This document shows, piece by piece, positions 1 through 64,000 of a stretch of 64,000 bases of DNA. Positions within the stretch are counted from its first letter, which is position 1. Every line of letters starts with the position of its first letter. Under the pieces are notes generated by a model. It had not been told where the DNA came from and did not search any database. It saw only the letters and a list, made by a program, of their open reading frames with translations. The position numbers and the translations under genes were made by a program. This stretch comes from an uncultured Thermogutta sp. Lineage in GTDB: Bacteria > Planctomycetota > Planctomycetia > Pirellulales > Thermoguttaceae. The stretch covers positions 62,001 to 126,000 of the forward strand of contig CAKZMM010000083.1 in the NCBI GenBank assembly GCA_937128505.1, in the 5' to 3' direction.

Positions 1-42
1 GTTATCAAAAAAATGGATTCCCTCGGCGTAGAAGGGCAGTAG
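1..42 (+). CDS. Possible 3' end of an unidentified gene
   Basis: Frame 1 is open from the first base to a TAG at 40-42 and would encode VIKKMDSLGVEGQ. It could be the C-terminus of a gene that starts before the window. Thirteen codons are too few to name a family or to exclude chance. Confidence 0.25.
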   Translation, partial: VIKKMDSLGVEGQ

Positions 43-124
43 TTAGGTCGCAGCAACGTCATTTCTTTGGTTAGGGAAACCGAGGGGGGCGGGAGGCATT
101 TTTGGGGGCGGCCTCGGGAAGGAG

Positions 125-781
125 CTAACGCTTTAGTTCCAGTCCCACAACCTTGCACGCGAAATGGAGGCCATCGACCGCAGTCTTGCCGTAAAAATCG
201 CATCCTGCGGCTTTGCTCAGCAAGTCGCTGGCAGCAGCTCCTCCCACCATCACGGCGATTTTATCGCGAAGCCCGGCGCGGCGAATCGCATCCATCGTCG
301 CGGTGACCGAACTGTAGCAAGTGGTCAGCAAAAGACTCATGCCTACCACGGAAGGTTGGTGCTGACGAATAGCATGCACAAATTTCTCGGGGGGAACGTC
401 GACACCCAAGTCCACCACATCGAAGCCGGAGCCACGCAACATCATGACCACGATATCTTTGCCGATGTCATGGACATCGTATTGCACCGTACCGATCAAG
501 GCCTTGGGCCTGGCGCCCCCGGTATCTCGCACTGCCGATCGCTCCAAAATCGGGGCCAATTCGTCCGTCACCCGCTTCATGATCATTCCCCCGAACATCA
601 AGTCGGGGATAAAGCACTCATCGCGGCTGAATCGGTTGCCTAACTCAATCATCCCTTGATTGCACTCGGCCAAAATTTGGTTGGCCGGGACATTAGCCGC
701 CAAACGTTCCCGGACCAAACGAAGCACGGTCTCCTCATCGCAGCGTGCCAAAGCTTCCACCAAGTCGCTTGTTTCTGTCAT
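125..781 (-). CDS. Methyltransferase cognate corrinoid protein (B12-binding, MtaC/MtbC-like)
   Basis: A 218-aa cytoplasmic corrinoid protein that should carry a methyl group on cobalamin between two methyltransferases. Residues 1-90 fit the helical cap domain. Residues 92-215 form the Rossmann B12-binding domain with the base-off motif D102-x-H104-x-x-G107 (sequence YDVHDIGKD), where His104 is the expected lower cobalt ligand. A Ser/Leu-rich SLLLTT stretch (about 149-154) and VGGAA (about 179-183) complete the dimethylbenzimidazole-binding pocket. Length matches stand-alone corrinoid proteins of methanol, methylamine and O-demethylase systems. The UroD-type methyltransferase 750 bp upstream on the same strand is the likely partner. 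The methyl donor is not indicated by the sequence. Confidence 0.9.
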   Translation of the reverse strand: MTETSDLVEALARCDEETVLRLVRERLAANVPANQILAECNQGMIELGNRFSRDECFIPDLMFGGMIMKRVTDELAPILERSAVRDTGGARPKALIGTVQYDVHDIGKDIVVMMLRGSGFDVVDLGVDVPPEKFVHAIRQHQPSVVGMSLLLTTCYSSVTATMDAIRRAGLRDKIAVMVGGAAASDLLSKAAGCDFYGKTAVDGLHFACKVVGLELKR

Positions 782-1531
782 AGCATGATGGCCTCAAATC
801 GAGTGGTTAGGGCAAAGGTTTCATGTGTTTAGTGCGGAGGTATAACGCGGTCGGTCTTACGAATTGGGAGCGCGAAATTTAAGGCCGCAAAACACCGTAT
901 GACCAGCCGTACTTTTGCCAAGGCTTCATCCCTGGGCCACTAATGTCGGATGACCTCACCTGTAAAATTAGTACTGTCGTCGTTATACTGAACTTGAAAT
1001 TTCGATTTTTGGACCTGCTCCGCAATGCCTTCATGGCAAATGAGGTCAGCAGCCAAACTCAGCTAAAAAGATAACAAACATTGCCAAATATAAAGGTACC
1101 CCAAAGTGTCAATTTCTTCCCAAATCTGTTTAACCAATCCTTCGTCGCCTTCAATCGGCGGAAATTCCTCCTTTTTTCGTTCCCAGGGAAAGCAGGTTCC
1201 AGGGGGCCGTGATATCTGCTCGATAGGCATCACTTGATGGGAAGTTGCCGCTTCATTCATGGCATGCCTCGCTTCCAACGGAAAAAACTAATCAAAAACT
1301 CAGAGACAAACCACGGGCAGATCCAGCTATTAACCTGTTTACCATTAACTTGTCTGCCTGCCCGATATATCCCTTAAACCATAACTTGTCTGCTTGCCCG
1401 ATATAACCTTGTCTGCTTGCCGCATACAACCGACGCAAAAAGGACCTATATCCACAGACGCAAAGGGGAACCGCAAAAATTACAGCTTATGTACGCGAGC
1501 AAATTTACCAATGCCGCGGCATTGATCTGCC
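782..1531. other. Intergenic region between corrinoid protein and methyltransferase
   Basis: No gene that I can support. A minus-strand open frame of 71 codons at 1063-1278 resembles nothing I know and lacks a ribosome site. The stretch contains a triplicated short repeat at 1347-1426, listed separately. Confidence 0.5.
1347..1426. repeat. Three copies of a 22-23 bp intergenic repeat
   Basis: The unit AACTTGTCTGCYTGCCCGAT(ATA) occurs at 1347-1369 and 1383-1405 with one mismatch, and in a decayed form at 1405-1426. The first two copies are 36 bp apart and the last two abut. It lies between two genes and has no evident palindrome. Confidence 0.85.
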
Positions 1532-2728
1532 TTAGTACACACCGTATTCTCGAGTAAACTCGGTCATTGCCCGCACGTTTTCGACTTTCGTATCGTCTTG
1601 CATTATCGCGGAGGCGTCCATGATGTAACCGCCATTTCTCGCGACACCATCGATTACCTTCTTGCAATATTCACGCACCTCATCGGGAGTGCCGAACGCC
1701 AGTAAATCGTTCGGAATTCCGCCGCTAATGCAGAACTTCTCGCCGACGGTTCGGTAAACTTCAAAAATGTCGCCGCGGTCAACATGGTAAATAATGCTCA
1801 ACTCGGGCAGTTGAGCAATGTATTTCAGGTTGGGATTCCATTCGCCTTCGGCATAAAAGAGAGTTTGGATCCCCTGTCTCCACAGGTCCTCGATAATCCA
1901 CTTCAGGGTCGGCCAGTAAAAACGTTCGAATTGCTGGGGTGATAGGAAGGGCATGCACCCCCGGTGCATCCATAGACCTACCGGGAGCTGTTTATTAGGA
2001 TCGGAGGTCAACAAGGCCACTTTAAGAAGGTGGGGGGCCAAAGCTTCGCAAGCTGCTTCCACTTTTTTCGGTTGCCTGTAAAGATCCATGCATAAGCCTT
2101 TGTAGCCCCGCAGCTTGTCGGCGATGATATCGAAGGGAGCTTTTAAGATTCCGGCGAGAGCGGAAACCGTCCCGGATTCTCGTCGCAGCCGGGCAATCTG
2201 CTCGCCAAAGGCGTCGAAATAGCGCATCATTGCCATTCCGCCTTTGACAAACGCGAGATTGTTCCTCATGGTGGCCGGTTCCCCTGGCGTGACCACGTCC
2301 CGGCTGACCCGCGGCAACCATACGTTGTATAAGTACCCGGTTGGATCCGCGACCAATAGATCGTACTCCTCGGGCTTCATGAACGCCTGTTCCTCCGGCG
2401 GTTCCAAGTATTGAAATGGCTTATCGGCCGGGAGGTGAACGCCGGGAATGGCGTAATAGGTGAGCCCGATTGCGGTCGTTAGCCCCGTCCAAACATAAAC
2501 CATATTGGGTACGACGGCATCCCAATCGAAATCCGCCGCGCACTTACACGCCGCATCGAAAGCTTTTCGATAATCGTGAGTGACTTCTTGGCATGTATAA
2601 CCGGCATACTTTGCGGTAAATTCAGCGACAAACGGCCGGATAGGGATTCGATCCGGCTTTTTATTTCGCATCGCCGTTACATAACGCTGAAGCCGTTCTT
2701 GGTAAAGTTTTTCTTTTTCGTCGCTCAT
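1532..2728 (-). CDS. Uroporphyrinogen decarboxylase-family (MtaA/CmuA-like) methyltransferase
   Basis: A 398-aa protein of the UroD/MtaA superfamily, cytoplasmic TIM-barrel enzymes that move methyl groups between corrinoid proteins and thiols or other methyl donors. The N-terminus has the family's RIPIRPFVAEF strand. C-terminal landmarks are YAEGEW (about 293-298), YHVD (about 315) and FCISGGIPNDLL (about 334-345), in the order E...H...C expected for metal ligands. The HxCGN signature of classical MtaA is absent and YAEGEW occupies its place, so this is probably a different subfamily. Together with the downstream corrinoid gene it forms a plausible two-component methyl-transfer module. It is not HemE: the N-terminal HemE signature is missing and a corrinoid gene is adjacent. 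Confidence 0.85.
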   Translation of the reverse strand: MSDEKEKLYQERLQRYVTAMRNKKPDRIPIRPFVAEFTAKYAGYTCQEVTHDYRKAFDAACKCAADFDWDAVVPNMVYVWTGLTTAIGLTYYAIPGVHLPADKPFQYLEPPEEQAFMKPEEYDLLVADPTGYLYNVWLPRVSRDVVTPGEPATMRNNLAFVKGGMAMMRYFDAFGEQIARLRRESGTVSALAGILKAPFDIIADKLRGYKGLCMDLYRQPKKVEAACEALAPHLLKVALLTSDPNKQLPVGLWMHRGCMPFLSPQQFERFYWPTLKWIIEDLWRQGIQTLFYAEGEWNPNLKYIAQLPELSIIYHVDRGDIFEVYRTVGEKFCISGGIPNDLLAFGTPDEVREYCKKVIDGVARNGGYIMDASAIMQDDTKVENVRAMTEFTREYGVY

Positions 2729-4590
2729 GGCTGAACTAGTCCTGGGCTAACAGTCGTTCGTAAATCAAAAAAGTCCCGGCTTACAGTTCCGACCTTTAAC
2801 AACCCCCAGGGCCTAAAGGGCATCTTTAGGCCCGGCGCATAAGGTGCAAACCTACCGAACGGCTTAATTCGAATTGCACTCGTGATGCTCGCAGTTCCTC
2901 TTGACTGCCGACTCCCACATTTTGTAATGGCTCAGCCCCTGGTTGCTCGCGATTTTTTCCGATCAAGACATTTCACAAAAGCTTTTTGGAAACGACGCTC
3001 TAGCTTGTTCCGACGCGTGACTGCTAGTTCTCCTCATCATTCTGTACAAATGTTTCCCGAGGCTTGGAGGGTTTATGACCGATAGCAACAGACTGCAATC
3101 TGACACCTTCAACGCAAGGGGCGAACTTCCCGCGAGTATTTTCGGCTATCAGAGCTAATTCCATTCTTCCAAGGACGGTTCCAATCTGAGCAAGCCCCTT
3201 GATACCCCCGTGCCGTCAGAAGGAGTTGATCGGTATTTCTACGGCATGCCGATAGGTTGAGCCTCCGAATCTCGATGCGGCAAACGCAAGCCGTGGGAAG
3301 CATGATATAATGCCGATCTGTAAGGCCGCAATATAGCCGTCCCTCCCCTATATGTCAACAAAACCTCGTCTCGTCGTACCTTACGATGTGTACCGGTGCG
3401 ATTCGGGCAATCCTCGAAATATGCCGCAAATTATTCAGCCAGGAGGTCCGGCAATCCCCTACCAGTCTTGACTGCATTGATTTGTCGATCTTATCGCCCG
3501 AGAGGAGATAGCGTCGCTACGTGGTCAATGAGGCGGTTCTGGGTTGTAGCTGCCCCACAAATCGCGGGAGCTTAACGTGATAGTCTTGTCACACGAGAGC
3601 ATCCGAGGGTGTTCGATGGGCTTGCGCTTCGCACGGGAAAATCGGCTTTGCCTTGTGACCGGCGGGTTTCCGGCAGCATAGCTCAGAGAAGAGGGCAAGC
3701 TTTTTGAGAGCGTTACACGGTAACTTCGCGGTAGCTTCGTTTTGGCTTCCTCATTTCGAACTAAAAAGAATTTCGAATGGTAGACGTTCGAATGCTAGAC
3801 GAATAAAAGGAGTCAAGACGAATTAGAGGAATTACTTTACCTCACCAGGTTTTTTCCCGGGCTTCTCTGCCGTTTAGGGCATGCCTCTTGCGTCGAGAGA
3901 ACTCTCGCTCCGGATCCACTGGGCCTTTCGGCTCAACTCCTTGTTCGGACGGCGAAGAACTCTTGTTTCGTCCAGCCCCAGCCCTGCGAAACGGAAGGAC
4001 CTATCCCGAGGCTAGGATTTGTAGTATCTCCACGCCGCAGCCCTATTAGACGGATGGACCCCCTAAGATCGTCTGCTTTTATTTGTGCCTGGATTGTGCG
4101 ATGCGAGGGAGAGTCCCACCGTGTCAAGATTGCCCGGCTTTTTAACTTGTAGACACTGATACACCAGAAAAATCGCAAGTATAGTGACTTTTAAATTGCT
4201 GAGTTAAGATACCTTCGCCCATTTTAACGTATGCCGAACTTACTTGATGTTGACTAGAATCATAAACAATTGCTGAATCTGAGCTTTCTATCGTTTCGGT
4301 TTACCGCTTGGTGGACCCACCTTGGAGTGGGCTGGAAATCATTGGAGTGGGCTGGAAATCAAGAGCATTGGCGGGCAAAGCGAGTCGACTTAATCTCTGC
4401 AAACTTGCCTATCTCGGAGGAATGCGAGGACTAGGAAACCCGCAGGGGATACATGAGAAAAGCACCAGGGTTTTTGAAAGTTGTGGGAAAACTGAACAAA
4501 GAAAAGATGCAGGCGAAATTTTTGCACGTAACAAATAGCTGGCTTTAGGTGGAATGATGCCCCGAAGGTCCGGCGGAAATCCCGCATTTG
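2729..4590. other. Long gene-free stretch upstream of guaA
   Basis: About 1.9 kb without a convincing gene on either strand: open frames are below 85 codons, have unlike codon use and resemble no family. The only structure I see is a perfect tandem 20-bp duplication at 4322-4361. An AGGAGG-like sequence near 3440 has no start codon behind it. Confidence 0.5.
4322..4361. repeat. Perfect tandem duplication of a 20-bp unit
   Basis: TTGGAGTGGGCTGGAAATCA occupies 4322-4341 and again 4342-4361 with no mismatch. It is intergenic, about 260 bp before guaA. The perfect identity suggests a recent event. Confidence 0.95.
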
Positions 4591-4599
4591 CTATATAAT
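4589..4599 (+). promoter_or_regulatory. Candidate extended -10 promoter of guaA
   Basis: The sequence TGCTATATAAT fits an extended -10 element (TG-n-TATATA, or TATAAT at 4594-4599) 27-31 bases before the guaA start. No clear -35 hexamer is present, which is usual for extended -10 promoters. A GGAGAG ribosome site follows at about 4613-4618. Confidence 0.4.
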
Positions 4600-4625
4600 T
4601 CAGGGTTTCTCCGGAGAGTTTCGAG

Positions 4626-6176
4626 ATGATCAAACCCGCAGAAGAACGAGTACTGGTGTTGGACTTCGGATCGCAGTATGCGCAGCTAATCTGCCGCCGG
4701 GTCCGGGAGCAGCAAGTCTTTTGCGAAATCATCCGCCACGATTTGCCGGCGGAACAAATCGCGTCGCTTCGGCCAAAGGGGTTAATTCTTTCGGGGGGGC
4801 CCGCCAGTGTGTACCAAGCCGGCGCCCCACACTGCGACCCGAAAGTGTTCGAGTTAGGGATCCCAATCCTTGGAATTTGCTACGGGATGCAACTTATCTG
4901 TGAGCTGGTTGGCGGCGAGGTTCAACCGGGACGATCGCGCGAATTCGGACCGGCCGAGTGTCTTCTGCTCCAGTCCGATCCGCTTTTCGAGGGGATAGAT
5001 GGGCGGTTTACCGTTTGGATGAGTCACGGAGATCAGGTGACGAAGTTGCCGCAAGAGTTCGTGGCGCTTGCGCGCACGGATAATTGTGCTTTGGCGGCAG
5101 TGCGGCATCCAGAGCGTTCCATTTATGGGCTTCAATTCCATCCGGAGGTTACTCATACGCCAGTGGGGAGCAAAATCCTTCGTAACTTCGTGGAAGTGGT
5201 GTGCGGGTGCGAACCGCGCTGGAATATGGGCGACTTCGCGGAAGCCGTCATTCAAGAGATTCGCGAGCGGGTAGGAGAGCACCGGGTAATTTGTGCTCTT
5301 TCCGGCGGGGTAGATAGCGCGGTTGTGGCGGCTTTGCTTTCGCGCGCCATCGGCCAGCAGCTCTCGTGTATCCTCGTGGATAATGGGCTGTTGCGAAAGG
5401 GAGAGACCACGGCGGTCATCCATGAATTTACACGGCACTTTAAGACCGACCTGCATGTGGTCCAAGCTGAGGAGCGCTTCTTGGCTGCACTGGCCGGGGT
5501 GCGTAATCCGCAGGAAAAACGCCGAATCATCGGCAAAGCCTTTATCGAATGTTTCTCCGAGGAAGCCGGCAAAATCCGGGGTGCGCGATTTTTGGCTCAG
5601 GGGACACTATATCCGGATGTAATCGAAAGCGGCGGGACTTCCCACGGACCTGCCGCGACCATCAAACTACATCACAATGTAGGCGGGCTACCGGAAAAAT
5701 TGGATTTCGAACTGATCGAGCCGCTTCGTGAGTTATTCAAGGACGAAGTCCGTCGTTTGGGACTCCAGCTCGGCCTGCCGGAGGAAATCGTATGGCGGCA
5801 TCCGTTCCCTGGTCCCGGCTTAGCGGTTCGATGCGTGGGGGAGGTTACCCGCGAGAGATTGGAGAAGTTGCGTGAGGCGGATGCCATCGTGCTCGAGGAA
5901 ATTCGGGCCGCAGATTGGTACCGAAAGACCTCTCAAGCATTTGCCGTGCTTCTTCCCGTTCAGGCAGTCGGAGTGATGGGTGATGCCCGAACGTATGAGG
6001 ACGTCGTTGCCATTCGCTGCGTAGATACGGAAGACTTTATGACCGCGGATTGGACGCGATTGCCTTATGACCTTTTGGCTCGGATTTCCACGCGAATCAT
6101 CAACGAGGTGCCGGGCGTTAATCGCGTGGTTTACGATATCAGCTCAAAGCCGCCCGCGACAATCGAGTGGGAATGA
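4626..6176 (+). CDS. guaA: GMP synthase (glutamine-hydrolysing)
   Basis: Converts XMP, glutamine and ATP to GMP in purine biosynthesis; cytoplasmic homodimer. The 516 aa match the family length. Residues 8-195 are the class I glutamine amidotransferase with nucleophile Cys85 (GICYGMQ) and His172/Glu174 (FHPEV). Residues 200-390 are the ATP pyrophosphatase domain with the PP-loop SGGVDS at 226-231. The C-terminal dimerisation domain ends in the typical PPATIEWE. The ATG at 4626 follows a GGAGAG sequence at a spacing of about 7 bases and a candidate promoter. It stands alone with no guaB nearby. Identification is secure. Confidence 0.98.
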
Positions 6177-6896
6177 ACTTTTCTTGGTCAATTGGCTTGC
6201 CGTTCACTGGTGCCGTAGGCGAGGTTATCGCAACGCCGGGCGACGTCAGTTGGGCAGCATTGGGTCGTCGGCCCTATGCGAGAGGTAATTCGTATTTCAA
6301 CGGTGCCAAACATTTGGACAGGAGCGGGATGGTGGCTGTCGCGGAGCTTGTGGTTTCCGATTCAGGTGACGGAACATAAACGTCGGCTAACGTTTCAGGG
6401 CGTATGGTGGTTGGAGACCCTGGGGTAGCTTTCGAGCGAATCTGTGCGGCGCGGAGAAGAAAAACTATTCGGCACGAAGCGGACACGACACAAGAGCTTT
6501 TCGGGAGTTTAAGGTCGCCAATCGTGGGTTGCTTTCTCGGTGGATAACTGTCTCGACGCTTTCGGCTTGCTCATAAGCGTGTGCCGCGCGTTATTTTCGC
6601 GATATCAAGCGCTCTCGTGTCGCGAAAGTGCGCTTGCCATGAATCCAGTTCGCGGACGTTTGTTTGAATATAATTTTGAGATAAGAAATCCGTCAATTCT
6701 GGGCGAGGGGAGCAAGGCGGAGAGCTGTCAAGCCCCGCGGAGGTGGCTGAAAAGCCAATCTCCGTCCTGCATTGATTAGTATCTTACTGCTCACTACGTG
6801 GAGTTTTTCCAAGGTTTACTGCCCAGTATTATTCAGGCTCAATCCAACGGGAATGTGGAAGCACTCAAAGAAGGGGTACTTCGATAACAGGAAGGA
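6177..6896. other. Intergenic region after guaA
   Basis: About 720 bp in which I see no gene, RNA or clear terminator. Small open frames here are chance. Confidence 0.5.
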
Positions 6897-8102
6897 ATGA
6901 TGGCAACCGTAGCCGTTCCGCGGGTCGAAGAGATCATGGTAGCCAACCCATTGGCGGTATCGCCGGATACCGCCGCGGTGGAGGCCGCGAAAATAATGTG
7001 CCACCAGAATATTGGAGCTGTCGTAGTTTGTGATGGGGATAATATTGTCGGAATCCTGACGGAGCGGGACGTGCTACGGCGGGCCGCGTGCGCGGAAAGT
7101 TGGCGGGAGGTGCCCGTGAAGGAGCTTATGACGCCGCGACCCATCACCGTGCGGGTGGGCGAAAGCTTGTGGAAAGTAGGGCAAATCCTTCGCGACCATT
7201 TGGTCCGGCACTTGCCGGTGACAGAAGATGGGCGATTGGTGGGAATGCTATCGGTTCGTGATTTGCTACGGCATTCCACTCAACTTCTGGAGGCAATGGT
7301 GCAGGAACGTACCCATGCCTTACGAGCGAAAACGGAGGCGCTGGAGGCCAGGGACAAGTTGATCCAGCGTCATTTGCAGGTAGCTGGGAAGACACAGCGG
7401 CAGATGTTGCCTCCGCTTGAATGCGAATATCCCCCGCTCAGCATTGCCGTGCTTTATCATCCCTATGATCAGGTGAGTGGAGATTACTATGATCTGGTGC
7501 CGATGAATGGGGAACAGTTGGCCATCCTCATTGCCGATGCATCAGGTCACGGACTGGCTGCCGCACTGGTGTCGGTGGTGACTAAAGCCGTTTTTTTCAC
7601 AGAAGGTCGGCGGAGCGAAACCCCGTCAGCGGTTCTGAACTTAATGAATGAGCGGGTTTTGGACCTGATCGAGGGCGAACATTTTGTGACGATGTTTTAC
7701 TGTTTAATCGATCGAAAAAGCCTTGTGGCACGCTTCGCCAGCGCGGGGCATCCGGCGCCACTTTGGTTCCGAGCCGGTTGCCGGGCGATCGAACGCCTGC
7801 ATGCTTCGGGAATTATGCTGGGCGTGGAGACTGTGCCCCGATTCGAGGAGAACACCGTTCAGCTCGGGCCCGGTGATGCCTTGCTCCTTTTTACCGATGG
7901 TTTGGTTGAGTGCGCGGACGGAAAGAGGAATCGCTTTGGAGAAGACCGTCTTTGCGAGCTCTTTGTGGGTTTGGCTTCGAAGAGTGCGCGAGAGATCCGT
8001 CGCGATTTGGCCACCGAATTCCAAGAGTTTCGAGGCGAAGCTCCCGTGGGGGATGACGTCTCGTTTATTGTGATCAAGGTCGATCCGGAGCTGGAGAAAT
8101 AA
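6897..8102 (+). CDS. CBS-domain PP2C (SpoIIE/RsbU-type) serine phosphatase
   Basis: A 401-aa cytoplasmic signalling phosphatase. Residues 10-60 and 75-130 are two CBS motifs (VGILTERDVLRR and VGMLSVRDLLRH), a Bateman module that usually binds adenine nucleotides. Residues 130-170 are a charged helical linker. Residues 180-398 are the SpoIIE-type PP2C domain with metal-binding acidic residues in SGDYYD, IADASGHG, LFTDGLVE and GDDVSFIVIK. In the RsbU family such domains dephosphorylate anti-sigma-factor antagonists, so an output in partner switching is likely, but no antagonist or anti-sigma gene is nearby. The start may be ATG 6897 or ATG 6900; an AGGAAGGA sequence directly precedes them. Confidence 0.9.
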   Translation: MMATVAVPRVEEIMVANPLAVSPDTAAVEAAKIMCHQNIGAVVVCDGDNIVGILTERDVLRRAACAESWREVPVKELMTPRPITVRVGESLWKVGQILRDHLVRHLPVTEDGRLVGMLSVRDLLRHSTQLLEAMVQERTHALRAKTEALEARDKLIQRHLQVAGKTQRQMLPPLECEYPPLSIAVLYHPYDQVSGDYYDLVPMNGEQLAILIADASGHGLAAALVSVVTKAVFFTEGRRSETPSAVLNLMNERVLDLIEGEHFVTMFYCLIDRKSLVARFASAGHPAPLWFRAGCRAIERLHASGIMLGVETVPRFEENTVQLGPGDALLLFTDGLVECADGKRNRFGEDRLCELFVGLASKSAREIRRDLATEFQEFRGEAPVGDDVSFIVIKVDPELEK

Positions 8103-8433
8103 AGTTCCTCAACAAAGTAGGCGGATGATGAGATCTGAAAGTTCAAAAGTCCTCTCAGGCTTACGATGGTACCTCCTTGATTGTGACGAGAATGGAACGC
8201 GGCCTTCGGTTCAGTAAGGAACCCGGGAGACAAGAAGCGAGGCGAACTAACCCTTCCGCGCGCGGTATCAGGACTTGGGTGGCATACCCTGCCATGGAAG
8301 TGTGAGTAGGCTCGTTAATTGGGTCCCCAGCAAAAAAGCGGGCGGAAAAAACTAATAAGATACGGTGGCGTTCAGTCGCAAGAATTTCTTGATCGCGCAA
8401 ATCTTGGGTTGTGGGTGGGACCACGTTCCGGCT
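8103..8433. other. Spacer before the helicase gene
   Basis: About 330 bp with no recognisable feature. An in-frame GTG at 8365 would extend the helicase by 23 residues, but these do not look like the family's N-terminus. Confidence 0.4.
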
Positions 8434-10398
8434 ATGCTCACTGTAGAAGACGTGTTAGGACCGGATGGAATTCTTGCGCGGCGACTTCCCCGGTACGAGT
8501 ATCGGCCGGAACAGTTAGAGATGGCTCAAGCGGTCGCCGAGGCATTTGAAACGAGGACGCCGCTCATTGTTGAAGCTGGGACCGGCGTGGGCAAAAGTTT
8601 CGCCTATTTGGTGCCGGCTATTCTTGCGACTTGCCCAGAAACCGCTGTCGGGGAACCCTTAAAACGAGTCATCATTTCTACCGGCACGATTAATCTGCAA
8701 GAGCAATTACTCAATAAGGATATTCCCACCCTAAGGGCTCTTCTCCCTTGCGAATTCACCGCGGTCCTAGTCAAGGGACGTCAGCATTACCTAAGTCTAC
8801 GTCGGCTCTACCGAGCTTTGGACCAGGCAGGCAGCTTGTTCTTCGAGGATGAGCTGGATGAATTACACAAGATCCATGAGTGGGCGAGGAATACGACCGA
8901 TGGCTCGCGTTCCGATCTAGGCTTTGAGCCGGTGGAGCAGGTTTGGGAAGCAGTTGTGTCGGATCATTACAACTGCTTGGGAAAATCTTGCCCGACTTAC
9001 AATGAGTGTTTTTATTTTCGTGCTCGTTGGCGAATGCTTCGGGCGCAAATTCTAGTGGTCAATCACGCGCTATTCTTCACGGATTTAGCTTTACGTGGGC
9101 GGGGCGGTGGTGTGCTCCCGGATTATGAGGCGGTGATCTTCGACGAGGCGCATGAGATTGAGGAGGTCGCTTCTGCGCAACTCGGTGTAGCGCTGAGTAG
9201 CCGCCAGATCGACCTGGTTCTCAACCGTTTGCACCACCCGCGCTATAATCGGGGTTTGCTGGTACAACTAAATCTCGTCGAGGAGCAAAACCTGGTGGCC
9301 GAGTGTCGGGGGAGGGCCCAAAAGTTCTTTGATGCCGTAGTCAAATGGCGTCAGCAATCTTCGAAAAACGGGCGGGTGGATCAGGGCGGGACCTTCTCGT
9401 CCGAACTCAGCGAAGGCCTCCGGAAACTGGCCCGGATTCTTGGAGTGTGTCTTGATCGATTCCTGGATCCTGAAATCCGCCAGGATCTCACCGCTGCGGC
9501 TGAAAGGCTGCGTGCATTAGCCGACTCGCTGGATGCCTGGTGCGAGCAGCGGCTTCCGGAGACGGTTTACTGGGTGGAATTGGGCGAGGGGCGCCGCCCG
9601 GCTGTGATTTTGAAGGCGGCACCGATTGATGTGGGTTCCATTCTATCGGAACAACTTTATCAACGGGTCTCGCCGGTAATCATGACGAGCGCGACTTTGT
9701 TTGCACCGGGATCCGGATTCAAGTATTTTCAGACTCGTGTGGGGCTTTCTGGGGTGAAGACCTTACAATTGGGCAGCCCTTTCGATTACCGTAGCCAAGT
9801 CCAGCTTATTCTCGTCGATGGGATGCCCGATCCTAGTCTCGACTCCGATGGCTACCAAGCAGCTTTGGTGCGGGTGATCCCTCGGTATTTGGCGAGAACG
9901 GATGGTCACGCCTTCGTACTTTTTACCAGTTATGATCTCCTGAAAAAGGTCGCCACAGGGCTGAAACCATGGCTAACCGAGATGAATATGCCGCTCTTGG
10001 TCCAGGGCGAGAAACTTTCGCGAACTCAGCTTTTGGAAAAGTTCAAACGTACCCCGCGAAGTGTGCTTTTCGGCACGGATAGCTTTTGGCAGGGTGTGGA
10101 TGTACCGGGCGATGCCCTGCGGAACGTAATCATTACGCGTCTTCCATTCTCGGTGCCGGACCTTCCCTTGGTGGAAGCCCGAATAGCCGCCATTCGGTCG
10201 CAAGGAGGCAATCCATTTCATGAGTACCAGGTCCCTGAAGCGATTCTGAGGCTAAAGCAGGGATTTGGGCGGCTTATTCGCTCGAAAACCGACACTGGAA
10301 TCGTGGTCATTCTGGATTCGCGGGTCCTGCTCAAGAACTACGGCCGGTGGTTTCTGGAGGCTCTTCCGCCTTGCCAGCAGGAAGTCGAGGTGGCTTAA
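8434..10398 (+). CDS. dinG: DinG/YoaA-type ATP-dependent helicase with a modified Fe-S site
   Basis: A superfamily 2 XPD-like 5'-3' DNA helicase of about 654 aa. It shows a Q-motif-like YRPEQLEMA, Walker A EAGTGVGKS, the DEAH box FDEAHEIEEV, motif III MTSATL and the C-terminal helicase motifs DSFWQGVDVPG and QGFGRLIRS. The Fe-S domain keeps a C-x4-C-x5-C cluster (CLGKSCPTYNEC, bases about 8972-9010). The first expected cysteine, in the KGRxxYxC motif, is serine instead (KGRQHYLS, about 8775-8798). ATG 8434 is preferred over GTG 8365 because family homology begins at LTVEDVLGPDG. Likely roles are DNA repair and resolving R-loops or replication blocks. Confidence 0.9.
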   Translation: MLTVEDVLGPDGILARRLPRYEYRPEQLEMAQAVAEAFETRTPLIVEAGTGVGKSFAYLVPAILATCPETAVGEPLKRVIISTGTINLQEQLLNKDIPTLRALLPCEFTAVLVKGRQHYLSLRRLYRALDQAGSLFFEDELDELHKIHEWARNTTDGSRSDLGFEPVEQVWEAVVSDHYNCLGKSCPTYNECFYFRARWRMLRAQILVVNHALFFTDLALRGRGGGVLPDYEAVIFDEAHEIEEVASAQLGVALSSRQIDLVLNRLHHPRYNRGLLVQLNLVEEQNLVAECRGRAQKFFDAVVKWRQQSSKNGRVDQGGTFSSELSEGLRKLARILGVCLDRFLDPEIRQDLTAAAERLRALADSLDAWCEQRLPETVYWVELGEGRRPAVILKAAPIDVGSILSEQLYQRVSPVIMTSATLFAPGSGFKYFQTRVGLSGVKTLQLGSPFDYRSQVQLILVDGMPDPSLDSDGYQAALVRVIPRYLARTDGHAFVLFTSYDLLKKVATGLKPWLTEMNMPLLVQGEKLSRTQLLEKFKRTPRSVLFGTDSFWQGVDVPGDALRNVIITRLPFSVPDLPLVEARIAAIRSQGGNPFHEYQVPEAILRLKQGFGRLIRSKTDTGIVVILDSRVLLKNYGRWFLEALPPCQQEVEVA

Positions 10399-10991
10399 AA
10401 AACCGCATGGCTCACTGCTGTTATTGTTTTCGACTGTTGCATTCTTTCAACATTGCGCGTTCCGACAAAACAACACGATCTTGCAGCCCTCTTTCTTTTC
10501 TGCACACGTTGACGTCCTAGACAACTCGTTTTCTGGCCCACCGATCATGCCTCCCAACACACGGGTGTCGTGCGCCTGGCAGAACCTATTCGCCGCACTG
10601 AAGCGAAATAAGCTATATTCCATTGGCGGAAGGTCTTGAGCGACCGACGCGTGGCATCAAACGTTCAAATCAGTCGGACCACAAGCCGGGTGGCGGAAGT
10701 ACCGGTAGGAGCGACGAGGATTGCACTGTCTTGTGCCTTTCAAATCTGTAGAAGCTTAGAGACTCAACGGCCGGTACAGGGTGTTGTTGAGTTATTGAAA
10801 CGGTGCTGCTCAGCCATTGAAAGGATTCCTTGGGAATAAATTCGGAACAAAATCGCTAAATAACGACTTGTGTTTTTTACATCGGGTTCGGTCTCAGAAT
10901 CGCATGAATGCCTTTTGTGTGAAGCCTCTAGGATGACGAAGGCCAAGCGCCCTCCGGTTTGTCCCATGAGGACTCGAATTCAGATCGGGCA
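10399..10991. other. Intergenic region before the Tad locus
   Basis: About 590 bp with no gene that I can support. It probably contains the promoter of the Tad genes, but I see no convincing boxes. Confidence 0.45.
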
Positions 10992-12362
10992 ATGAGTCTG
11001 CACCATGGAGTAGGTTCTTATCCGAAAATTGGGTCGAAGATGAAGGTTGCGAGTCCTTTCTTATCGCGCGGTACCGATTCGCGCCAACCGAGCTTTGAGG
11101 AGCTTAAACAGCGTATCCACAGTAAGCTTGTGGACAAACTGGATTTATCGCGGCTCGGGGAATTGGAAGGCGAGATCCTTCGCCGCGAAATCCGCGTGGT
11201 GGTTGAGCATCTCTGTGATACCGAACAGACGATGCTCAACCGCAGCGAGCGCGAGCGGCTTATTGACGAGGTACTCGACGAAGCCCTCGGATTGGGGCCG
11301 CTAGAATCGCTGCTCAAGGATCTAAGCATCAGCGATATCTTGATCAATGGCCCCAAGCAAGTATACGTGGAGCGGCGGGGAAAGTTGGAAAAAGTAAACG
11401 TCACTTTTCGTGACAACGATCATCTGCTTCAAATCATCGACCGCATCATCTCCAAAGTAGGACGTCGCGTGGACGAAACTTGCCCGATGGTCGATGCCCG
11501 TATGCCGGATGGATCGCGATTCAATGCGATCATTCCGCCGTTGGCCTTGGATGGACCCGCAGTATCGATTCGCCGCTTCGGGGCCAATCCGCTGAAGCTC
11601 GAGGATCTGTTGACACTGAAGGCATTTACCCCGGAGATGGTGATGCTCTTGGAGGGAGCCATTAAAGCGCGACTGAATATCATTATCTCCGGCGGCACCG
11701 GTTCTGGGAAAACCACTCTGCTGAATATTCTCTCAAGCTTCATTCCGAATCATGAGCGGATCATATCGATCGAAGATGCTGCCGAATTGCAATTGCAGCA
11801 AGAGCATGTCGTTCGTTTGGAGACCCGTCCGCCGAATATCGAGGGGAAGGGCGAAATTACCGCGACCGATCTGGTACGAAATGCCCTACGTATGCGGCCC
11901 GAGAGAATCATCATCGGCGAATGCCGCGGGGCGGAGGCCTTGGATATGCTTCAGGCCATGAACACGGGGCATGAGGGCTCGCTGACCACCTTGCATGCGA
12001 ATTCCCCCCGGGACGCAGTGGCCCGGCTGGAAACGATGATCATGATGGCCGGTTTCGAGCTACCGGTGAAAGCGATGCGTCAGCAGATCGCCAGTGCGGT
12101 TGATCTCATCGTCCAGGCAAGCCGCCTTCAAGGGGGGGCCCGAAAGGTGACCCATATTACGGAAGTCGTGGGCATGGAACAGGATACGGTTGTCATGCAA
12201 GACATTTACACCTATGTGCAGGATGGGATCGACGAGCACGGCCGCGCATTCGGGCGATTCATTTCGCATGGGATCCGGCCGACTTTTATGGGGCGGCTGG
12301 AGGCAGCAGGGATCCGTTTGCCGGCGAGTGCCTTCCGAGAACGGGTCATGCTGGCCGATTAA
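10992..12362 (+). CDS. tadA: CpaF/TadA secretion ATPase
   Basis: Hexameric ATPase powering assembly of Tad (Flp-type) pili at the cytoplasmic face of the inner membrane. An N-terminal helical region ([15 protein letters not shown]) precedes the conserved [21 protein letters not shown] and the T2SSE core. The core has Walker [10 protein letters not shown], the Asp box ([11 protein letters not shown]), Walker B ([19 protein letters not shown]) and the His box ([14 protein letters not shown]). About 456 aa from ATG 10992. TTG 10959 and ATG 11040 are alternative starts, and homology only becomes firm after 11040. TadB and TadC follow on the same strand, but after a 600-bp gap. Confidence 0.95.
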
Positions 12363-12408
12363 GCTACCCAAGCGTATTTCTCGCTTTCCCGGGGCATCAA
12401 GGAACCTC

Positions 12409-12446
12409 GTGAACAAGCGGGCTGGAGGTGAGCAAGTGGGCTGGGA
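12409..12446. repeat. Tandem duplication of a 19-bp unit
   Basis: Two adjacent 19-bp units, 12409-12427 and 12428-12446, share GTGARCAAGYGGGCTGG with a few mismatches. Confidence 0.75.
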
Positions 12447-12510
12447 ACTGGCGTCATGATCCGTGCCGACCAGTGTAATCCAAAATAGTGCAGCACAGCG
12501 GAAAATCGGG

Positions 12511-12567
12511 GATGAATAAAGAAGTCGCAGATGAATGAAGAAATCGGAGAAGAATGAGAAATACGGA
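12511..12567. repeat. Three tandem 19-bp purine-rich units
   Basis: Units at 12511-12529, 12530-12548 and 12549-12567 follow GATGAATRAAGAARTCGSA with increasing divergence. They are exactly in register with a 19-bp period. Confidence 0.85.
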
Positions 12568-12962
12568 TGACTCCAGATTCCGAGGGACATGAGAGCAGAA
12601 ATGATCCAAGCCGACGCAGTGGGTGCTGGGGCTGATGCACCTCGCAAGGGATTCACGTAGCGACGAGAAAAGCTCTTTGGAAAGGCGGTTAACCTTCTTG
12701 GACTACCTGCGAAAGAGGCGGTTTCCATATCTGATTCGCGTCTAATTCGCGCTATTTATCGTCGCAGCTGTGTGCGCGGAGTCGAGGTTTTATGCTCCCG
12801 GCATACCCCGCATAATTGCAAGCAAATCAGTCGGCACGATAATCTGAAATACTTCAAGCGTGATTCTCGGTGGGATCAAGAGGGCTTGATCCTGTGGCGG
12901 AATGTGCCGGATTTAATTTAAGCCATGTCACTTATCACGTCTGAGCTGAAGCGAGACTCGTG

Positions 12963-13940
12963 ATGAGCATCAACATCATCCTGCTCACGGCGGTGGCGGT
13001 TTTCATCGGTGTAGCCGCGCTTATCATCGGTCTTTACCTGAGCTTTCGCGGTGACCACGAAAGCAAAGTTGAATCGCGGCTTGCCCTGCTTGCAGAACAG
13101 GTTCAATCCGGCGGCAAAAAGGGGAAAAAACAGAAAAAAGGACTCCTCTTGGAAACGATGGACGAGGGGCCACAAATCTTCGAGCAGCTTCTGAGCCGGT
13201 TTGGAGGACTGCGATCGCTGCTGCGACAGGCAGATGTCAATCTGCCGCCAATTTACCTTATCGGCATGATGATCGGTTTTGGGATAGCGGGTACCTTGGC
13301 GGCAGTGCTGAGCCGACTACCGTTGGCCCTGATGCCACTTGCAATGGTCGCCGGACTTTTCCTGCCAATCGGGTGGCTACTTTGGAGGAGGAAACGCCGC
13401 CAGCGGACATTCGCCACCCAATTGCCAGAGGCCATGGATATGCTGGCACGCGCGCTCCGAGCCGGGCAAAGCCTCAACGCAGCCATTGGGCTGGTCAGCC
13501 GGGAAATACCTCCACCCCTGGGCACAGAATTTGCGCGGGTCTTCGACGAGCAAAACCTCGGCGTTCCCCTCGATGAATCACTCAACGATTTGACGGAGCG
13601 GGTTCCTAATTTGGATCTCAAATTTTTCGCAACCGCAGTCATTCTCCAGCGTCAGACAGGTGGAGACCTTGCGGAAATCCTGGAGAAGATCGGAAACCTG
13701 ATTCGCCAACGCTTCCAAATCTGGGGTCAGGTTCAGGCCCTTACAGGCGAAGGCCGGCTTTCCGGTGTTGTGCTTTTGGCCCTACCTGTTTTCCTTTTCT
13801 TCGCCATGTATTACCTCAACCGAGATTACGTGATGCTGTTATTTACGGATCCCATGGGACGGAAAATGTTGGCCGGAGCCGTTGTCATGCAGATCGTGGG
13901 GGCACTATTTATTCGAAAAATCGTCAATATCAAAGTCTAA
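12963..13940 (+). CDS. tadB: TadB-like inner-membrane secretion protein
   Basis: About 325 aa, T2SSF-domain membrane protein of the Tad pilus platform. An N-terminal hydrophobic segment (residues 4-26) is followed by a basic cytoplasmic loop, two membrane segments (about 98-142) and the T2SSF domain (about 150-270, with ARALRAGQSLNAAI and FATAVILQRQTGGDLAEILEKI). Two C-terminal membrane segments (LPVFLFFAMYYL and GAVVMQIVGALFI) finish it. It partners TadC and the TadA ATPase. ATG 12963 follows an overlapping in-frame GTG at 12960; either may be used. Confidence 0.92.
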   Translation: MSINIILLTAVAVFIGVAALIIGLYLSFRGDHESKVESRLALLAEQVQSGGKKGKKQKKGLLLETMDEGPQIFEQLLSRFGGLRSLLRQADVNLPPIYLIGMMIGFGIAGTLAAVLSRLPLALMPLAMVAGLFLPIGWLLWRRKRRQRTFATQLPEAMDMLARALRAGQSLNAAIGLVSREIPPPLGTEFARVFDEQNLGVPLDESLNDLTERVPNLDLKFFATAVILQRQTGGDLAEILEKIGNLIRQRFQIWGQVQALTGEGRLSGVVLLALPVFLFFAMYYLNRDYVMLLFTDPMGRKMLAGAVVMQIVGALFIRKIVNIKV

Positions 13941-14128
13941 GTCAAGCAAAGTATGAGCCAACGGTTACCGAATGATGAGGCACCGGTTACCCGCAGGGTG
14001 CGAGGCAAAGTCAAGACTGTTTAATCTTACAAAAGTGAGGGTTCTCCGTAGGCGGAAACACAGACCGGCATCCGTCGAGGCCCTTGATGAAAAGTCAATC
14101 AGCGAGTTTTTGACAGGCGAGACCGATC

Positions 14129-15097
14129 ATGTCGCCCGAGTTTTTAAGTTTTGAATCTCTCGTTCCTTGGGCTGTGTTCGGCATGTTTACCGCGTTGGCT
14201 TGGCTGCTGCTCGAGCAGTTGGCAGCTGCCCGACCGCGGGCTTTGGAACGATTGGAGCAGTTCAAACGGCCGCGAGCAGGCAAGGGGTTGGCCGAGACAG
14301 GTCGGGAGAAAAAACGCGACCCAATTTCCGTGGCATTGGAAAAAGCAAGTCCCACTTTGGCTAAGCCGCTACAGCCTAAGTCGGAGGAAGAGCTTAGCCG
14401 GTTACGCTTGCGATTGACGAATGCCGGTTTCCGTGCCCCAAATGCACCGACGATTTTCCTCGGGCTGAAAGGGTTGGGGCTCATATGTGGATTGATCCTC
14501 GCCGGCGGAACTACGTTGATTTTCGGCGGGCTCACGCAACGAAATTTGATCACCGCGGCTTGCCTTGCCGCGGCGCTCTTTTACTTGCCCGATTTGGTCG
14601 TCTGGTGGCTTCGCAGGTATTGCCAAGATCAAATTTTCCTCGGATTACCGGACGCTTTGGACCTTATGGTGGTATGCGTGGAGGCAGGGCTTGGACTCGA
14701 CCAGGCCATGCGGAAAGTCGCAGAGGAAATGAAGCGCTCCTACCCGGTGATTGCTGAGGAATTCGGCATCGCCAATCTTCAGCTTCAAATCGGCAGACCT
14801 CGGGCCGAAGTATTTCACGAATTGGGTATTCGGACGGGGGTAGCGGATCTGCGTAATCTTACTGCCGTGCTGATTCAAGCTGACAAATTTGGCAGCAGCA
14901 TTGCCCATGCATTACGCACGCAGAGTGAGACCATGCGAACACGGCGGAGGCAGCTTGCGGAGGAACGGGCAGCAAAGACCGCCGTGAAGCTCATTTTCCC
15001 GTTGGTCCTTTTCATCTTTCCCGCCATTTTCGTGGTACTGGTAGGTCCTGCCGCCATTACCATTACGCGCGAATTATTTCCAATGATGGGCAGGTAA
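14129..15097 (+). CDS. tadC: TadC-like inner-membrane secretion protein
   Basis: A 322-aa second platform protein of the Tad system. An N-terminal membrane segment (about 9-29) and a charged linker are followed by two membrane segments around residues 108-160 and the T2SSF domain (about 165-290). The domain carries GLPDALDLMVVCVEAGLGLDQAM and LIQADKFGSSIAHALRTQSE, both highly typical of TadC. A C-terminal hydrophobic helix (LIFPLVLFIFPAIFVVLVG) closes it. It lies 188 bp after tadB on the same strand, so co-transcription is likely. Confidence 0.93.
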   Translation: MSPEFLSFESLVPWAVFGMFTALAWLLLEQLAAARPRALERLEQFKRPRAGKGLAETGREKKRDPISVALEKASPTLAKPLQPKSEEELSRLRLRLTNAGFRAPNAPTIFLGLKGLGLICGLILAGGTTLIFGGLTQRNLITAACLAAALFYLPDLVVWWLRRYCQDQIFLGLPDALDLMVVCVEAGLGLDQAMRKVAEEMKRSYPVIAEEFGIANLQLQIGRPRAEVFHELGIRTGVADLRNLTAVLIQADKFGSSIAHALRTQSETMRTRRRQLAEERAAKTAVKLIFPLVLFIFPAIFVVLVGPAAITITRELFPMMGR

Positions 15098-15518
15098 AGC
15101 GGGACCAAACTGCCCAAAAGAACAGAAAAGAAGAGATATGACTTTTTGCACGCAAACGAAGCGCAAAAGAACTCCTCAACCCGAAAATTATGCCTTGACG
15201 GACCGGTAATCTTCTTACCAAGGCGTGCCTTCGCTCGAGTTTTGTTCTGCCTCCCTGAGCCGTTCTCCACACAACCTTTACCCTACTTGCTCCCGTGGTC
15301 ATCTCGTTTTAACGCCTTTGAATCGTTTCTTTGTATGTAAAGGTAGTTATCATCTATTTTGTGTGTTACTCCTTCGAAAAGAGGTTTAGCCGAACTTTAG
15401 GGAAATGCCGATAACGGAATAACCGATTTGGATCGCGAGTTTAAGCACATAGAGAAAACTATTTTTGCAATTTGGGTGACATAAATTCTCAGACAACATA
15501 GATTATGGGAATTTCTGC
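15098..15518. other. Intergenic region after tadC
   Basis: About 420 bp, with an AT-rich part from 15340 on. No gene or defined signal seen. Confidence 0.4.
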
Positions 15519-16310
15519 ATGAAATCGAGCGTTCGACCTGGACAGTCCTCAAACTTTACCCTGCTTGTTCGCCTCATCTTGTGTTTCAACGGGATTCTAC
15601 TTCTCGCATCTGAAGTTAACGCACAAACTAGGTCGACTTTGCGGCGGCTGCCTCGACCTGATGTCGTGGGGACTCAACGGGTGGCTGCCACCCCGGTTCA
15701 AACCCCAGGAACCGGTGTATTGGAAGAGGCGAATCCACCACCTACTCAGAAGATTAACTGGAGCGAATGTGATGGCTCTTTAACCGATTGCTCCGACAGT
15801 TGCGTCGATCCGTTTACGTGGATGGGACGCCAAATTGCCGGCTTCTGTCGGCGATTCGCGGCCGATTTCCACTCCAACCGCTGCTGGCCAGAGCCTCTTG
15901 CATCGATGGACCGACACACGGTGCCGCCGGTTTTCGAGTTAATGATCCACCATGGGTGGCAACAGCAAAACCTCCTGAGTGACCGACATTTCGTGGATCA
16001 ACAGGCTGAGTTAACCGAAGTCGGGAAACTGAAGGTCCGCTGGATTGTGACGGCGGCACCTTCGGCACATCGAAAAATTTACGTGCAAACAGGTCGCACG
16101 CCCGGGATCACCAGCACACGGGTAAAGGCCGTTGAAAAGTTCCTTTCTTGGGAATCTCTCCCGGGTCCGCCACCTGAGATTATCCCGGTCGTCTTACAAC
16201 CTACGTGGTGGTCATCAAGCGAAGTGGATAGAGTCCATCGACAATATTACGAAAGCGCACCCAAGCCGACGCTCGACCCATCAACCTCCGGGGGTACAGA
16301 CAGCCAATAG
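15519..16310 (+). CDS. Secreted protein of a planctomycete family linked to Tad loci
   Basis: 263 aa with a signal peptide (LLVRLILCFNGILLLASEVNA, residues about 15-35, cleavage before QTRS). A Cys-containing segment follows (SECDGSLTDCSDSCVD). The conserved part is residues 140-235, with the block LTEVGKLKVRWIVTAAP followed by KIYVQTGRT. I recognise this block as similar to planctomycete proteins found downstream of TadC, but I cannot name a biochemical role. Position suggests an envelope part of the Tad apparatus. It is not a pilin: there is no prepilin cleavage motif. Confidence 0.75.
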   Translation: MKSSVRPGQSSNFTLLVRLILCFNGILLLASEVNAQTRSTLRRLPRPDVVGTQRVAATPVQTPGTGVLEEANPPPTQKINWSECDGSLTDCSDSCVDPFTWMGRQIAGFCRRFAADFHSNRCWPEPLASMDRHTVPPVFELMIHHGWQQQNLLSDRHFVDQQAELTEVGKLKVRWIVTAAPSAHRKIYVQTGRTPGITSTRVKAVEKFLSWESLPGPPPEIIPVVLQPTWWSSSEVDRVHRQYYESAPKPTLDPSTSGGTDSQ

Positions 16311-16999
16311 ATCGAACCGGTGGTAAGCCCTCACGTTAGCTGCACCGGATATTTTCACGAACTCCCTGAGTTGCTTAGTCTGCTAATTTAACCGGTGTTC
16401 GGTCATGGATTGACAAACCCCGAAGCCGAACACTGGCGACGAACGAAAAGCTGGCAGCCCGACGCTTTTCAGCGTATAGCCCGGAGGATCTGCCTAACGT
16501 CAAACTTTTCTTGCAGCAACCGACAGTCTCATGAGTAGGGGTTCGAATTGGCCCAGATGCTAGCTTTTCAGCGTGCCCCTTGCGCAGGACTACCCGCCAA
16601 AGAACAAAACAACCTCATGAGGATAAATTACCATTGGATTCGTCCAGCATTTGTGTCGTGTGAATGAAGAGATCCTAGCGGCATCCCTCCGCGGAAGAAT
16701 TGAAACAATCGGTAAATTTTTCCTAGTCCGACATTTCGATTTTAGGGATCTCAGTGTTCTGTCCGACATATAGATACACGGCTTCAATTGCGTCACGCCT
16801 GTGCCTTTCGGATCTTCGAGAGTTTCCAGTGCTGTAAACAAGATAGCTGGACTTTTTTTCAGGTGGGAAGTGCAGTAGCCCGAGGAGTCGCGTTTGTAAA
16901 AGCCGTAAGATGAGCGGTTGCCGCTCCTTGGGCTTTTTATCCTTGGCCGACTAGAAATCGGGCTCGATTTTCTGCTTACCATCAATCCCGGTGTATTGA
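16311..16999. other. Intergenic region
   Basis: About 690 bp. A minus-strand open frame of 131 codons at 16590-16985 has no family resemblance and is probably chance. GCTTTTCAGCGT occurs twice, near 16465 and 16563. Confidence 0.4.
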
Positions 17000-18235
17000 T
17001 TGTCTTTGCCGAAGTCTTTGGGTGGAGTTCATCGAAGGGTGGCTTTCAAGCGGTTTCGGACATCTAGGTTGAAGCGTCTAGTTTCCTGGACCATCGGCAG
17101 TGTGTGCTGCGCGATTGCCACCGCAATCTTGCCCATCGCCGGGGATAGCTGTCGTTCTATCAGTCCGTCTTACCCACTTGCCGTATTTTATCATCTTTTG
17201 CTTGAACCACAGCCCGTCGTACGGGCGGCTGAACCTTCCGCGGGACCCTTTCCCGGTTCACTCCGGGCAAGTCCCGGGGTGGGAGGGTCTGCGAGTACGC
17301 CCAGTTCCGTCTCCCGTTGGCTAACCGAGTTGCGCGACTCCGCTGAGAAGCTTAATCCCTGGGCACGATCGAAGAAGCCCAGTTCCTTTAGCGAAGCTGC
17401 CAAGACCGATCCTATCTCTCTCAGTCGTCCCTCTCGGCCAAGTGCGCAGTTGTACGTCGCCATGGCCAGGCTGGCAGAACAGCAGGGACGCTTCGAGGAA
17501 GCAGAATCCTATTATCGGGAAGCTTTGCGAATATCTCCGAGAGAGCTATCGGCACTGCTTGGTTACGCGCGGCTAAAGGAGCGGATGCGAGATCCTGAGA
17601 AAGCAGCGGAGCTTTACGGCCAAGCCGTTCAGAACCATCGGCAGGATCCGGCCGTTTATAACGATTACGCATTATTTATGGCTCGCCGGGGGAGGTTCGC
17701 CGAGGCAGCTCGGATTATGGAGCGGGCCATCCAGCTCCAACCACGTCGATGGCTTTATCGGAACAATATGGCGATGATCCTTGTTGATTTGGGGGATGTC
17801 TCGGGAGCTCTCCAACATCTGCTCGCGGTCCAAGACGAGGCGACCGCGTACTACAACGTGGGGTATCTGCTCATAAGGAAAGGGGATAAAGATGCGGCGA
17901 TCCGTTATTTGGCGATAGCCTTGGAAAAAAATCCCCAACTTCGCGAGGCACAAGTGTGGCTTAATGCCTTGGCTGGCGAGCAAGTTCCCTCCGCACCGAT
18001 GCCCGAGTATCCTGCTCCGCCTGCTTTTCCCGACGATTTGCCCCCCATTTCTGCGTCGGCTCCAACTCCGCCGTCAACCGTATTGCAAGACTCCCACGGT
18101 GGACTGAGGCCAGACTCCCTCCCCCCGCCCCCCATGCATTCACCCCCTCCAAGGACCGGTTGGTTTCCCCAAAATGTCCGGCAAATACCGGCCCCTGGGG
18201 TCCGGCGAAATTCGCCCGGCTTGCTCTATCGGTAA
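17000..18235 (+). CDS. Secreted or anchored TPR protein (TadD-like) with Pro-rich tail
   Basis: 411 aa. Residues about 25-50 (RLVSWTIGSVCCAIATAILP) form a signal or anchor. Residues 150-320 hold about five tetratricopeptide repeats (for example YVAMARLAEQQGRFEEAESYYREAL, given in parts: YVAMARLAEQQGRFEEA, YYREALRISP, VYNDYALFMARRGRFAEAA). The last 80 residues are rich in proline and probably disordered. TadD of Tad loci is also a small TPR protein, so a role in pilus assembly is plausible from position. The start is uncertain: TTG 17000 is used here, and GTG 17039 would also keep the signal segment. Confidence 0.75.
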   Translation: MSLPKSLGGVHRRVAFKRFRTSRLKRLVSWTIGSVCCAIATAILPIAGDSCRSISPSYPLAVFYHLLLEPQPVVRAAEPSAGPFPGSLRASPGVGGSASTPSSVSRWLTELRDSAEKLNPWARSKKPSSFSEAAKTDPISLSRPSRPSAQLYVAMARLAEQQGRFEEAESYYREALRISPRELSALLGYARLKERMRDPEKAAELYGQAVQNHRQDPAVYNDYALFMARRGRFAEAARIMERAIQLQPRRWLYRNNMAMILVDLGDVSGALQHLLAVQDEATAYYNVGYLLIRKGDKDAAIRYLAIALEKNPQLREAQVWLNALAGEQVPSAPMPEYPAPPAFPDDLPPISASAPTPPSTVLQDSHGGLRPDSLPPPPMHSPPPRTGWFPQNVRQIPAPGVRRNSPGLLYR

Positions 18236-18835
18236 AAAGTTTTCCCGCTAGGGGGAAGAATTCTTCGATCCATAAATGCGGAGCGTGATCCGGCCGGTTG
18301 TCGGATCCTTTTCTTCCCTTTCCTTTTTCCTTTTCTGCAGGTTTTACCACCGATGAAACCCGCGAACCTTCTTTCCCTCAAAACGCTTGGTCTCGTGGAA
18401 AGCTTGCCTCCATTTGAAACCGCTTAAACCAGAGGTGTGAATCAGGCAAATTTGTTTGATCCGGAGAAAATTATCTAGTTCGGCACCTTCTTTGTTCGCC
18501 AGCTAACGAGCGTCTTGATCCACCGGGGACATGTTTTTCATGCGGAATGGGTGAAGCAACTCGGGAGAGGAGAAACGTGCAAAAACTATGCTAAAGGGCT
18601 TTGCCGCCCGTTGTTTGAAGATGCCTATTTAGATCGAAGGCAGGAGTTTGAACCTAGGAAGCGGCGTTGCCAAACGCGCGGACGGCCCGCAGCAATTTCG
18701 TTTTCCGGTCGCAAATTTTTGGTGACGGTGTGTCAGCGCCGGAACTCTGTTTCCTGACCCCATAACCTCAGCCACATTAATTCGACTTTTGGCGTCTAGA
18801 GGGATCGAAGCGACTTGCCCGATTAGATGGAGCGA
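18236..18835. other. Intergenic region between convergent genes
   Basis: Lies between convergent genes. A long pyrimidine tract (18306-18336) follows the TPR gene and could contribute to termination, but I see no hairpin. No gene. Confidence 0.4.
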
Positions 18836-19417
18836 TCATCGCAATTCGCCGTTGGGATCTTTGGGGAGTTGTCGGCGGTACGGTGGTCGACATTTTGGCG
18901 GAAGGGGTTGTCGGTAACATTCCGCCCAAGCACGACGCTCGGCATCGCTGGCATAATAGCGGAGCCACACATCGGGATCTCCTTCGCTGTAGGAGCAATC
19001 CCAGTGGAGATAATTGGTCGCATGATCGATTTTCTTTTCTCGCGCCGGCAAAATGTGGCGATAAATCAGGCGATAAAGCTCTCGATCCGACAAGTGGTCT
19101 GTGTAATCGAGGATGATTCTTTTTTCGTACAGCTTGTAGATTACGTCCCAAAGGATGGTGTGAAGCTCCTCGTCGTTTAGCACTTCGGGGCGAGGTGGGC
19201 GTAGCTCCGGTTCGAACCAACGATAGATGGGAAGGATGGGGGCCATTTCCCAGGCAAGCATGGCCGCCAGGAAATCGTTCTCGACTCGCAGAGGCCAATT
19301 CTGAACATTGACCCGGCTGATCGATTCGTCATAATACGGCTCAAGCTCATCACGCAATTCTGCGTTACGAACTAATTCTTCGATCTCTTCGGCTCGTGGG
19401 TGTGGACGATCTACCAT
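18836..19417 (-). CDS. Conserved hypothetical protein (planctomycete type)
   Basis: 193 aa, acidic and rich in aromatic residues, with no signal peptide or membrane segment. The core 50-150 (AAMLAWEMAPILPIYRWFEP and LYRLIYRHILPAREKKID) looks helical. I believe similar proteins are common in planctomycetes but know no function. The ATG at 19417 gives an uninterrupted acidic N-terminus. It is monocistronic and convergent with the TPR gene. Confidence 0.75.
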   Translation of the reverse strand: MVDRPHPRAEEIEELVRNAELRDELEPYYDESISRVNVQNWPLRVENDFLAAMLAWEMAPILPIYRWFEPELRPPRPEVLNDEELHTILWDVIYKLYEKRIILDYTDHLSDRELYRLIYRHILPAREKKIDHATNYLHWDCSYSEGDPDVWLRYYASDAERRAWAECYRQPLPPKCRPPYRRQLPKDPNGELR

Positions 19418-20111
19418 TCACCCCACCCCCTCAGCAAGCGATACCGCACCGACTTACCAAAAAATACAATCACTGTCTCGGCCTGATGCCGCAACGGACA
19501 ACAAAACCTCTTTTTCGCTTCTTTGGAAACAAATCACTAGGCGTTCCTTGCCGTGGTCTGTTCGCGTCACAAGGACACTTTCCCTAGGCTCAGCCCCAAA
19601 GTCTCCAAGCATAATACGCAGAGAGTGATTCCCTGCCCACTCCGTCGACTTCCCGCTTTCAATTCCTTGGTACACCGCAGAAGCTTGACATGCTTCCCTA
19701 ATATCGACTGTAGCCACAGCAGCTCAGCCCTGCAACGGAGAAACACCGCAGCCCGGGGAGAACTTCCCGTGCCTTGCGCCAAATAAGTGATAAGTCCGGC
19801 CTATTTTCCGCGAAGGTCATACGCTCGCGCGCCGCCAACTTTACTTCTTCTTTTACAACTTAAAGCTTGAGCCAATTCGGCATTCGGCGGCGTTCGCCAT
19901 TCGCCCCGTTTAAAACAACGAAGCACGGAAAGTAAGCCGGGTCAAGAATTTTAGATGGAAGGCAATCCCGCTACGAAAGAGCCATCTATAAGTACAGATA
20001 CTCGGCCGCACTGATCATCCCTAAATTCTTTGTGGTTTTCAGCCGGCGATGCTCCCGCTGACACTTGCGAGCCAATGCCGGCAGCCCAAGTCAAGCTTTG
20101 TGAGTTGCCTT
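19418..20111. other. Intergenic region
   Basis: About 690 bp without a supported gene. The end of the large minus-strand gene lies at 20112. Confidence 0.4.
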
Positions 20112-23100
20112 TTAGGGCGATGTCTCCTCCAGTTCGTTGTGCGAGCGGAGAAGAAGCCTTTCCAACTCTGCATGAATCACCTGACTTTGAAGGACGATCA
20201 AGCACTGTGAGGGCCGATCCAACGCAATCTCCCCTGATCCGCCGGCATCGGACCAAAGCCCGCCTCCGAGATCGGCTTTAATCTTTTCGAGAAGTACTTC
20301 TTCGGGAGATTGACCCTCCGCCGTTTTTTCAAGCAGCGCGAGCAATCGTTTTACCCGGTAAAACTCAAACTCCAACCGTTTATCTAGGATTTTTCGCGGA
20401 GAAATCTCCAGAAGTCTCGGTCCCAAAGCCCGATAGCCAAGCCCCAGCGGGAAAAGCATTTGTTCCAGCACCACAGCCAATGGTTCCTCATAGGCCGCGA
20501 TCGTTAAAAGAGTCGAAGGGGATATCCCTTCGGTGGTGCAGGCGGGATAATCAATGACGAGCTTTACGTCTGTTTGACGCTCGATAAACTCCATAACAGA
20601 GCTCAGCGAGGTGGGCTCGAAGAAGTTAACGGTCACGGGCTTCAAAAGGGCCGGCTTGGCACGACCGAGTTGCGTCGCTAATTGATCGGGGCCTTGTGGG
20701 CCGAGAGACAGACCCCCCAGAGAACGGGCGACACGCAAGCGATCTAAAAACTTAGCCACCTGACGCTGGACTAATCCCGTTTGCAAGACCACCACTTCCT
20801 CTCCTTGTATTGTAAGGGTTCCAGCGCTTCCATGCTCCTGCCAGGATTCCGGCGCGATGAACATTCGTATGAAAGTGGCTAGTCGATCGATGTCTTTTGA
20901 ATCCGAACTTGTTAGCCCCTTGAGGGGATAAACGATCGTAACAAGCTCGTTTCTTCGGGATTCTGGCAGTGTAACCACTACGCAGCCATGGGCCAAAGCA
21001 TAAGTCAGACCCCGGGGCTTCAAAATACCCTCGAGTAATTCGCCCAGTGTACCCCCGGCTAAATCGACGCTTACCGGCTGGAGCAGGTCATGGTCGAAGG
21101 CCACCAAAGCATCCAAGTCAAAGGCCACGGGGACATTGGCCATGCGACCTGCTAATCGCACAGCATCAACCAAGGGGATGGAGGGGATTTTTGCCTGGGT
21201 AAATCGCATCGCCAGCCGTTCATCCGGCTGCGGTAGTAACACGCTGTCACTCTCGGCATCCGTCGTATCGGACCGCTTTATGCTCGTTGGCTCACCCGAG
21301 GTCTCCGCCAAAGGCGGCGGCAGGAGTTCATTCCGGCTCGGCCCGGCGCCTCCCGTTGAGCGAACCACCGTCTGCTGCTCATCGCGGGTCGCAGTTGCCC
21401 GCAAATTTCTCGATCCAGAGGCGACCGCAATTCCCTGAGTTTGCTCAGCTCCCCCAAGTGGAGTGTCCATCGGATTCATGTCACGTTCGCCTGGGCCAGC
21501 TCCGAAAGCGGGCGTCTTCGAATCAAATGCCCTTTGCTCTCCTCTAGAATCGTTGTTCGCCACGACTCGCGGGGAAGGAGATGAGTGGAGACGCGGCCCC
21601 ACCGATTCCACAGCTGCAAGATCCAGCGGAAGCCCATCGCCGATGGCGGCCATTTGCTCGAGCACCCTCGGGTCCACATCCCGCGAAATAAATCGCACCG
21701 AGCCGTCCGCCATTCCAGCAAGCATGCCGTGGGGCATACCGCTGCCGAAACCATCCGGCCCGTTGACATAGGGGGGCTTTGTCAGAGGACGAACCGTGGC
21801 CCGACCTCCGGCAGCCCAGGGCCCCAAGTCGGCGTAAACCCCGAGCACGGCGAGGGTATTGGAGGCGCCATCGGGGATATCTTCCAGTCGCACAGGTTGT
21901 CGGTAACTGAACAGCCCTGCCTGCGGAGAACCAGGCGTCCGGTACGGTGCTTCAGGCCCTACGCCGCCTACACCAACGTAGTGGGAACAAGGAAATCCAC
22001 CAGCCGCCACTTTCGTATCGATCAGCGGGTTATCGACGACGGAAAGCGGGCGAAGCGCTACGTCGCGGTTCGGTAGCGTGTTCCACGAGTAGGCGAATCG
22101 CAACTGTCGGTGCCAATCCGCCAGACCCAAATGGGGGAGCAGCATGGCGATCCAACTCAGTCGGGTCTCCGGGGGAAGAAGGGGAGCCCCACCGGCACCC
22201 GGCGGCAATATCCCCCATGCCGAACGATAATCCTCCAATCCCCGCAGGAGGCAACGCTGGTTTTCTTCTGCAATGGTTGCTCCTGCGCTTTGCCAGGCAC
22301 CTAAAAGCTCCGCTCTCGCACCGCTGAGCTTAGCGAGGGTCGAAGCAAGATCGGTTACCAACTTGAGCCGCAACCAAACAATCTCGCCCTCCACTTCGCA
22401 GGTGATGTTTTGGAGATAGTTGCGGACAACCGACCGCAACGGATTTTCAACTTCACCGTGTTCATCCGAGCCATCGCCGGTCCCTAAGGGAGCGCTATTG
22501 CCGTCTGACTTGCCCTCCTGCGATACTTCCGCCCCGGAGATCGTGCTCGTAAACCGACTCAGAGCTTCCCTCAATTGTTGGGCAGTCGTAGGTGTCTCGC
22601 ACAGGAGAGCAAGATCCATCCGACCGTCGGCTTCAGAGCGGTAAAGCGCCAGTATCCCTACCGTAGCCATCGACACCAATTTCCAAACTTCCTTGGCCTC
22701 GGGCCATACCTCGAAAACGGCGTCCAATGGGCGAAATGGAGGGGTTTTCATCGCGCCGAGGTCAATGACCACAAAACAATCGGCCGAAGAGGGGATCAGC
22801 GGCCAGAGTTTTTGAATAGCCGGACTTGCGAACTCAGTCATGGGCTGACGATTATCGCCTAAACTTCGCAGCAAAGCCTCGCGTCCGGTCACGAATGTGC
22901 GGATGTCTAAAATGCCAAACGGGTAAGGCCACCCACTGGTGGCGTCTACCCGAAAGCGAAATGCTCCGATAGACAGATCCGAGAAGTCTCCCCGAAGCGA
23001 AAGTCCGCGCGTCTCATGCCGCGCAGTAAGACAAACCGCGATTATACCTGGGTCTGGCCAGAGAGAAAGATCGCCCAACGCCCAGACGATTTCGCCGATT

Positions 23101-24131
23101 GCTTCTGGCCGAATCCCCAAACTTCCAAGTCCTTGAACGACCGTGGAATCGAACCCGGGTCCTAATACCCAGGAAAAAAACGAAAAAGCATGGGCGGCAG
23201 AGGCCGAGCGAGTATCCAGGCGGCCAAAAGCGCGAGATTCGCGCGGAATCCAACGTCGCCACCACCCCACATCCGGGGCAAATGACGCCAAAGGTTGCGG
23301 GGTGCTTGACCCGTCAATATCCGCAATCCTTAATTCGTTGCCCTGAGCCGCTAGCGGCGGCACGGTTGCGCTATCACCACCGGCTACCTTCACGCCCGAA
23401 CGCCATACCAAACCCCCAATGAACATCCCCAAAGCGAGCATCGCGGCGGATCCAGCTAGGGCTACCCCCAATACCCAACGGTTTGCGATCCATAGGGCCC
23501 AGCTAATGCGTGGGGGTTCCAGGGGATCTCCTGTAACGGACGTAGTGGTCGAAGCCCGAGCAAGCGTTCCTTGCGGCGTCTTTTGCTCCCGCGAAGGTAC
23601 CAAGGAGGATTCTGACGTGCCGAGCGCGGAAAGAATTTGAGCAGCAGCTGCCGACCCCTTCACAGTTTCCCGGGGTACCGCTGGGGATGTTTGGGCGCCT
23701 AGAGACTCCGGAGATGTTTGCGATTCAGCGGCCGCCCGGGTCCCAGGAGTATTGCTGGTTGCTTCCTCCGGTCCAACCGTGCTTTTCGCAACCGGCATCC
23801 CTCCCGAGGTCCCCCGCGACGAGAGTGCTTTCCTATCTCTATCTCCCAAAGTAACCGTTCGAGGCTGCGCTCCTTCACTTGGCGGGGAACTCGGAGCCGC
23901 CAAACCGGAAGATGAAGTAGGACGCTCGGCGGTACCAGAAGGCGATCCAGCTTGGGACTGTTCTGTGTCCGGTTTCCCGGGCGAAATCCCCCTCCAATTA
24001 GCTGGGGGAACGACGTGGACCATGCTCCCACACTTTGGGCAAGTCAGGATGGCACCAATGGCCGCTTCATGGCGGACATTCAGTTTCACCTGACAGGTGG
24101 TGCATTCGATGACGAATAAAACACGGTCCAC
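20112..24131 (-). CDS. Giant mosaic membrane protein: CxxC finger, TM, DUF1559-like and secretin-type N-domains
   Basis: 1339 aa from a GTG start. Residues 1-40 are an MJ0042/zinc-ribbon-like finger (Cys10, Cys13, Cys31, Cys34). Residues 45-205 are a Ser/Pro/Thr-rich linker. Residues 218-243 are the only strong membrane helix, so the large remainder is probably outside the cytoplasm. Residues about 610-845 match DUF1559 (ALNTLPNR-like region, DIPDGASNTLAVLG, FGSGMPHGMLAGMADGSVRFIS). After a low-complexity linker, 950-1110 resemble STN/secretin short domains (VPVAFDLDALVAF and LLEGILKPRGLTYALAHGCV), and 1135-1250 a second such unit. DUF1559 proteins usually begin with a pseudopilin helix, which is missing here. 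The role is unknown; envelope sensing or assembly is conceivable. Confidence 0.85.
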   Translation of the reverse strand: MDRVLFVIECTTCQVKLNVRHEAAIGAILTCPKCGSMVHVVPPANWRGISPGKPDTEQSQAGSPSGTAERPTSSSGLAAPSSPPSEGAQPRTVTLGDRDRKALSSRGTSGGMPVAKSTVGPEEATSNTPGTRAAAESQTSPESLGAQTSPAVPRETVKGSAAAAQILSALGTSESSLVPSREQKTPQGTLARASTTTSVTGDPLEPPRISWALWIANRWVLGVALAGSAAMLALGMFIGGLVWRSGVKVAGGDSATVPPLAAQGNELRIADIDGSSTPQPLASFAPDVGWWRRWIPRESRAFGRLDTRSASAAHAFSFFSWVLGPGFDSTVVQGLGSLGIRPEAIGEIVWALGDLSLWPDPGIIAVCLTARHETRGLSLRGDFSDLSIGAFRFRVDATSGWPYPFGILDIRTFVTGREALLRSLGDNRQPMTEFASPAIQKLWPLIPSSADCFVVIDLGAMKTPPFRPLDAVFEVWPEAKEVWKLVSMATVGILALYRSEADGRMDLALLCETPTTAQQLREALSRFTSTISGAEVSQEGKSDGNSAPLGTGDGSDEHGEVENPLRSVVRNYLQNITCEVEGEIVWLRLKLVTDLASTLAKLSGARAELLGAWQSAGATIAEENQRCLLRGLEDYRSAWGILPPGAGGAPLLPPETRLSWIAMLLPHLGLADWHRQLRFAYSWNTLPNRDVALRPLSVVDNPLIDTKVAAGGFPCSHYVGVGGVGPEAPYRTPGSPQAGLFSYRQPVRLEDIPDGASNTLAVLGVYADLGPWAAGGRATVRPLTKPPYVNGPDGFGSGMPHGMLAGMADGSVRFISRDVDPRVLEQMAAIGDGLPLDLAAVESVGPRLHSSPSPRVVANNDSRGEQRAFDSKTPAFGAGPGERDMNPMDTPLGGAEQTQGIAVASGSRNLRATATRDEQQTVVRSTGGAGPSRNELLPPPLAETSGEPTSIKRSDTTDAESDSVLLPQPDERLAMRFTQAKIPSIPLVDAVRLAGRMANVPVAFDLDALVAFDHDLLQPVSVDLAGGTLGELLEGILKPRGLTYALAHGCVVVTLPESRRNELVTIVYPLKGLTSSDSKDIDRLATFIRMFIAPESWQEHGSAGTLTIQGEEVVVLQTGLVQRQVAKFLDRLRVARSLGGLSLGPQGPDQLATQLGRAKPALLKPVTVNFFEPTSLSSVMEFIERQTDVKLVIDYPACTTEGISPSTLLTIAAYEEPLAVVLEQMLFPLGLGYRALGPRLLEISPRKILDKRLEFEFYRVKRLLALLEKTAEGQSPEEVLLEKIKADLGGGLWSDAGGSGEIALDRPSQCLIVLQSQVIHAELERLLLRSHNELEETSP

Positions 24132-24932
24132 TGTTTGGTCCCAAAGTTAGCCGCAAACTAGATAAAAAGCCATACGCCCGTTGGCATCGCTCTCACGCCG
24201 CGAACAAAAGCCGAATGCTTTACCGGCAAAAGCGGTCTAATCTCCCGCGTAAGGCTGCCGTCACTCCTTTGATAAGCGTAATCCGATCATTTCTGAAACT
24301 TAAAGCATATCGCTTTTTATTTTCGTCGGCTTTTTGAATTTCTCCTTTTTTGGGTTCGGCTTTAAGCGTCTACGGATCACTCTTTGGGGAGCGCCCTTTG
24401 TCGATCACTATTTTAACTCCCGAGGTTCCAAGCAGCCCATGAGCCCCCGCGGCTCCGCGGCTCCGAGCACCCCAAAACGTCCGTCCCTTGTGGTGGTGAG
24501 CCGGTCAGGGCCACCCTGCAAGGTCATCTGACGGATCCCAAATTCTCCTAGCACAACCCGCCCCTAACAGCGAGGGTGACCCGCATTCGAGTCAATTAGA
24601 CGTTGCCACCACGCCCGATCCTTTTTTTCCTAACCGCGCGGCAACGTCCTTCGGTTTCCAGCGAACCCAGCCCTTGCGGCACTTTCCTCTAAATAAGTCT
24701 AAATAAGAGGGTGGAGACCACTCCACGGTCTTCAGCCCTTTGCCCGAGGGGCATGCACTATCGCTTCAGGACACGAAGTCCGGCGAAACCAGATGCCGAA
24801 ACCCCTCGCCTACCGGCTCTGAACTCCTACCCCGCAACCGCGCGGCTACTTATCAATTTTAGATTATCCCGGGCCACAACGTACCCATAGAAAGGCCTCG
24901 AAATGCCTAAGATTAGCAAATTTTGTGGCTTA
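24132..24932. other. Intergenic region
   Basis: About 800 bp. Contains a tandem 10-bp duplication (TCTAAATAAG at 24688-24707) and a GCGGCTCC duplication near 24451. No gene. Confidence 0.5.
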
Positions 24933-26525
24933 TTAACCACCGATGCGCCACCGGTTCAGTAAATCGATGACCCGCTGCCGGTCGAAATTCGGCGGTTGCG
25001 GAAAATCCTGCTCTTGCTCTAACTCTTCCAGGGTTGGTGTTTTGGATGGAACCCCGTTTGGGGGCACATCAAGTCCTGCGATCCAAACAATCGCATTGAG
25101 GACTAAGGTCCGATAACTATCGTTGGCCCAATTCCAATGCCAGTGTCCACCGGTAAAGCCGAAGCCACGCCCTCCATTCGGCCGCTCATACACCCAGGCA
25201 AGGTGTTCGGGCATTCCCTTCCGGGCACGGACGGTGGGATTACCGCTGTGGGGACCGTCCGGACGTTCCCGTGTGCTATCCGGTGGTATCGCCGTGAGCA
25301 CCGGTGTGACTCCTTTCATATTTTCGCGAAACCGCATGTGATAATACCATTCGTCATCCATTTCAAAGGGTTTCACACCGCGGGTTACTGGATGATCGGG
25401 AAACTGCTCGAAACGCGCCGTCCAATGCGGGTTGACCGACCAAAACGTTTCGAAATAACCCCCAATCCAGTCGAGGAATCGATTGCCGGGTTCGCCCTTC
25501 GGTACCTCCACGGCGTAATGCAGCATCGCAATGCCCACCCCACGGTCGGCCAATTTTTGGATCTTGTCTAAATGAGGTAGTGCCGGGTGCCCTCCACCGC
25601 CGTCCGAAAAAATGACAAGCGCGTCTGCGTTATCCAAGGCCGTGGGGTCTTCCGGCCAACCATTCTTGTAAACGACCGCGTGAACATTCAGACCACTTTC
25701 GTTCAAGCATTTCGCCAGCAGAACGCAGCCGGCATTATGCTCGTGGGAAGCATAGCCATGGCTCGGCCGGCCGGCAATAAACACGATCTTTTTGACGTCC
25801 TGCATCGGAAGCCGTTTCAAACGAATGTTCCGCACTTGAACCTTCATCGGAGGACCGGCATGAAGTTGGATTGCCAGCAATCCACTCCGCCGCCGCATCC
25901 CCGTGTCTTCATCGGTACACTCGGACATCACCTGACCGTTGATCTTATGCACGAAATGAAACCCCTGGGCAACGATTTCATATTCGTTCCAGTCTTCCTT
26001 TTTTATCACGGACTGGAGTCCTTGCGGATCACCAAACTGCTCGATGACCTTAGGCTTGTGGTCATCACCGATTACCGTTTTTTGACCGCGGTCGGCCAGG
26101 ATTCCGCGAAATCGCTCCCCGTAAAGTATTCCCGAAAAGCGATCGCCTGCCTCAATATCGGCTTGATAACCACCGACCACCCACGGCCCCCATTTTTCGG
26201 GATCCTCAAAGCTGCGATACTGCACCCCTGAATTGCCCCCGAAGATGCGGTACTCAAACCTAAGGATGAAATCGTCCAACTTACCCACCCGCCAGATCAG
26301 AAACGTGTTATGCTTGGTCGGATTTTCCGGCGTGGTTTGCCCGGTAATGGCTCCGTCTTCCACCCGCCAAAACTTGGGATCACCGTCCCAACCTTTCAGA
26401 GATTGCCCGTCGAAAAGGGACACGAATCCGGACTCATCTCCAGGCTGCTCCTGGCCCGCTGACTGGAGTGCAATCGTTAAGACACACCCTAGTACAAGTA
26501 AACTCACCCATATCTTGCTTTGCAT
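24933..26525 (-). CDS. Secreted DUF1080 (3-keto-disaccharide hydrolase fold) fused to a ThuA-like domain
   Basis: 530 aa, exported: signal peptide MQSKIWVSLLVLGCVLTIAL, cleavage near SAGQ. The N-terminal half (to about residue 235) is a DUF1080 lectin-like/3-keto-glycoside hydrolase domain (FVSLFDGQSLKGWDG, GNSGVQYRSF and NEYEIVAQGFHFVHKINGQV). The second half (from KKIVFIAGRPSHG) is a ThuA/class I GATase-like domain (DALVIFSDGGGGHPALPHLD and FGFTGGHWHWNW). The start is set by AGGAGG seven bases before ATG 26525, the strongest ribosome site in the window; an upstream in-frame start at 26573 would precede it. Likely acts in periplasmic sugar breakdown, with neighbouring glycoside hydrolases. 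Confidence 0.93.
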   Translation of the reverse strand: MQSKIWVSLLVLGCVLTIALQSAGQEQPGDESGFVSLFDGQSLKGWDGDPKFWRVEDGAITGQTTPENPTKHNTFLIWRVGKLDDFILRFEYRIFGGNSGVQYRSFEDPEKWGPWVVGGYQADIEAGDRFSGILYGERFRGILADRGQKTVIGDDHKPKVIEQFGDPQGLQSVIKKEDWNEYEIVAQGFHFVHKINGQVMSECTDEDTGMRRRSGLLAIQLHAGPPMKVQVRNIRLKRLPMQDVKKIVFIAGRPSHGYASHEHNAGCVLLAKCLNESGLNVHAVVYKNGWPEDPTALDNADALVIFSDGGGGHPALPHLDKIQKLADRGVGIAMLHYAVEVPKGEPGNRFLDWIGGYFETFWSVNPHWTARFEQFPDHPVTRGVKPFEMDDEWYYHMRFRENMKGVTPVLTAIPPDSTRERPDGPHSGNPTVRARKGMPEHLAWVYERPNGGRGFGFTGGHWHWNWANDSYRTLVLNAIVWIAGLDVPPNGVPSKTPTLEELEQEQDFPQPPNFDRQRVIDLLNRWRIGG

Positions 26526-26532
26526 TCCTGAA

Positions 26533-26538
26533 CCTCCT
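26533..26538 (-). promoter_or_regulatory. Strong Shine-Dalgarno site
   Basis: AGGAGG on the minus strand, seven bases before the ATG at 26525. It decides the start of the DUF1080-ThuA gene. Confidence 0.8.
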
Positions 26539-26978
26539 TTTCTTCCCAAGCAGTTGACCAAGGCTAGCGGCATTCAATTGCAAGCCGATAGGGCTGCCAA
26601 GCAAAGAGCGAATCCGACCTTCTTTACTTGGCTTCCAAATCGTTCAAAGAACCTCAACACGGTCCATTTACCAATCCGCGCTAGGTAGCTGTTCGTAACT
26701 CTTACGGCGGAAAGTCAACGCAATTTTGCTAGTTCTGGGTGACAATCCTCACAAATCGTAATCCTCAGGAATCGTACGCCCTTTTTGGGTGAAAATATGA
26801 TTACCCGGAAGTGCGGACCGTCCGGGTGGTCCTATCCTTTAAACCTATAGCAAAACTGTAAAACCTTAAACCACCCCCAAAGATGCGCTGTTTGCAATCC
26901 TATCTTAGGGGCATTTGACCATAAATAAAGACGCTAAATAAAAAAATAGAAGAGGCTCCACGCCGACAAACCAACGGT
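26539..26978. other. Intergenic region between the two minus-strand hydrolase genes
   Basis: The space upstream of 26525 and downstream of the GH5-like gene. It carries a tandem duplication of about 16 bp (AATCCTCACAAATCGT at 26744-26759, AATCCTCAGGAATCGT at 26760-26775). Confidence 0.55.
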
Positions 26979-28166
26979 TCAGCCCGCCGCCGCGAACCGT
27001 TTTAAGAATCGTGCCTCTTCCGGGTCAAAGGGGCTGCCATCCTCGCGCAATAGGTCATGTTGCCAGATGCGCGGAGGCGGATCGCCGGGTTTGGAACTCC
27101 AATCATAGAATGTCTGGGTCCGTCCGGCAACTAACCCCCAGTGATACCAGCCCACCGCGTGCCGGCGGAAAATCGGAAGCAGGGCCGCGAACGTGTTGCC
27201 GACCGATCGCCGCAGGAATTCCGTGCAAAGAATCGGACGGTCGAATTGCTTGAGGAACTCAATTCGATTCTCAGCCTCCCCGGGAGGCCCATAATAATGA
27301 AAGGACATAATATCCGATAATTCCTCGAATCGTCGGTGCATTGGGTCGGAGAAATTCGCCCACAGGCCTACAGTAAGGGGCTGTTGAGGCCCAACCGTCC
27401 GTGCCCATTGAAAAGCCTCCTGCACGAGCGGGAGGCTTTGGTGGCCAAGACCTGAATTACCCGGCTCGTTGTAAAGGTCCCACATCAAGACGCGCTCATC
27501 TCGCCCGAAACCGCGGAGCACATCCAGCACGTATCGTTCCAGCCGCACCCAACACCGCCGGTCCAGTACGCACGTTCGTCCCGGGCTTGCAACCCATCGG
27601 CTATTGTGCACCCCGGGCACCGGCGGTTCTTGCGGACCCAGCCGGGGCTCCTGATTCCAACAATCATCGAAAAGCACAAGCATGCTTCGAAAGCCTCGGC
27701 GGTGGGCCAACTCAAGAAATTGATCCAGCCGCTTTGCATGCCCGCCCGGATCGGCCTCCCATACTAAGAAATGCAGAAATACACGAAGGCTATTAAGCCC
27801 CAGATCTCGAGCCCAATTCAACTCCTCGCCTATGGTCTTCGGATCAAAGGTCTCTTGCTGCCACATTTCGATCGTGTTGACGGCAGTCCGCGGGATATAG
27901 TTCACACCTCGGATCTCTCCAAGGTGCTGATACCACTGGGCGGCTCGCTCTTTTGACCATCGGGTCTCCGCAGTCGCCGCTGATGCGGACGAATTCCCGC
28001 CCGCACTGCTCGTCTGCGGCGATTCGTCCTGATAGTACCCGTGGCCAATTTTCCAAAGTCCCAACAAACCCGCAGTTCCGAAAGGCCAAGTCATTACTTC
28101 CCGCACCGCCGTACGACGGTCTAAGGCGTCCCTTTTGGAGTTCGATCTCACGGATTTGTTCTTCAT
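26979..28166 (-). CDS. GH5-like (clan GH-A) exported glycoside hydrolase
   Basis: About 395 aa. The N-terminus (DRRTAVREVMTWPFGTAGLLGL) is Tat-like, with twin Arg followed by a hydrophobic stretch, so export is likely. The catalytic barrel begins at GVNYIPRTAVNTIEMW. The acid/base is in the clan GH-A motif WDLYNEPGN and the probable nucleophile in ILCTEFLRR, in the order and spacing of cellulases and mannanases. The substrate is not predictable. ATG 28166 is preferred over the start at 28205 because the Tat-like signal then lies close to the N-terminus. Confidence 0.87.
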   Translation of the reverse strand: MKNKSVRSNSKRDALDRRTAVREVMTWPFGTAGLLGLWKIGHGYYQDESPQTSSAGGNSSASAATAETRWSKERAAQWYQHLGEIRGVNYIPRTAVNTIEMWQQETFDPKTIGEELNWARDLGLNSLRVFLHFLVWEADPGGHAKRLDQFLELAHRRGFRSMLVLFDDCWNQEPRLGPQEPPVPGVHNSRWVASPGRTCVLDRRCWVRLERYVLDVLRGFGRDERVLMWDLYNEPGNSGLGHQSLPLVQEAFQWARTVGPQQPLTVGLWANFSDPMHRRFEELSDIMSFHYYGPPGEAENRIEFLKQFDRPILCTEFLRRSVGNTFAALLPIFRRHAVGWYHWGLVAGRTQTFYDWSSKPGDPPPRIWQHDLLREDGSPFDPEEARFLKRFAAAG

Positions 28167-29339
28167 GGAATGGCCTTTTGTGCACCGAGTGTTTCGTACG
28201 GTCATATGGTTATATTCCGGCTTTTTCGTTAGTTAGAGCGCAAAGCCCCTCCGCTTTGTTGGCGTGGCACAAAGCACAATATTTCTTGGCTTTATGGAAC
28301 CGTGAAGGTGTCGCAAAGGTAAAACTTAATGGCGTAATGCCGGACTTGGAATATGTCCCCCTTAACGGCCGAACAAACGAGAGAGAAGGTCCAAACCAAC
28401 GGAGAAACAAAAAAATTCCAAAATGAAGCTAAACGCTTGATTTGGCGGGAGTCCGATTCGAGGAGAAATAGTTCCTCCATGGGATTTTTGCGAGGACCGC
28501 CGGCGTAAACTATCCCTAGAAAGATTGCGACCTTGCGGAGGATTGCAGTGGGTACATCTTTGAAGATAGACCCGCGGGGAGACAGCGCTAGGCGCTCAGT
28601 CTTCGTTTTATAAAAGACTTCTTTTTCCAAAAATGAGCATCTCGATCGGATGTCCTCTCAAAAGCACAAAGAAACCGGCACCGCGGCAACCGTTTGAGTG
28701 CTCAAGGCGTGTTTGACCCCATTCACCTCCCCGCCGGAAGAGCGTGTCACAGGGCAGAAGGGTGATTAGAAGACCGAAACGCAAACGGTATCGCCAAGCC
28801 AAGCTAAAGGGGAGTGCCGTAGCATCTTGCCGAATATGCAATTCCTGCCGCCGTTTCGGCATTACGTGGGGCCGCATTCGAGAATTCTGTTCGGCTGGTA
28901 TTATCCGGATAACTTCACATTGCGAGATGTCTCGGCAAGGGGATGCAAACCAGGGGCGGCCGCAGTGGCGTTGTCGTTGGGGGCACCTAGCGGGGCAGAA
29001 AACATCTAAACGGGAGTTATTAAATCTTCGTTGAAAAAGTCGATTGCGAAAGCCATAAACGCGAGTGCAGGCGCGAGAAGAAGAGAAGATTTGGAGAAGG
29101 TTTTTAGAGCTGACCGACGTCCAGAGGGATGTATCCACCGCACTTTAACCCAGGAGGTAAAAGGACCGATGGGAACAACGAATGAATTTGGGGGTTTGAC
29201 AATCAGCCCAATTCCCGACGCATCTATCGAGTGCTGATGTCCCGGTTATGGGATGTGCTAATGCGGGCGCAAATACCCACCCAGCTATCGAGCGCTCACT
29301 ATTTTCGCTTCAACACCTGCTTGCTAAGAATCGGTTGAG
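28167..29339. other. Intergenic region before the tRNA
   Basis: About 1.2 kb. AGGAGG at about 29151 precedes ATG 29169, which opens a 22-codon frame (MGTTNEFGGLTISPIPDASI...) ending at 29237. A short peptide is possible but unsupported. Other open frames lack family resemblance. Confidence 0.4.
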
Positions 29340-29423
29340 CGGAGGGTGTGGGACTCGAACCCACAACCGGCAAAGCCGGCACCTGATTTCGAGTCAGGCT
29401 GCTCACCAGTTCGCGTACCCTCC
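29340..29423 (-). tRNA. tRNA-Ser (anticodon CGA)
   Basis: Read on the minus strand, GGAGGGT at the 5' end pairs perfectly with ACCCTCC at the 3' end. The D-arm (GCGAACTGGTGAGC), anticodon stem CCTGA/TCAGG with loop CTCGAAA (anticodon CGA, codon UCG), a long variable arm TGCCGGCTTTGCCGGTT and the T-arm GTGGGTTCGAGTCCCAC follow. The long variable arm is diagnostic for serine. The discriminator is G at 29340. CCA is not encoded. Confidence 0.97.
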
Positions 29424-31031
29424 AAATTAACTCGTTTCTGGTAGAGTGCTTGTGAGGTAGCCCCTTCAGCCGACGTGACCCTTCCTCGCCCAAAAGAACC
29501 GGAGAAACAGATAGCGTGTTTTCCTTTTTATGCTTTCCCTAAGGGTGGGCAAGGGTGGGCATGAGAGCCCCTGAGCCGAAATCAGTGTATGAAAGACGGC
29601 CCAATGGCACCCTGCTTTACCATACCCAAAACGCAACTTCGGACCGACCCCGTAGGCATCATCCGTTGATTGTAGGCTCCTAATATTTTTAACGCTTTGA
29701 TTGCGATCGAACAACACCTTCGCCGGTAGCACGAAAACTGGAGTTCGTGAATTTCGGAAGGGGTGGAATGTCTAGAAATTCTTTGAATTTGATAGTCTGG
29801 AAGAATCTTTCCCCGCAGGGTTCGGCTTTGCGAGATCATTGATCGAAATATACGCCTCCGTGATCGTAGATTTAGCGACCTTATTTTCTTAGTAAGCATT
29901 TTTCCGAACCGGGCTTATCAAGAATATTAGGCTCTAGCGGAAACTGGTGCGCTCTTGCCTCAAATGGCTTCTCATCGATTTGGTGTAGTTGAGTTCACGA
30001 CAAGGGGCCCCATCTCTTCGCAGAATTCAGTCTTTTTTTAGATTTTTGCGGATACGTGATTTGTTCGGGGAAATAGTTATCTTTGTGTAGCGCCATCATT
30101 TGTAGGTTCTATTACTTCATGGCTTTATAAAAGTCACAACGTGAATGATCTTGATAGTGAATTGGATGGATAGGTGAATTGACATTTTTATCGGTTGACC
30201 TTAAAAGCTGATTTTTCCTTCCGAAGCAAATCTAAATCCAAGATGTTTAATCTTCTATCGGAGGGCAACCCACTTTGGACATATAAACTACTAACAAAAT
30301 CATGAAAGTAGACTATAATTTCGCCGAATTATTTACGACAACTCTTAGATAGTTGCTTCGGCCACGCAGAGGTTCTCAGACAGGAAACTCGAGGGTACTC
30401 AGTTAGTACCGGCCTAGATGGCTGCTGAGGCGGACATGCGAGATAAAGATAATCAAAATAATGGCGCATCCGGAAAGTTTACTGGAGGGAAAATCTACCT
30501 CGGTGCCGCGACGTCAGTATCGAAAGATAAAAGACACTTCGAAAACCCCACGTTCATTTCCCGCAGCCGAGGTTCGCGATGTAGCCGTCCATGCTGTCTG
30601 CCTTTAAATCGAATTATCTGGCTTTGAACCGACAAAACATTGGGCTAGGCCTTTCGGGAAAATGTGATCGTGGATCCCCAATCGTTGCGGAGTAATCGCC
30701 ACGCCGGGTTTTTGGCCGTTCGTGCGGATCTTGGAAGCGGGACCTGCCGGTCCACGAACTTGACGAGGGGGAGATCTTAAAGCACCATTACCCCTACTAT
30801 CAAATCCCACGGAAGTTTACACGCCGTCAACTCAGACAACATCCCGGTAAAACAATAACGGGGCGCAGTTTGTGCCGTCCGCTGGTATATTCTGCGCTTG
30901 CGTTTAGACTGTCGGATAAATTTTCCTGCCAACGGGTCAGCAAGTACGTCGCGGGATGGTCATTGGCAGCATTTCGACCGTTTCTTTCAAGCTACGGGTA
31001 ATAGAGCCTTGACACTCAACTTCGAGCGGAG
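29424..31031. other. Long gene-free, partly AT-rich stretch
   Basis: About 1.6 kb with no gene. 30000-30400 is clearly more AT-rich than the rest of the window. A perfect tandem 10-mer AAGGGTGGGC lies at 29541-29560. I looked for RNA signatures and mobile-element ends and saw none. Confidence 0.5.
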
Positions 31032-32477
31032 GTGCGATCCTTGAAATCAGACTCCGATTCCAACCTCCCCCCATTGGAGAGCTCAAAGACTGTGGGCATA
31101 GCTGATCATGGTCCATCGGAATCCGCCGGGCCAAAGCGCCAGCTGAGCCTATTTGATTCAACGAGCATTATTGTAGGCATCATTATCGGGGCGGGCGTGT
31201 ATCAGATTGCGCCCGATGTCGCAAGAGGAGTATTCTGCCCAGCCGAGGGGGCTGCCGGGGAATTTTACAGCTCGCTAGCCGTTCTCTTGATTTGGCTCAT
31301 CGGGGGCCTACTCTCGTTGTGTGGTGCCATCACCTATGCCGAGCTCGCCACAGCTTATCCTCAGGAAGGTGGCGACTATGTGTATCTGACGCGAGCTTTC
31401 GGCCGATGGGCCGGGTTTTTATTCGGCTGGATTCAGCTTGTGGTGGTACGTCCGGGCGATATTGCCCTGATGGCCTTGGCTTTTGCGACTTATGCGTCGC
31501 AACTTTACGATCCCCTAAGCGGACAGGCGAGCGATATTACGGCAGGGGTTTATAGCGTCGCTGCGGTGATGATCCTTACGGCGATTAATGTGCTGGGGGT
31601 CCGCGAAGGGAAATGGGTCCAGAACCTTTTGACGAGTGTGAAGGTTCTGGGATTGGCTGCCATCATCATCGTTGCGGTGATCGGCCCTGGTGTCCCACGG
31701 GAGCCCACGGCATTTGAGCCGATGGGGATTCGCCTGGCCCTTATTTTTGTGCTATTTGCCTTCGGTGGCTGGAACGAGATGGCGTATGTGGCGGCGGAAG
31801 TGCGGAATCCCGATCGCAACATATTGCGGGCTTTGGTGGTGGGCACAGCCACGGTCACCGTGCTCTATGTTTTGCTGAACGGTGCCTTTCTCTATTCCCT
31901 AGGCTACTATGGATTGGCAAATTCCAAGGCGGTGGCGGCAGACGCGATAGCGACAGTATTTCCCGACATTGGAAGCAGACTTATCAGTGCCCTGATTTGC
32001 ATCAGTGCGTTGGGGGCCGTCAATGGCCTCATTTTCACGGGGGCACGAATCTCGTATGCACTAGGGGCGGACCACCACGTATTTAACTTCTTCAGCAAAT
32101 GGGATCCCCGGACGGGCACACCACTTCGGGCTCTGGTGGTTCAAGGGGGCATCGCCTGCACGCTTTTGGCCGCGTTGGGGAATTTTATCGACGTCATTCT
32201 CTACACGGCGGCAGCTGTGTATGCGTTCTATTTCGCCACCAGCATGGCGCTGCTGGTGCTGCGGGTCCGAGAACCTCATGTTCGGCGACCTTATCGCGCA
32301 ACGGGATATCCCTTTACGACTTTGATCTTCGCCATCGTCTGCTTGTTGCTGATTCACGCCGGGGTTACCTATCGGCCGATTCACTCGGCAGTGGCTGCGG
32401 GACTCATCCTCCTCGGCCTTCCCATCTTTTGGCTAACTCGGCACATTCGGCCCGAGTCGCGTACCGCCACGCAGTGA
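31032..32477 (+). CDS. APC-superfamily amino-acid permease
   Basis: 481 aa with about 12 membrane helices, a secondary transporter of the amino acid-polyamine-organocation family (LAT/basic amino acid type). The first helix carries the substrate-site motif IIVGIIIGAGVYQIAPDV, and a conserved GGDYVYLTRAFGRWAGFLFG follows at about residue 115. FAFGGWNEMAYVAAEVRNP (about 240-258) is also typical. The N-terminal 35 residues are hydrophilic. The start is a GTG directly behind GGAG, so another start slightly upstream or downstream is possible. It has no operon partner, and the substrate is undetermined. Confidence 0.92.
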   Translation: MRSLKSDSDSNLPPLESSKTVGIADHGPSESAGPKRQLSLFDSTSIIVGIIIGAGVYQIAPDVARGVFCPAEGAAGEFYSSLAVLLIWLIGGLLSLCGAITYAELATAYPQEGGDYVYLTRAFGRWAGFLFGWIQLVVVRPGDIALMALAFATYASQLYDPLSGQASDITAGVYSVAAVMILTAINVLGVREGKWVQNLLTSVKVLGLAAIIIVAVIGPGVPREPTAFEPMGIRLALIFVLFAFGGWNEMAYVAAEVRNPDRNILRALVVGTATVTVLYVLLNGAFLYSLGYYGLANSKAVAADAIATVFPDIGSRLISALICISALGAVNGLIFTGARISYALGADHHVFNFFSKWDPRTGTPLRALVVQGGIACTLLAALGNFIDVILYTAAAVYAFYFATSMALLVLRVREPHVRRPYRATGYPFTTLIFAIVCLLLIHAGVTYRPIHSAVAAGLILLGLPIFWLTRHIRPESRTATQ

Positions 32478-32597
32478 CAAAGTATAAAGGCTAAGGGGAT
32501 GTGACTTAAGAGCGGCGTTAGAGCTTATCCACAGGCACTCCCGGTGCCCCCGAAAACCTTTGACGTCAACGAGTTCGAGGCCCGCCCATGCTTAAAA

Positions 32598-32641
32598 GGA
32601 TACCTTGAGATATGAATTAACGAAGATGGATACCTTGAGAT
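32598..32641. repeat. Direct repeat GGATACCTTGAGAT
   Basis: The 14-mer occurs at 32598-32611 and 32628-32641, 30 bp apart and with no mismatch, between the permease and the convergent hydrolase gene. Confidence 0.9.
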
Positions 32642-32762
32642 GCAGGAAATGGTTCAGGCGGGTTCGGGCGCCGGCTTAGGGTTCAATTTCAGTTTACTTA
32701 TTGTGAGACTTCTGGTAGTCAAACTCCAGCTCATCAACCCCTTGCCGGCAAACCACGGTTCG

Positions 32763-34943
32763 CTACTCGGGAAGTTTACAAATCAAGAGCAAGCTATCGA
32801 AAGGCGCAAGATCGATGGCTAGCTCGGCGTGGCGAATTGGTTTTGCGATTTGAAAGCTTCCGTCGCTGGGGCGCAGGATTGCCCAAGGTGGCCCATCGGT
32901 GAGAGATTCTGATCCTTTGTCCAAATCGAGCACCAATCTTCCTTTGTAGGGCGTGGCCGTCAGGTTCACCAGGAGGAAGATCTGCCGAGCTCCGCGCTCA
33001 AACCGACCGAGGGTAATGGCGTCGTTGGCCGGTTCCAGCCGAATTGACGGCTTGATCCGAGAGATCCAATCATCTGTTTTTGATGTGGTGTGTAAGACCT
33101 GCCCCCCTTGTTGCTCGAAGTCCTGAACAATCGATCGGACTTTCGGCGGTAAATCCACCATATCGGGAATGATCAGGGTGGTGTATTGCATACCGGCTAG
33201 TTCAATGGCCCCCTTGGGATGGACCTTGCCCTTTGCCAGATATTCATGATCGACCAAGGTGAATGGGATTTGCCGGGTGGTAAGTCGGCGTCCCCAATCC
33301 CAGAACGAACGGACGATTTGCTGCGCGCGGGGTGATTGTTGTTCCAATCGGAGTGGCTCGGCCACCGGGAGATATTCTTCCCATAAATCATAGATGGGGT
33401 AGTATAAAAGTACGCTCGCTACAGGGGTAGCCGATTTGAGAATCGCATTGAGCCGACCAACAAAGTCGTTATAAGCGCGGTATTCTTCGAGGGGGCGAGC
33501 CTGCGGTCTGTAGTAGAGGGTGAAGTCGGTCACACCCCAGGCGGCCTGCCAGCCGGCGGCGGCTCGCATTTGGTCGAGCTTGGCCGGACCCTCCTTGGCT
33601 TGTTCTTCAGCAAAGTCGCTCACCTCGGTCATTACCCGGCGTCGTCCTGTCAGGCGCGCTGCCGAGCTTGGTAAGCCTGCTGTAAGCCATCCCCTCGAAG
33701 TGGCTGCCCGGGGATTTGAAGTAAGCATATCGAGCCCGGGAATGTCCATGCGAGCAAGTACTTTTAAAGCGTTTCCCTCCAAAGGGACGTGGTGCAGGGG
33801 AGATTCTTCATGGAGCGTGTGTCCCGAGGAGGCCACGCCATGCCGCCCGCACCAATCCTGCAATGCCCCGAAGTAGCGCTCCGCGATCAGGTCTGCAATC
33901 AAGGCCCAAAACTGACGACGGATGCGTTTGTCCTCCGGCGCATTACCTTCGAACAAGCTGCGGCAAACCGTCATGAGATCCTCGCCATAGCGCCGTCGAT
34001 ATTGTTCAGGTAAGTCATAACACCAAGGTACCGTGGGCAGGGGTTCTACTTGCGGGTTCACAGGGTCGACGACTGGCACACGGCTGCGTGCCGGCTCAGG
34101 GATTTGCCCTAAGTTGACTGCCATCGTTGAAGGTTCATCCGTGAAAAATGCTTGAATTGTCTTACCGAAATGCGTTTTCAAGCGATTAGCATAAGCCTCG
34201 TGGGTATGGCGAATGAAACTCGCGACGGCACGATCATCGAGAAGATTGGCGTAACGCCTTGCCGCATAGTAATTGTTCGAAGCATGGGTGTGCTCATAAG
34301 CCCTGCGTAAGAAAAACGGTGGCTCTGAGCCGCGGCGAAAAGAAAGTACCTGAGCTTCGAAATCCGGATTCTCTGCCAAGACCAAGCCGCCTGCGGCACC
34401 GCTTGGATAGCCCTGTTCGTCATAAATCCAAACGATCATTCCCAGCTTTTCACATTGCTCGACGGCCATGATCAAGGTCTGCCAGTGCTGCCCGCTGCGA
34501 AGATACTCATTGAAACTCACATTGCACACAATGCCTCCCAAGCCCAGCTGGAGGAAGTAACCCATTCCCTGCTGAGCGATTTGTTGAGGCGAGCTACGAC
34601 TCGCCCCGTCCTGCTCTATCATTTGCTCCACACCGGCGGCCTGGACGCGACGGGGATCGATTCCATGAACAATTTGCAGGGGGCGAAACTCTACGCCAGG
34701 ATTCGACCATTCCCTGAGCCATTCCTCCGGAATGATCGCAAGGAGCGTATCCGGGTGATCTGTATCTTGTAAGCTCTCATGCGACACGGTGATGCAAGTT
34801 TCGGCCCCAAAAACCAACGGGTCTTGTAAAGGGCTCAAAAGGCTTAAGAAAACCTGCAAAGTAAATCCGAAAGTTGCTATGCCGAATCGTCCGGATACGA
34901 ATCTTCTGAATCTGCAACTGACGTGAAGTTGTAAATACCTCAT
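32763..34943 (-). CDS. Exported glycoside hydrolase, GH106/alpha-L-rhamnosidase-like
   Basis: 726 aa with an N-terminal hydrophobic export segment (about 20-45). The recognisable block is WIYDEQGYPSGAAGG (about 173-187), shared with GH106-type rhamnosidases and related proteins. It is followed by FFTDEPS (about 267) and HTLHEESPLHHVPLEG, which supply conserved acidic residues. The C-terminal 100 residues look like a beta domain. GH106 enzymes are usually longer (about 1000 aa), so this may be a shortened relative with another specificity. It lies convergent with the permease and in the same strand direction as the sugar kinase at 35.9-37.5 kb. Confidence 0.7.
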   Translation of the reverse strand: MRYLQLHVSCRFRRFVSGRFGIATFGFTLQVFLSLLSPLQDPLVFGAETCITVSHESLQDTDHPDTLLAIIPEEWLREWSNPGVEFRPLQIVHGIDPRRVQAAGVEQMIEQDGASRSSPQQIAQQGMGYFLQLGLGGIVCNVSFNEYLRSGQHWQTLIMAVEQCEKLGMIVWIYDEQGYPSGAAGGLVLAENPDFEAQVLSFRRGSEPPFFLRRAYEHTHASNNYYAARRYANLLDDRAVASFIRHTHEAYANRLKTHFGKTIQAFFTDEPSTMAVNLGQIPEPARSRVPVVDPVNPQVEPLPTVPWCYDLPEQYRRRYGEDLMTVCRSLFEGNAPEDKRIRRQFWALIADLIAERYFGALQDWCGRHGVASSGHTLHEESPLHHVPLEGNALKVLARMDIPGLDMLTSNPRAATSRGWLTAGLPSSAARLTGRRRVMTEVSDFAEEQAKEGPAKLDQMRAAAGWQAAWGVTDFTLYYRPQARPLEEYRAYNDFVGRLNAILKSATPVASVLLYYPIYDLWEEYLPVAEPLRLEQQSPRAQQIVRSFWDWGRRLTTRQIPFTLVDHEYLAKGKVHPKGAIELAGMQYTTLIIPDMVDLPPKVRSIVQDFEQQGGQVLHTTSKTDDWISRIKPSIRLEPANDAITLGRFERGARQIFLLVNLTATPYKGRLVLDLDKGSESLTDGPPWAILRPSDGSFQIAKPIRHAELAIDLAPFDSLLLICKLPE

Positions 34944-35889
34944 AAGATTTACTTCCCAGTGAAAGTCTCGGGTTTGTTGGCCCTTCGGATTCGGGCGGCC
35001 TTTAGCCTGCCAAAAGTTGGTAATATTCCCGTCCTTCTTAACTGAAACTATGAAACTATATGGGCGGGAAATGAAGCTTGCAATCGGCGAACAATCGTAA
35101 GCAAAGATGCTTGGTTAAGCGAGGAATCCGAAGCGGATAATCTACTTTGGGAGGGAGTCTGGGCACCGAACGTTCAGTTTGAGGATTTATTACGCAGGGA
35201 TAATCTCAATTAGTAGGTTGCTTTCGAAAAAATGCCCTCAATCTCGGGACTTTGTTCTTTTTGTTCTTCCGAGACTTCGTCCTGAAGCGGTAGGTTCCTA
35301 TCGTCCTGAAGCAAGAGCTTCTAAAACGATTGCCTCGACCGGAGCGTCTACAGCGTGCTGGAAACCGTGAAGCAAGTGACTGAACACAGGGTAACGTGGG
35401 CTGGACCCGTCGACAATCTGTTCACGCGTGGTGGAAACCGTGGAGCAAATGACTGAACACAGAGCTCAAAGCCGCATGGGTTCAAGGGTTTTCCGGCGAT
35501 TCCCTGACGAAAAGAGATTCCCCGGCACCTGCCCCGCCGAGCTTCTCGTCATGCAACCGCCGAGCAAAACCGCCGAGAACATGGTTTTTCGATGGAAGCC
35601 GAATTCCTCACGTCTTCGAGCGGACGGAGCAACCCCGGGGGACAACGAATGAAACAACTCCGGGGACGGCAGATAAGATACGGGTGTCTCCGCCCGACCG
35701 GAATCGCTGTCTCTGAACCCCTTCTTTCCTCGAGGCGTGGGGCCTAAAACCTCACGTCCCGGCAATTTCTGCGATTTCCGCCCGGAGTTTTCCTGTGATG
35801 TGGGCGAGACAAAAGCCTGCGAGTCGAGGTGGCGCTTTTTTCCTGCGGAAATTGAACCTGAAGTTCAGGTCCGCCCACTGATGTGCATC
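34944..35889. other. Intergenic region
   Basis: About 950 bp. Carries a 31-bp direct repeat (35359-35389 and 35432-35462) and a CGTCCTGAAGC duplication near 35278 and 35303. No gene. Confidence 0.5.
35359..35462. repeat. 31-bp direct repeat with 73-bp period
   Basis: Copies at 35359-35389 and 35432-35462 begin TGGAAACCGTG and end GACTGAACACAG, with two internal mismatches. It is the longest-period pair among the intergenic duplications apart from the pair at 61.5 kb. Confidence 0.9.
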
Positions 35890-37461
35890 TTAACCCGTGC
35901 TTGCGCGAAATTGATCCAATCGCTCCCGGAATTTTTGGATTTCCTGCCGATACAAATCAACCCATTGGGGATTGGGCTCGACCGGCGCGGCGAAGCGGAC
36001 CATAATGCGTACGGCGTCGCTCACGCGGAACGGCTCGCTAATCCCCTTCAATCGACGGCGGTATGTCTCGAGCCCTGCGAGGGCAGTTACCGCGGCTCCC
36101 AAGGCGGGACCTTCCGCCGATACTAGCCGTTCAAGACGGCGGCCCAAGATACTGGCCAAGATTTCGCACATTAAATCGCTTCGCGCAATTCCGCCAGAAA
36201 CGGTGATTCGCTCTATTTGTTGGCCGGCTCGCTGATGGGCTTCTACCCCCAGGAAAATTAAGTACGCGATGGCTTCCAGAGCTGCCCGGAACTGGGCTCC
36301 GAGACCCTCAGGTCGTTGCGGAAACCATTGCGGTTTTACGTTGCCGCGAATACCCAGGGAAGGCTCGGGCATGATGAAAGGCATCACCTGAGTGCCATTG
36401 GTACCGGGTGGCAATGCCCGCGCTTGATTCTGTAGTTCGGACCAATTTGGATTTTCCCCGACAACCCAGTCCAAGAATTGGGCCCCGTTGTTGTAACACC
36501 GCATCCAGAGGTAAGGCCCCCAATTGAGCCGCATGACGTCGAGCTCATCTCCCTCCGGTAAACGGTCGGATGAGGAATTGACCACGGCGGAATTCCCGAG
36601 GATTACGGCCACTTGTCCCGCATCGACGGCACCACCACCGACCAAACCAGCCTGTTGATCATCGGAGGTGGGGAAGATGAAAGGGGCGCGATCAGGGTCC
36701 AAGCCAATTTCCAGACACACATGGGGCGCAAGGCCCCCGATCGGCTCGTATTGATCGATGATTCGTGGCAACTGCTCCCAAGCAAGCTGCCGATATTCAG
36801 GACAAGCCAAGGCATCGAGCATTTCTCGCCGCCATTGACAGGTGCGCAGGTCCATAATCCCGGTTGAAGCTGCCGAAGACACACTGATGACCTCATAGTT
36901 ACCGGTCAGAAAGCCGGCCGCCAACGGCCCGTGCGGTAGAATCCGCCAAGTAGCGCGCCAGGCTTGCGGACTGAGGTAGTTCGGATCTTCGTCTTTGACC
37001 AAGTGGCTTAACGAGTAACGATCCGCCCATGGACCACCGATCAGTTCGCGAACCCGCTGGGGCCCTCCTAAGCGAGCCTCGCCTTGTTGGCGATAGGCAG
37101 CAAGCGTCTGGTCATTCCAGCAGATTGCACGGCGGACTTGCACACAATTCCGGTCGATTCTGCCTGCGGTGTGATGGGTAGCCGAGATCCCGCCGGCCAC
37201 CCAGTCATCCAATCGGCCTGCTTGGCGAAGTAGCCCCGTGATGGCTCGGACGCTGGCCCGGGCCTGACCCTCAAGCTGCATCAGATTGAGCTCGGAGATT
37301 CGCTCGTCATACGGGTCGCCTTTCCACAGGTCGGTGGGCAGACGCACCTCGGCAAAGACCTCGCCCTGAAGGTCGAAAGCCAAAACTTTAACGGCACCGG
37401 TGCTGAAGTCCCACCCCGTGATGACGCTAGTGGGCGCAACGAAACGCAGTGGTTCGCTCAT
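35890..37461 (-). CDS. xylB: FGGY-family carbohydrate kinase (xylulokinase-like)
   Basis: About 523 aa, cytoplasmic ATP-dependent sugar kinase. The N-terminal FGGY domain has GWDFSTGAVKVLAFD (phosphate-binding strand) and GGISATHHT. The second domain has the ATP site AVILGNSAVVNSS, ERITVSGGIARSDLMCEILASILGR and SAEGPALGAAVTALAG. The order and length fit xylulokinase best, but other FGGY kinases cannot be excluded. ATG 37461 with GAGGTGG upstream is chosen over 37542. In the window it fits with the sugar hydrolases upstream and downstream. Confidence 0.85.
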   Translation of the reverse strand: MSEPLRFVAPTSVITGWDFSTGAVKVLAFDLQGEVFAEVRLPTDLWKGDPYDERISELNLMQLEGQARASVRAITGLLRQAGRLDDWVAGGISATHHTAGRIDRNCVQVRRAICWNDQTLAAYRQQGEARLGGPQRVRELIGGPWADRYSLSHLVKDEDPNYLSPQAWRATWRILPHGPLAAGFLTGNYEVISVSSAASTGIMDLRTCQWRREMLDALACPEYRQLAWEQLPRIIDQYEPIGGLAPHVCLEIGLDPDRAPFIFPTSDDQQAGLVGGGAVDAGQVAVILGNSAVVNSSSDRLPEGDELDVMRLNWGPYLWMRCYNNGAQFLDWVVGENPNWSELQNQARALPPGTNGTQVMPFIMPEPSLGIRGNVKPQWFPQRPEGLGAQFRAALEAIAYLIFLGVEAHQRAGQQIERITVSGGIARSDLMCEILASILGRRLERLVSAEGPALGAAVTALAGLETYRRRLKGISEPFRVSDAVRIMVRFAAPVEPNPQWVDLYRQEIQKFRERLDQFRASTG

Positions 37462-38068
37462 CGTTCCACCTCTTCCCCTTCCTGTTGCAGGATCTTGCGT
37501 GTGGTTCGAGCTTTCAGAAACATTCAAGAAAAGGCATGACAACTTGTAGCGGCTAGTGTGCCGCCATCATGTTTTCCTGAAAACCGTGTTTGCCCTCTCC
37601 CAGCGATCGCCGGGCCACTTCGTGTTGGAAAAATCTAGGCTCCTTTGGGCTCGAATTGTAAAGAAGTTATCTTATTAGGAAAATGGGGCAAAACATTTTT
37701 CCGCTTAACCAAGTGGTTCGCGGGAGTAGAAGGCGGCCCTTTTCAAAGGCGAGGATAGTGGCTTGCCCAGTTTCCAAAAGCTTTTTACAACAACTCAGCT
37801 CAAAATCCTCCCACCGAAACTGCACCGCAACGCACGAGTCGCTTTTTACCGGTGTGAACTCGAACTGGGGACGGTAGCTTTCGTGTGGGAACAAAGCTTT
37901 AATAAAGCCTTAAAGAGCCTCTGAAATCTTGACCCAGGGACCTGTTGCCGTAATGTGGATAACAAGTTTCGGAAGAGTAAGAATTATCCGTAGTTCGACA
38001 CGGGTCCGAAGGTAAACTAAGGCGTAATTCGGAGAGTAGGTGGAACCTAAAAAAGCGGAGCGGCTACC
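37462..38068. other. Divergent promoter region
   Basis: Lies between divergent genes, so it should hold promoters for both. A perfect DnaA-box sequence, TGTGGATAA, occurs at 37954-37962, alone. No gene. Confidence 0.4.
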
Positions 38069-39331
38069 ATGCGCACTGCATTTCGAGTCATGTTCAAAGC
38101 GGGAATTCACCCGCGGCCTTATCTCAATTTTGCCGTGTGGATGACAATCAGTTGCCTCTTGGCAACCTTCTGCGGGGGGCATGCGTTTGCCCAAGAGAGA
38201 CCGGCTCCACAAGGTTTGCTTCAGGTAGACCCGAGCGCTGTGGGCTTGGATCCTCGACCATTGGCCCGAATTCGCGGCGAGATGGAGAAGTTCGTTAGCG
38301 CGGGGGAAATCACGGGAGCGGTGACGCTGGTGGCCTATCGCGGCGGAATTGTGCACTGGGAGGCCGTCGGAATGGCCGACATCGAAGCTGAGCGGCGTAT
38401 GGAGCGGGACAGTTTGTTCGCCATTGCGTCGATGACCAAACCAATCACCGCAGCGGCACTGATGGTCTTGGCCGAACGCGGACAAGTCAAATTGGATGAG
38501 CCCGCCGAAAATTATTTACCGGAGCTGGCGGCTCTTAAGCTCAACGGAAAACGTCCCGAAAAGCCGGTGACCGTTCGGCACTTGCTTACCCATACCTCGG
38601 GGCTTGGGGGCGATCAACAGATGCATGGTTCGTTAGCCGAGACGGTTCAGTGGCTTGCCCAACAGCCCCTACAATTCGAACCGGGGACCCAATGGCGTTA
38701 TGGGGCAGGACTGACGGTTTGCGGCCGAATAGTGGAGGTAGTATCGGGGCAAAGTTTTGAGAGTTTTTTGGAGCGGGAAATCTTCTCCCCGTTGGGCATG
38801 CACGACACGACATTCCACCCCAATGACCAGCAGAAAATGCGGATTGCGAAGCTCTACCAACGACGAGCCAGCGAAGATCGCTTGGCTCCGGCCGAGCACT
38901 GGCTGATTGATTTGCGCCCCGATGCCCCGCCAAATCCCTCCGGGGGATTATTTTCCACAGCAACCGACTTGGTTCGTTTTTACCAAGCGATTCTAGGAAA
39001 GGGGAGCTTAACCGGGCAGCGAATCCTTAAGCCCGAATCGGTCCGCGAAATGTTGAGGGCACAAACCGGGGAACTTACTACGGGATTTACTCCCGGTAAT
39101 ACCTGGGGATTGGGATGGTGCTTAATTCGGAATCCCCAAGGGGTGACCGGCGTGTTGGCTCCCGGCAGTTTTGGTCACGGTGGGGCCTTCGGAACGCAAG
39201 GCTGGGTGGACCCCGTCAAACGGATGATTTTCATCCTCCTTATTCAACGATTGAATCTTCCAAATGCCGACCAGTCGGAGATGCGCCGCGTCTTTCAGGA
39301 GTGCGCGGTCCAGGCAATCTGTTCAGGATAA
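38069..39331 (+). CDS. Secreted beta-lactamase-fold serine hydrolase (class C/esterase type)
   Basis: 420 aa, exported. The signal segment is about 20-41 with cleavage after HAFA. The catalytic SxxK motif is SMTK (Ser121, Lys124). The second motif is YGA (Tyr211), a variant of the YxN of class C beta-lactamases that is common in esterase-type members. The third is GHGGAFG near residue 367. Such proteins are usually periplasmic esterases or D-aminopeptidases rather than drug-resistance enzymes. It stands alone between intergenic stretches. Confidence 0.9.
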   Translation: MRTAFRVMFKAGIHPRPYLNFAVWMTISCLLATFCGGHAFAQERPAPQGLLQVDPSAVGLDPRPLARIRGEMEKFVSAGEITGAVTLVAYRGGIVHWEAVGMADIEAERRMERDSLFAIASMTKPITAAALMVLAERGQVKLDEPAENYLPELAALKLNGKRPEKPVTVRHLLTHTSGLGGDQQMHGSLAETVQWLAQQPLQFEPGTQWRYGAGLTVCGRIVEVVSGQSFESFLEREIFSPLGMHDTTFHPNDQQKMRIAKLYQRRASEDRLAPAEHWLIDLRPDAPPNPSGGLFSTATDLVRFYQAILGKGSLTGQRILKPESVREMLRAQTGELTTGFTPGNTWGLGWCLIRNPQGVTGVLAPGSFGHGGAFGTQGWVDPVKRMIFILLIQRLNLPNADQSEMRRVFQECAVQAICSG

Positions 39332-39800
39332 GGGGAATCGTCCAGTTCTTTCACGCATGCCCGTGGGGGATCATCCTGTGGCTCAGACTCTTGAAATTGT
39401 AGTCCACCGGAGGTAGAAAACCGGCTGGAGTGGCAAGCGGGGTCATGCACTTGCCTGTCGTTGTGCTCATTGCTCTCGCAGCGCGCTACGCTTAATTTTA
39501 ATTTTAAGGAGATCTCTGGTTCCCATTGCTTCCATAGCCGTTTTGGGTTTCAGGAAGTGCAAGGCATTTGACGTCGTCTCGCGTCCTCAAAGTTTGCTTT
39601 GATTTCCACCCTCTTTGCCCAGGTTCAATTTCGGCATTGTTCGGGAATGGCGAGCAAACAAGCATCCGCTGCATCGAAAGCTACTTGGACTTTGCCCCCT
39701 TATAATCGACATTACCTTTTTAAAAGACGTTGCCTTTTCGAAAAAAGGGTGCGCTTCTGCAATTATCGGATCTGCTTTGCTAGGTTTGCCCCTCTCCTTT

Positions 39801-39843
39801 ATTTCTGGAACCAGAGGTATATATTTCTGGAACCAGAGGTATA
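39801..39843. repeat. Tandem duplication of a 21-bp unit upstream of the GT2 gene
   Basis: ATTTCTGGAACCAGAGGTAT(A) occurs at 39801-39821 and 39823-39843. The unit contains an internal near-palindrome, TTCTGGAACCAGA, that could be an operator half or hairpin, and it ends in TATA-like sequence. Confidence 0.92.
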
Positions 39844-39846
39844 AAA
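39840..39846 (+). promoter_or_regulatory. Candidate -10 element of the GT2 operon
   Basis: TATAAAA directly precedes the coding region, only about 8 bases from the ATG at 39854. Transcription would then start at or near the ATG, giving a leaderless message. A duplicated TATATAT lies 22 bp upstream. The promoter call is from sequence only. Confidence 0.35.
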
Positions 39847-39853
39847 TGAGTGC

Positions 39854-40600
39854 ATGAAGCCGCGCAAATTTTTAGTAGCACTACCGGTGTACAACGAGCG
39901 CCGCTATGTAGCGGATGTGCTGGCCGAAGTTCTGCGCTTTGCTGCCGAAGTCCTTGTGGTGGATGATGGGTCGACTGACGGAACCTCCGAGTTTCTCAGC
40001 CAAAGGCGCGACATTCATTTGGTTCGCCATCGGGAGAACATGGGCTATGGTGCGGCGCTGAGGACGGCGTTTCAATTTGCTATCGGGCACCACTTCGAAG
40101 TTTTGGTGACGATGGATTGTGATGGGCAGCACGAGCCGCGATTTATCCCGCAATTCGTCGAGGCCTGTGAAGATGCCGATATCGTTTCGGGAAGCCGGTA
40201 CTTGGAGCGTTTTCCGGGGGATAGTGAGCCTCCCGCAGATCGGCGGCGAATCAATGAACTCATCACGTCTCAACTGAACGAAGAACTGGGTCTGAATTTG
40301 ACCGACGCCTTCTGCGGTTTTAAAGCCTACAGAACCGAAGTTTTGCAGCGTTTTGAAATTACCGAAGACGGATATGCGATGCCGCTCGAGATTTGGGTGC
40401 AAGCAGCACAGTTAAAATTGCGGATTGTGGAATTGGCCATTCCATTGGTGTACCTTGACATGAGTCGTTCGTTTGGGGGAGCGCTGGATAACGCGGAGAC
40501 TCGGTTGGAAGTTTATCGTACTGTGCTGGCTCGGAGCCTCGAACGGTATCGAGTGGGCAAATCGTGCCTCTTGAATGCGAGGCAAACGGAACGCGGGTAA
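39854..40600 (+). CDS. GT2 glycosyltransferase (DPM1-like)
   Basis: 248 aa, soluble: no membrane segments. GT-A fold with LVALPVYNERRYV at the N-terminus, VVDDGSTDG (Asp37, Asp38) for nucleotide sugar and TMDCDGQHEP (Asp88, Asp90) as the DxD metal site. SGSRYLERF and an LTDAFCGFKAYR motif near 155-165 are typical of dolichol-/polyprenyl-phosphate glycosyltransferases. It should transfer a sugar from a nucleotide donor, probably to polyprenyl phosphate, at the cytoplasmic membrane face. The stop codon overlaps the start of the next gene (TAATG), so translation is coupled. Confidence 0.93.
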   Translation: MKPRKFLVALPVYNERRYVADVLAEVLRFAAEVLVVDDGSTDGTSEFLSQRRDIHLVRHRENMGYGAALRTAFQFAIGHHFEVLVTMDCDGQHEPRFIPQFVEACEDADIVSGSRYLERFPGDSEPPADRRRINELITSQLNEELGLNLTDAFCGFKAYRTEVLQRFEITEDGYAMPLEIWVQAAQLKLRIVELAIPLVYLDMSRSFGGALDNAETRLEVYRTVLARSLERYRVGKSCLLNARQTERG

Positions 40601-42291
40601 TGGGACAGATCGGATGGCCTTCCAAGACTCACTGGGTGGTGCCCTCTGAAAGCGGGGGAATCCTCTTGGACCCTCCGCTAGAGGAAGCTGCATGCTTGGT
40701 GGTGCAAAACCACGAGCGGCGGGTCAACGGGGCCGATGTGGCAAGTCATGCCGGCTTAGGAGAGCTCACGCGATCCGCGCGTCGAGAAATCATTGAAGCA
40801 GCCGTCGCTTATACGACGGGTTATCGAGACCTTGATTTTCCCCGGCAGTTGGAGCAAAGGCCGCTGATTCTTAGCGGTCATCAGCCCGAGCTTTTTCACC
40901 CGGGGGTGTGGCTGAAGAATTTTGTGTTGGCCGAAATCGCTCGGCGGACAGGGGCCGTACCTATCAATCTGGTCATCGATGCCGACACGATTAAAGGGAC
41001 TTCTTTACCCATCCTTCAGGGAACATTGGCTAATCCGCAACTGGGGACAATTAGCCTCGATGACTACCAACCTTTAGTACCCTTTGAAATCCGGGAGGTT
41101 CAGAACCCAGAGTGCTTTCTTTCCTTTCCCCAGCGGGTTTGCGAGCAACTCGGCCCCTTCGTGGCAAAGCCGTTTGTTTTAGATTTGTGGAAGTTCGTCA
41201 AGCAACGCTTTGGCGAAGAGAAGAGGCTGGGGTACATCTTGGCGCAAAGTCGGCACCTTCTAGAGAAGGAGTGGGGCCTCGTCACGTTGGAGGTTCCTCA
41301 AAGTCGCGTTTGCCGATCGAGGAGCCATTTGTTATTCGTGGCTCGTTTGCTAACGGAGTTGCCTCGATTCCGTGAGGTGTATAACGCGGCCTTGGCCCGG
41401 TATCGGCGATTGCACCGGGTGCGAAGTGCGGCACAACCGCTTCCTGATCTGGGATCACAAGGGGAATGGATCGAGGCACCATTCTGGGTTTGGAGGAGGG
41501 ATAAGCCGCGACGCAAACCGCTTTTCGTTTCTGCGAAGGAAGATCGGATCGTTTTAAGCGACCGAAATGGTTGGGAATTCCCGTTGGATGTGGCAGGTAG
41601 TGTCGGTGTGGAGAAGGCAGCTGAGTGTCTTGCGGATTTGGCAAGTGCCGGCGTATTCTTGCGCTGTCGCGCTTTAATGACGACGCTTTGGGCCCGGCTA
41701 GTTTTGGCGGATTATTTTATCCACGGGATTGGCGGTGCCAAATATGATGAAGTGACTGACGATATCATTCGGGAGTTTTTTGGCGTTGAACCTCCGCCTT
41801 ATATGGTTGTTTCTGGTACACTTTGGCTTGTAAAGGGGGAGCATCGATCCTGCGTCGAGGACCTGCGCGCTGTGGAGGCGGAGCTTCGCCAAGTGCGATT
41901 TCACCCGGAGCGCTTGTTTACAAATGGCTCTGTTGATGCCAAATTGGAAGCTAATTTGTCGCACGACGAGCTTAAGGTCGTGGAAGAGCTGATCGCGGCC
42001 AAGCATGCGTGGATAAGCAAGCAACAAACGCGGGAAAACGCGAGGGAAAGATTTCTCGCGATCCGTCAAATAAATGAAGCTTTCCAGCCCTTCTTGGCGT
42101 CAATAGTGGGTCAATTGGAGGAGAGGCGGCGCAAACTGTTGCAGCAAATTCGCCGACAGAGTATCTTCAGATATCGGGAGTTCCCATTTTGCTTCTTTGA
42201 GGAAAGTTCTTTGCGAGAATTTCTACAGCAAGTGACGAAACTTTCACGCGCGGACGCTACAGGGTCGGGAAACTCTCGGAATTCGGCCTAG
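40600..42291 (+). CDS. Conserved protein with BshC-like N-terminal features
   Basis: 563 aa, cytoplasmic. Residues about 84-135 (PLILSGHQPELFHPGVWLKN, then AVPINLVIDADTIKG) resemble the BshC bacillithiol-ligase pattern GQQPGLF...P...K followed by PVFWI...D. A middle block, RALMTTLWARLVLADYFIHG with GIGGAKYDEVTDDI, is strongly conserved-looking. The C-terminal 100 residues are a charged helical region, as in BshC (about 540 aa). I rate this as distant similarity, not identity. ATG 40600 overlaps the GT2 stop; GTG 40564 is less likely. Confidence 0.65.
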   Translation: MGQIGWPSKTHWVVPSESGGILLDPPLEEAACLVVQNHERRVNGADVASHAGLGELTRSARREIIEAAVAYTTGYRDLDFPRQLEQRPLILSGHQPELFHPGVWLKNFVLAEIARRTGAVPINLVIDADTIKGTSLPILQGTLANPQLGTISLDDYQPLVPFEIREVQNPECFLSFPQRVCEQLGPFVAKPFVLDLWKFVKQRFGEEKRLGYILAQSRHLLEKEWGLVTLEVPQSRVCRSRSHLLFVARLLTELPRFREVYNAALARYRRLHRVRSAAQPLPDLGSQGEWIEAPFWVWRRDKPRRKPLFVSAKEDRIVLSDRNGWEFPLDVAGSVGVEKAAECLADLASAGVFLRCRALMTTLWARLVLADYFIHGIGGAKYDEVTDDIIREFFGVEPPPYMVVSGTLWLVKGEHRSCVEDLRAVEAELRQVRFHPERLFTNGSVDAKLEANLSHDELKVVEELIAAKHAWISKQQTRENARERFLAIRQINEAFQPFLASIVGQLEERRRKLLQQIRRQSIFRYREFPFCFFEESSLREFLQQVTKLSRADATGSGNSRNSA

Positions 42292-42432
42292 CGTATTGCA
42301 GGTCTTCTACAGCATACGCGGCTCGATGTTGCTTCTTTGGATCGAACGGGGGGATTTTCTCTCCAGCTTCGATATGCCCACTCGGTGAGAAGCAAATTCG
42401 GTCAGTTCGGAGAACCGAAATCGGTCGAAAGG

Positions 42433-43806
42433 ATGCGCCGTATGATGGACCAGACCGAGCATTGGGCTACAGCCTCTATCGAGGCTCCCGAGTCCCAACT
42501 GCATACTTCAATGGACCGTTCATCCTTTTCTATCGTTCCGGCACAGGCCACGGATTTTCCAGCCTTTTACCATTTTTTAAGTTCTACGCGGAGCGATTGG
42601 CGGCCCGGGGAAATCGCAGCCTGTTGGAACGATACGGAAAACCGCCCCAGTGATACACTCTTCATCCGTCGCGATCGGGAACTCGTCGGGGTGGTACAGT
42701 TGGTTCGACGTCAGATGTATTACGGGAAAGCTACCATCCCGGTGGCCGCGCTGCGAGGGTGGGCTCTTATGCCCAAGGTAGACTCTGGCGGGCTCAGTCG
42801 CCTACTTCTTAGCCGAGTAGAGCAAAACATGCGAATGGGCGGTGCGGCGTTGGGCTTGGTTTGGACGAGAAGCCCCAAATTCTTCCTTCAGGCGGGTTGG
42901 GTTGAGTGTTTCCGCCGGAATATCGTGGCATTACCCACCGATTTCGGGCTGCTGAGCCTGTGTCAACGGGGCATTTGGGGAAAACGGCCTCGGGCTCACT
43001 TGCACATTCGGCCATGTCGACGATGGGATGTGACGGCACTCAGTAAGCTGTATCAAAATTGCGTTGTCGGACAGTACGGGCCGTTCCTCAGGTCGGCGAA
43101 ATACTGGACTTGGTTGCTCGATCGCCGGGGTTTTGACGAACTGATTGTCGCCCTGGAGGGGCAGCAGGATGCTCCTGATGACGGAGGGGAAACTTCCTCG
43201 AAACTTCTTGGCTATTATGCCACCCGCTCGGGCCGGATTGTGGAGATGATGGCCTGCACCCATCGATCCCAGCCGGCGTGTGAACTGCTGTTGTTTGCCT
43301 TTCGGGATGCAAAAGAGCACAATCGGCAGCAAGTCGAACTGGAGGCTCCCTGGGGAAGCCAGTGTTGTAGTTTTCTCCAAAAACTCTTGGGGGAGAAGAT
43401 GCCCGCAGGCCACCCCGGCGACTCGTCCGTCATGGCGAAGTTGCTCGACCCCGCGAGCTTTCTGACGAGCATGCTCCCAGAACTTTCCTTCCGTTTTCTG
43501 CAAAGCGGGCGTGCGCCCGGTGCATCGCTCGGTCTAAGGATCGAGGGCCATCCCTTCACGTGTCGCCTTGAGGAATCGCAGGTGAGAATTCTGCGAAATA
43601 GCCGTGCGGATTGCTGGGTAAATTTGAGCCAACATCAGGCGACGCGGCTGTTTCTCATCGGGCAAAGACCTAGCGACGACGGGCTCAAAAGCCGGGAAAA
43701 GCCCGAGGATGTTGGGGCAGGCCTTGTGCGCGAACTGCTCCAGGATTTATTTCCACCCATTGGATTTTGGCGGTCCGTGTTGGACGACTTGAAGTCGCGC
43801 GAATGA
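42433..43806 (+). CDS. Two-domain GNAT-like acetyltransferase (Eis/MshD-like layout)
   Basis: About 457 aa. FSIVPAQATDFPAFYHFL begins an N-terminal GNAT-like domain, which includes VPVAALRGWALMPKVDSGGLSRLLL (given in parts: VPVAALRGWALMP, GGLSRLLL) as a probable acetyl-CoA site region. A second, weaker one begins at HIRPCRRWDVTALSKLYQN, and the C-terminal 110 residues resemble a sterol-carrier-like tail as in Eis proteins. A single motif does not prove activity. The start is uncertain (ATG 42433, 42442 or 42511, or TTG 42337). It follows the BshC-like gene by about 140 bp on the same strand. Confidence 0.7.
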   Translation: MRRMMDQTEHWATASIEAPESQLHTSMDRSSFSIVPAQATDFPAFYHFLSSTRSDWRPGEIAACWNDTENRPSDTLFIRRDRELVGVVQLVRRQMYYGKATIPVAALRGWALMPKVDSGGLSRLLLSRVEQNMRMGGAALGLVWTRSPKFFLQAGWVECFRRNIVALPTDFGLLSLCQRGIWGKRPRAHLHIRPCRRWDVTALSKLYQNCVVGQYGPFLRSAKYWTWLLDRRGFDELIVALEGQQDAPDDGGETSSKLLGYYATRSGRIVEMMACTHRSQPACELLLFAFRDAKEHNRQQVELEAPWGSQCCSFLQKLLGEKMPAGHPGDSSVMAKLLDPASFLTSMLPELSFRFLQSGRAPGASLGLRIEGHPFTCRLEESQVRILRNSRADCWVNLSQHQATRLFLIGQRPSDDGLKSREKPEDVGAGLVRELLQDLFPPIGFWRSVLDDLKSRE

Positions 43807-44282
43807 GTGGATTAGCCGTCGTTTTTAGGCTGCGTCACTTCGTGCATTATTTGTTTTGCCATCTCACCGTATTTCAATGACTCATCGTTAACGCAGAGCC
43901 CACGAAAAGATTGGCCGCGCAATTTCGGTCCCTCATTAGTCACCCGTTTTGAAGCCCTCTGAGCACCTTTGTCGGAGTAGCGAAATTCTCATGAGGGCAG
44001 GACTATCTTGATCTTCTGTTGCCCGAATCACTCAGCCAGATCAAACGCTAATCCAGATCAAACGGTCATTAAGCAGGGGCCTTCTCTGCCGCAGAAAATG
44101 CAAACCCACAATTCCAACTTGGAAGCCGGCAGAAGAGCATAGGAAGCCCCTCGGGAAAGAAGAACGGCAAATGAGTGAGCTTCCGCGGGATTGATCGCTC
44201 GTGCTAGACCACGAGGGCATCCTGGAAAAAGATTCCTGCTTGGCGCAAAGCGGAAGCCTCGGTAAATCCCAGCAAGCACATC
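43807..44282. other. Intergenic region between convergent genes
   Basis: About 475 bp. CCAGATCAAACG occurs at 44036-44047 and 44053-44064. No gene. Confidence 0.5.
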
Positions 44283-45425
44283 TCAGGATTGAATCTCAAG
44301 CATTCTCCGAAGCGCAACCCGGGCCAATTGCGCCGTTTCCGGCTCCACCTCAATCACGTTGACCGGCGTTCCGGCCGCAAGGTTTTCCAAGGCCCAGCAC
44401 AGATGAGGTAGGTCGATTCGGAACATGGTAGAACACATGCAAACTACCGGAGATAGGAAGAAAATCTCCTTATCTGGATGTTCGTGTTTCAAGCGATTGA
44501 CGAGGTGCAGTTCCGTCCCGATTGCCCAGCGTGTCCCTGGAGGTGAGGCTGCGACGGTCCGGATGATTTTGCTCGTCGAGCCTACTTCGTCCGCCAGCGA
44601 CACGACCTCCATGGTGCATTCGGGGTGCACGATGATCCTGATACCGGGGTATTTTTCGCGGAAGTAATGCACGTGCTCCGGCCGAAAAATCTGATGGACG
44701 CTACAATGTCCCCGCCAAAGAATGATTCGCGCTCGCCGCAAGGCATCCGGGTCATTACCGCCCAGCGGCTGATTCGGGTCCCAAACCGGCATTTCATCCA
44801 GCGGGATACCCATCTGCAAGCCGGTGTTCCGACCCAGGTGTTGATCGGGGAGAAACAACACGCGGTTCTTCCGAGCAAATGCCCACTCTAGTGCTCCCCG
44901 TGCGTTGGCCGAAGTGCACACCACGCCGCCGTGAATACCGCAGAAAGCTTTAATGCTGGCTGCCGAATTGATGTAGGTTACCGGCGTAGCGGGGTCCGGG
45001 CCGAGTGTCTCAGTCAACTCCTGCCAGCATTCTTCCACCTGCTCAAGGGCTGCCATGTCGGCCATCGAGCAGCCGGCAGCTAAATCGGGCAAAACCACCG
45101 TGGCTCGACAGCCCCGGGAAGAGACCCGCTCCGGATCGTTGGCTAAAATATCAGCCGTCTCTGCCATAAAATGAACACCGCAGAAAACGATGGCCCGACA
45201 ATCCCGGTTTTCCGCGGCATATTGACTCAATTTGTAGCTATCTCCACGGGCATCGGCAAACGCGATTACCTCGTCCCGTTGGTAGTGGTGTCCCAAAATT
45301 ACAAGGGACGGTCCTAACCGTTCGCGCACTGAAGCAATACGCTGAGTGAGCTCTTCCGGAGGTAGCGATTTAAATTCGCTAAATGAAATGCCGGCCGATT
45401 GTCGAGTGCTGATCGTTTCTAGCAT
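44283..45425 (-). CDS. nadA: Quinolinate synthase A
   Basis: Condenses iminoaspartate and dihydroxyacetone phosphate to quinolinate in NAD biosynthesis; a [4Fe-4S] enzyme. About 380 aa. The three domains show ILGHHYQRDEV, VFCGVHFMAETADIL, GCSMADM, YINSAASIKAF, LPDQHLGRNTG, HPECTMEV and VCMCSTMFR. Expected cluster ligands are the Cys of GCSM, of HPEC and of CMCSTM. ATG 45425 is chosen; TTG 45446 would add seven residues. nadB and nadC are not adjacent. Confidence 0.97.
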   Translation of the reverse strand: MLETISTRQSAGISFSEFKSLPPEELTQRIASVRERLGPSLVILGHHYQRDEVIAFADARGDSYKLSQYAAENRDCRAIVFCGVHFMAETADILANDPERVSSRGCRATVVLPDLAAGCSMADMAALEQVEECWQELTETLGPDPATPVTYINSAASIKAFCGIHGGVVCTSANARGALEWAFARKNRVLFLPDQHLGRNTGLQMGIPLDEMPVWDPNQPLGGNDPDALRRARIILWRGHCSVHQIFRPEHVHYFREKYPGIRIIVHPECTMEVVSLADEVGSTSKIIRTVAASPPGTRWAIGTELHLVNRLKHEHPDKEIFFLSPVVCMCSTMFRIDLPHLCWALENLAAGTPVNVIEVEPETAQLARVALRRMLEIQS

Positions 45426-46504
45426 GGCCGAGGTCTCGAGCGTCAATTTGGGACGCAGAAGATTTCAAACTAGTTCATGAATGATCAAGAATTTCCGCCA
45501 ACCGCTACTCAATGGCAACTGTCAGAACTTTAACAATAGTTGATCCAAGAGATCTTCAATCGCAAAGTTAAACAAGGACCTTTTCTTACCAACGTAAATC
45601 TCTACGTGCAGCGAGTGCTTTTGAAAATCAACTACGTCCATAGCCGCGGATCGCTGCTCACTCCATCGCTTTTGCTTCGATTACTCGCCGATTTGAAGTT
45701 GCGCTGAGGTTTTTCAGATCCACTCATACAAAGTTGCTAGGTTTTGCCTTGATTATATGTTTTAGAGTTTGCATCGGCCAGTTAAGCCGTAGATTCGCCG
45801 CCCGAGAGATGAAGTATAAAGGGCTTACGCCGCTCAAGCGGTAAAAATGCCCGTGGAGGTCGGTGGATTTGATCGCTTTCGTGAGGTGGGTTGTTGTTTC
45901 CGGCGGCACCCAATCGGCGCAAACCAGTTTCATATGTTTAGGTGGGCGGAACGATTTTGCGTCCAAAAAAATTCGACAGCCATGGTCTAAAGATCGCTAT
46001 GGTCCTCAGATCGATAAAGAGGAGTCCACAGATCGATAGAGAGGCGTGGTGAAGTAAGGAGCTGCTTTCGTCGGTGCACTTAGGGTAATTAAACTCGCTG
46101 GCAGGTGACGCCAGAAGGCGGTACAAACCTGACTGAACTGCACCCAAGCGGAAAGCCACCGAAGCGACTGTGCGTCTGGTTTCACGAATACTAAATCTGG
46201 CTTCGCGAATAATGAACCATGGGATGCCCAAAGCACTTACCCAAGATTGACTCAAAAAAATTTCCTGAAGATTGCCCTCGCGAGCATGCGGTCCTTGCAA
46301 GAATCAGTTCATCCAAGTTGTCTTAGGGAACCTTTACAAGAAAACCAGACGATTCATGGTGTGGGGCGTCAATGAGGAAAAGCAAACTTTGAATTAGAAA
46401 AGTGCCGCAGTCAGGGCCGCGAAGGGAACCTGACCGGATCGCTACCCTTGAAAGCAGGCGTGAGGTTGGGGGTTATCCGCTCGAAAGGGCCTCTTTACCT
46501 GGCC
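45426..46504. other. Long intergenic region
   Basis: About 1.1 kb. Carries a 21-bp near-tandem repeat (46002-46022 and 46024-46044, unit GTCCWCAGATCGATARAGAGG) and a TCTGGYTTCRCGAATA pair at about 46175 and 46196. No gene. Confidence 0.5.
46002..46044. repeat. Near-tandem 21-bp duplication
   Basis: 46002-46022 and 46024-46044 share GTCC.CAGATCGATA.AGAGG with two mismatches. Confidence 0.9.
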
Positions 46505-48043
46505 TCATTGCGGCACTTGAAAGTCGGGATGACGATCTTTGTGAAGATCGATAACATCCTGCAAAATGAACGGCTGCGGCCAAGGCTCATCTCGGGCATC
46601 AAGGATCCGCTGATAGTTGCGAATAATATCAAGAAGCTCGCGCCCTGTGCTGCCATCCTTGACCAGTTGAGGAAATTCGGGCAGATCCAATAACTCCCGC
46701 CATTTGGCCAAGCCTTTGTCGTAGTACTCCTTCGCCCGAATTAAATCCGAATTGCGAAACGCCTCGTCCCCGAGGTAAATGAGCTCCCGGGCTTCCAAGG
46801 CTTGCGGAGTCTGCTCGAATTGCGCCCGCATTCGCCAATATTCAAAATTCACGATGGTTCGCTGCTGTACGATCCGCTCAGACTTCTCCATCGCCTTTTC
46901 CGCTTCATCAGCCAAACGAAGCGCTTCCTGCCGATTCGGGCCGGAGATCCGCTGCGCAACCTCACGATGGGAGACGGTGATCTTAGCCTCAGCCTGAAAA
47001 GCTTGCATTTGCTGTTCGACGGTGCGCTCCTGCGGAAGCGTTTCAAGAGCTATGCGCTCTTCCGGCGTTAAGCGGCGCAACTTCTCCTGCCGAATCTTTT
47101 CGCGGAGACCGGGAGCCAATTCGTCCAGTCTCGCTGCCGCTTCTGCCACCTGGCGATCCAAAGCCTCACGATCATTCAATCGAATCACTTCGTCGCCACT
47201 GGTGGGAAACTCTCGGTTTCCGAATTCGAGCCATTCTTCCAAGGCCCGAACCCACGATCGCTTGGCCCGTTCGCCGAAAATACCATCTCGCTCTAAATAC
47301 TCAGAATAGTTCATTTGACACATGGGGCGATCAGAGTAGAACAGAAGCGGACTTATACCCCGCAACACTGCCCCCTGATCGACCATTTGCTCGCCCCGTT
47401 GGAACCATTCTTTACCCACAAGCCAGTTGTCGCGGAGCTCCTTGGGACGAGTTGCGTGGAAATCGTCATCATCGCGGAAAAGCCGCCGAAACTGCTTCCA
47501 CTCGTCCGCCCGGCCAATTTTTTGGGCAATAAACCAACCGGTATCCCAAACCAATTTCGGCTCGAATTCGTTGTATCGGATCCCTTTTTTCAAGAATTCG
47601 ATGCCGCGAATAACCCAATCGTATCTTTTACGGTAATCGTCAAACTCGGCCGAAACGTTGTATGACAAGTTCCAAGCCTGGAAACGCCAGACGCTGATGA
47701 AATGCGGCTCGAGCTTTACTAACTGCTCCAAGGTGGCTGACAAACTCGTCCAATCCTTTTTCATTTTGTGGGTATCAGCCTGCTTCCATAGGATGTTCGC
47801 AGCCACCCCACGGAGTCCCAGCGTCGCCAATCGCATGGCCTCGCTTGTTGGGTCGATTTCACCTAGCTCCGCCTCGCTCAAACCATATTCGGTTCGAAGC
47901 TGCGCTAGCAGGCCTCCGGGGCCTCCGCTAACCCCTCGCGCACCTACGGTGGCGGGCTGCCCCAACCAAAAAAGCGGCAACAGCAAAACGGCGATAATTC
48001 CCAAATACACGATTTTACGAATGAAGATCTGCCGGAATGTCAT
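46505..48043 (-). CDS. Membrane-anchored helical protein of the ABC exporter operon
   Basis: 512 aa with an N-terminal signal-anchor (IVYLGIIAVLLLPLFWLG) and a mostly helical, charged body. It contains TPR-like repeats near residues 90-180 (ILWKQADTHKMKKDWTSL and WRFQAWNLSYNVSAEFDDYR) and a coiled region 300-420 rich in Glu, Arg and Gln. I know no function. The start overlaps the permease stop by 4 bases (ATGA). Since the ATPase, permease and this gene overlap in sequence, they almost certainly act together. Confidence 0.8.
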   Translation of the reverse strand: MTFRQIFIRKIVYLGIIAVLLLPLFWLGQPATVGARGVSGGPGGLLAQLRTEYGLSEAELGEIDPTSEAMRLATLGLRGVAANILWKQADTHKMKKDWTSLSATLEQLVKLEPHFISVWRFQAWNLSYNVSAEFDDYRKRYDWVIRGIEFLKKGIRYNEFEPKLVWDTGWFIAQKIGRADEWKQFRRLFRDDDDFHATRPKELRDNWLVGKEWFQRGEQMVDQGAVLRGISPLLFYSDRPMCQMNYSEYLERDGIFGERAKRSWVRALEEWLEFGNREFPTSGDEVIRLNDREALDRQVAEAAARLDELAPGLREKIRQEKLRRLTPEERIALETLPQERTVEQQMQAFQAEAKITVSHREVAQRISGPNRQEALRLADEAEKAMEKSERIVQQRTIVNFEYWRMRAQFEQTPQALEARELIYLGDEAFRNSDLIRAKEYYDKGLAKWRELLDLPEFPQLVKDGSTGRELLDIIRNYQRILDARDEPWPQPFILQDVIDLHKDRHPDFQVPQ

Positions 48044-49944
48044 TCCGCTACCTCACGCGCTTTCAAAAAGAAGTAACCAGCCACGCAAACCGGAAGTACA
48101 ATCGCGACCGTTTGCAACAGTCGAATCAACACGACTTCCCCCGGAATATCGAATCCGTACGCCACGAAATTCGACCATCCGAATTCCCCCAAAGGAGGTA
48201 AAACATTGGCCGCAGCGTAAAGGAAGCCGCGCGCCCCGACATCGGCCATCTTTAGTAGGGTCGTGCCAAGGCCCGGCTCCAGTTGCGTCATCACATTCTC
48301 TTGAGTGATCAAGCGGTAGAAAGATTCGAACGGGCCACCCCCCCAAGTCTGCCCAAAAGCCAACTGCGTCATAAAATCGCGGAAGAGCCCGCCGATCATT
48401 ACTCCCAGCGTAGCAATAAGGGCTACGGGGGCGCTAAGGAACGTGCTGAGCATCACCCCGTACGCCAACACGATCGTCATTTGTAACCAAATTCCGAGGA
48501 ATCCCTTGAGCAAATTTAACGCGAAATAACCATCTCTTGCCCGAAGATATAAGTCCGGTTTCGCAGCCCCAAAATACTGCCCGGGCTCCAAGCAGCGAAT
48601 CCAAATTTCGAGTTTACCGTTGTCCGTCAAGTCCTCGAAAAGGTCGAACTCCTGCTTCTTTGCTAACTGGTGATCGAGGGTCTCACTCGGCGGATCCAAC
48701 TCGACTCCCTGCGGCCCGATCCGCTTGCGTTGGATGATTTGTACGCTGGAAGCCTTAGTGATCAGCCTCGGGATGAAAAATTGGTTTGTAGACACACCTT
48801 GATTGAGAGCAAATTCCTTCGATTCGAAAATTTCCGTTTCGACGGTTAGGCCGGTCCGCGGATTTCGTACCGCGATGCTTCCCAATACACCTTTCTCAAT
48901 ATTTCCCTTATGGGTTCGAAACACTCCTAAGTTTAACTCAAGGGGTAATCCGTCGGGAAAGCGACGGGGCGTGATCCCCGCGAAGGTCCATATAAAGGCG
49001 GCTGGGCTCCCACCCTGGATATAACCGCGGTAGGTCCATTCATCGCCTACATTCAATCCTTCTTTGGTGTCGACCCCATCGCGATCGCGGAATTGCAAAT
49101 CCCCATAAACCACAACTCGCGCAAGTAGTGCCTCCTCGGCCGGTCCCAAAGAGTACTTAGCGTCAGGTGGGATACCAGAGACTTCAAGTCGGTGCACGTG
49201 CCCGTGCCTCATCTCCACTCGCGCTTTGCCATCCGGGTCGACATATACACGATGCTTGTGACCATGAACCGTGCTCGTAAACCCGGTATAGCCCTCGACG
49301 ATGCCTTGCGGATCGGTCATCGCCGAGAGGTTCTCGGAACTTAACGTATGAGTATGAGATAAGCCAGAAATCACAAAGAGGTAACTAACGCCGCACATCA
49401 AAAGCAGTAGCACCGTTCCCACCAAAGCGAAACCGGCGACACGTCCGAACACTATTTCGCTGATGCGAACCGGCTTGGTGACCACCGTCTGAATCGTGCG
49501 ATTGCGAATATCGTTGGGCAAGCTGTAGCAGCTTAAGAAGAGGGCGAGCAGGATGATCAAATACCCGGTCGACGAAAGCACAAAATTCAAGTAAAGCACC
49601 GACGGATTGGTGCTTGCCGGGTCGATGTACCATCCGGCAAAGAGCAAGAGCAGGATAAACAACGCGAAAACGGCAAGTACCCGTCTGCGGATCGATTCCT
49701 TAATCGCCAGAAAAACGAGCCCGGAGATCCGCCGGAAGGAAATAGCGCCGATCAGGTCCGTAAACGCCTCCACGATTGCGCGCCCAATACTCACGGCAGC
49801 CCTTTTAAATCCGCGTTCTACCGTGAGCACAAAACTCGCCAATAGCAAACCGAACACGCATACCACTACTATGAGCGCGACCCATACAAGCGCCGCCTGG
49901 ACAAACCACGTCCAAAACGGGGGAAGAACTTTTTCAATGACCAT
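48040..49944 (-). CDS. ABC-2 type permease with large His-rich extracytoplasmic region
   Basis: About 634 aa. Helices: [77 protein letters not shown], then a loop of about 300 residues, two more near [19 protein letters not shown] and a last [15 protein letters not shown]. The loop contains clusters [22 protein letters not shown] and [10 protein letters not shown]. The motif [23 protein letters not shown] (in parts: [23 protein letters not shown]) is typical of ABC-2 permeases. ATG 49944 gives an 11-base overlap with the ATPase end. The cargo is unknown. Confidence 0.88.
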
Positions 49945-50878
49945 CGCTGACCCCCCCACGCACGCGACGACCGGGATGAGCCTCGCTTTCCGCGACAATG
50001 TTCAGGAATAATTCCTCCAAGGTGGTCGTCGGATTTCCGATAAACTGAACCTGACCGTTATGGCGTTCGACCACGCCTTTAATCTCCTCGAGAGCAACGG
50101 GCGGCAAGCCTGCGACGCGGATCTCCGTGACATCCCTGATTTTCAACAAGCTGTCTACCCGCCCAAGCTCCTTCAGCTCGCCTTGATAAAGGATACCTAC
50201 CCGATCGCACACGTCCTGAACATCCGCCAATAAATGGCTGCACATAATGATCGTTTTACCACGGTCGCGAAGCTGCAAAATCAAGTCCTTCATGGCCCGC
50301 GTACCGATCGGGTCCAGGCCGGTAGTCGGCTCGTCGAGCAAGATTAGGTCCGGGTCATTGATCAGAGCTTGGGCAAGGCCCAAACGCCTGGCCATTCCCT
50401 TCGAATACTCTCGAAGCTGCCGTTTCCGCGCGGCCGTCAACCCTACAAGCTCGAGCAGCTCCGCAGACCGCTGCCGCCGCACGGCAGCCGGGATGTTAAA
50501 CAGGCGACCGTAAAAATCCAGGGTCTCCTCACCCGTGAGAAACCGGTACAGGTACGTCTCTTCGGGCAGGTAGCCAATCCTTTCATTTTTACTGACATCG
50601 GTGGCTGGCTTGCCAAAAACAAGTGCCTCCCCCTCCGTAGGAAATAGCAAGCCGAGGAGGAGCTTCATCGTGGTGGTTTTGCCCGAACCATTGGGGCCCA
50701 AAAGCCCGAAAATCTCTCCTCGGAAAATAGACAAGTCAAGCGCTTTTAAGGCCCGAACTTTCTGGCGTCCCCAGAAGTCGCGGTAAACCTTGGTGAGATT
50801 CCGGGTTTCAACCACGACGTCACGGGTCGTTTCCAATTTGGTTTCTGCGGACGTTCCCGGCAAAACACTTGTCGACAT
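49934..50878 (-). CDS. ABC exporter ATP-binding subunit
   Basis: 314 aa, cytoplasmic. Walker [13 protein letters not shown]-loop in LPEETYLYR, signature [15 protein letters not shown], Walker [14 protein letters not shown] and H-loop MCSHLLADV. The C-terminal extension after residue 225 ([20 protein letters not shown]) is typical of ABC-2 exporter ATPases. It is the first gene of the operon, followed by the permease with an 11-base overlap. Confidence 0.96.
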
Positions 50879-52535
50879 AGATGACCTCGCAGGAAAAGTT
50901 TGGCACGAATCCAGCAGTAGTACCTGACAAATCTACGAAATCCCAAACCGGAATGTTCAATAGTCTCCGCTGTGTGAACAACCGGTGTGTGACGAACCCT
51001 TGGTCTCGGCTAGAGGATACTTAACGGGTGTCTTGACTACTTAACCAGTGTTTTAATACTTCGAAGCACGTCCCGAAGTCGGCCAGCCTTCCCGAAAAAC
51101 TCTGAGTTTATCCATCCCGAGGTTGTTTTGGTACCCTTTGTACGGACTCCATCGGAAAACCTTCGTACGGCAACACAACGCGTCGAAAAGCGACGAAGAG
51201 TGTGTTTCAGACGCCCGGCCAGGAGCCCAGCTCCCGCTGCGCAACATACGTTACGTTCGCTCTCCCGCTCATAAATTACCCATTCTCAAATACCCAATCT
51301 CAAATCGGAGATAAATTGCCGATTTTTAAGCAAAAAGCTTCCTAGCTCCTCGTTAAAGGCACAGTTTTTGAGCGCCACAAGAGTGGCGATTCCCGCTTCG
51401 TCGGCCTTGTCTAGACTCCGCTAATACCTTGTACGCTTATCTAATCTACTACTTACTTATCCATTAATCTTCAACCCTTGAAGGCTTAGCTAGATGCTCG
51501 ACAAAGACAGAATTACCTCTTCCTGATCACCTTTTCCCGGCAATCGAGGAGCTCACCACGACAACTGAGTGGAAGACAAAATCAGCTTAACCTACGCAAG
51601 AAAAGATTTCACCACCCCTTAATTCGTGAGCGTAAGCGACGAAAAGACAAAAACATTATCGACAAAGTACAAATTTGCCAGATTAATCAGCTCATGGCGA
51701 AAACTTCGCTGAGAGATTCACAAGTTTTTCGAGATCCCTCCGCACAAAAAGCTTTTCATAAGCGCCAAGCTGATGGATCGGGCAAGTGGCCGAATTCCCC
51801 AACCCACCAGCGGCCCCCCAATTCAGCCAAGGAACTGAGAGTTCTGTACCTGTTATTAAACAAGTATGGGCATTTCAGAACTATTCGACTGCATCAACGG
51901 GCCGGCCGCGCTGTGCGCGAAAAGGGCTTGCGATCGCGAGAGAATTTCGGACTTGAGAAAAACGGACACTACGGCCGGTATCTGCCAGAAAATACGGAGG
52001 ACGTTTCGGAGGTCGTCGTTGCTAATCATTACAGAGCTACTTCAATGTGGGCCTTTAAGCCGCACGTACCGTGCTCAAACCTTCCACATTGCTGGGCCTA
52101 GCCCTTAAAACATGAAGCCCGATCATGCTCGGCTGCAACAGTGAAATGTTTAAATTTCCCCTATTCTCCAATTTGCCCAGTACTTGTGGTAGAGATTTTG
52201 TAAAAAATGTGGCAATTGGAGTAGCACCGCACACCGGGGACTTAGCCTGCAAGTAGAAAGGATTTCTTAAATCTGCAAAAATAAGTTAAATAAACAAGTG
52301 CTTGAATAGCGCGGTGTCTACGTTCGCCAATTTGCGGGGTAGTCGCGAAACTGGGGTGTGGATTCGCAAAAGATCAGCAAAAAAGCAATTAAAATCTGTG
52401 TTCGGGTCTCGACGCTGCTAATTCCGGCCGAATGTCACGTTCGTAACTGGAGGAAGGCAATTAGTCCCCGATCAACCTCCGTGAAAAAAGTTGCTTTTCC
52501 GTTTCGTATTCTGGACCTTCAGGGAGGGCATGAGT
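50879..52535. other. Long gene-free stretch
   Basis: About 1.65 kb. An open frame of 135 codons at 51694-52101 has no family resemblance. Repeats: about 20 bp at 51018-51057 and a 14-bp unit at 51278-51305. I see no RNA signature. Confidence 0.45.
51278..51305. repeat. Tandem 14-bp duplication
   Basis: ACCCATTCTCAAAT at 51278-51291 is followed by ACCCAATCTCAAAT at 51292-51305. Confidence 0.85.
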
Positions 52536-53717
52536 ATGCGGAGTGGCAGCCGATCTCATAATCCTAAAATCGCACGGTCCTTGGTGAGTTTTCCGCTGGC
52601 ACGAATTTCTGGCCTTGCTCGGCAGGAAATTACTGTTTTTTCAGCCAAGTCACGCAGGAGAACTCCGCGGGGTGCCGTCATCTTCGTCTTAGCAGTGCTG
52701 GGGTCCGTCTTGAATTTTTGCAACCTTCGGTCCGCACATGGAGACATCATGCCCGACGGGTCCCGCCGAAGCATGGGTAATCTGCTTCCCGAAGTTCAAA
52801 ATCCGGCAAACCCCCCCGGTCAGCCGCGAATTCCGGAATTCTCACGATGGCCGGGGCAGGGTGCTTCGCGGTATCCGGTTCATCATCATTATTCCGCCTG
52901 TGATGATGGGCGGCCTCACGGGAGTTGCCGGCTTAGTTGCCCTCCTATGAGCGTATGTGTGCCCTGTCCGTACTACGGCTGGGTTTATGCAGCTCCCATT
53001 GTCATTCCCGGGGAGCTGATCTACGGACCAATCGCTTACTCTAGGACAATAGGACTCACCGTTTACAGCGCCCCGAGAGTCCCGCGGATTGTCATCATCA
53101 ACGCTAAGAACCCTAGGGCGGAGGAGGATGAAGAAATTCCCGCGGGCGTGCCGGGCCGTGGTCCGGGGCGTGATGCACCATTAAACCTTGGGCCGGATGA
53201 TGAAGCCGAAAATCCCGCCGATAAAAAACCCGCTATTCCGAATCCCGCGTGGGAGCGAAAATTGGAAGCGATGCGGCGGATGATTCAAACGGGGGACGCC
53301 AACTTTGCCCAGCAGCGATTTGCGGATGCACTTCGCATTTACCGAAGTGCCGCGGATCAACTCCCCGGGCAGGCCGAGCCGTTTGCTCGTCAGGGCTTTG
53401 CCTATGTGGCGATCGGAAACTATGAGCAAGCGTTTCAGTGTTTCAAGAGGGCCGTAGCGCTCGATCCCTTGTGGCCAAAAAGCGGGTTTCGGCTCGACCG
53501 CCTTTACGGAGAATTTGCCCACGCGAAAGAGGCCCACCGTAACGCTTTACGTCAGGCGGTGGAGGCCGACCCACAGAATGGCGCGCTCCGCTTTGTTTTA
53601 GCCGTTCATTTGTTTTTCGACGATCAAAGAGAAGAAGCGGAAAAAAGTTTTTGGTCGGCACTTCGGCTGAGCCGCGGGGATTTGGCCCACATTCAAGTGT
53701 TCCTGCCTGAACCATGA
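52536..53717 (+). CDS. Secreted His/Cys-rich protein with C-terminal TPR domain
   Basis: About 393 aa. A hydrophobic export segment (AVIFVLAVLGSVLNFCNL) is followed by YPVHHHYSACDDGRPHGSC and RLSCPPMSVCVPCPYYGW, a short His- and Cys-rich region. An acidic spacer comes next and then three tetratricopeptide-like repeats from about residue 265 (FADALRIYRSAADQLP, YVAIGNYEQAFQCFKRAV and VLAVHLFFDDQREEAEKSF). GGGAGGG at 52522-52528 fits the second ATG (52536, spacing 7) better than the first (52530). Function unknown. Confidence 0.8.
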   Translation: MRSGSRSHNPKIARSLVSFPLARISGLARQEITVFSAKSRRRTPRGAVIFVLAVLGSVLNFCNLRSAHGDIMPDGSRRSMGNLLPEVQNPANPPGQPRIPEFSRWPGQGASRYPVHHHYSACDDGRPHGSCRLSCPPMSVCVPCPYYGWVYAAPIVIPGELIYGPIAYSRTIGLTVYSAPRVPRIVIINAKNPRAEEDEEIPAGVPGRGPGRDAPLNLGPDDEAENPADKKPAIPNPAWERKLEAMRRMIQTGDANFAQQRFADALRIYRSAADQLPGQAEPFARQGFAYVAIGNYEQAFQCFKRAVALDPLWPKSGFRLDRLYGEFAHAKEAHRNALRQAVEADPQNGALRFVLAVHLFFDDQREEAEKSFWSALRLSRGDLAHIQVFLPEP

Positions 53718-54497
53718 ACTTCCGAGCCGTGGCTCCCTGTTTTAGGGCAGCCTAACCGCGGGGTGGTGGCTGTAGAGATAGGGCTCCTAGCCTTCGTTAT
53801 TTCCGTGTCACTTTTCATTTCTGTTGAACTTTTCACGTGCTGGACCGCCTGAGAATGTTAGAACACTTCAACAATGGCTCAATTTGCCTTTTTAAATTAA
53901 AGATCTGGTAAAGATCTGGCAATTCTCACGAGATTTGGCCACTTTCTTCAACCTAGCCGTATTGTTGAGCCTAAACATTGGGAAAGACCGTTTAGTAGAT
54001 AATTCTAGTCAGGATTATTTTCCGTTGATGGCTTGCCCGAACTTCCTTGAGAAAATCAGGTGTTTTGCGCAAATCTTTCGCGCGCCACCATAGCTCTAAT
54101 ATCATGCGTGCACTTTCAGGATTTTGCTCACCCCACATGGGTTGGTGAGCGCAGTGCCTAAAAAAAGAGAAATTCCTGCTTTTGCACGGGTCCTAGGGCG
54201 AATTCTACAAACATCTGACGATTTAAGCTTTTTTATCGCGTCTTGAGGGTAGCTTCGGATACTGCAATCTTAGGCTGTAGCGAGATTATCAACGCTGCAT
54301 CTCGCTCGAATGGGAGAAAGCCGTTACTTTTGAAAGGTGAAACTCCGGAGTAAGCTTAAAGGCCGAAGTCGATTGCTGGAAAAGTTTTCAATGTTCGGAT
54401 GACTTTCATGCGATGAAAAAGTGCTTTTGCCCCGAGCGCGGTACACCTCCATTGTTCCAAAAAAGTTCGTCAAATCATGTTTTTTGGGTAGCCTTTC
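53718..54497. other. Intergenic region
   Basis: About 780 bp. A perfect tandem 11-mer TAAAGATCTGG occupies 53898-53919. No gene seen. Confidence 0.5.
53898..53919. repeat. Perfect tandem 11-bp duplication
   Basis: TAAAGATCTGG at 53898-53908 and again at 53909-53919. Confidence 0.92.
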
Positions 54498-55769
54498 ATG
54501 ACAAAGCAGGCTGATAAGGATAGCCGAAACATCGAGTTTATCGATCAGGATAGGAAGTTTTCGGTACAGGTTGCGGATAGAATTCGCCGTCTCCCACAGT
54601 ACTTGTTTGCTCAGATCAACAAATTGAAGTATGAAAAGCGTCGGGCGGGCGAGGATATCATCGATCTAGGGATGGGAAATCCAAGCGACCCCCCGGATCC
54701 GCTTGTAATCGAGAAATTGGCGGAAGCCGCTCGTGATCCTAAGAACCACGGCTATAGCCAGGCGCTTGGCCTTCTAAACCTTCGTCGGGAGGTAGCTTCG
54801 CGGTATTTCAAGCACTTCGGTGTGCGGCTCGATCCAGAACGTGAGGTGATCGTGTGTTTGGGCTCCAAAGAGGGCTTTAGCCATTTGTGCCTAGCTTTAC
54901 TCGGCCCTGGCGACTTGGCAATTGTGCCGACCCCGTCCTATCCGCCGCATACGTTTGCTGTCGCGTTGGCAGGGGCAAACCAGATTCTGCTAGAGGTGAC
55001 CGATCACGAGCGGTTTCTAAGCAATGTTGCATATACTTGCCAGTTTATGCAGCCTCGGCCGAAGCTCCTGATTGTCAATTTTCCCCATAATCCCACCACC
55101 GCCGTGGTTGAGCAGGAGTTTTATTGCGAGGTGGTTAAATTGGCGAAACGGTACGGCTTCATGGTAATTAGTGACCTCGCTTATGCGGACGTTTGTTTCG
55201 ATGGCTACAAAGCTCCCAGTTTTCTGGCGGCACCGGGGGCGATTGATGTGGGCGTCGAATTGACCACGATGTCGAAAGGTTACAACATGGCGGGGTGGCG
55301 GGTGGGATTCTGCTGCGGAAACTCCGAAATGGTTCGGGCTCTGGCAACCATCAAGACATACTACGACTACGGAATGTTCCAACCGGTTCAGATTGCCAGT
55401 ATTGTCGCACTCCGCCATTTGGACGCAGCGGTGGAAGCCCAGGCCCGCGTGTACCAGCGGCGACGCGACGTGCTGTGCGATGGTCTGGAGCGGTTGGGTT
55501 GGCCAATCCAGCGGCCAAAGGCGACTATGTTTGTTTGGGCAAAGATTCCGGAACCTTGGGCCAGTCAAATGACCTCTTTTGATTTCGCCTTGAAACTCTT
55601 GGAGGAAGCGGATGTTGCCGTAAGCCCCGGTGGCGGATTCGGCCCGGCAGGCGAGGGCTATCTCCGACTGGCCCTCGTGGAGAACGAAAAACGGCTGAAG
55701 CAGGCGGTTCGGCAAATTGCTCGGGCCTTGGCAGTTAGGAGTGCGGTCAGCACCAGCTCTTCGGGGTGA
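54498..55769 (+). CDS. Class I/II PLP aminotransferase (AlaC/LL-DAP-type)
   Basis: 423 aa, cytoplasmic PLP enzyme. [12 protein letters not shown] at about 57-68 and NFPHNPT (Asn198) belong to the PLP site. [12 protein letters not shown] (Asp226, Tyr229) and the Schiff-base lysine Lys260 in [15 protein letters not shown] follow. The pattern fits the alanine/glutamate-pyruvate transaminase AlaC group, which databases often label LL-diaminopimelate aminotransferase; sequence alone does not choose. Start ATG 54498. Monocistronic. Confidence 0.92.
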
Positions 55770-56157
55770 TGGGTTGCATCTGCCTTTTGCTGAAGGCACT
55801 TACCGATCGCTAGGTGTCTCGATCGGTAGGGCTGTTAGTTCAGAACTGGCTCCTAAGATGGCCCGCGTTTTCAGCTTTTGTCAACCTCCAAGATTTTTTA
55901 GCGGTTCTATAGTGGTTTTGCGCAAGTTGCGGTCCATTTTCCGATCCTTGCGGAATTTCGGCTGAATTTCCTGCCACACTGGCAGAGATGCAGCAAGAAA
56001 AATGCGGGTGTGGCGCAAGACTTTTCAAAGATGTCGCCGGTAAACGTCAAAATCAAGTTTGAATTGAGTTCCGCGGTCCTCTTGGTGATGTTGCGTCGCC
56101 GTATAAAATACCCTTCGAAAAAACCTTGGTAATGAGCGTCCGCCAGTGCGGGGAGAG

Positions 56158-56191
56158 TAGCGTTTGATTTGACTATAGCGTGTGATTTGAC
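56158..56191. repeat. Near-tandem 16-bp duplication
   Basis: TAGCGTTTGATTTGAC at 56158-56173 and TAGCGTGTGATTTGAC at 56176-56191, one mismatch. Confidence 0.9.
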
Positions 56192-56257
56192 CCTGATGAC
56201 TAGGGCAATGGCGGGTGACTCGGGCGGGTCAGGTCCCAAACCGCAGGCGAGCACCGC

Positions 56258-56296
56258 CGAAGCCGACTTTTAGAGAGGCGAAGCCGACTCTTAAAG
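56258..56296. repeat. Near-tandem 18-bp duplication
   Basis: CGAAGCCGACTTTTAGAG at 56258-56275 and CGAAGCCGACTCTTAAAG at 56279-56296, two mismatches. Confidence 0.9.
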
Positions 56297-56315
56297 AAAT
56301 CAGAAGAGTTGCCGA

Positions 56316-56349
56316 AAAGAGCTCGGCGGTTTAAAGAGCTCGGTGGTTT
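56316..56349. repeat. Tandem 17-bp duplication
   Basis: AAAGAGCTCGGCGGTTT at 56316-56332 is followed directly by AAAGAGCTCGGTGGTTT at 56333-56349. Confidence 0.92.
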
Positions 56350-56439
56350 GAGGCTGGGCGTTTTAGCCGGATAGTGAGATCGGTTTAATCGGCAAGTGCG
56401 GCGACGCCATACCGCATCAACCTCCAGGCCACAATGAAA

Positions 56440-56471
56440 GGAGGTCCCTGCTCGCCGGCACAGGGACCTCC
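56440..56471. other. Perfect hairpin (11-bp stem, 10-base loop)
   Basis: GGAGGTCCCTG at 56440-56450 is the exact reverse complement of CAGGGACCTCC at 56461-56471. On the minus strand the stem is followed by TTTCATT, so a minus-strand terminator is possible, but no minus-strand gene lies upstream. A structured RNA is the alternative. Confidence 0.7.
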
Positions 56472-57036
56472 GGACGCGGCTTGCCCCTTGGAGCTACAAG
56501 CCCGCAAGGTGGGCGGACCCAAAGCCGCAATGAGAATATCGATCGAAAACATGATGCGACTATAGCAGTCGTGATTGAACCGCTGAATTTGACTAGGCTG
56601 GTTGGTAACGAGTAACGTCATCTGCATTCTGCGCGGTTTGGGAAAACTCTTGAGGTCGGCCGGGGAAATAAGTGCACTAAAAACTCCCGAAGTTGGGAAG
56701 GAAAAGCTTGCCCAGATGAGGTCGTGATCAGAATTGGCTTGGGCAGAGTTTTCGGAGAAGTTGAAGTTTGTTGACCCGGTAGTTTATTGGGGAGTCGGTG
56801 AGCTTCACATGTTAGCCCCGGTCGGTCGCAACCTATGAGATGTGATAATCAGTGCGGGCGTGCTTCGCTTCTTTCTGCGGTTAACCGCTGCATGAAGTAC
56901 TTGTTTCATCAAAAGGCTGGTAAGGGTTAGGAACCAAAGGGGGGAGTGGGGTTGGGCACAAAGTTGGTGCAGAGGGTTCGCGCAAGAAGGTAAGTCTTTA
57001 ACTGTCAAAAGGTACCGTCGAGGAGAACACCCCGGA

Positions 57037-58164
57037 ATGTCCGACATAGCAAAATTGGCGCTGGAAGACGGAACCGTTTACACGGGAACCGCCTTTGGAG
57101 CTCGCGGCGAGGTAGCAGGAGAGGTTTGTTTCAACACCTCGATGGTCGGTTACCAGGAGATCCTCACCGATCCGAGCTATCGCGGTCAGATTGTCGTCAT
57201 GACGTATCCGCAAATAGGAATCTACGGCGTTAACTCCGAGGATATTGAAAGCTGGAAAATCCATCTTGCGGGATTCGTGGTGCGGGAGCGTAGCCGGCGG
57301 GTGAGCAACTACCGTGCCGAGGAAAGCCTCGAGGAGTTTTTGAAAAAACAGGGAATTGTGGCCATGGAGGGGATTGACACCCGCGCATTGGTTCGCCGTA
57401 TTCGTGTTCGGGGAGCCATGAAGGGCGTGCTTTCGACCGTCGACCTGGATGACACCAGTTTGGTCCACAAAGCGCAAGAAAGCCCAGGGCTTGTCGGCAG
57501 GGACCTAGTGTTGGAGGTTATGCCAGAGCGTGCATTCCCTTGGGAGCCTAGCGCGACCGTGTGGGCCAACATTCGGCCCGAGCGGTGGCAAGGTAGCTCG
57601 GGAATTCGCTCCACCCCGCATGTGGTGGTTCTTGACTTCGGCATGAAGTGGAATATCGCGCGAATGCTTCGCACGGTTGGTTGCCGAGTGACCGTGGTGC
57701 CGGGCCGCACGGGTGCAGACGATGTCTTAGCGCTTCAACCGGATGGAATTCTGCTGTCGAATGGTCCGGGTGATCCCGAACCAATCCATTACGCCCAGGA
57801 GACGGTCCGTCGGCTTCTGCCGAAAAAGCCGGTTTTTGGGATTTGTTTGGGTCACCAGCTTATCGCGCTCGCTTGCGGGGCCAAGACTTTCAAATTGAAA
57901 TTTGGGCACCGAGGTGCCAATCAACCGGTACTCAATAAAGCGGCCAACACTGTGGAAATTACGACGCAGAACCACGGGTTTTCTGTGGATCCTGATTCAA
58001 TACCCGATGAATTAGAGGTTACCCACATCAATTTGAATGACTTTACGATCGAGGGCCTGCGTCACACGAAATTCCCGGCGTTCAGCGTGCAATATCATCC
58101 TGAAGCCTCTGCCGGCCCGCACGACAGCATGTATCTTTTCGAGCAATTTCGCGAGATGCTTTGA
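57037..58164 (+). CDS. carA: Carbamoyl-phosphate synthase small subunit
   Basis: Glutaminase subunit that feeds ammonia to CarB for arginine and pyrimidine synthesis. 375 aa. The N-terminal domain ([20 protein letters not shown] and [14 protein letters not shown]) is followed by the class I amidotransferase domain. Its Cys270 is in [15 protein letters not shown] and His354/Glu356 in [16 protein letters not shown] lies about 12 bases before ATG 57037. carB is not next to it; the downstream gene is a radical SAM enzyme. Confidence 0.98.
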
Positions 58165-58567
58165 GAAAAGGGCTCTCGCGAGAATAGGATTCTTCGACTC
58201 TAGTTTCGTTCGAGGTGCAGGCGAGACCGTCAGCAGCGAACTGCGGTTTGCTAGTTCCGGACGCACCGCCTGCAAGTATGCTCGAGAGGGTGTCGGTGCA
58301 ACTCCGATCACCGTGTCAAAAGAATAAGTGCCGCTTGCTTTTCGGGGCTAAGATCTCTGAGCGGCTCGAGGACAGTGTAAACCGCTTCTAGTGATAATTT
58401 GGGGTAGAATTCCGCGCGTATTTTTCATGCTGCCGCAGAATTTGAATTGCGCACAAGGTGGTACCCCCGTGGCCGCGGAGCTCAGAACGAGTTAAAATAA
58501 TGGTGGAAAGCTTGGGCGTTATTCTCCTCATGTTCTTTAACAACGATTGATAGGGTCGGGCAGGGAT
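58165..58567. other. Intergenic region after carA
   Basis: About 400 bp. The palindrome TCTCGCGAGA lies at about 58172, without a following T run. No gene. Confidence 0.4.
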
Positions 58568-59710
58568 ATGCAGGCAGTTACTCGTCGCGCTTTTATCGGC
58601 ACTTGCGCCGTGGCAGGCTGGGCGTGTGCGGGCTGCGGACAAAAGCCGCGTTCCCCCAATCGTGGCGACTCGCCGATTTGGAAACCCTCGCGACCACTTA
58701 GAAAAGTGAGCGCGGCAAATATCCGCAGCGATTTTGAGCCCGGTTACCTGAAGCTACATCGGACCGGAGAACTTCGGCGCCGCGCGGAGGAGCTTTGGAA
58801 GCGGATGAAGCCGTGCAAATTATGTCCGCGAACCTGCGGCATCGACCGGCTGGGTGGGCAACGCGGTTTTTGCGATGCTCCAGACTACTTGGTGATCGCT
58901 TCGTATCACCCCCATTTTGGCGAAGAAGATCCCCTGGTGGGGCGGGGCGGTTCGGGAACCATTTTTTTCTGCCACTGTAGTTTGCGATGCGTTTTCTGCA
59001 TCAACTACGATATCAGCCTGGAAGCGCGCGGAACCCAGGTGGGCATTGAAGATCTGGCGGAGATGATGCTGGATCTTCAGGAGATAGGATGCCACAACAT
59101 CAACGTGGTTACTCCGACGCACTATTCGCCTCATATCCTCTTCGCGCTTGACCTTGCTGCCGAGCACGAGCTGCGCTTACCCTTGGTATATAACACTTGT
59201 GGTTGGGAAAACCTCGAAATTCTGAAAAAGCTCGACGGCGTGGTGGATATCTATCTACCGGATTTCAAATATGCCTCCGGACAAATGGCGGTGAAGTACT
59301 CCACTTGTGCCCCTCCAGGATTCACGGAGACACGGCCCGAAGTGGCCGAAACGTTTACCTCCACCGAGACCTACCCGGAGGTCACAAAAATGGCGATTTT
59401 GGAGATGAATCGGCAGGTGGGCGTAGCCCGGCCGGCGGATGACGGGCTGATGTATCGAGGACTCATGATTCGGCATCTCGTGATGCCGAACGGCGTCAGT
59501 GGCGCCCCAGACGTTCTGCGTTGGATTGCCGAGAACCTGCCGAAGGATACTTATGTCAATATCATGTCCCAGTACCGGCCGATGTACAAGGCGTTCGAGT
59601 ATCCCGAGATTGCCCGGCCGATCACAGCGGCGGAATACCGCGACGCAGTTGAAGCAGCTCAGCAGGCGGGGTTGACAAATTTCCACATCCAGGGGCTGGC
59701 CTTCCTGTGA
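58568..59710 (+). CDS. Radical SAM protein of the PflX type with a Tat/lipoprotein-like signal
   Basis: 380 aa from ATG 58568. The N-terminus MQAVTRRAFIGTCAVAGWAC is followed by AGC: twin arginine, a hydrophobic core and a possible lipobox with Cys23. Residues 83-102 hold a four-Cys region (CKLCPRTCGIDRLGG, then GFC) as in COG1313 PflX proteins. The radical SAM CX3CX2C is Cys137, Cys141 and Cys144 (CSLRCVFC). C-terminal blocks include YNTCGWENLEIL, DIYLPDFKYAS and YRGLMIRHLVMPNG, also PflX-like. The family is thought to be cytoplasmic; a translocation signal here is odd. The next gene, a NapH-NapG fusion, is 53 bp downstream and probably co-transcribed. Confidence 0.88.
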   Translation: MQAVTRRAFIGTCAVAGWACAGCGQKPRSPNRGDSPIWKPSRPLRKVSAANIRSDFEPGYLKLHRTGELRRRAEELWKRMKPCKLCPRTCGIDRLGGQRGFCDAPDYLVIASYHPHFGEEDPLVGRGGSGTIFFCHCSLRCVFCINYDISLEARGTQVGIEDLAEMMLDLQEIGCHNINVVTPTHYSPHILFALDLAAEHELRLPLVYNTCGWENLEILKKLDGVVDIYLPDFKYASGQMAVKYSTCAPPGFTETRPEVAETFTSTETYPEVTKMAILEMNRQVGVARPADDGLMYRGLMIRHLVMPNGVSGAPDVLRWIAENLPKDTYVNIMSQYRPMYKAFEYPEIARPITAAEYRDAVEAAQQAGLTNFHIQGLAFL

Positions 59711-59763
59711 GCCGCTGAGCCGTAGCTGAATCTTCAATTGAAAGCACGACACCCTGAAATCCC

Positions 59764-61188
59764 ATGCGGCGGGCTTCCGAAGGGACAATTTGGTCAAAAG
59801 TGCGCCGTGGGTCGCAAGTGGCGTTCCTCCTCGCTTTCGTGTATTTAGCGATGGCCGGTGCCGCGGGATGGGTGGTTCCCGGATTCTACGGGGCTTTTCT
59901 CGAGTTCGATCCCTTTCCTTGGTTAGTCGGTTCGGTGGCCGCACGCCAGATCACCTCTTTCGGGGCGATCAGCTTGGGGATCATCGTTATAACTGCGATA
60001 TTGGGCCGCGTTTTTTGCGGCTGGGTTTGCCCATTGGGCACATTGCTGGATTTCGCGGCGTGGTTTCGGAAGGTCTTTCGAGGGAGGTTAAAATCGGTCA
60101 AAGTGCCGGAATGGCGATTCGCCGTACTTGCGATGTTGGTGGGTGCGGCTTTGGCAGGAGTTAATTGGGCGGGTTGGATGGACCCCCTGGTCTTAACCTC
60201 CCGAGCGATGAATCTGGGAGCCGGGGACCCAAATCGCGGGATGGCATGGCTGCTTGCGTGGTTCCCTTTGCTGGTGGTGATAGGGCTTGTAGGCTGGGCA
60301 CATCGCTTTTGGTGTCGGGCCCTTTGTCCGCTAGGGGCCTTGCTTTCCGTTTGTGGTCATTGGGCCGTGCTTCGGCGAGAAATTAGCGATCGTTGTGCGC
60401 AGTGTGATCGCTGCACGGATTCCTGCCCGCTCGGGAATTCTTCGATCAAGGGTGCCGCCGTCAATTGTCTTTGTTGCCGTGGCTGCCAAGAGGCTTGTCC
60501 CCACGGGGCCATACGATTTGCGTGGAGTATTCCGCGGGTCGTCGGACGCCATTGCGCCGTGGGCATAAAAAGCTCTGCCAGATTGATGGAAAGTCGGAGG
60601 CTTTTTTTCGCCGCAATGGCAGCCGGGGCCGCCGCCGGTGTGATGGTGCGCAGGTCGGAATCTTCAAGCGTCCTTCGTCCACCGGGTGCCCTTTCGGAGC
60701 GACGGTTTACTGCGCGGTGCGTCGGTTGTGGAGCCTGTATTGCCGCCTGTCCTACAAAAGGTCTTTTACCCCTCCTCCGGGCAGATCGATTGGATGCGCT
60801 TTTTACTCCGCAGCTTATCCCGCAAATTGGCCCCTGTTTGCCGGAGTGCAGCGCTTGTGGTTCGGTATGCCCGACGGGGGCAATTCTGCCGATTGGTCCG
60901 GAACAAAAAAGCCGCATGAAGATTGGCGTTGCAGTCATTGACCCAGAAAAGTGCCTCCCCTGGGCTCGTTACGAACGTTGTTTAGTCTGCCGCGACGCTT
61001 GCCCGCAGGTTTACGCGGCGATCGAACTTCGCAGTGCCGCAAGTCTAACGGGTTTTCGAGTTCCGTCAGGAATTCCATATCCTTCCGTCAAGGAGAGCAA
61101 ATGTACAGGATGCGGCATTTGCGAATACGAGTGCCCTGAGGGAGCGATTCGCGTCGTGCCTGTGGCAAGAGCCATGGCGGAGAATTAG
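59764..61188 (+). CDS. NapH-NapG/MauM-like fused membrane polyferredoxin
   Basis: 474 aa. N-terminal half, NapH-like: membrane helices about 18-40, 64-83, 118-138 and 161-180, with CGWVCPLG (Cys85, Cys89) and CRALCPLG (Cys184, Cys188) and two 4Fe-4S motifs (about Cys211-221 and Cys235-245). Then SRRLFFAAMAAGAAAGVMV (278-296), a Tat-like segment as at the NapG N-terminus, followed by LRPPGALSERRFTARCVGCG, an exact NapG/MauM-style start. Cysteine clusters follow at about 319-329, 358-369, 397-413 and 447-457. NapGH relatives pass quinol electrons to periplasmic proteins. Partner of the preceding radical SAM gene by position. Confidence 0.9.
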   Translation: MRRASEGTIWSKVRRGSQVAFLLAFVYLAMAGAAGWVVPGFYGAFLEFDPFPWLVGSVAARQITSFGAISLGIIVITAILGRVFCGWVCPLGTLLDFAAWFRKVFRGRLKSVKVPEWRFAVLAMLVGAALAGVNWAGWMDPLVLTSRAMNLGAGDPNRGMAWLLAWFPLLVVIGLVGWAHRFWCRALCPLGALLSVCGHWAVLRREISDRCAQCDRCTDSCPLGNSSIKGAAVNCLCCRGCQEACPHGAIRFAWSIPRVVGRHCAVGIKSSARLMESRRLFFAAMAAGAAAGVMVRRSESSSVLRPPGALSERRFTARCVGCGACIAACPTKGLLPLLRADRLDALFTPQLIPQIGPCLPECSACGSVCPTGAILPIGPEQKSRMKIGVAVIDPEKCLPWARYERCLVCRDACPQVYAAIELRSAASLTGFRVPSGIPYPSVKESKCTGCGICEYECPEGAIRVVPVARAMAEN

Positions 61189-61876
61189 CTGTAGCCTATT
61201 CGGTGATCCACAAATACCTGCGTTCTTGCCCCTTCAAGTCGGAACGAGCAAAACCTGCGATACTGGATAGCCGGGCTCACATTTTGAACGTCCGAGGCTT
61301 GAGATCCGATCCGCTTGCCTCAACTTTTCGCACCATCGTTCGTTTTGGCAATCCTGCTTTATCGGGTCGCAAAATCGAGTGTATTGATCGCGATAGTGCG
61401 GTTTTTGGGGAGTGCATGATGCGCGGTAAAAAGTTCGGGTTACCTCAGTCGAAATGAGTAGAGAAGGTCCGGAGGTACGACACGATGGGCATTTCGCCGC
61501 GGTTGAGAATACCGTGCGCCCTGGGCACAAGCGGTGGAAGCAAGGCAATTCCCTCCGCCGCGCGTGAGGGGTTGGAGTCTAGTGCATCACCAGCGATAGG
61601 CTCAGCAATTCCCTCCGCCGCGCGTGAGGGGATGGAGTTCAGGCGTGGACGCGTGGTAAGCGCATGCTAAATGCTACGCGGCTGGCGTGGAAGTAAACCG
61701 CTGTGGCGGGTGGAAGCCCGGGGCTTTGAGGGCTTTTGGGAATTGGTTGAGGCAGATTCGGGAGCTGAGGGGTGTCGCACGAGGTTTACCCCCCAATGTA
61801 AGGGGGTTGAATGCCTCGGTCTGCCAGGGCAGCAGTAGAATCGAAGCCTCGCTAAGGCAGCAAAAGGGTGAGTGTG
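61189..61876. other. Intergenic region with CRISPR-like repeat pair
   Basis: About 690 bp. No gene on either strand is supported; the plus-strand open frame at 61687-62097 mostly runs in the wrong frame over the kinase pseudogene. Contains the direct repeat at 61545-61638. Confidence 0.5.
61545..61638. CRISPR. Two-copy CRISPR-like repeat (orphan or decayed)
   Basis: A 34-bp sequence (starting GCAATTCCCTCCGCCGCGCG, ending TGAGGGG.TGGAGT) occurs at 61545-61578 and 61605-61638 with one mismatch, exactly 60 bp apart. The core CCCTC...GAGGGG can pair and the layout resembles type I-E repeats (stem plus ATGG near the end); 60 bp suits a 28-bp repeat with a 32-bp spacer. With only two copies and no cas genes in the window, a plain direct repeat is possible. 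Confidence 0.35.
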
Positions 61877-62505
61877 ATGGCGATCTTGTCAGGAATCTTT
61901 TCGGAGTGCATCGTAAAAAGCGGCCTTTTGTCGGCGGCGGCACTTGGTCGCTTCCGAAGTCGGCTTTCAAAGGAGGAATCGCCGCAGGCCGTCAAGCAAT
62001 TGGCCCAAGCGCTTTATCGGGCGGGGGGCTGACCAAGTTTCAGATCGAGGCGATTGTCTCAGGCCGTCATCAGCAGTTTGTGCTGGGGAATACGTGATCC
62101 CGGACCGGCTGGGTGGGGGCGGGATGGGGCAGGTGTTCAAGGCCCGGGATCGGACGATGGATCGGCAAGTGGCCTTAAAGACGACGCATCCGGAGCTGGG
62201 TTCTTCGCCGGAGGCGGTGCAGCGGTTTCGTCGGGAAGTGTGGGCCGCAGCCACGCTTCAGCATTCGAATCTTTAAGGAACAGGAAACGATTCACAACAA
62301 CCAGGTCCAGTTCCGAAAGGGTGGTTTTTCTGAGGATCCGCAATTCTTGGATTCTTCCAGCTACGACTTCCGGATTTGGCCCACCAGTCCATGCCATGGT
62401 AACGCCTCCCACGGGGGTGCCGTGGGCGTCCGCTACACCCCGGAAATGCTGGAGATGCTCCAACTGGCCCTCGAACTACGGGCACGCGAATTTATTTCCT
62501 TTTAA
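61877..62505 (+). pseudogene. Broken planctomycete Ser/Thr protein kinase (frameshifts and internal deletion)
   Basis: Three adjacent frames together give the start of a typical planctomycete kinase. Frame 2 from ATG 61877 reads MAILSGIFSECIVKSGLLSA to QALYRAGG. Frame 1 continues with LTKFQIEAIVSGRHQQFVLG. Frame 3 gives EYVIPDRLGGGGMGQVFKAR and ALKTTHPELG, up to TLQHSNL before a TAA at about 62274-62276. Each shift fits loss of one G in a G run (62023-62028 and about 62084-62087). From about 62278 another frame reads EQETIHNNQVQFRKGG and GGAVGVRYTPEMLEMLQLA, ending at TAA 62503-62505. This C-terminal tail resembles those of planctomycete extracellular-domain proteins. Most of the kinase domain is missing, so it cannot be active. 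Confidence 0.8.
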
Positions 62506-62510
62506 GCCCC

Positions 62511-63413
62511 TCAGAAGCTCAGCATCCGCCGATATTGATCCATGCGACGCTCGATATCGCTTCGCTCGGTTTTGCGGAGCTGGTCGAGGCTAAAGCCCTC
62601 CACGGTAAAGCTAGCGACTAAAATGCCGTATGCCATAGCCTGCTTCAAAGTGGTTGGCTCGAAGTTGTTTTGCTCGGCCAAATAACCCAGCATCGCCCCC
62701 GCAAAACTATCGCCTGCTCCCGTGGGATCCACCACGTTTTCGGTCGGATAAGCCGGCAAGACATATGTTTCGTGGCGACTGAAGAACATTGCTCCGTGTT
62801 CTCCCTTTTTGATCACCACGAATTGCGGGCCGAGTTCCAGGGCTTTTCGCCCGGCGCGAACCAGGTGTGTCTCGCCGGTAAGGAGCCGTGCTTCGGAGTC
62901 GTTAAGGACGAGTCCGCCGACGCGTTGCAGCAGCTGCACAAGCTGCGGTCGCTCGGTACGGATCCAAAGGTCCATGGTATCGGCCACCACAAGAGCCGCT
63001 CCGCTGCACTGCTCCAAAACGCGAAGCTGCATGTGTGTGGAGCCATTGGCCAGAAACACGAAAGGGGCACGACGGTGCGGCTCGGGTAGGATGGGGTTGA
63101 AATCCGCCATCACATTCAAGTGAACCTCGATCGTCTCCCGGCTATTAAGGTCTTCGGAATATCGCCCGTGCCAACGAAAAGTTCGGCCCCCCGGCCGGAT
63201 CTCGAGCGCTTGGGTATCGATTCCGCGAGACTGAAGTAGCTGAGTGTATTCGGCCGGCCAATCTTCTCCGACAACTCCCACCAACCGCACCGGCGTAAAG
63301 TAGCTGGCCGCCCAGGCGAAGTAAACGGCCGACCCACCAAGCGTGTTTTCGCACCGGGCTGTGGGGGTTTCAATCGTATCCAGTGCCAGCGAACCAACAA
63401 CGACAAGCGGCAT
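62511..63413 (-). CDS. PfkB-family carbohydrate/nucleoside kinase
   Basis: 300 aa from ATG 63413 (starting MPLVVVGSLALDTIETPTAR). GGSAVYFAWAA, then GVVGEDW belong to the N-terminal substrate lid region. The family signature VDPTGAGDSFAGAMLGYL, with the catalytic Asp, lies near the C-terminus. The residues before 63413 are not homologous to the family. It most resembles ribokinase/adenosine-kinase-type members of unknown sugar specificity. It ends 5 bases from the kinase pseudogene, in convergent orientation. Confidence 0.93.
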   Translation of the reverse strand: MPLVVVGSLALDTIETPTARCENTLGGSAVYFAWAASYFTPVRLVGVVGEDWPAEYTQLLQSRGIDTQALEIRPGGRTFRWHGRYSEDLNSRETIEVHLNVMADFNPILPEPHRRAPFVFLANGSTHMQLRVLEQCSGAALVVADTMDLWIRTERPQLVQLLQRVGGLVLNDSEARLLTGETHLVRAGRKALELGPQFVVIKKGEHGAMFFSRHETYVLPAYPTENVVDPTGAGDSFAGAMLGYLAEQNNFEPTTLKQAMAYGILVASFTVEGFSLDQLRKTERSDIERRMDQYRRMLSF

Positions 63414-63515
63414 CGAGGGATCCCCCAAAAATTTTCGTAAAATCCGAAGTTGCATGGTCATTGAGTTTCATAGCACGCCGGGCTTTATTGATTCGCACCG
63501 ACTGCTGCCGCGAGG

Positions 63516-64000
63516 TCATTCGTCGACGCGGCCACTTTGCTGCAATTTTGCCCACGTGTCCTTGAGGGTAACCGTGCGATTAAAAACAAGTCGATCGGGA
63601 GTACTATCCGGGTCCACGCAGAAATACCCGAGTCGCTCAAACTGGAACCGGTCACCGACTTTTACCTGACCCAGGGATGGCTCCAAATAGCATGGATAAA
63701 GCACGGTCAAAGAATTCGGATTGAGATTGGCCAAAAAATCTTCCCCCTCAGGGACATCGTCGGGATCTTCTTTGGTGAAAAGATGTTCATAGAGCCGTAC
63801 CTCAGCCGGGATTGTGTGCGCGGCGGAAACCCAATGGAGCGTGGCTTTGACCTTGCGTCCATCCGGGGCGTCACCGCCACGCGTGGCCGGATCATATTCC
63901 ACGTGAATTTCGACCACTTGGGCCGTCTGCGGATCAGTGACGTATTCGACGCACCGCACGAAATAAGCAAAGCGTAATCGGACTTCACGTCCCGGTGCCA
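63516..64000 (-). CDS. glnS: Glutaminyl-tRNA synthetase, C-terminal part (gene runs out of the window)
   Basis: The reading frame is open to the window edge and its end is at 63516. It encodes about 161 C-terminal residues: APGREVRLRFAYFVRCVEYV, VVEIHVEYDP, KVKATLHWVSAAHTIPAEVR and LYEHLFTKEDPDD. These are typical of the C-terminal anticodon-binding domain of GlnRS, including the KGTLHWV-like block. Bacteria with GlnRS charge tRNA-Gln directly. The N-terminal catalytic part lies beyond base 64000. Confidence 0.96.
   Translation of the reverse strand, partial: APGREVRLRFAYFVRCVEYVTDPQTAQVVEIHVEYDPATRGGDAPDGRKVKATLHWVSAAHTIPAEVRLYEHLFTKEDPDDVPEGEDFLANLNPNSLTVLYPCYLEPSLGQVKVGDRFQFERLGYFCVDPDSTPDRLVFNRTVTLKDTWAKLQQSGRVDE

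Follow-up and report, generated by a model that had tools for sequence, protein, structure and literature searches.

A gene for a radical SAM protein with an export-type N-terminus (RS) is followed by a gene for a NapH-NapG fusion protein (NHG) in the window, by which we mean the whole 64,000-nucleotide stretch of Thermogutta DNA that was analysed, and the same arrangement recurs in other Planctomycetota. We propose that RS is exported and works outside the cytoplasm, and that the adjacent NHG is its dedicated transmembrane electron conduit; in our judgement, this proposal has about an even chance of being correct. The first-pass annotation described the two genes as lying 53 bp apart on one strand, and both open reading frames are indeed present in this arrangement on the plus strand (Table 1). 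The pair is preceded by carA and followed by a kinase-like fragment. The latter, apparently a gene fragment, is a short ORF at 61944-62276 that encodes the first part of a protein kinase domain; its match to PF00069 is below cut-off (E 1.5e-5). In the non-coding stretch 3′ of the pair, a 34-nt repeat is present twice (61545-61638; copies 97% alike, 60 nt from start to start). The six main ORFs scanned in the 54-64 kb part of the window included neither napA nor napB, and a glycyl radical enzyme gene was likewise not seen among them.

Table 1. Positions of the RS and NHG genes and of their sequence features in the window
Feature	Position	Strand	Basis
Radical SAM gene (RS), 380 aa	58568..59710	+	ORF; PF04055; adjoins NHG in six genomes
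Predicted twin-arginine signal with lipobox-like end (aa 1-23, TRRAFIG ... CAGC)	58568..58636	+	By eye; script class Tat + lipobox-like
Four-cysteine motif C83-x2-C86-x3-C90-x11-C102	58814..58873	+	Invariant in 48/48 exported-clade and 52/52 cytosolic rows
Radical SAM cluster motif C137-x3-C141-x2-C144	58976..58999	+	Invariant in 48/48 exported-clade and 52/52 cytosolic rows
Intergenic gap, exactly 53 nt	59711..59763	+	
NapH-NapG fusion gene (NHG), 474 aa	59764..61188	+	RS-linked NHG clade, support 100
First CxxxCP motif, NapH part (aa 85-90)	60016..60033	+	Invariant in 26 aligned NHG proteins
Second CxxxCP motif, NapH part (aa 184-189)	60313..60330	+	Invariant in 26 aligned NHG proteins
Ferredoxin-like region (aa 211-245) with two 4-Cys sets	60394..60498	+	Cysteines invariant (26 NHG)
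Internal RR and hydrophobic stretch (aa 278-297)	60595..60654	+	R278 and R279 the same in all five complete RS-linked NHG of the alignment
NapG-like region (aa 319-457) with four 4-Cys sets	60718..61134	+	16 cysteines invariant in 26 NHG; NF007012 match

RS contains a Radical_SAM domain (PF04055, E 9.2e-9, 36.1 bits against a cut-off of 29.5), in which the cluster motif reads CSLRCVFC. Seven cysteines of the protein (83, 86, 90, 102, 137, 141 and 144) are invariant in both exported and cytosolic relatives. The cluster motifs are intact; RS is a putative SAM-cleaving enzyme, and its four-cysteine motif is a possible auxiliary metal site. No NCBIfam model scored above its cut-off with RS, and a PDB sequence search gave no match at E <= 0.1. 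The best structural match of the RS structure model (P0001; pLDDT 73.8, pTM 0.79, built from 23 sequences) was pyruvate formate-lyase activating enzyme (Z 16.7, rmsd 3.4, 226 residues), which resembles RS in fold but is cytosolic and only about 15% identical. Assignment of RS to the AmmeMemoRadiSam radical SAM enzymes was rejected (TIGR04337, 19.3 bits against a cut-off of 220), although the Cys-rich N-terminus of these enzymes is similar to that of RS. The cytosolic relatives, for which we take the PflX-like name and COG1313 to be the family label, have the same seven cysteines and core residues as RS, but lack its N-terminal extension and have no RSamm, SpeMFS or NHG gene within 1.5 kb (52 rows).

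The N-terminus of the window RS, MQAVTRRAFIGTCAVAGWACAGC, has a twin-arginine motif and a weakly hydrophobic stretch, followed by a lipobox-like CAGC whose -3 residue is atypical compared with the consensus [LVI][ASTVI][GAS]C. No 19-residue window of this signal reached the hydropathy threshold. The Tat-signal models of Pfam and NCBIfam, which miss many signals, gave no match to the window RS at E <= 0.001, and the case for its export is therefore made by the motif and by its relatives. Both features expected of a Tat substrate were found, the motif (TRRAFIG) in the protein and TatC in the window genome (G000).

In a quick tree of 101 RS rows, a branch with SH-aLRT 97 separates 48 rows from the rest; we refer to these 48 as the exported clade. 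Because the relatives were picked by similarity to the window RS (thresholds 1e-30 to 1e-100), the counts given here are not a census. Partial rows (L060, L062, L063, L065 and L140) were excluded from the tree; the TatC comparison below does include L062 and L140. The exported clade includes members from Planctomycetota, Thermodesulfobacteriota, Nitrospirota, Omnitrophota, Bacteroidota, Krumholzibacteriota and Myxococcota. Its N-termini are Tat-like in 41 of the 48 rows and Sec-like in five, and only L158 and L061 have no visible signal; lipobox-like ends were tallied in 17 rows. The tally was made by script and then corrected by eye, which moved L056 to the Tat class and L061 to undetermined. 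Eight cytosolic rows flagged by the same script proved on inspection to be slicing artefacts or over-extended ORFs, and the cytosolic relatives begin at the point where the extension of the exported clade ends. Thus, the cytoplasmic location that the first-pass annotation had named as contrary to its idea was not found, with a Tat-like or Sec-like N-terminus in 46 of 48 exported-clade rows.

The type of signal mostly tracks the presence of TatC in the genome. TatC was found in 37 of 40 genomes with Tat-type RS signals (it was missing from the drafts G294, G295 and G296), and in one of seven with Sec-type signals (present in G309; absent from G297, G316, G329, G392, G446 and G459). These counts exclude genome G298, which has no TatC and whose RS has a very hydrophobic stretch along with an RR motif. 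The association gave a Fisher value of 5e-5 when relatedness was ignored and p 0.11 within Omnitrophota; among Omnitrophota without exported RS, TatC was present in 8 of 15. The RS tree holds only two supported independent signal-type pairs, so a tree-based test cannot reach significance; TatC went along with signal type in 1.7 of the two on average. These data are suggestive of RS export itself being kept when Tat is lost, with too few independent switches for proof. The Sec-type RS are a puzzle: since Sec exports proteins unfolded, their clusters would then have to be built outside.

The same data bear on another reading, in which RS stays inside or faces the cytosol, its N-terminus is a mere membrane anchor and its partner is the cytosolic side of NHG. 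This would place RS where SAM, ferredoxin and cluster assembly all are. It is also in line with the absence of a Tat-signal model match, with L158, a planctomycetotal member of the exported clade that has neither signal nor NHG, and with L138, whose positive charges are more numerous on the C-terminal side of the hydrophobic stretch than on the N-terminal side, so that it may face inward. However, twin-arginine motifs across most of the clade, the lipobox-like ends and the tracking of TatC by signal type all speak against it, and we regard a cytosolic RS as quite improbable.

NHG matched the models of the two subunits in its name, with scores below the curated cut-offs: the NapH model TIGR02163 matched aa 35-252 (E 5.6e-29; 101.4 bits against 213), the NapG model NF007012 matched aa 274-471 (E 7.1e-29; 100.7 against 269), and the NapG/MauM model TIGR00397 gave 86.2 bits against 178.9. 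Two CxxxCP motifs and two ferredoxin-type 4-Cys sets, which characterize NapH/MauN proteins, were present in NHG and across 26 aligned proteins. By analogy with NapH, we infer that the ferredoxin-like region lies on the cytosolic side, and the stretch of aa 278-297 is presumed to be a fifth helix leading to the outside. A hydropathy scan placed helices in the NapH part; the presumed fifth helix was below threshold. A PDB sequence search with NHG returned ferredoxin-type matches only, and its structure model (pLDDT 38) was left unused. In its CxxxCP motifs, ferredoxin-like region, NapG-type set of four clusters and the presence of an exported redox partner gene alongside, NHG resembles NapGH of periplasmic nitrate reductase and the NapH-like systems described in PMC8238504. 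It differs from NapGH in the fusion of NapH and NapG, in its scores and in its partner, which is a radical SAM protein instead of a molybdenum reductase. According to the main text of PMC8238504, NapH is a putative quinone-binding subunit, NapH-like proteins are probably fed by quinol in some cases, and modules of the NapH-like kind have been redeployed alongside reductases and oxidases that act outside the cytosol; this text names no radical SAM partner, and the word "radical" is absent from it. Because modules of this type link membrane pools to extracytosolic enzymes, the natural way to read the pair is with NHG serving an exported RS as redox partner.

Conservation of the linkage was assessed in 294 Planctomycetota genomes and by a scan of the genome collection. 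Of the 294, RS relatives were present in 61 at E <= 1e-30 and NHG relatives in 108 at E <= 1e-15, with adjacent pairs in the window genome, G160 and G145. The collection scan gave 26 loci, with NHG directly after RS in L040 (the contig already seen in G160), L042, L048 and L065. Altogether, RS and NHG were adjacent in six Planctomycetota genomes (the window, L040 (G160/G294), L164 (G145), L042, L048 and L065), in the same order, on the same strand and with some 8 to 78 nt between them. Most of RS in L065 falls in a 100-N scaffold gap, leaving residues 333-380 visible. Since the RS of L042 and L048 are 93% identical, marking the two as near relatives, the pairs represent at most five well separated cases. 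All six RS-linked NHG group in a single clade (support 100) that has a long stem and is set apart from other NHG fusions. The five RS of these pairs that could be placed in the tree also form one clade (support 96), with a single gain of the linkage on the tree. The pair is thus a specific unit that has been kept, yet it has a single origin.

The co-occurrence analysis proposed in the first-pass annotation therefore came out in favour of the pairing, which is conserved and specific on both the RS and the NHG side. Its generality was borne out in part: the linkage holds in six genomes, but it arose a single time and, in our sample, occurs in Planctomycetota alone. The other 43 exported-clade rows have no NHG beside RS, except for the NapH-like gene of L044, and two other members of the window family that were searched (G167 and G1217) have no NHG of the RS-linked type at E <= 1e-60. 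Of the 22 genomes from outside Planctomycetota among the 26 of the collection scan, 17 carry an NHG relative at another place in the genome (E <= 1e-10). A third conserved partner, such as a secreted peptide, had also been suggested; none was found among ORFs of at least 120 aa in five loci and in the 50-64 kb part of the window. Common to the Planctomycetota loci were only RS, NHG and ORFs antisense to them, the flanking genes having changed. With a single gain, seen in Planctomycetota only, the two genes could in principle be chance neighbours, an old juxtaposition preserved by inertia. We consider this very unlikely, as the pairing was kept while identity to the window proteins fell to 60-70% for RS and 44-49% for NHG and the flanks were replaced, and as the RS-linked NHG are a subfamily of their own.

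NapHG fusions also occur beside Tat-type DUF362 or aldo/keto reductase genes in several phyla (L066-L085). In the NHG tree, 21 of 30 rows have a DUF362-like match within 1.5 kb; these labels come from BLAST, and Pfam confirmed DUF362 in L066, L067, L081, L084 and L085 and identified an aldo/keto reductase beside the fusion in L071 and L082. Such pairs share with the window pair the fusion architecture and a Tat-type exported partner gene, but their NHG form a separate clade, are mostly 485-590 aa long (454-504 for RS-linked NHG) and have another partner. The window genome itself has a DUF362-linked NHG pair (L084) in addition to the RS-linked one. In G012 (L085), a cytosolic-type RS adjoins an activase-like gene 3.6 kb from a DUF362-linked NHG; this RS was excluded from the tree and from neighbour counts.

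Adjacency, subfamily specificity, clade-wide signal-like N-termini and intact cluster motifs are all evident at the sequence level. Topology, complex formation, and the direction and source of electron flow are what we infer as follows. RS would be exported, probably by Tat as a folded protein with its clusters, be held at the membrane and act on the outer face of the cytoplasmic membrane. Electrons would enter NHG on the cytosolic side, at the ferredoxin-like region, from a low-potential ferredoxin, with entry straight from quinol less likely. They would then cross the membrane at the NapH part and reach the four outward NapG clusters, which would reduce the RS cluster directly or via the four-cysteine site.

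The source of the electrons is where we depart from the first-pass annotation, which had called the system quinol-powered. Radical SAM clusters need about -450 mV and menaquinol gives about -75 mV, so quinols are far too oxidising for this cluster without energy input, and an uphill drive would be required. Cytosolic ferredoxin acting through the two-cluster ferredoxin-like region, or electron flow in the reverse direction, fits as well and poses less of a difficulty. The same conduit with quinol as the donor, as for NapGH in nitrate respiration, would agree with the homology of NHG to NapH and NapG and with the putative quinone binding of NapH and the probable quinol feeding of some NapH-like proteins (main text of PMC8238504); given the gap in potential, we think it unlikely. 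We hold a similarly low opinion of reverse flow, in which the exported RS would carry out a net oxidation and pass electrons via its four-cysteine site to NHG and then to quinone. The invariant four-cysteine motif, the service of NapH-like modules to oxidases (main text of PMC8238504) and the agreement of NapG clusters as acceptors with the potentials favour this direction. However, the motif is equally invariant in cytosolic relatives without NHG, and a donor would still be required for the first reduction of the SAM cluster. SAM outside the cytoplasm is a second supply problem, which the first-pass annotation did not raise.

Neighbours of exported RS in other lineages are of several kinds. 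Within 1.5 kb, the 48 exported-clade rows have TIGR04337-type radical SAM genes in 11 cases, SpeMFS in seven, NHG in five and DsbD_2-like genes in three (L043, L055 and L137, plus L140 outside the tree). In the 52 cytosolic rows, TIGR04337-type, SpeMFS and NHG neighbours were zero each over the same distance, which is about all the flank that most loci have; these rows exclude L147b, the second, cytosolic-type RS of L147, which has the exported RS at 77 bp and SpeMFS at about 1.2 kb. A NapH-like gene with HGD-D and DUF2229 genes beside exported RS was detected only in L044, where activase/dehydratase-type genes (DUF2229, HGD-D), the NapH-like gene and several radical SAM genes form one run (2559-15059). 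The DsbD_2-like and NapH-like carriers beside exported RS lend support to a conduit role for NHG, and the activase-type genes of L044 would fit its low-potential version, in a single locus.

TIGR04337 proteins near exported RS look Tat-like or Sec-like at all 13 loci with a readable N-terminus. Presence of TIGR04337 was useless as a marker, as 75 of 79 genomes have it (47/50 with exported RS and 28/29 without). SpeMFS is a polytopic spermidine-synthase-like protein with a PF01564 domain amid about 12-13 predicted helices, a G-rich Rossmann motif between two bundles of about six each, and NF037959 scores above cut-off in both proteins tested; positions that we take to be the catalytic aspartates of spermidine synthase look altered in several. 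Among 30 TIGR04337 loci, SpeMFS lay next to the TIGR04337 gene in 4/8 with a signal and 1/22 without (p 0.011), three of the eight signal-bearing loci adjoining exported RS. Exported radical SAM genes cluster with SpeMFS in L045 (4488-9071), L161 (3463-8183), L155 and L182; in L182, consecutive genes encode a TIGR04337 protein with a Sec-like N-terminus, a DsbD-type protein and SpeMFS. Other arrangements include an omnitrophotal locus (L139, 643-8657) that combines exported RS with two M16 peptidase-like proteins, a TIGR04337 protein and a Memo-AMMECR1 fusion, the last two having signal-like N-termini, and a TldD/PmbA-like gene pair directly 3′ of exported RS in Desulfobacterota (L041, 7161-9811; L064, 9160-11810). 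The best TIGR04337 copy of the window genome (L172, 617-3223; G000 C132) is fused to an AMMECR1-type domain (TIGR04335) and has no signal; its ORF extends past the end of the locus.

A wider picture would be extracytoplasmic radical SAM chemistry in several phyla with an exchangeable kit, in which electrons come via NapHG, DsbD-like proteins or NapH with an ATP-driven activase, and SAM via SpeMFS; the window lineage would use NapHG. We offer this tentatively and consider it rather doubtful as a whole.

The cytoplasm is considered the place of radical SAM enzymes, since it supplies SAM, low-potential electrons and cluster assembly, and SAM is not known to occur outside it. The components described here are of known kinds; in the open-access literature searched, we found no report of an extracytoplasmic radical SAM enzyme, nor of a radical SAM clade that is exported and has a conduit dedicated to it. 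In PMC10924467, the sole mention of "radical SAM" concerns a flanking gene. If our proposal is true, radical SAM chemistry would also run outside the cytoplasm, and one lineage would have its own membrane electron conduit for it. This raises testable questions of how electrons, SAM and iron-sulfur clusters reach the outside, and the RS-NHG unit, with only two genes, is small and hence suited to direct tests.
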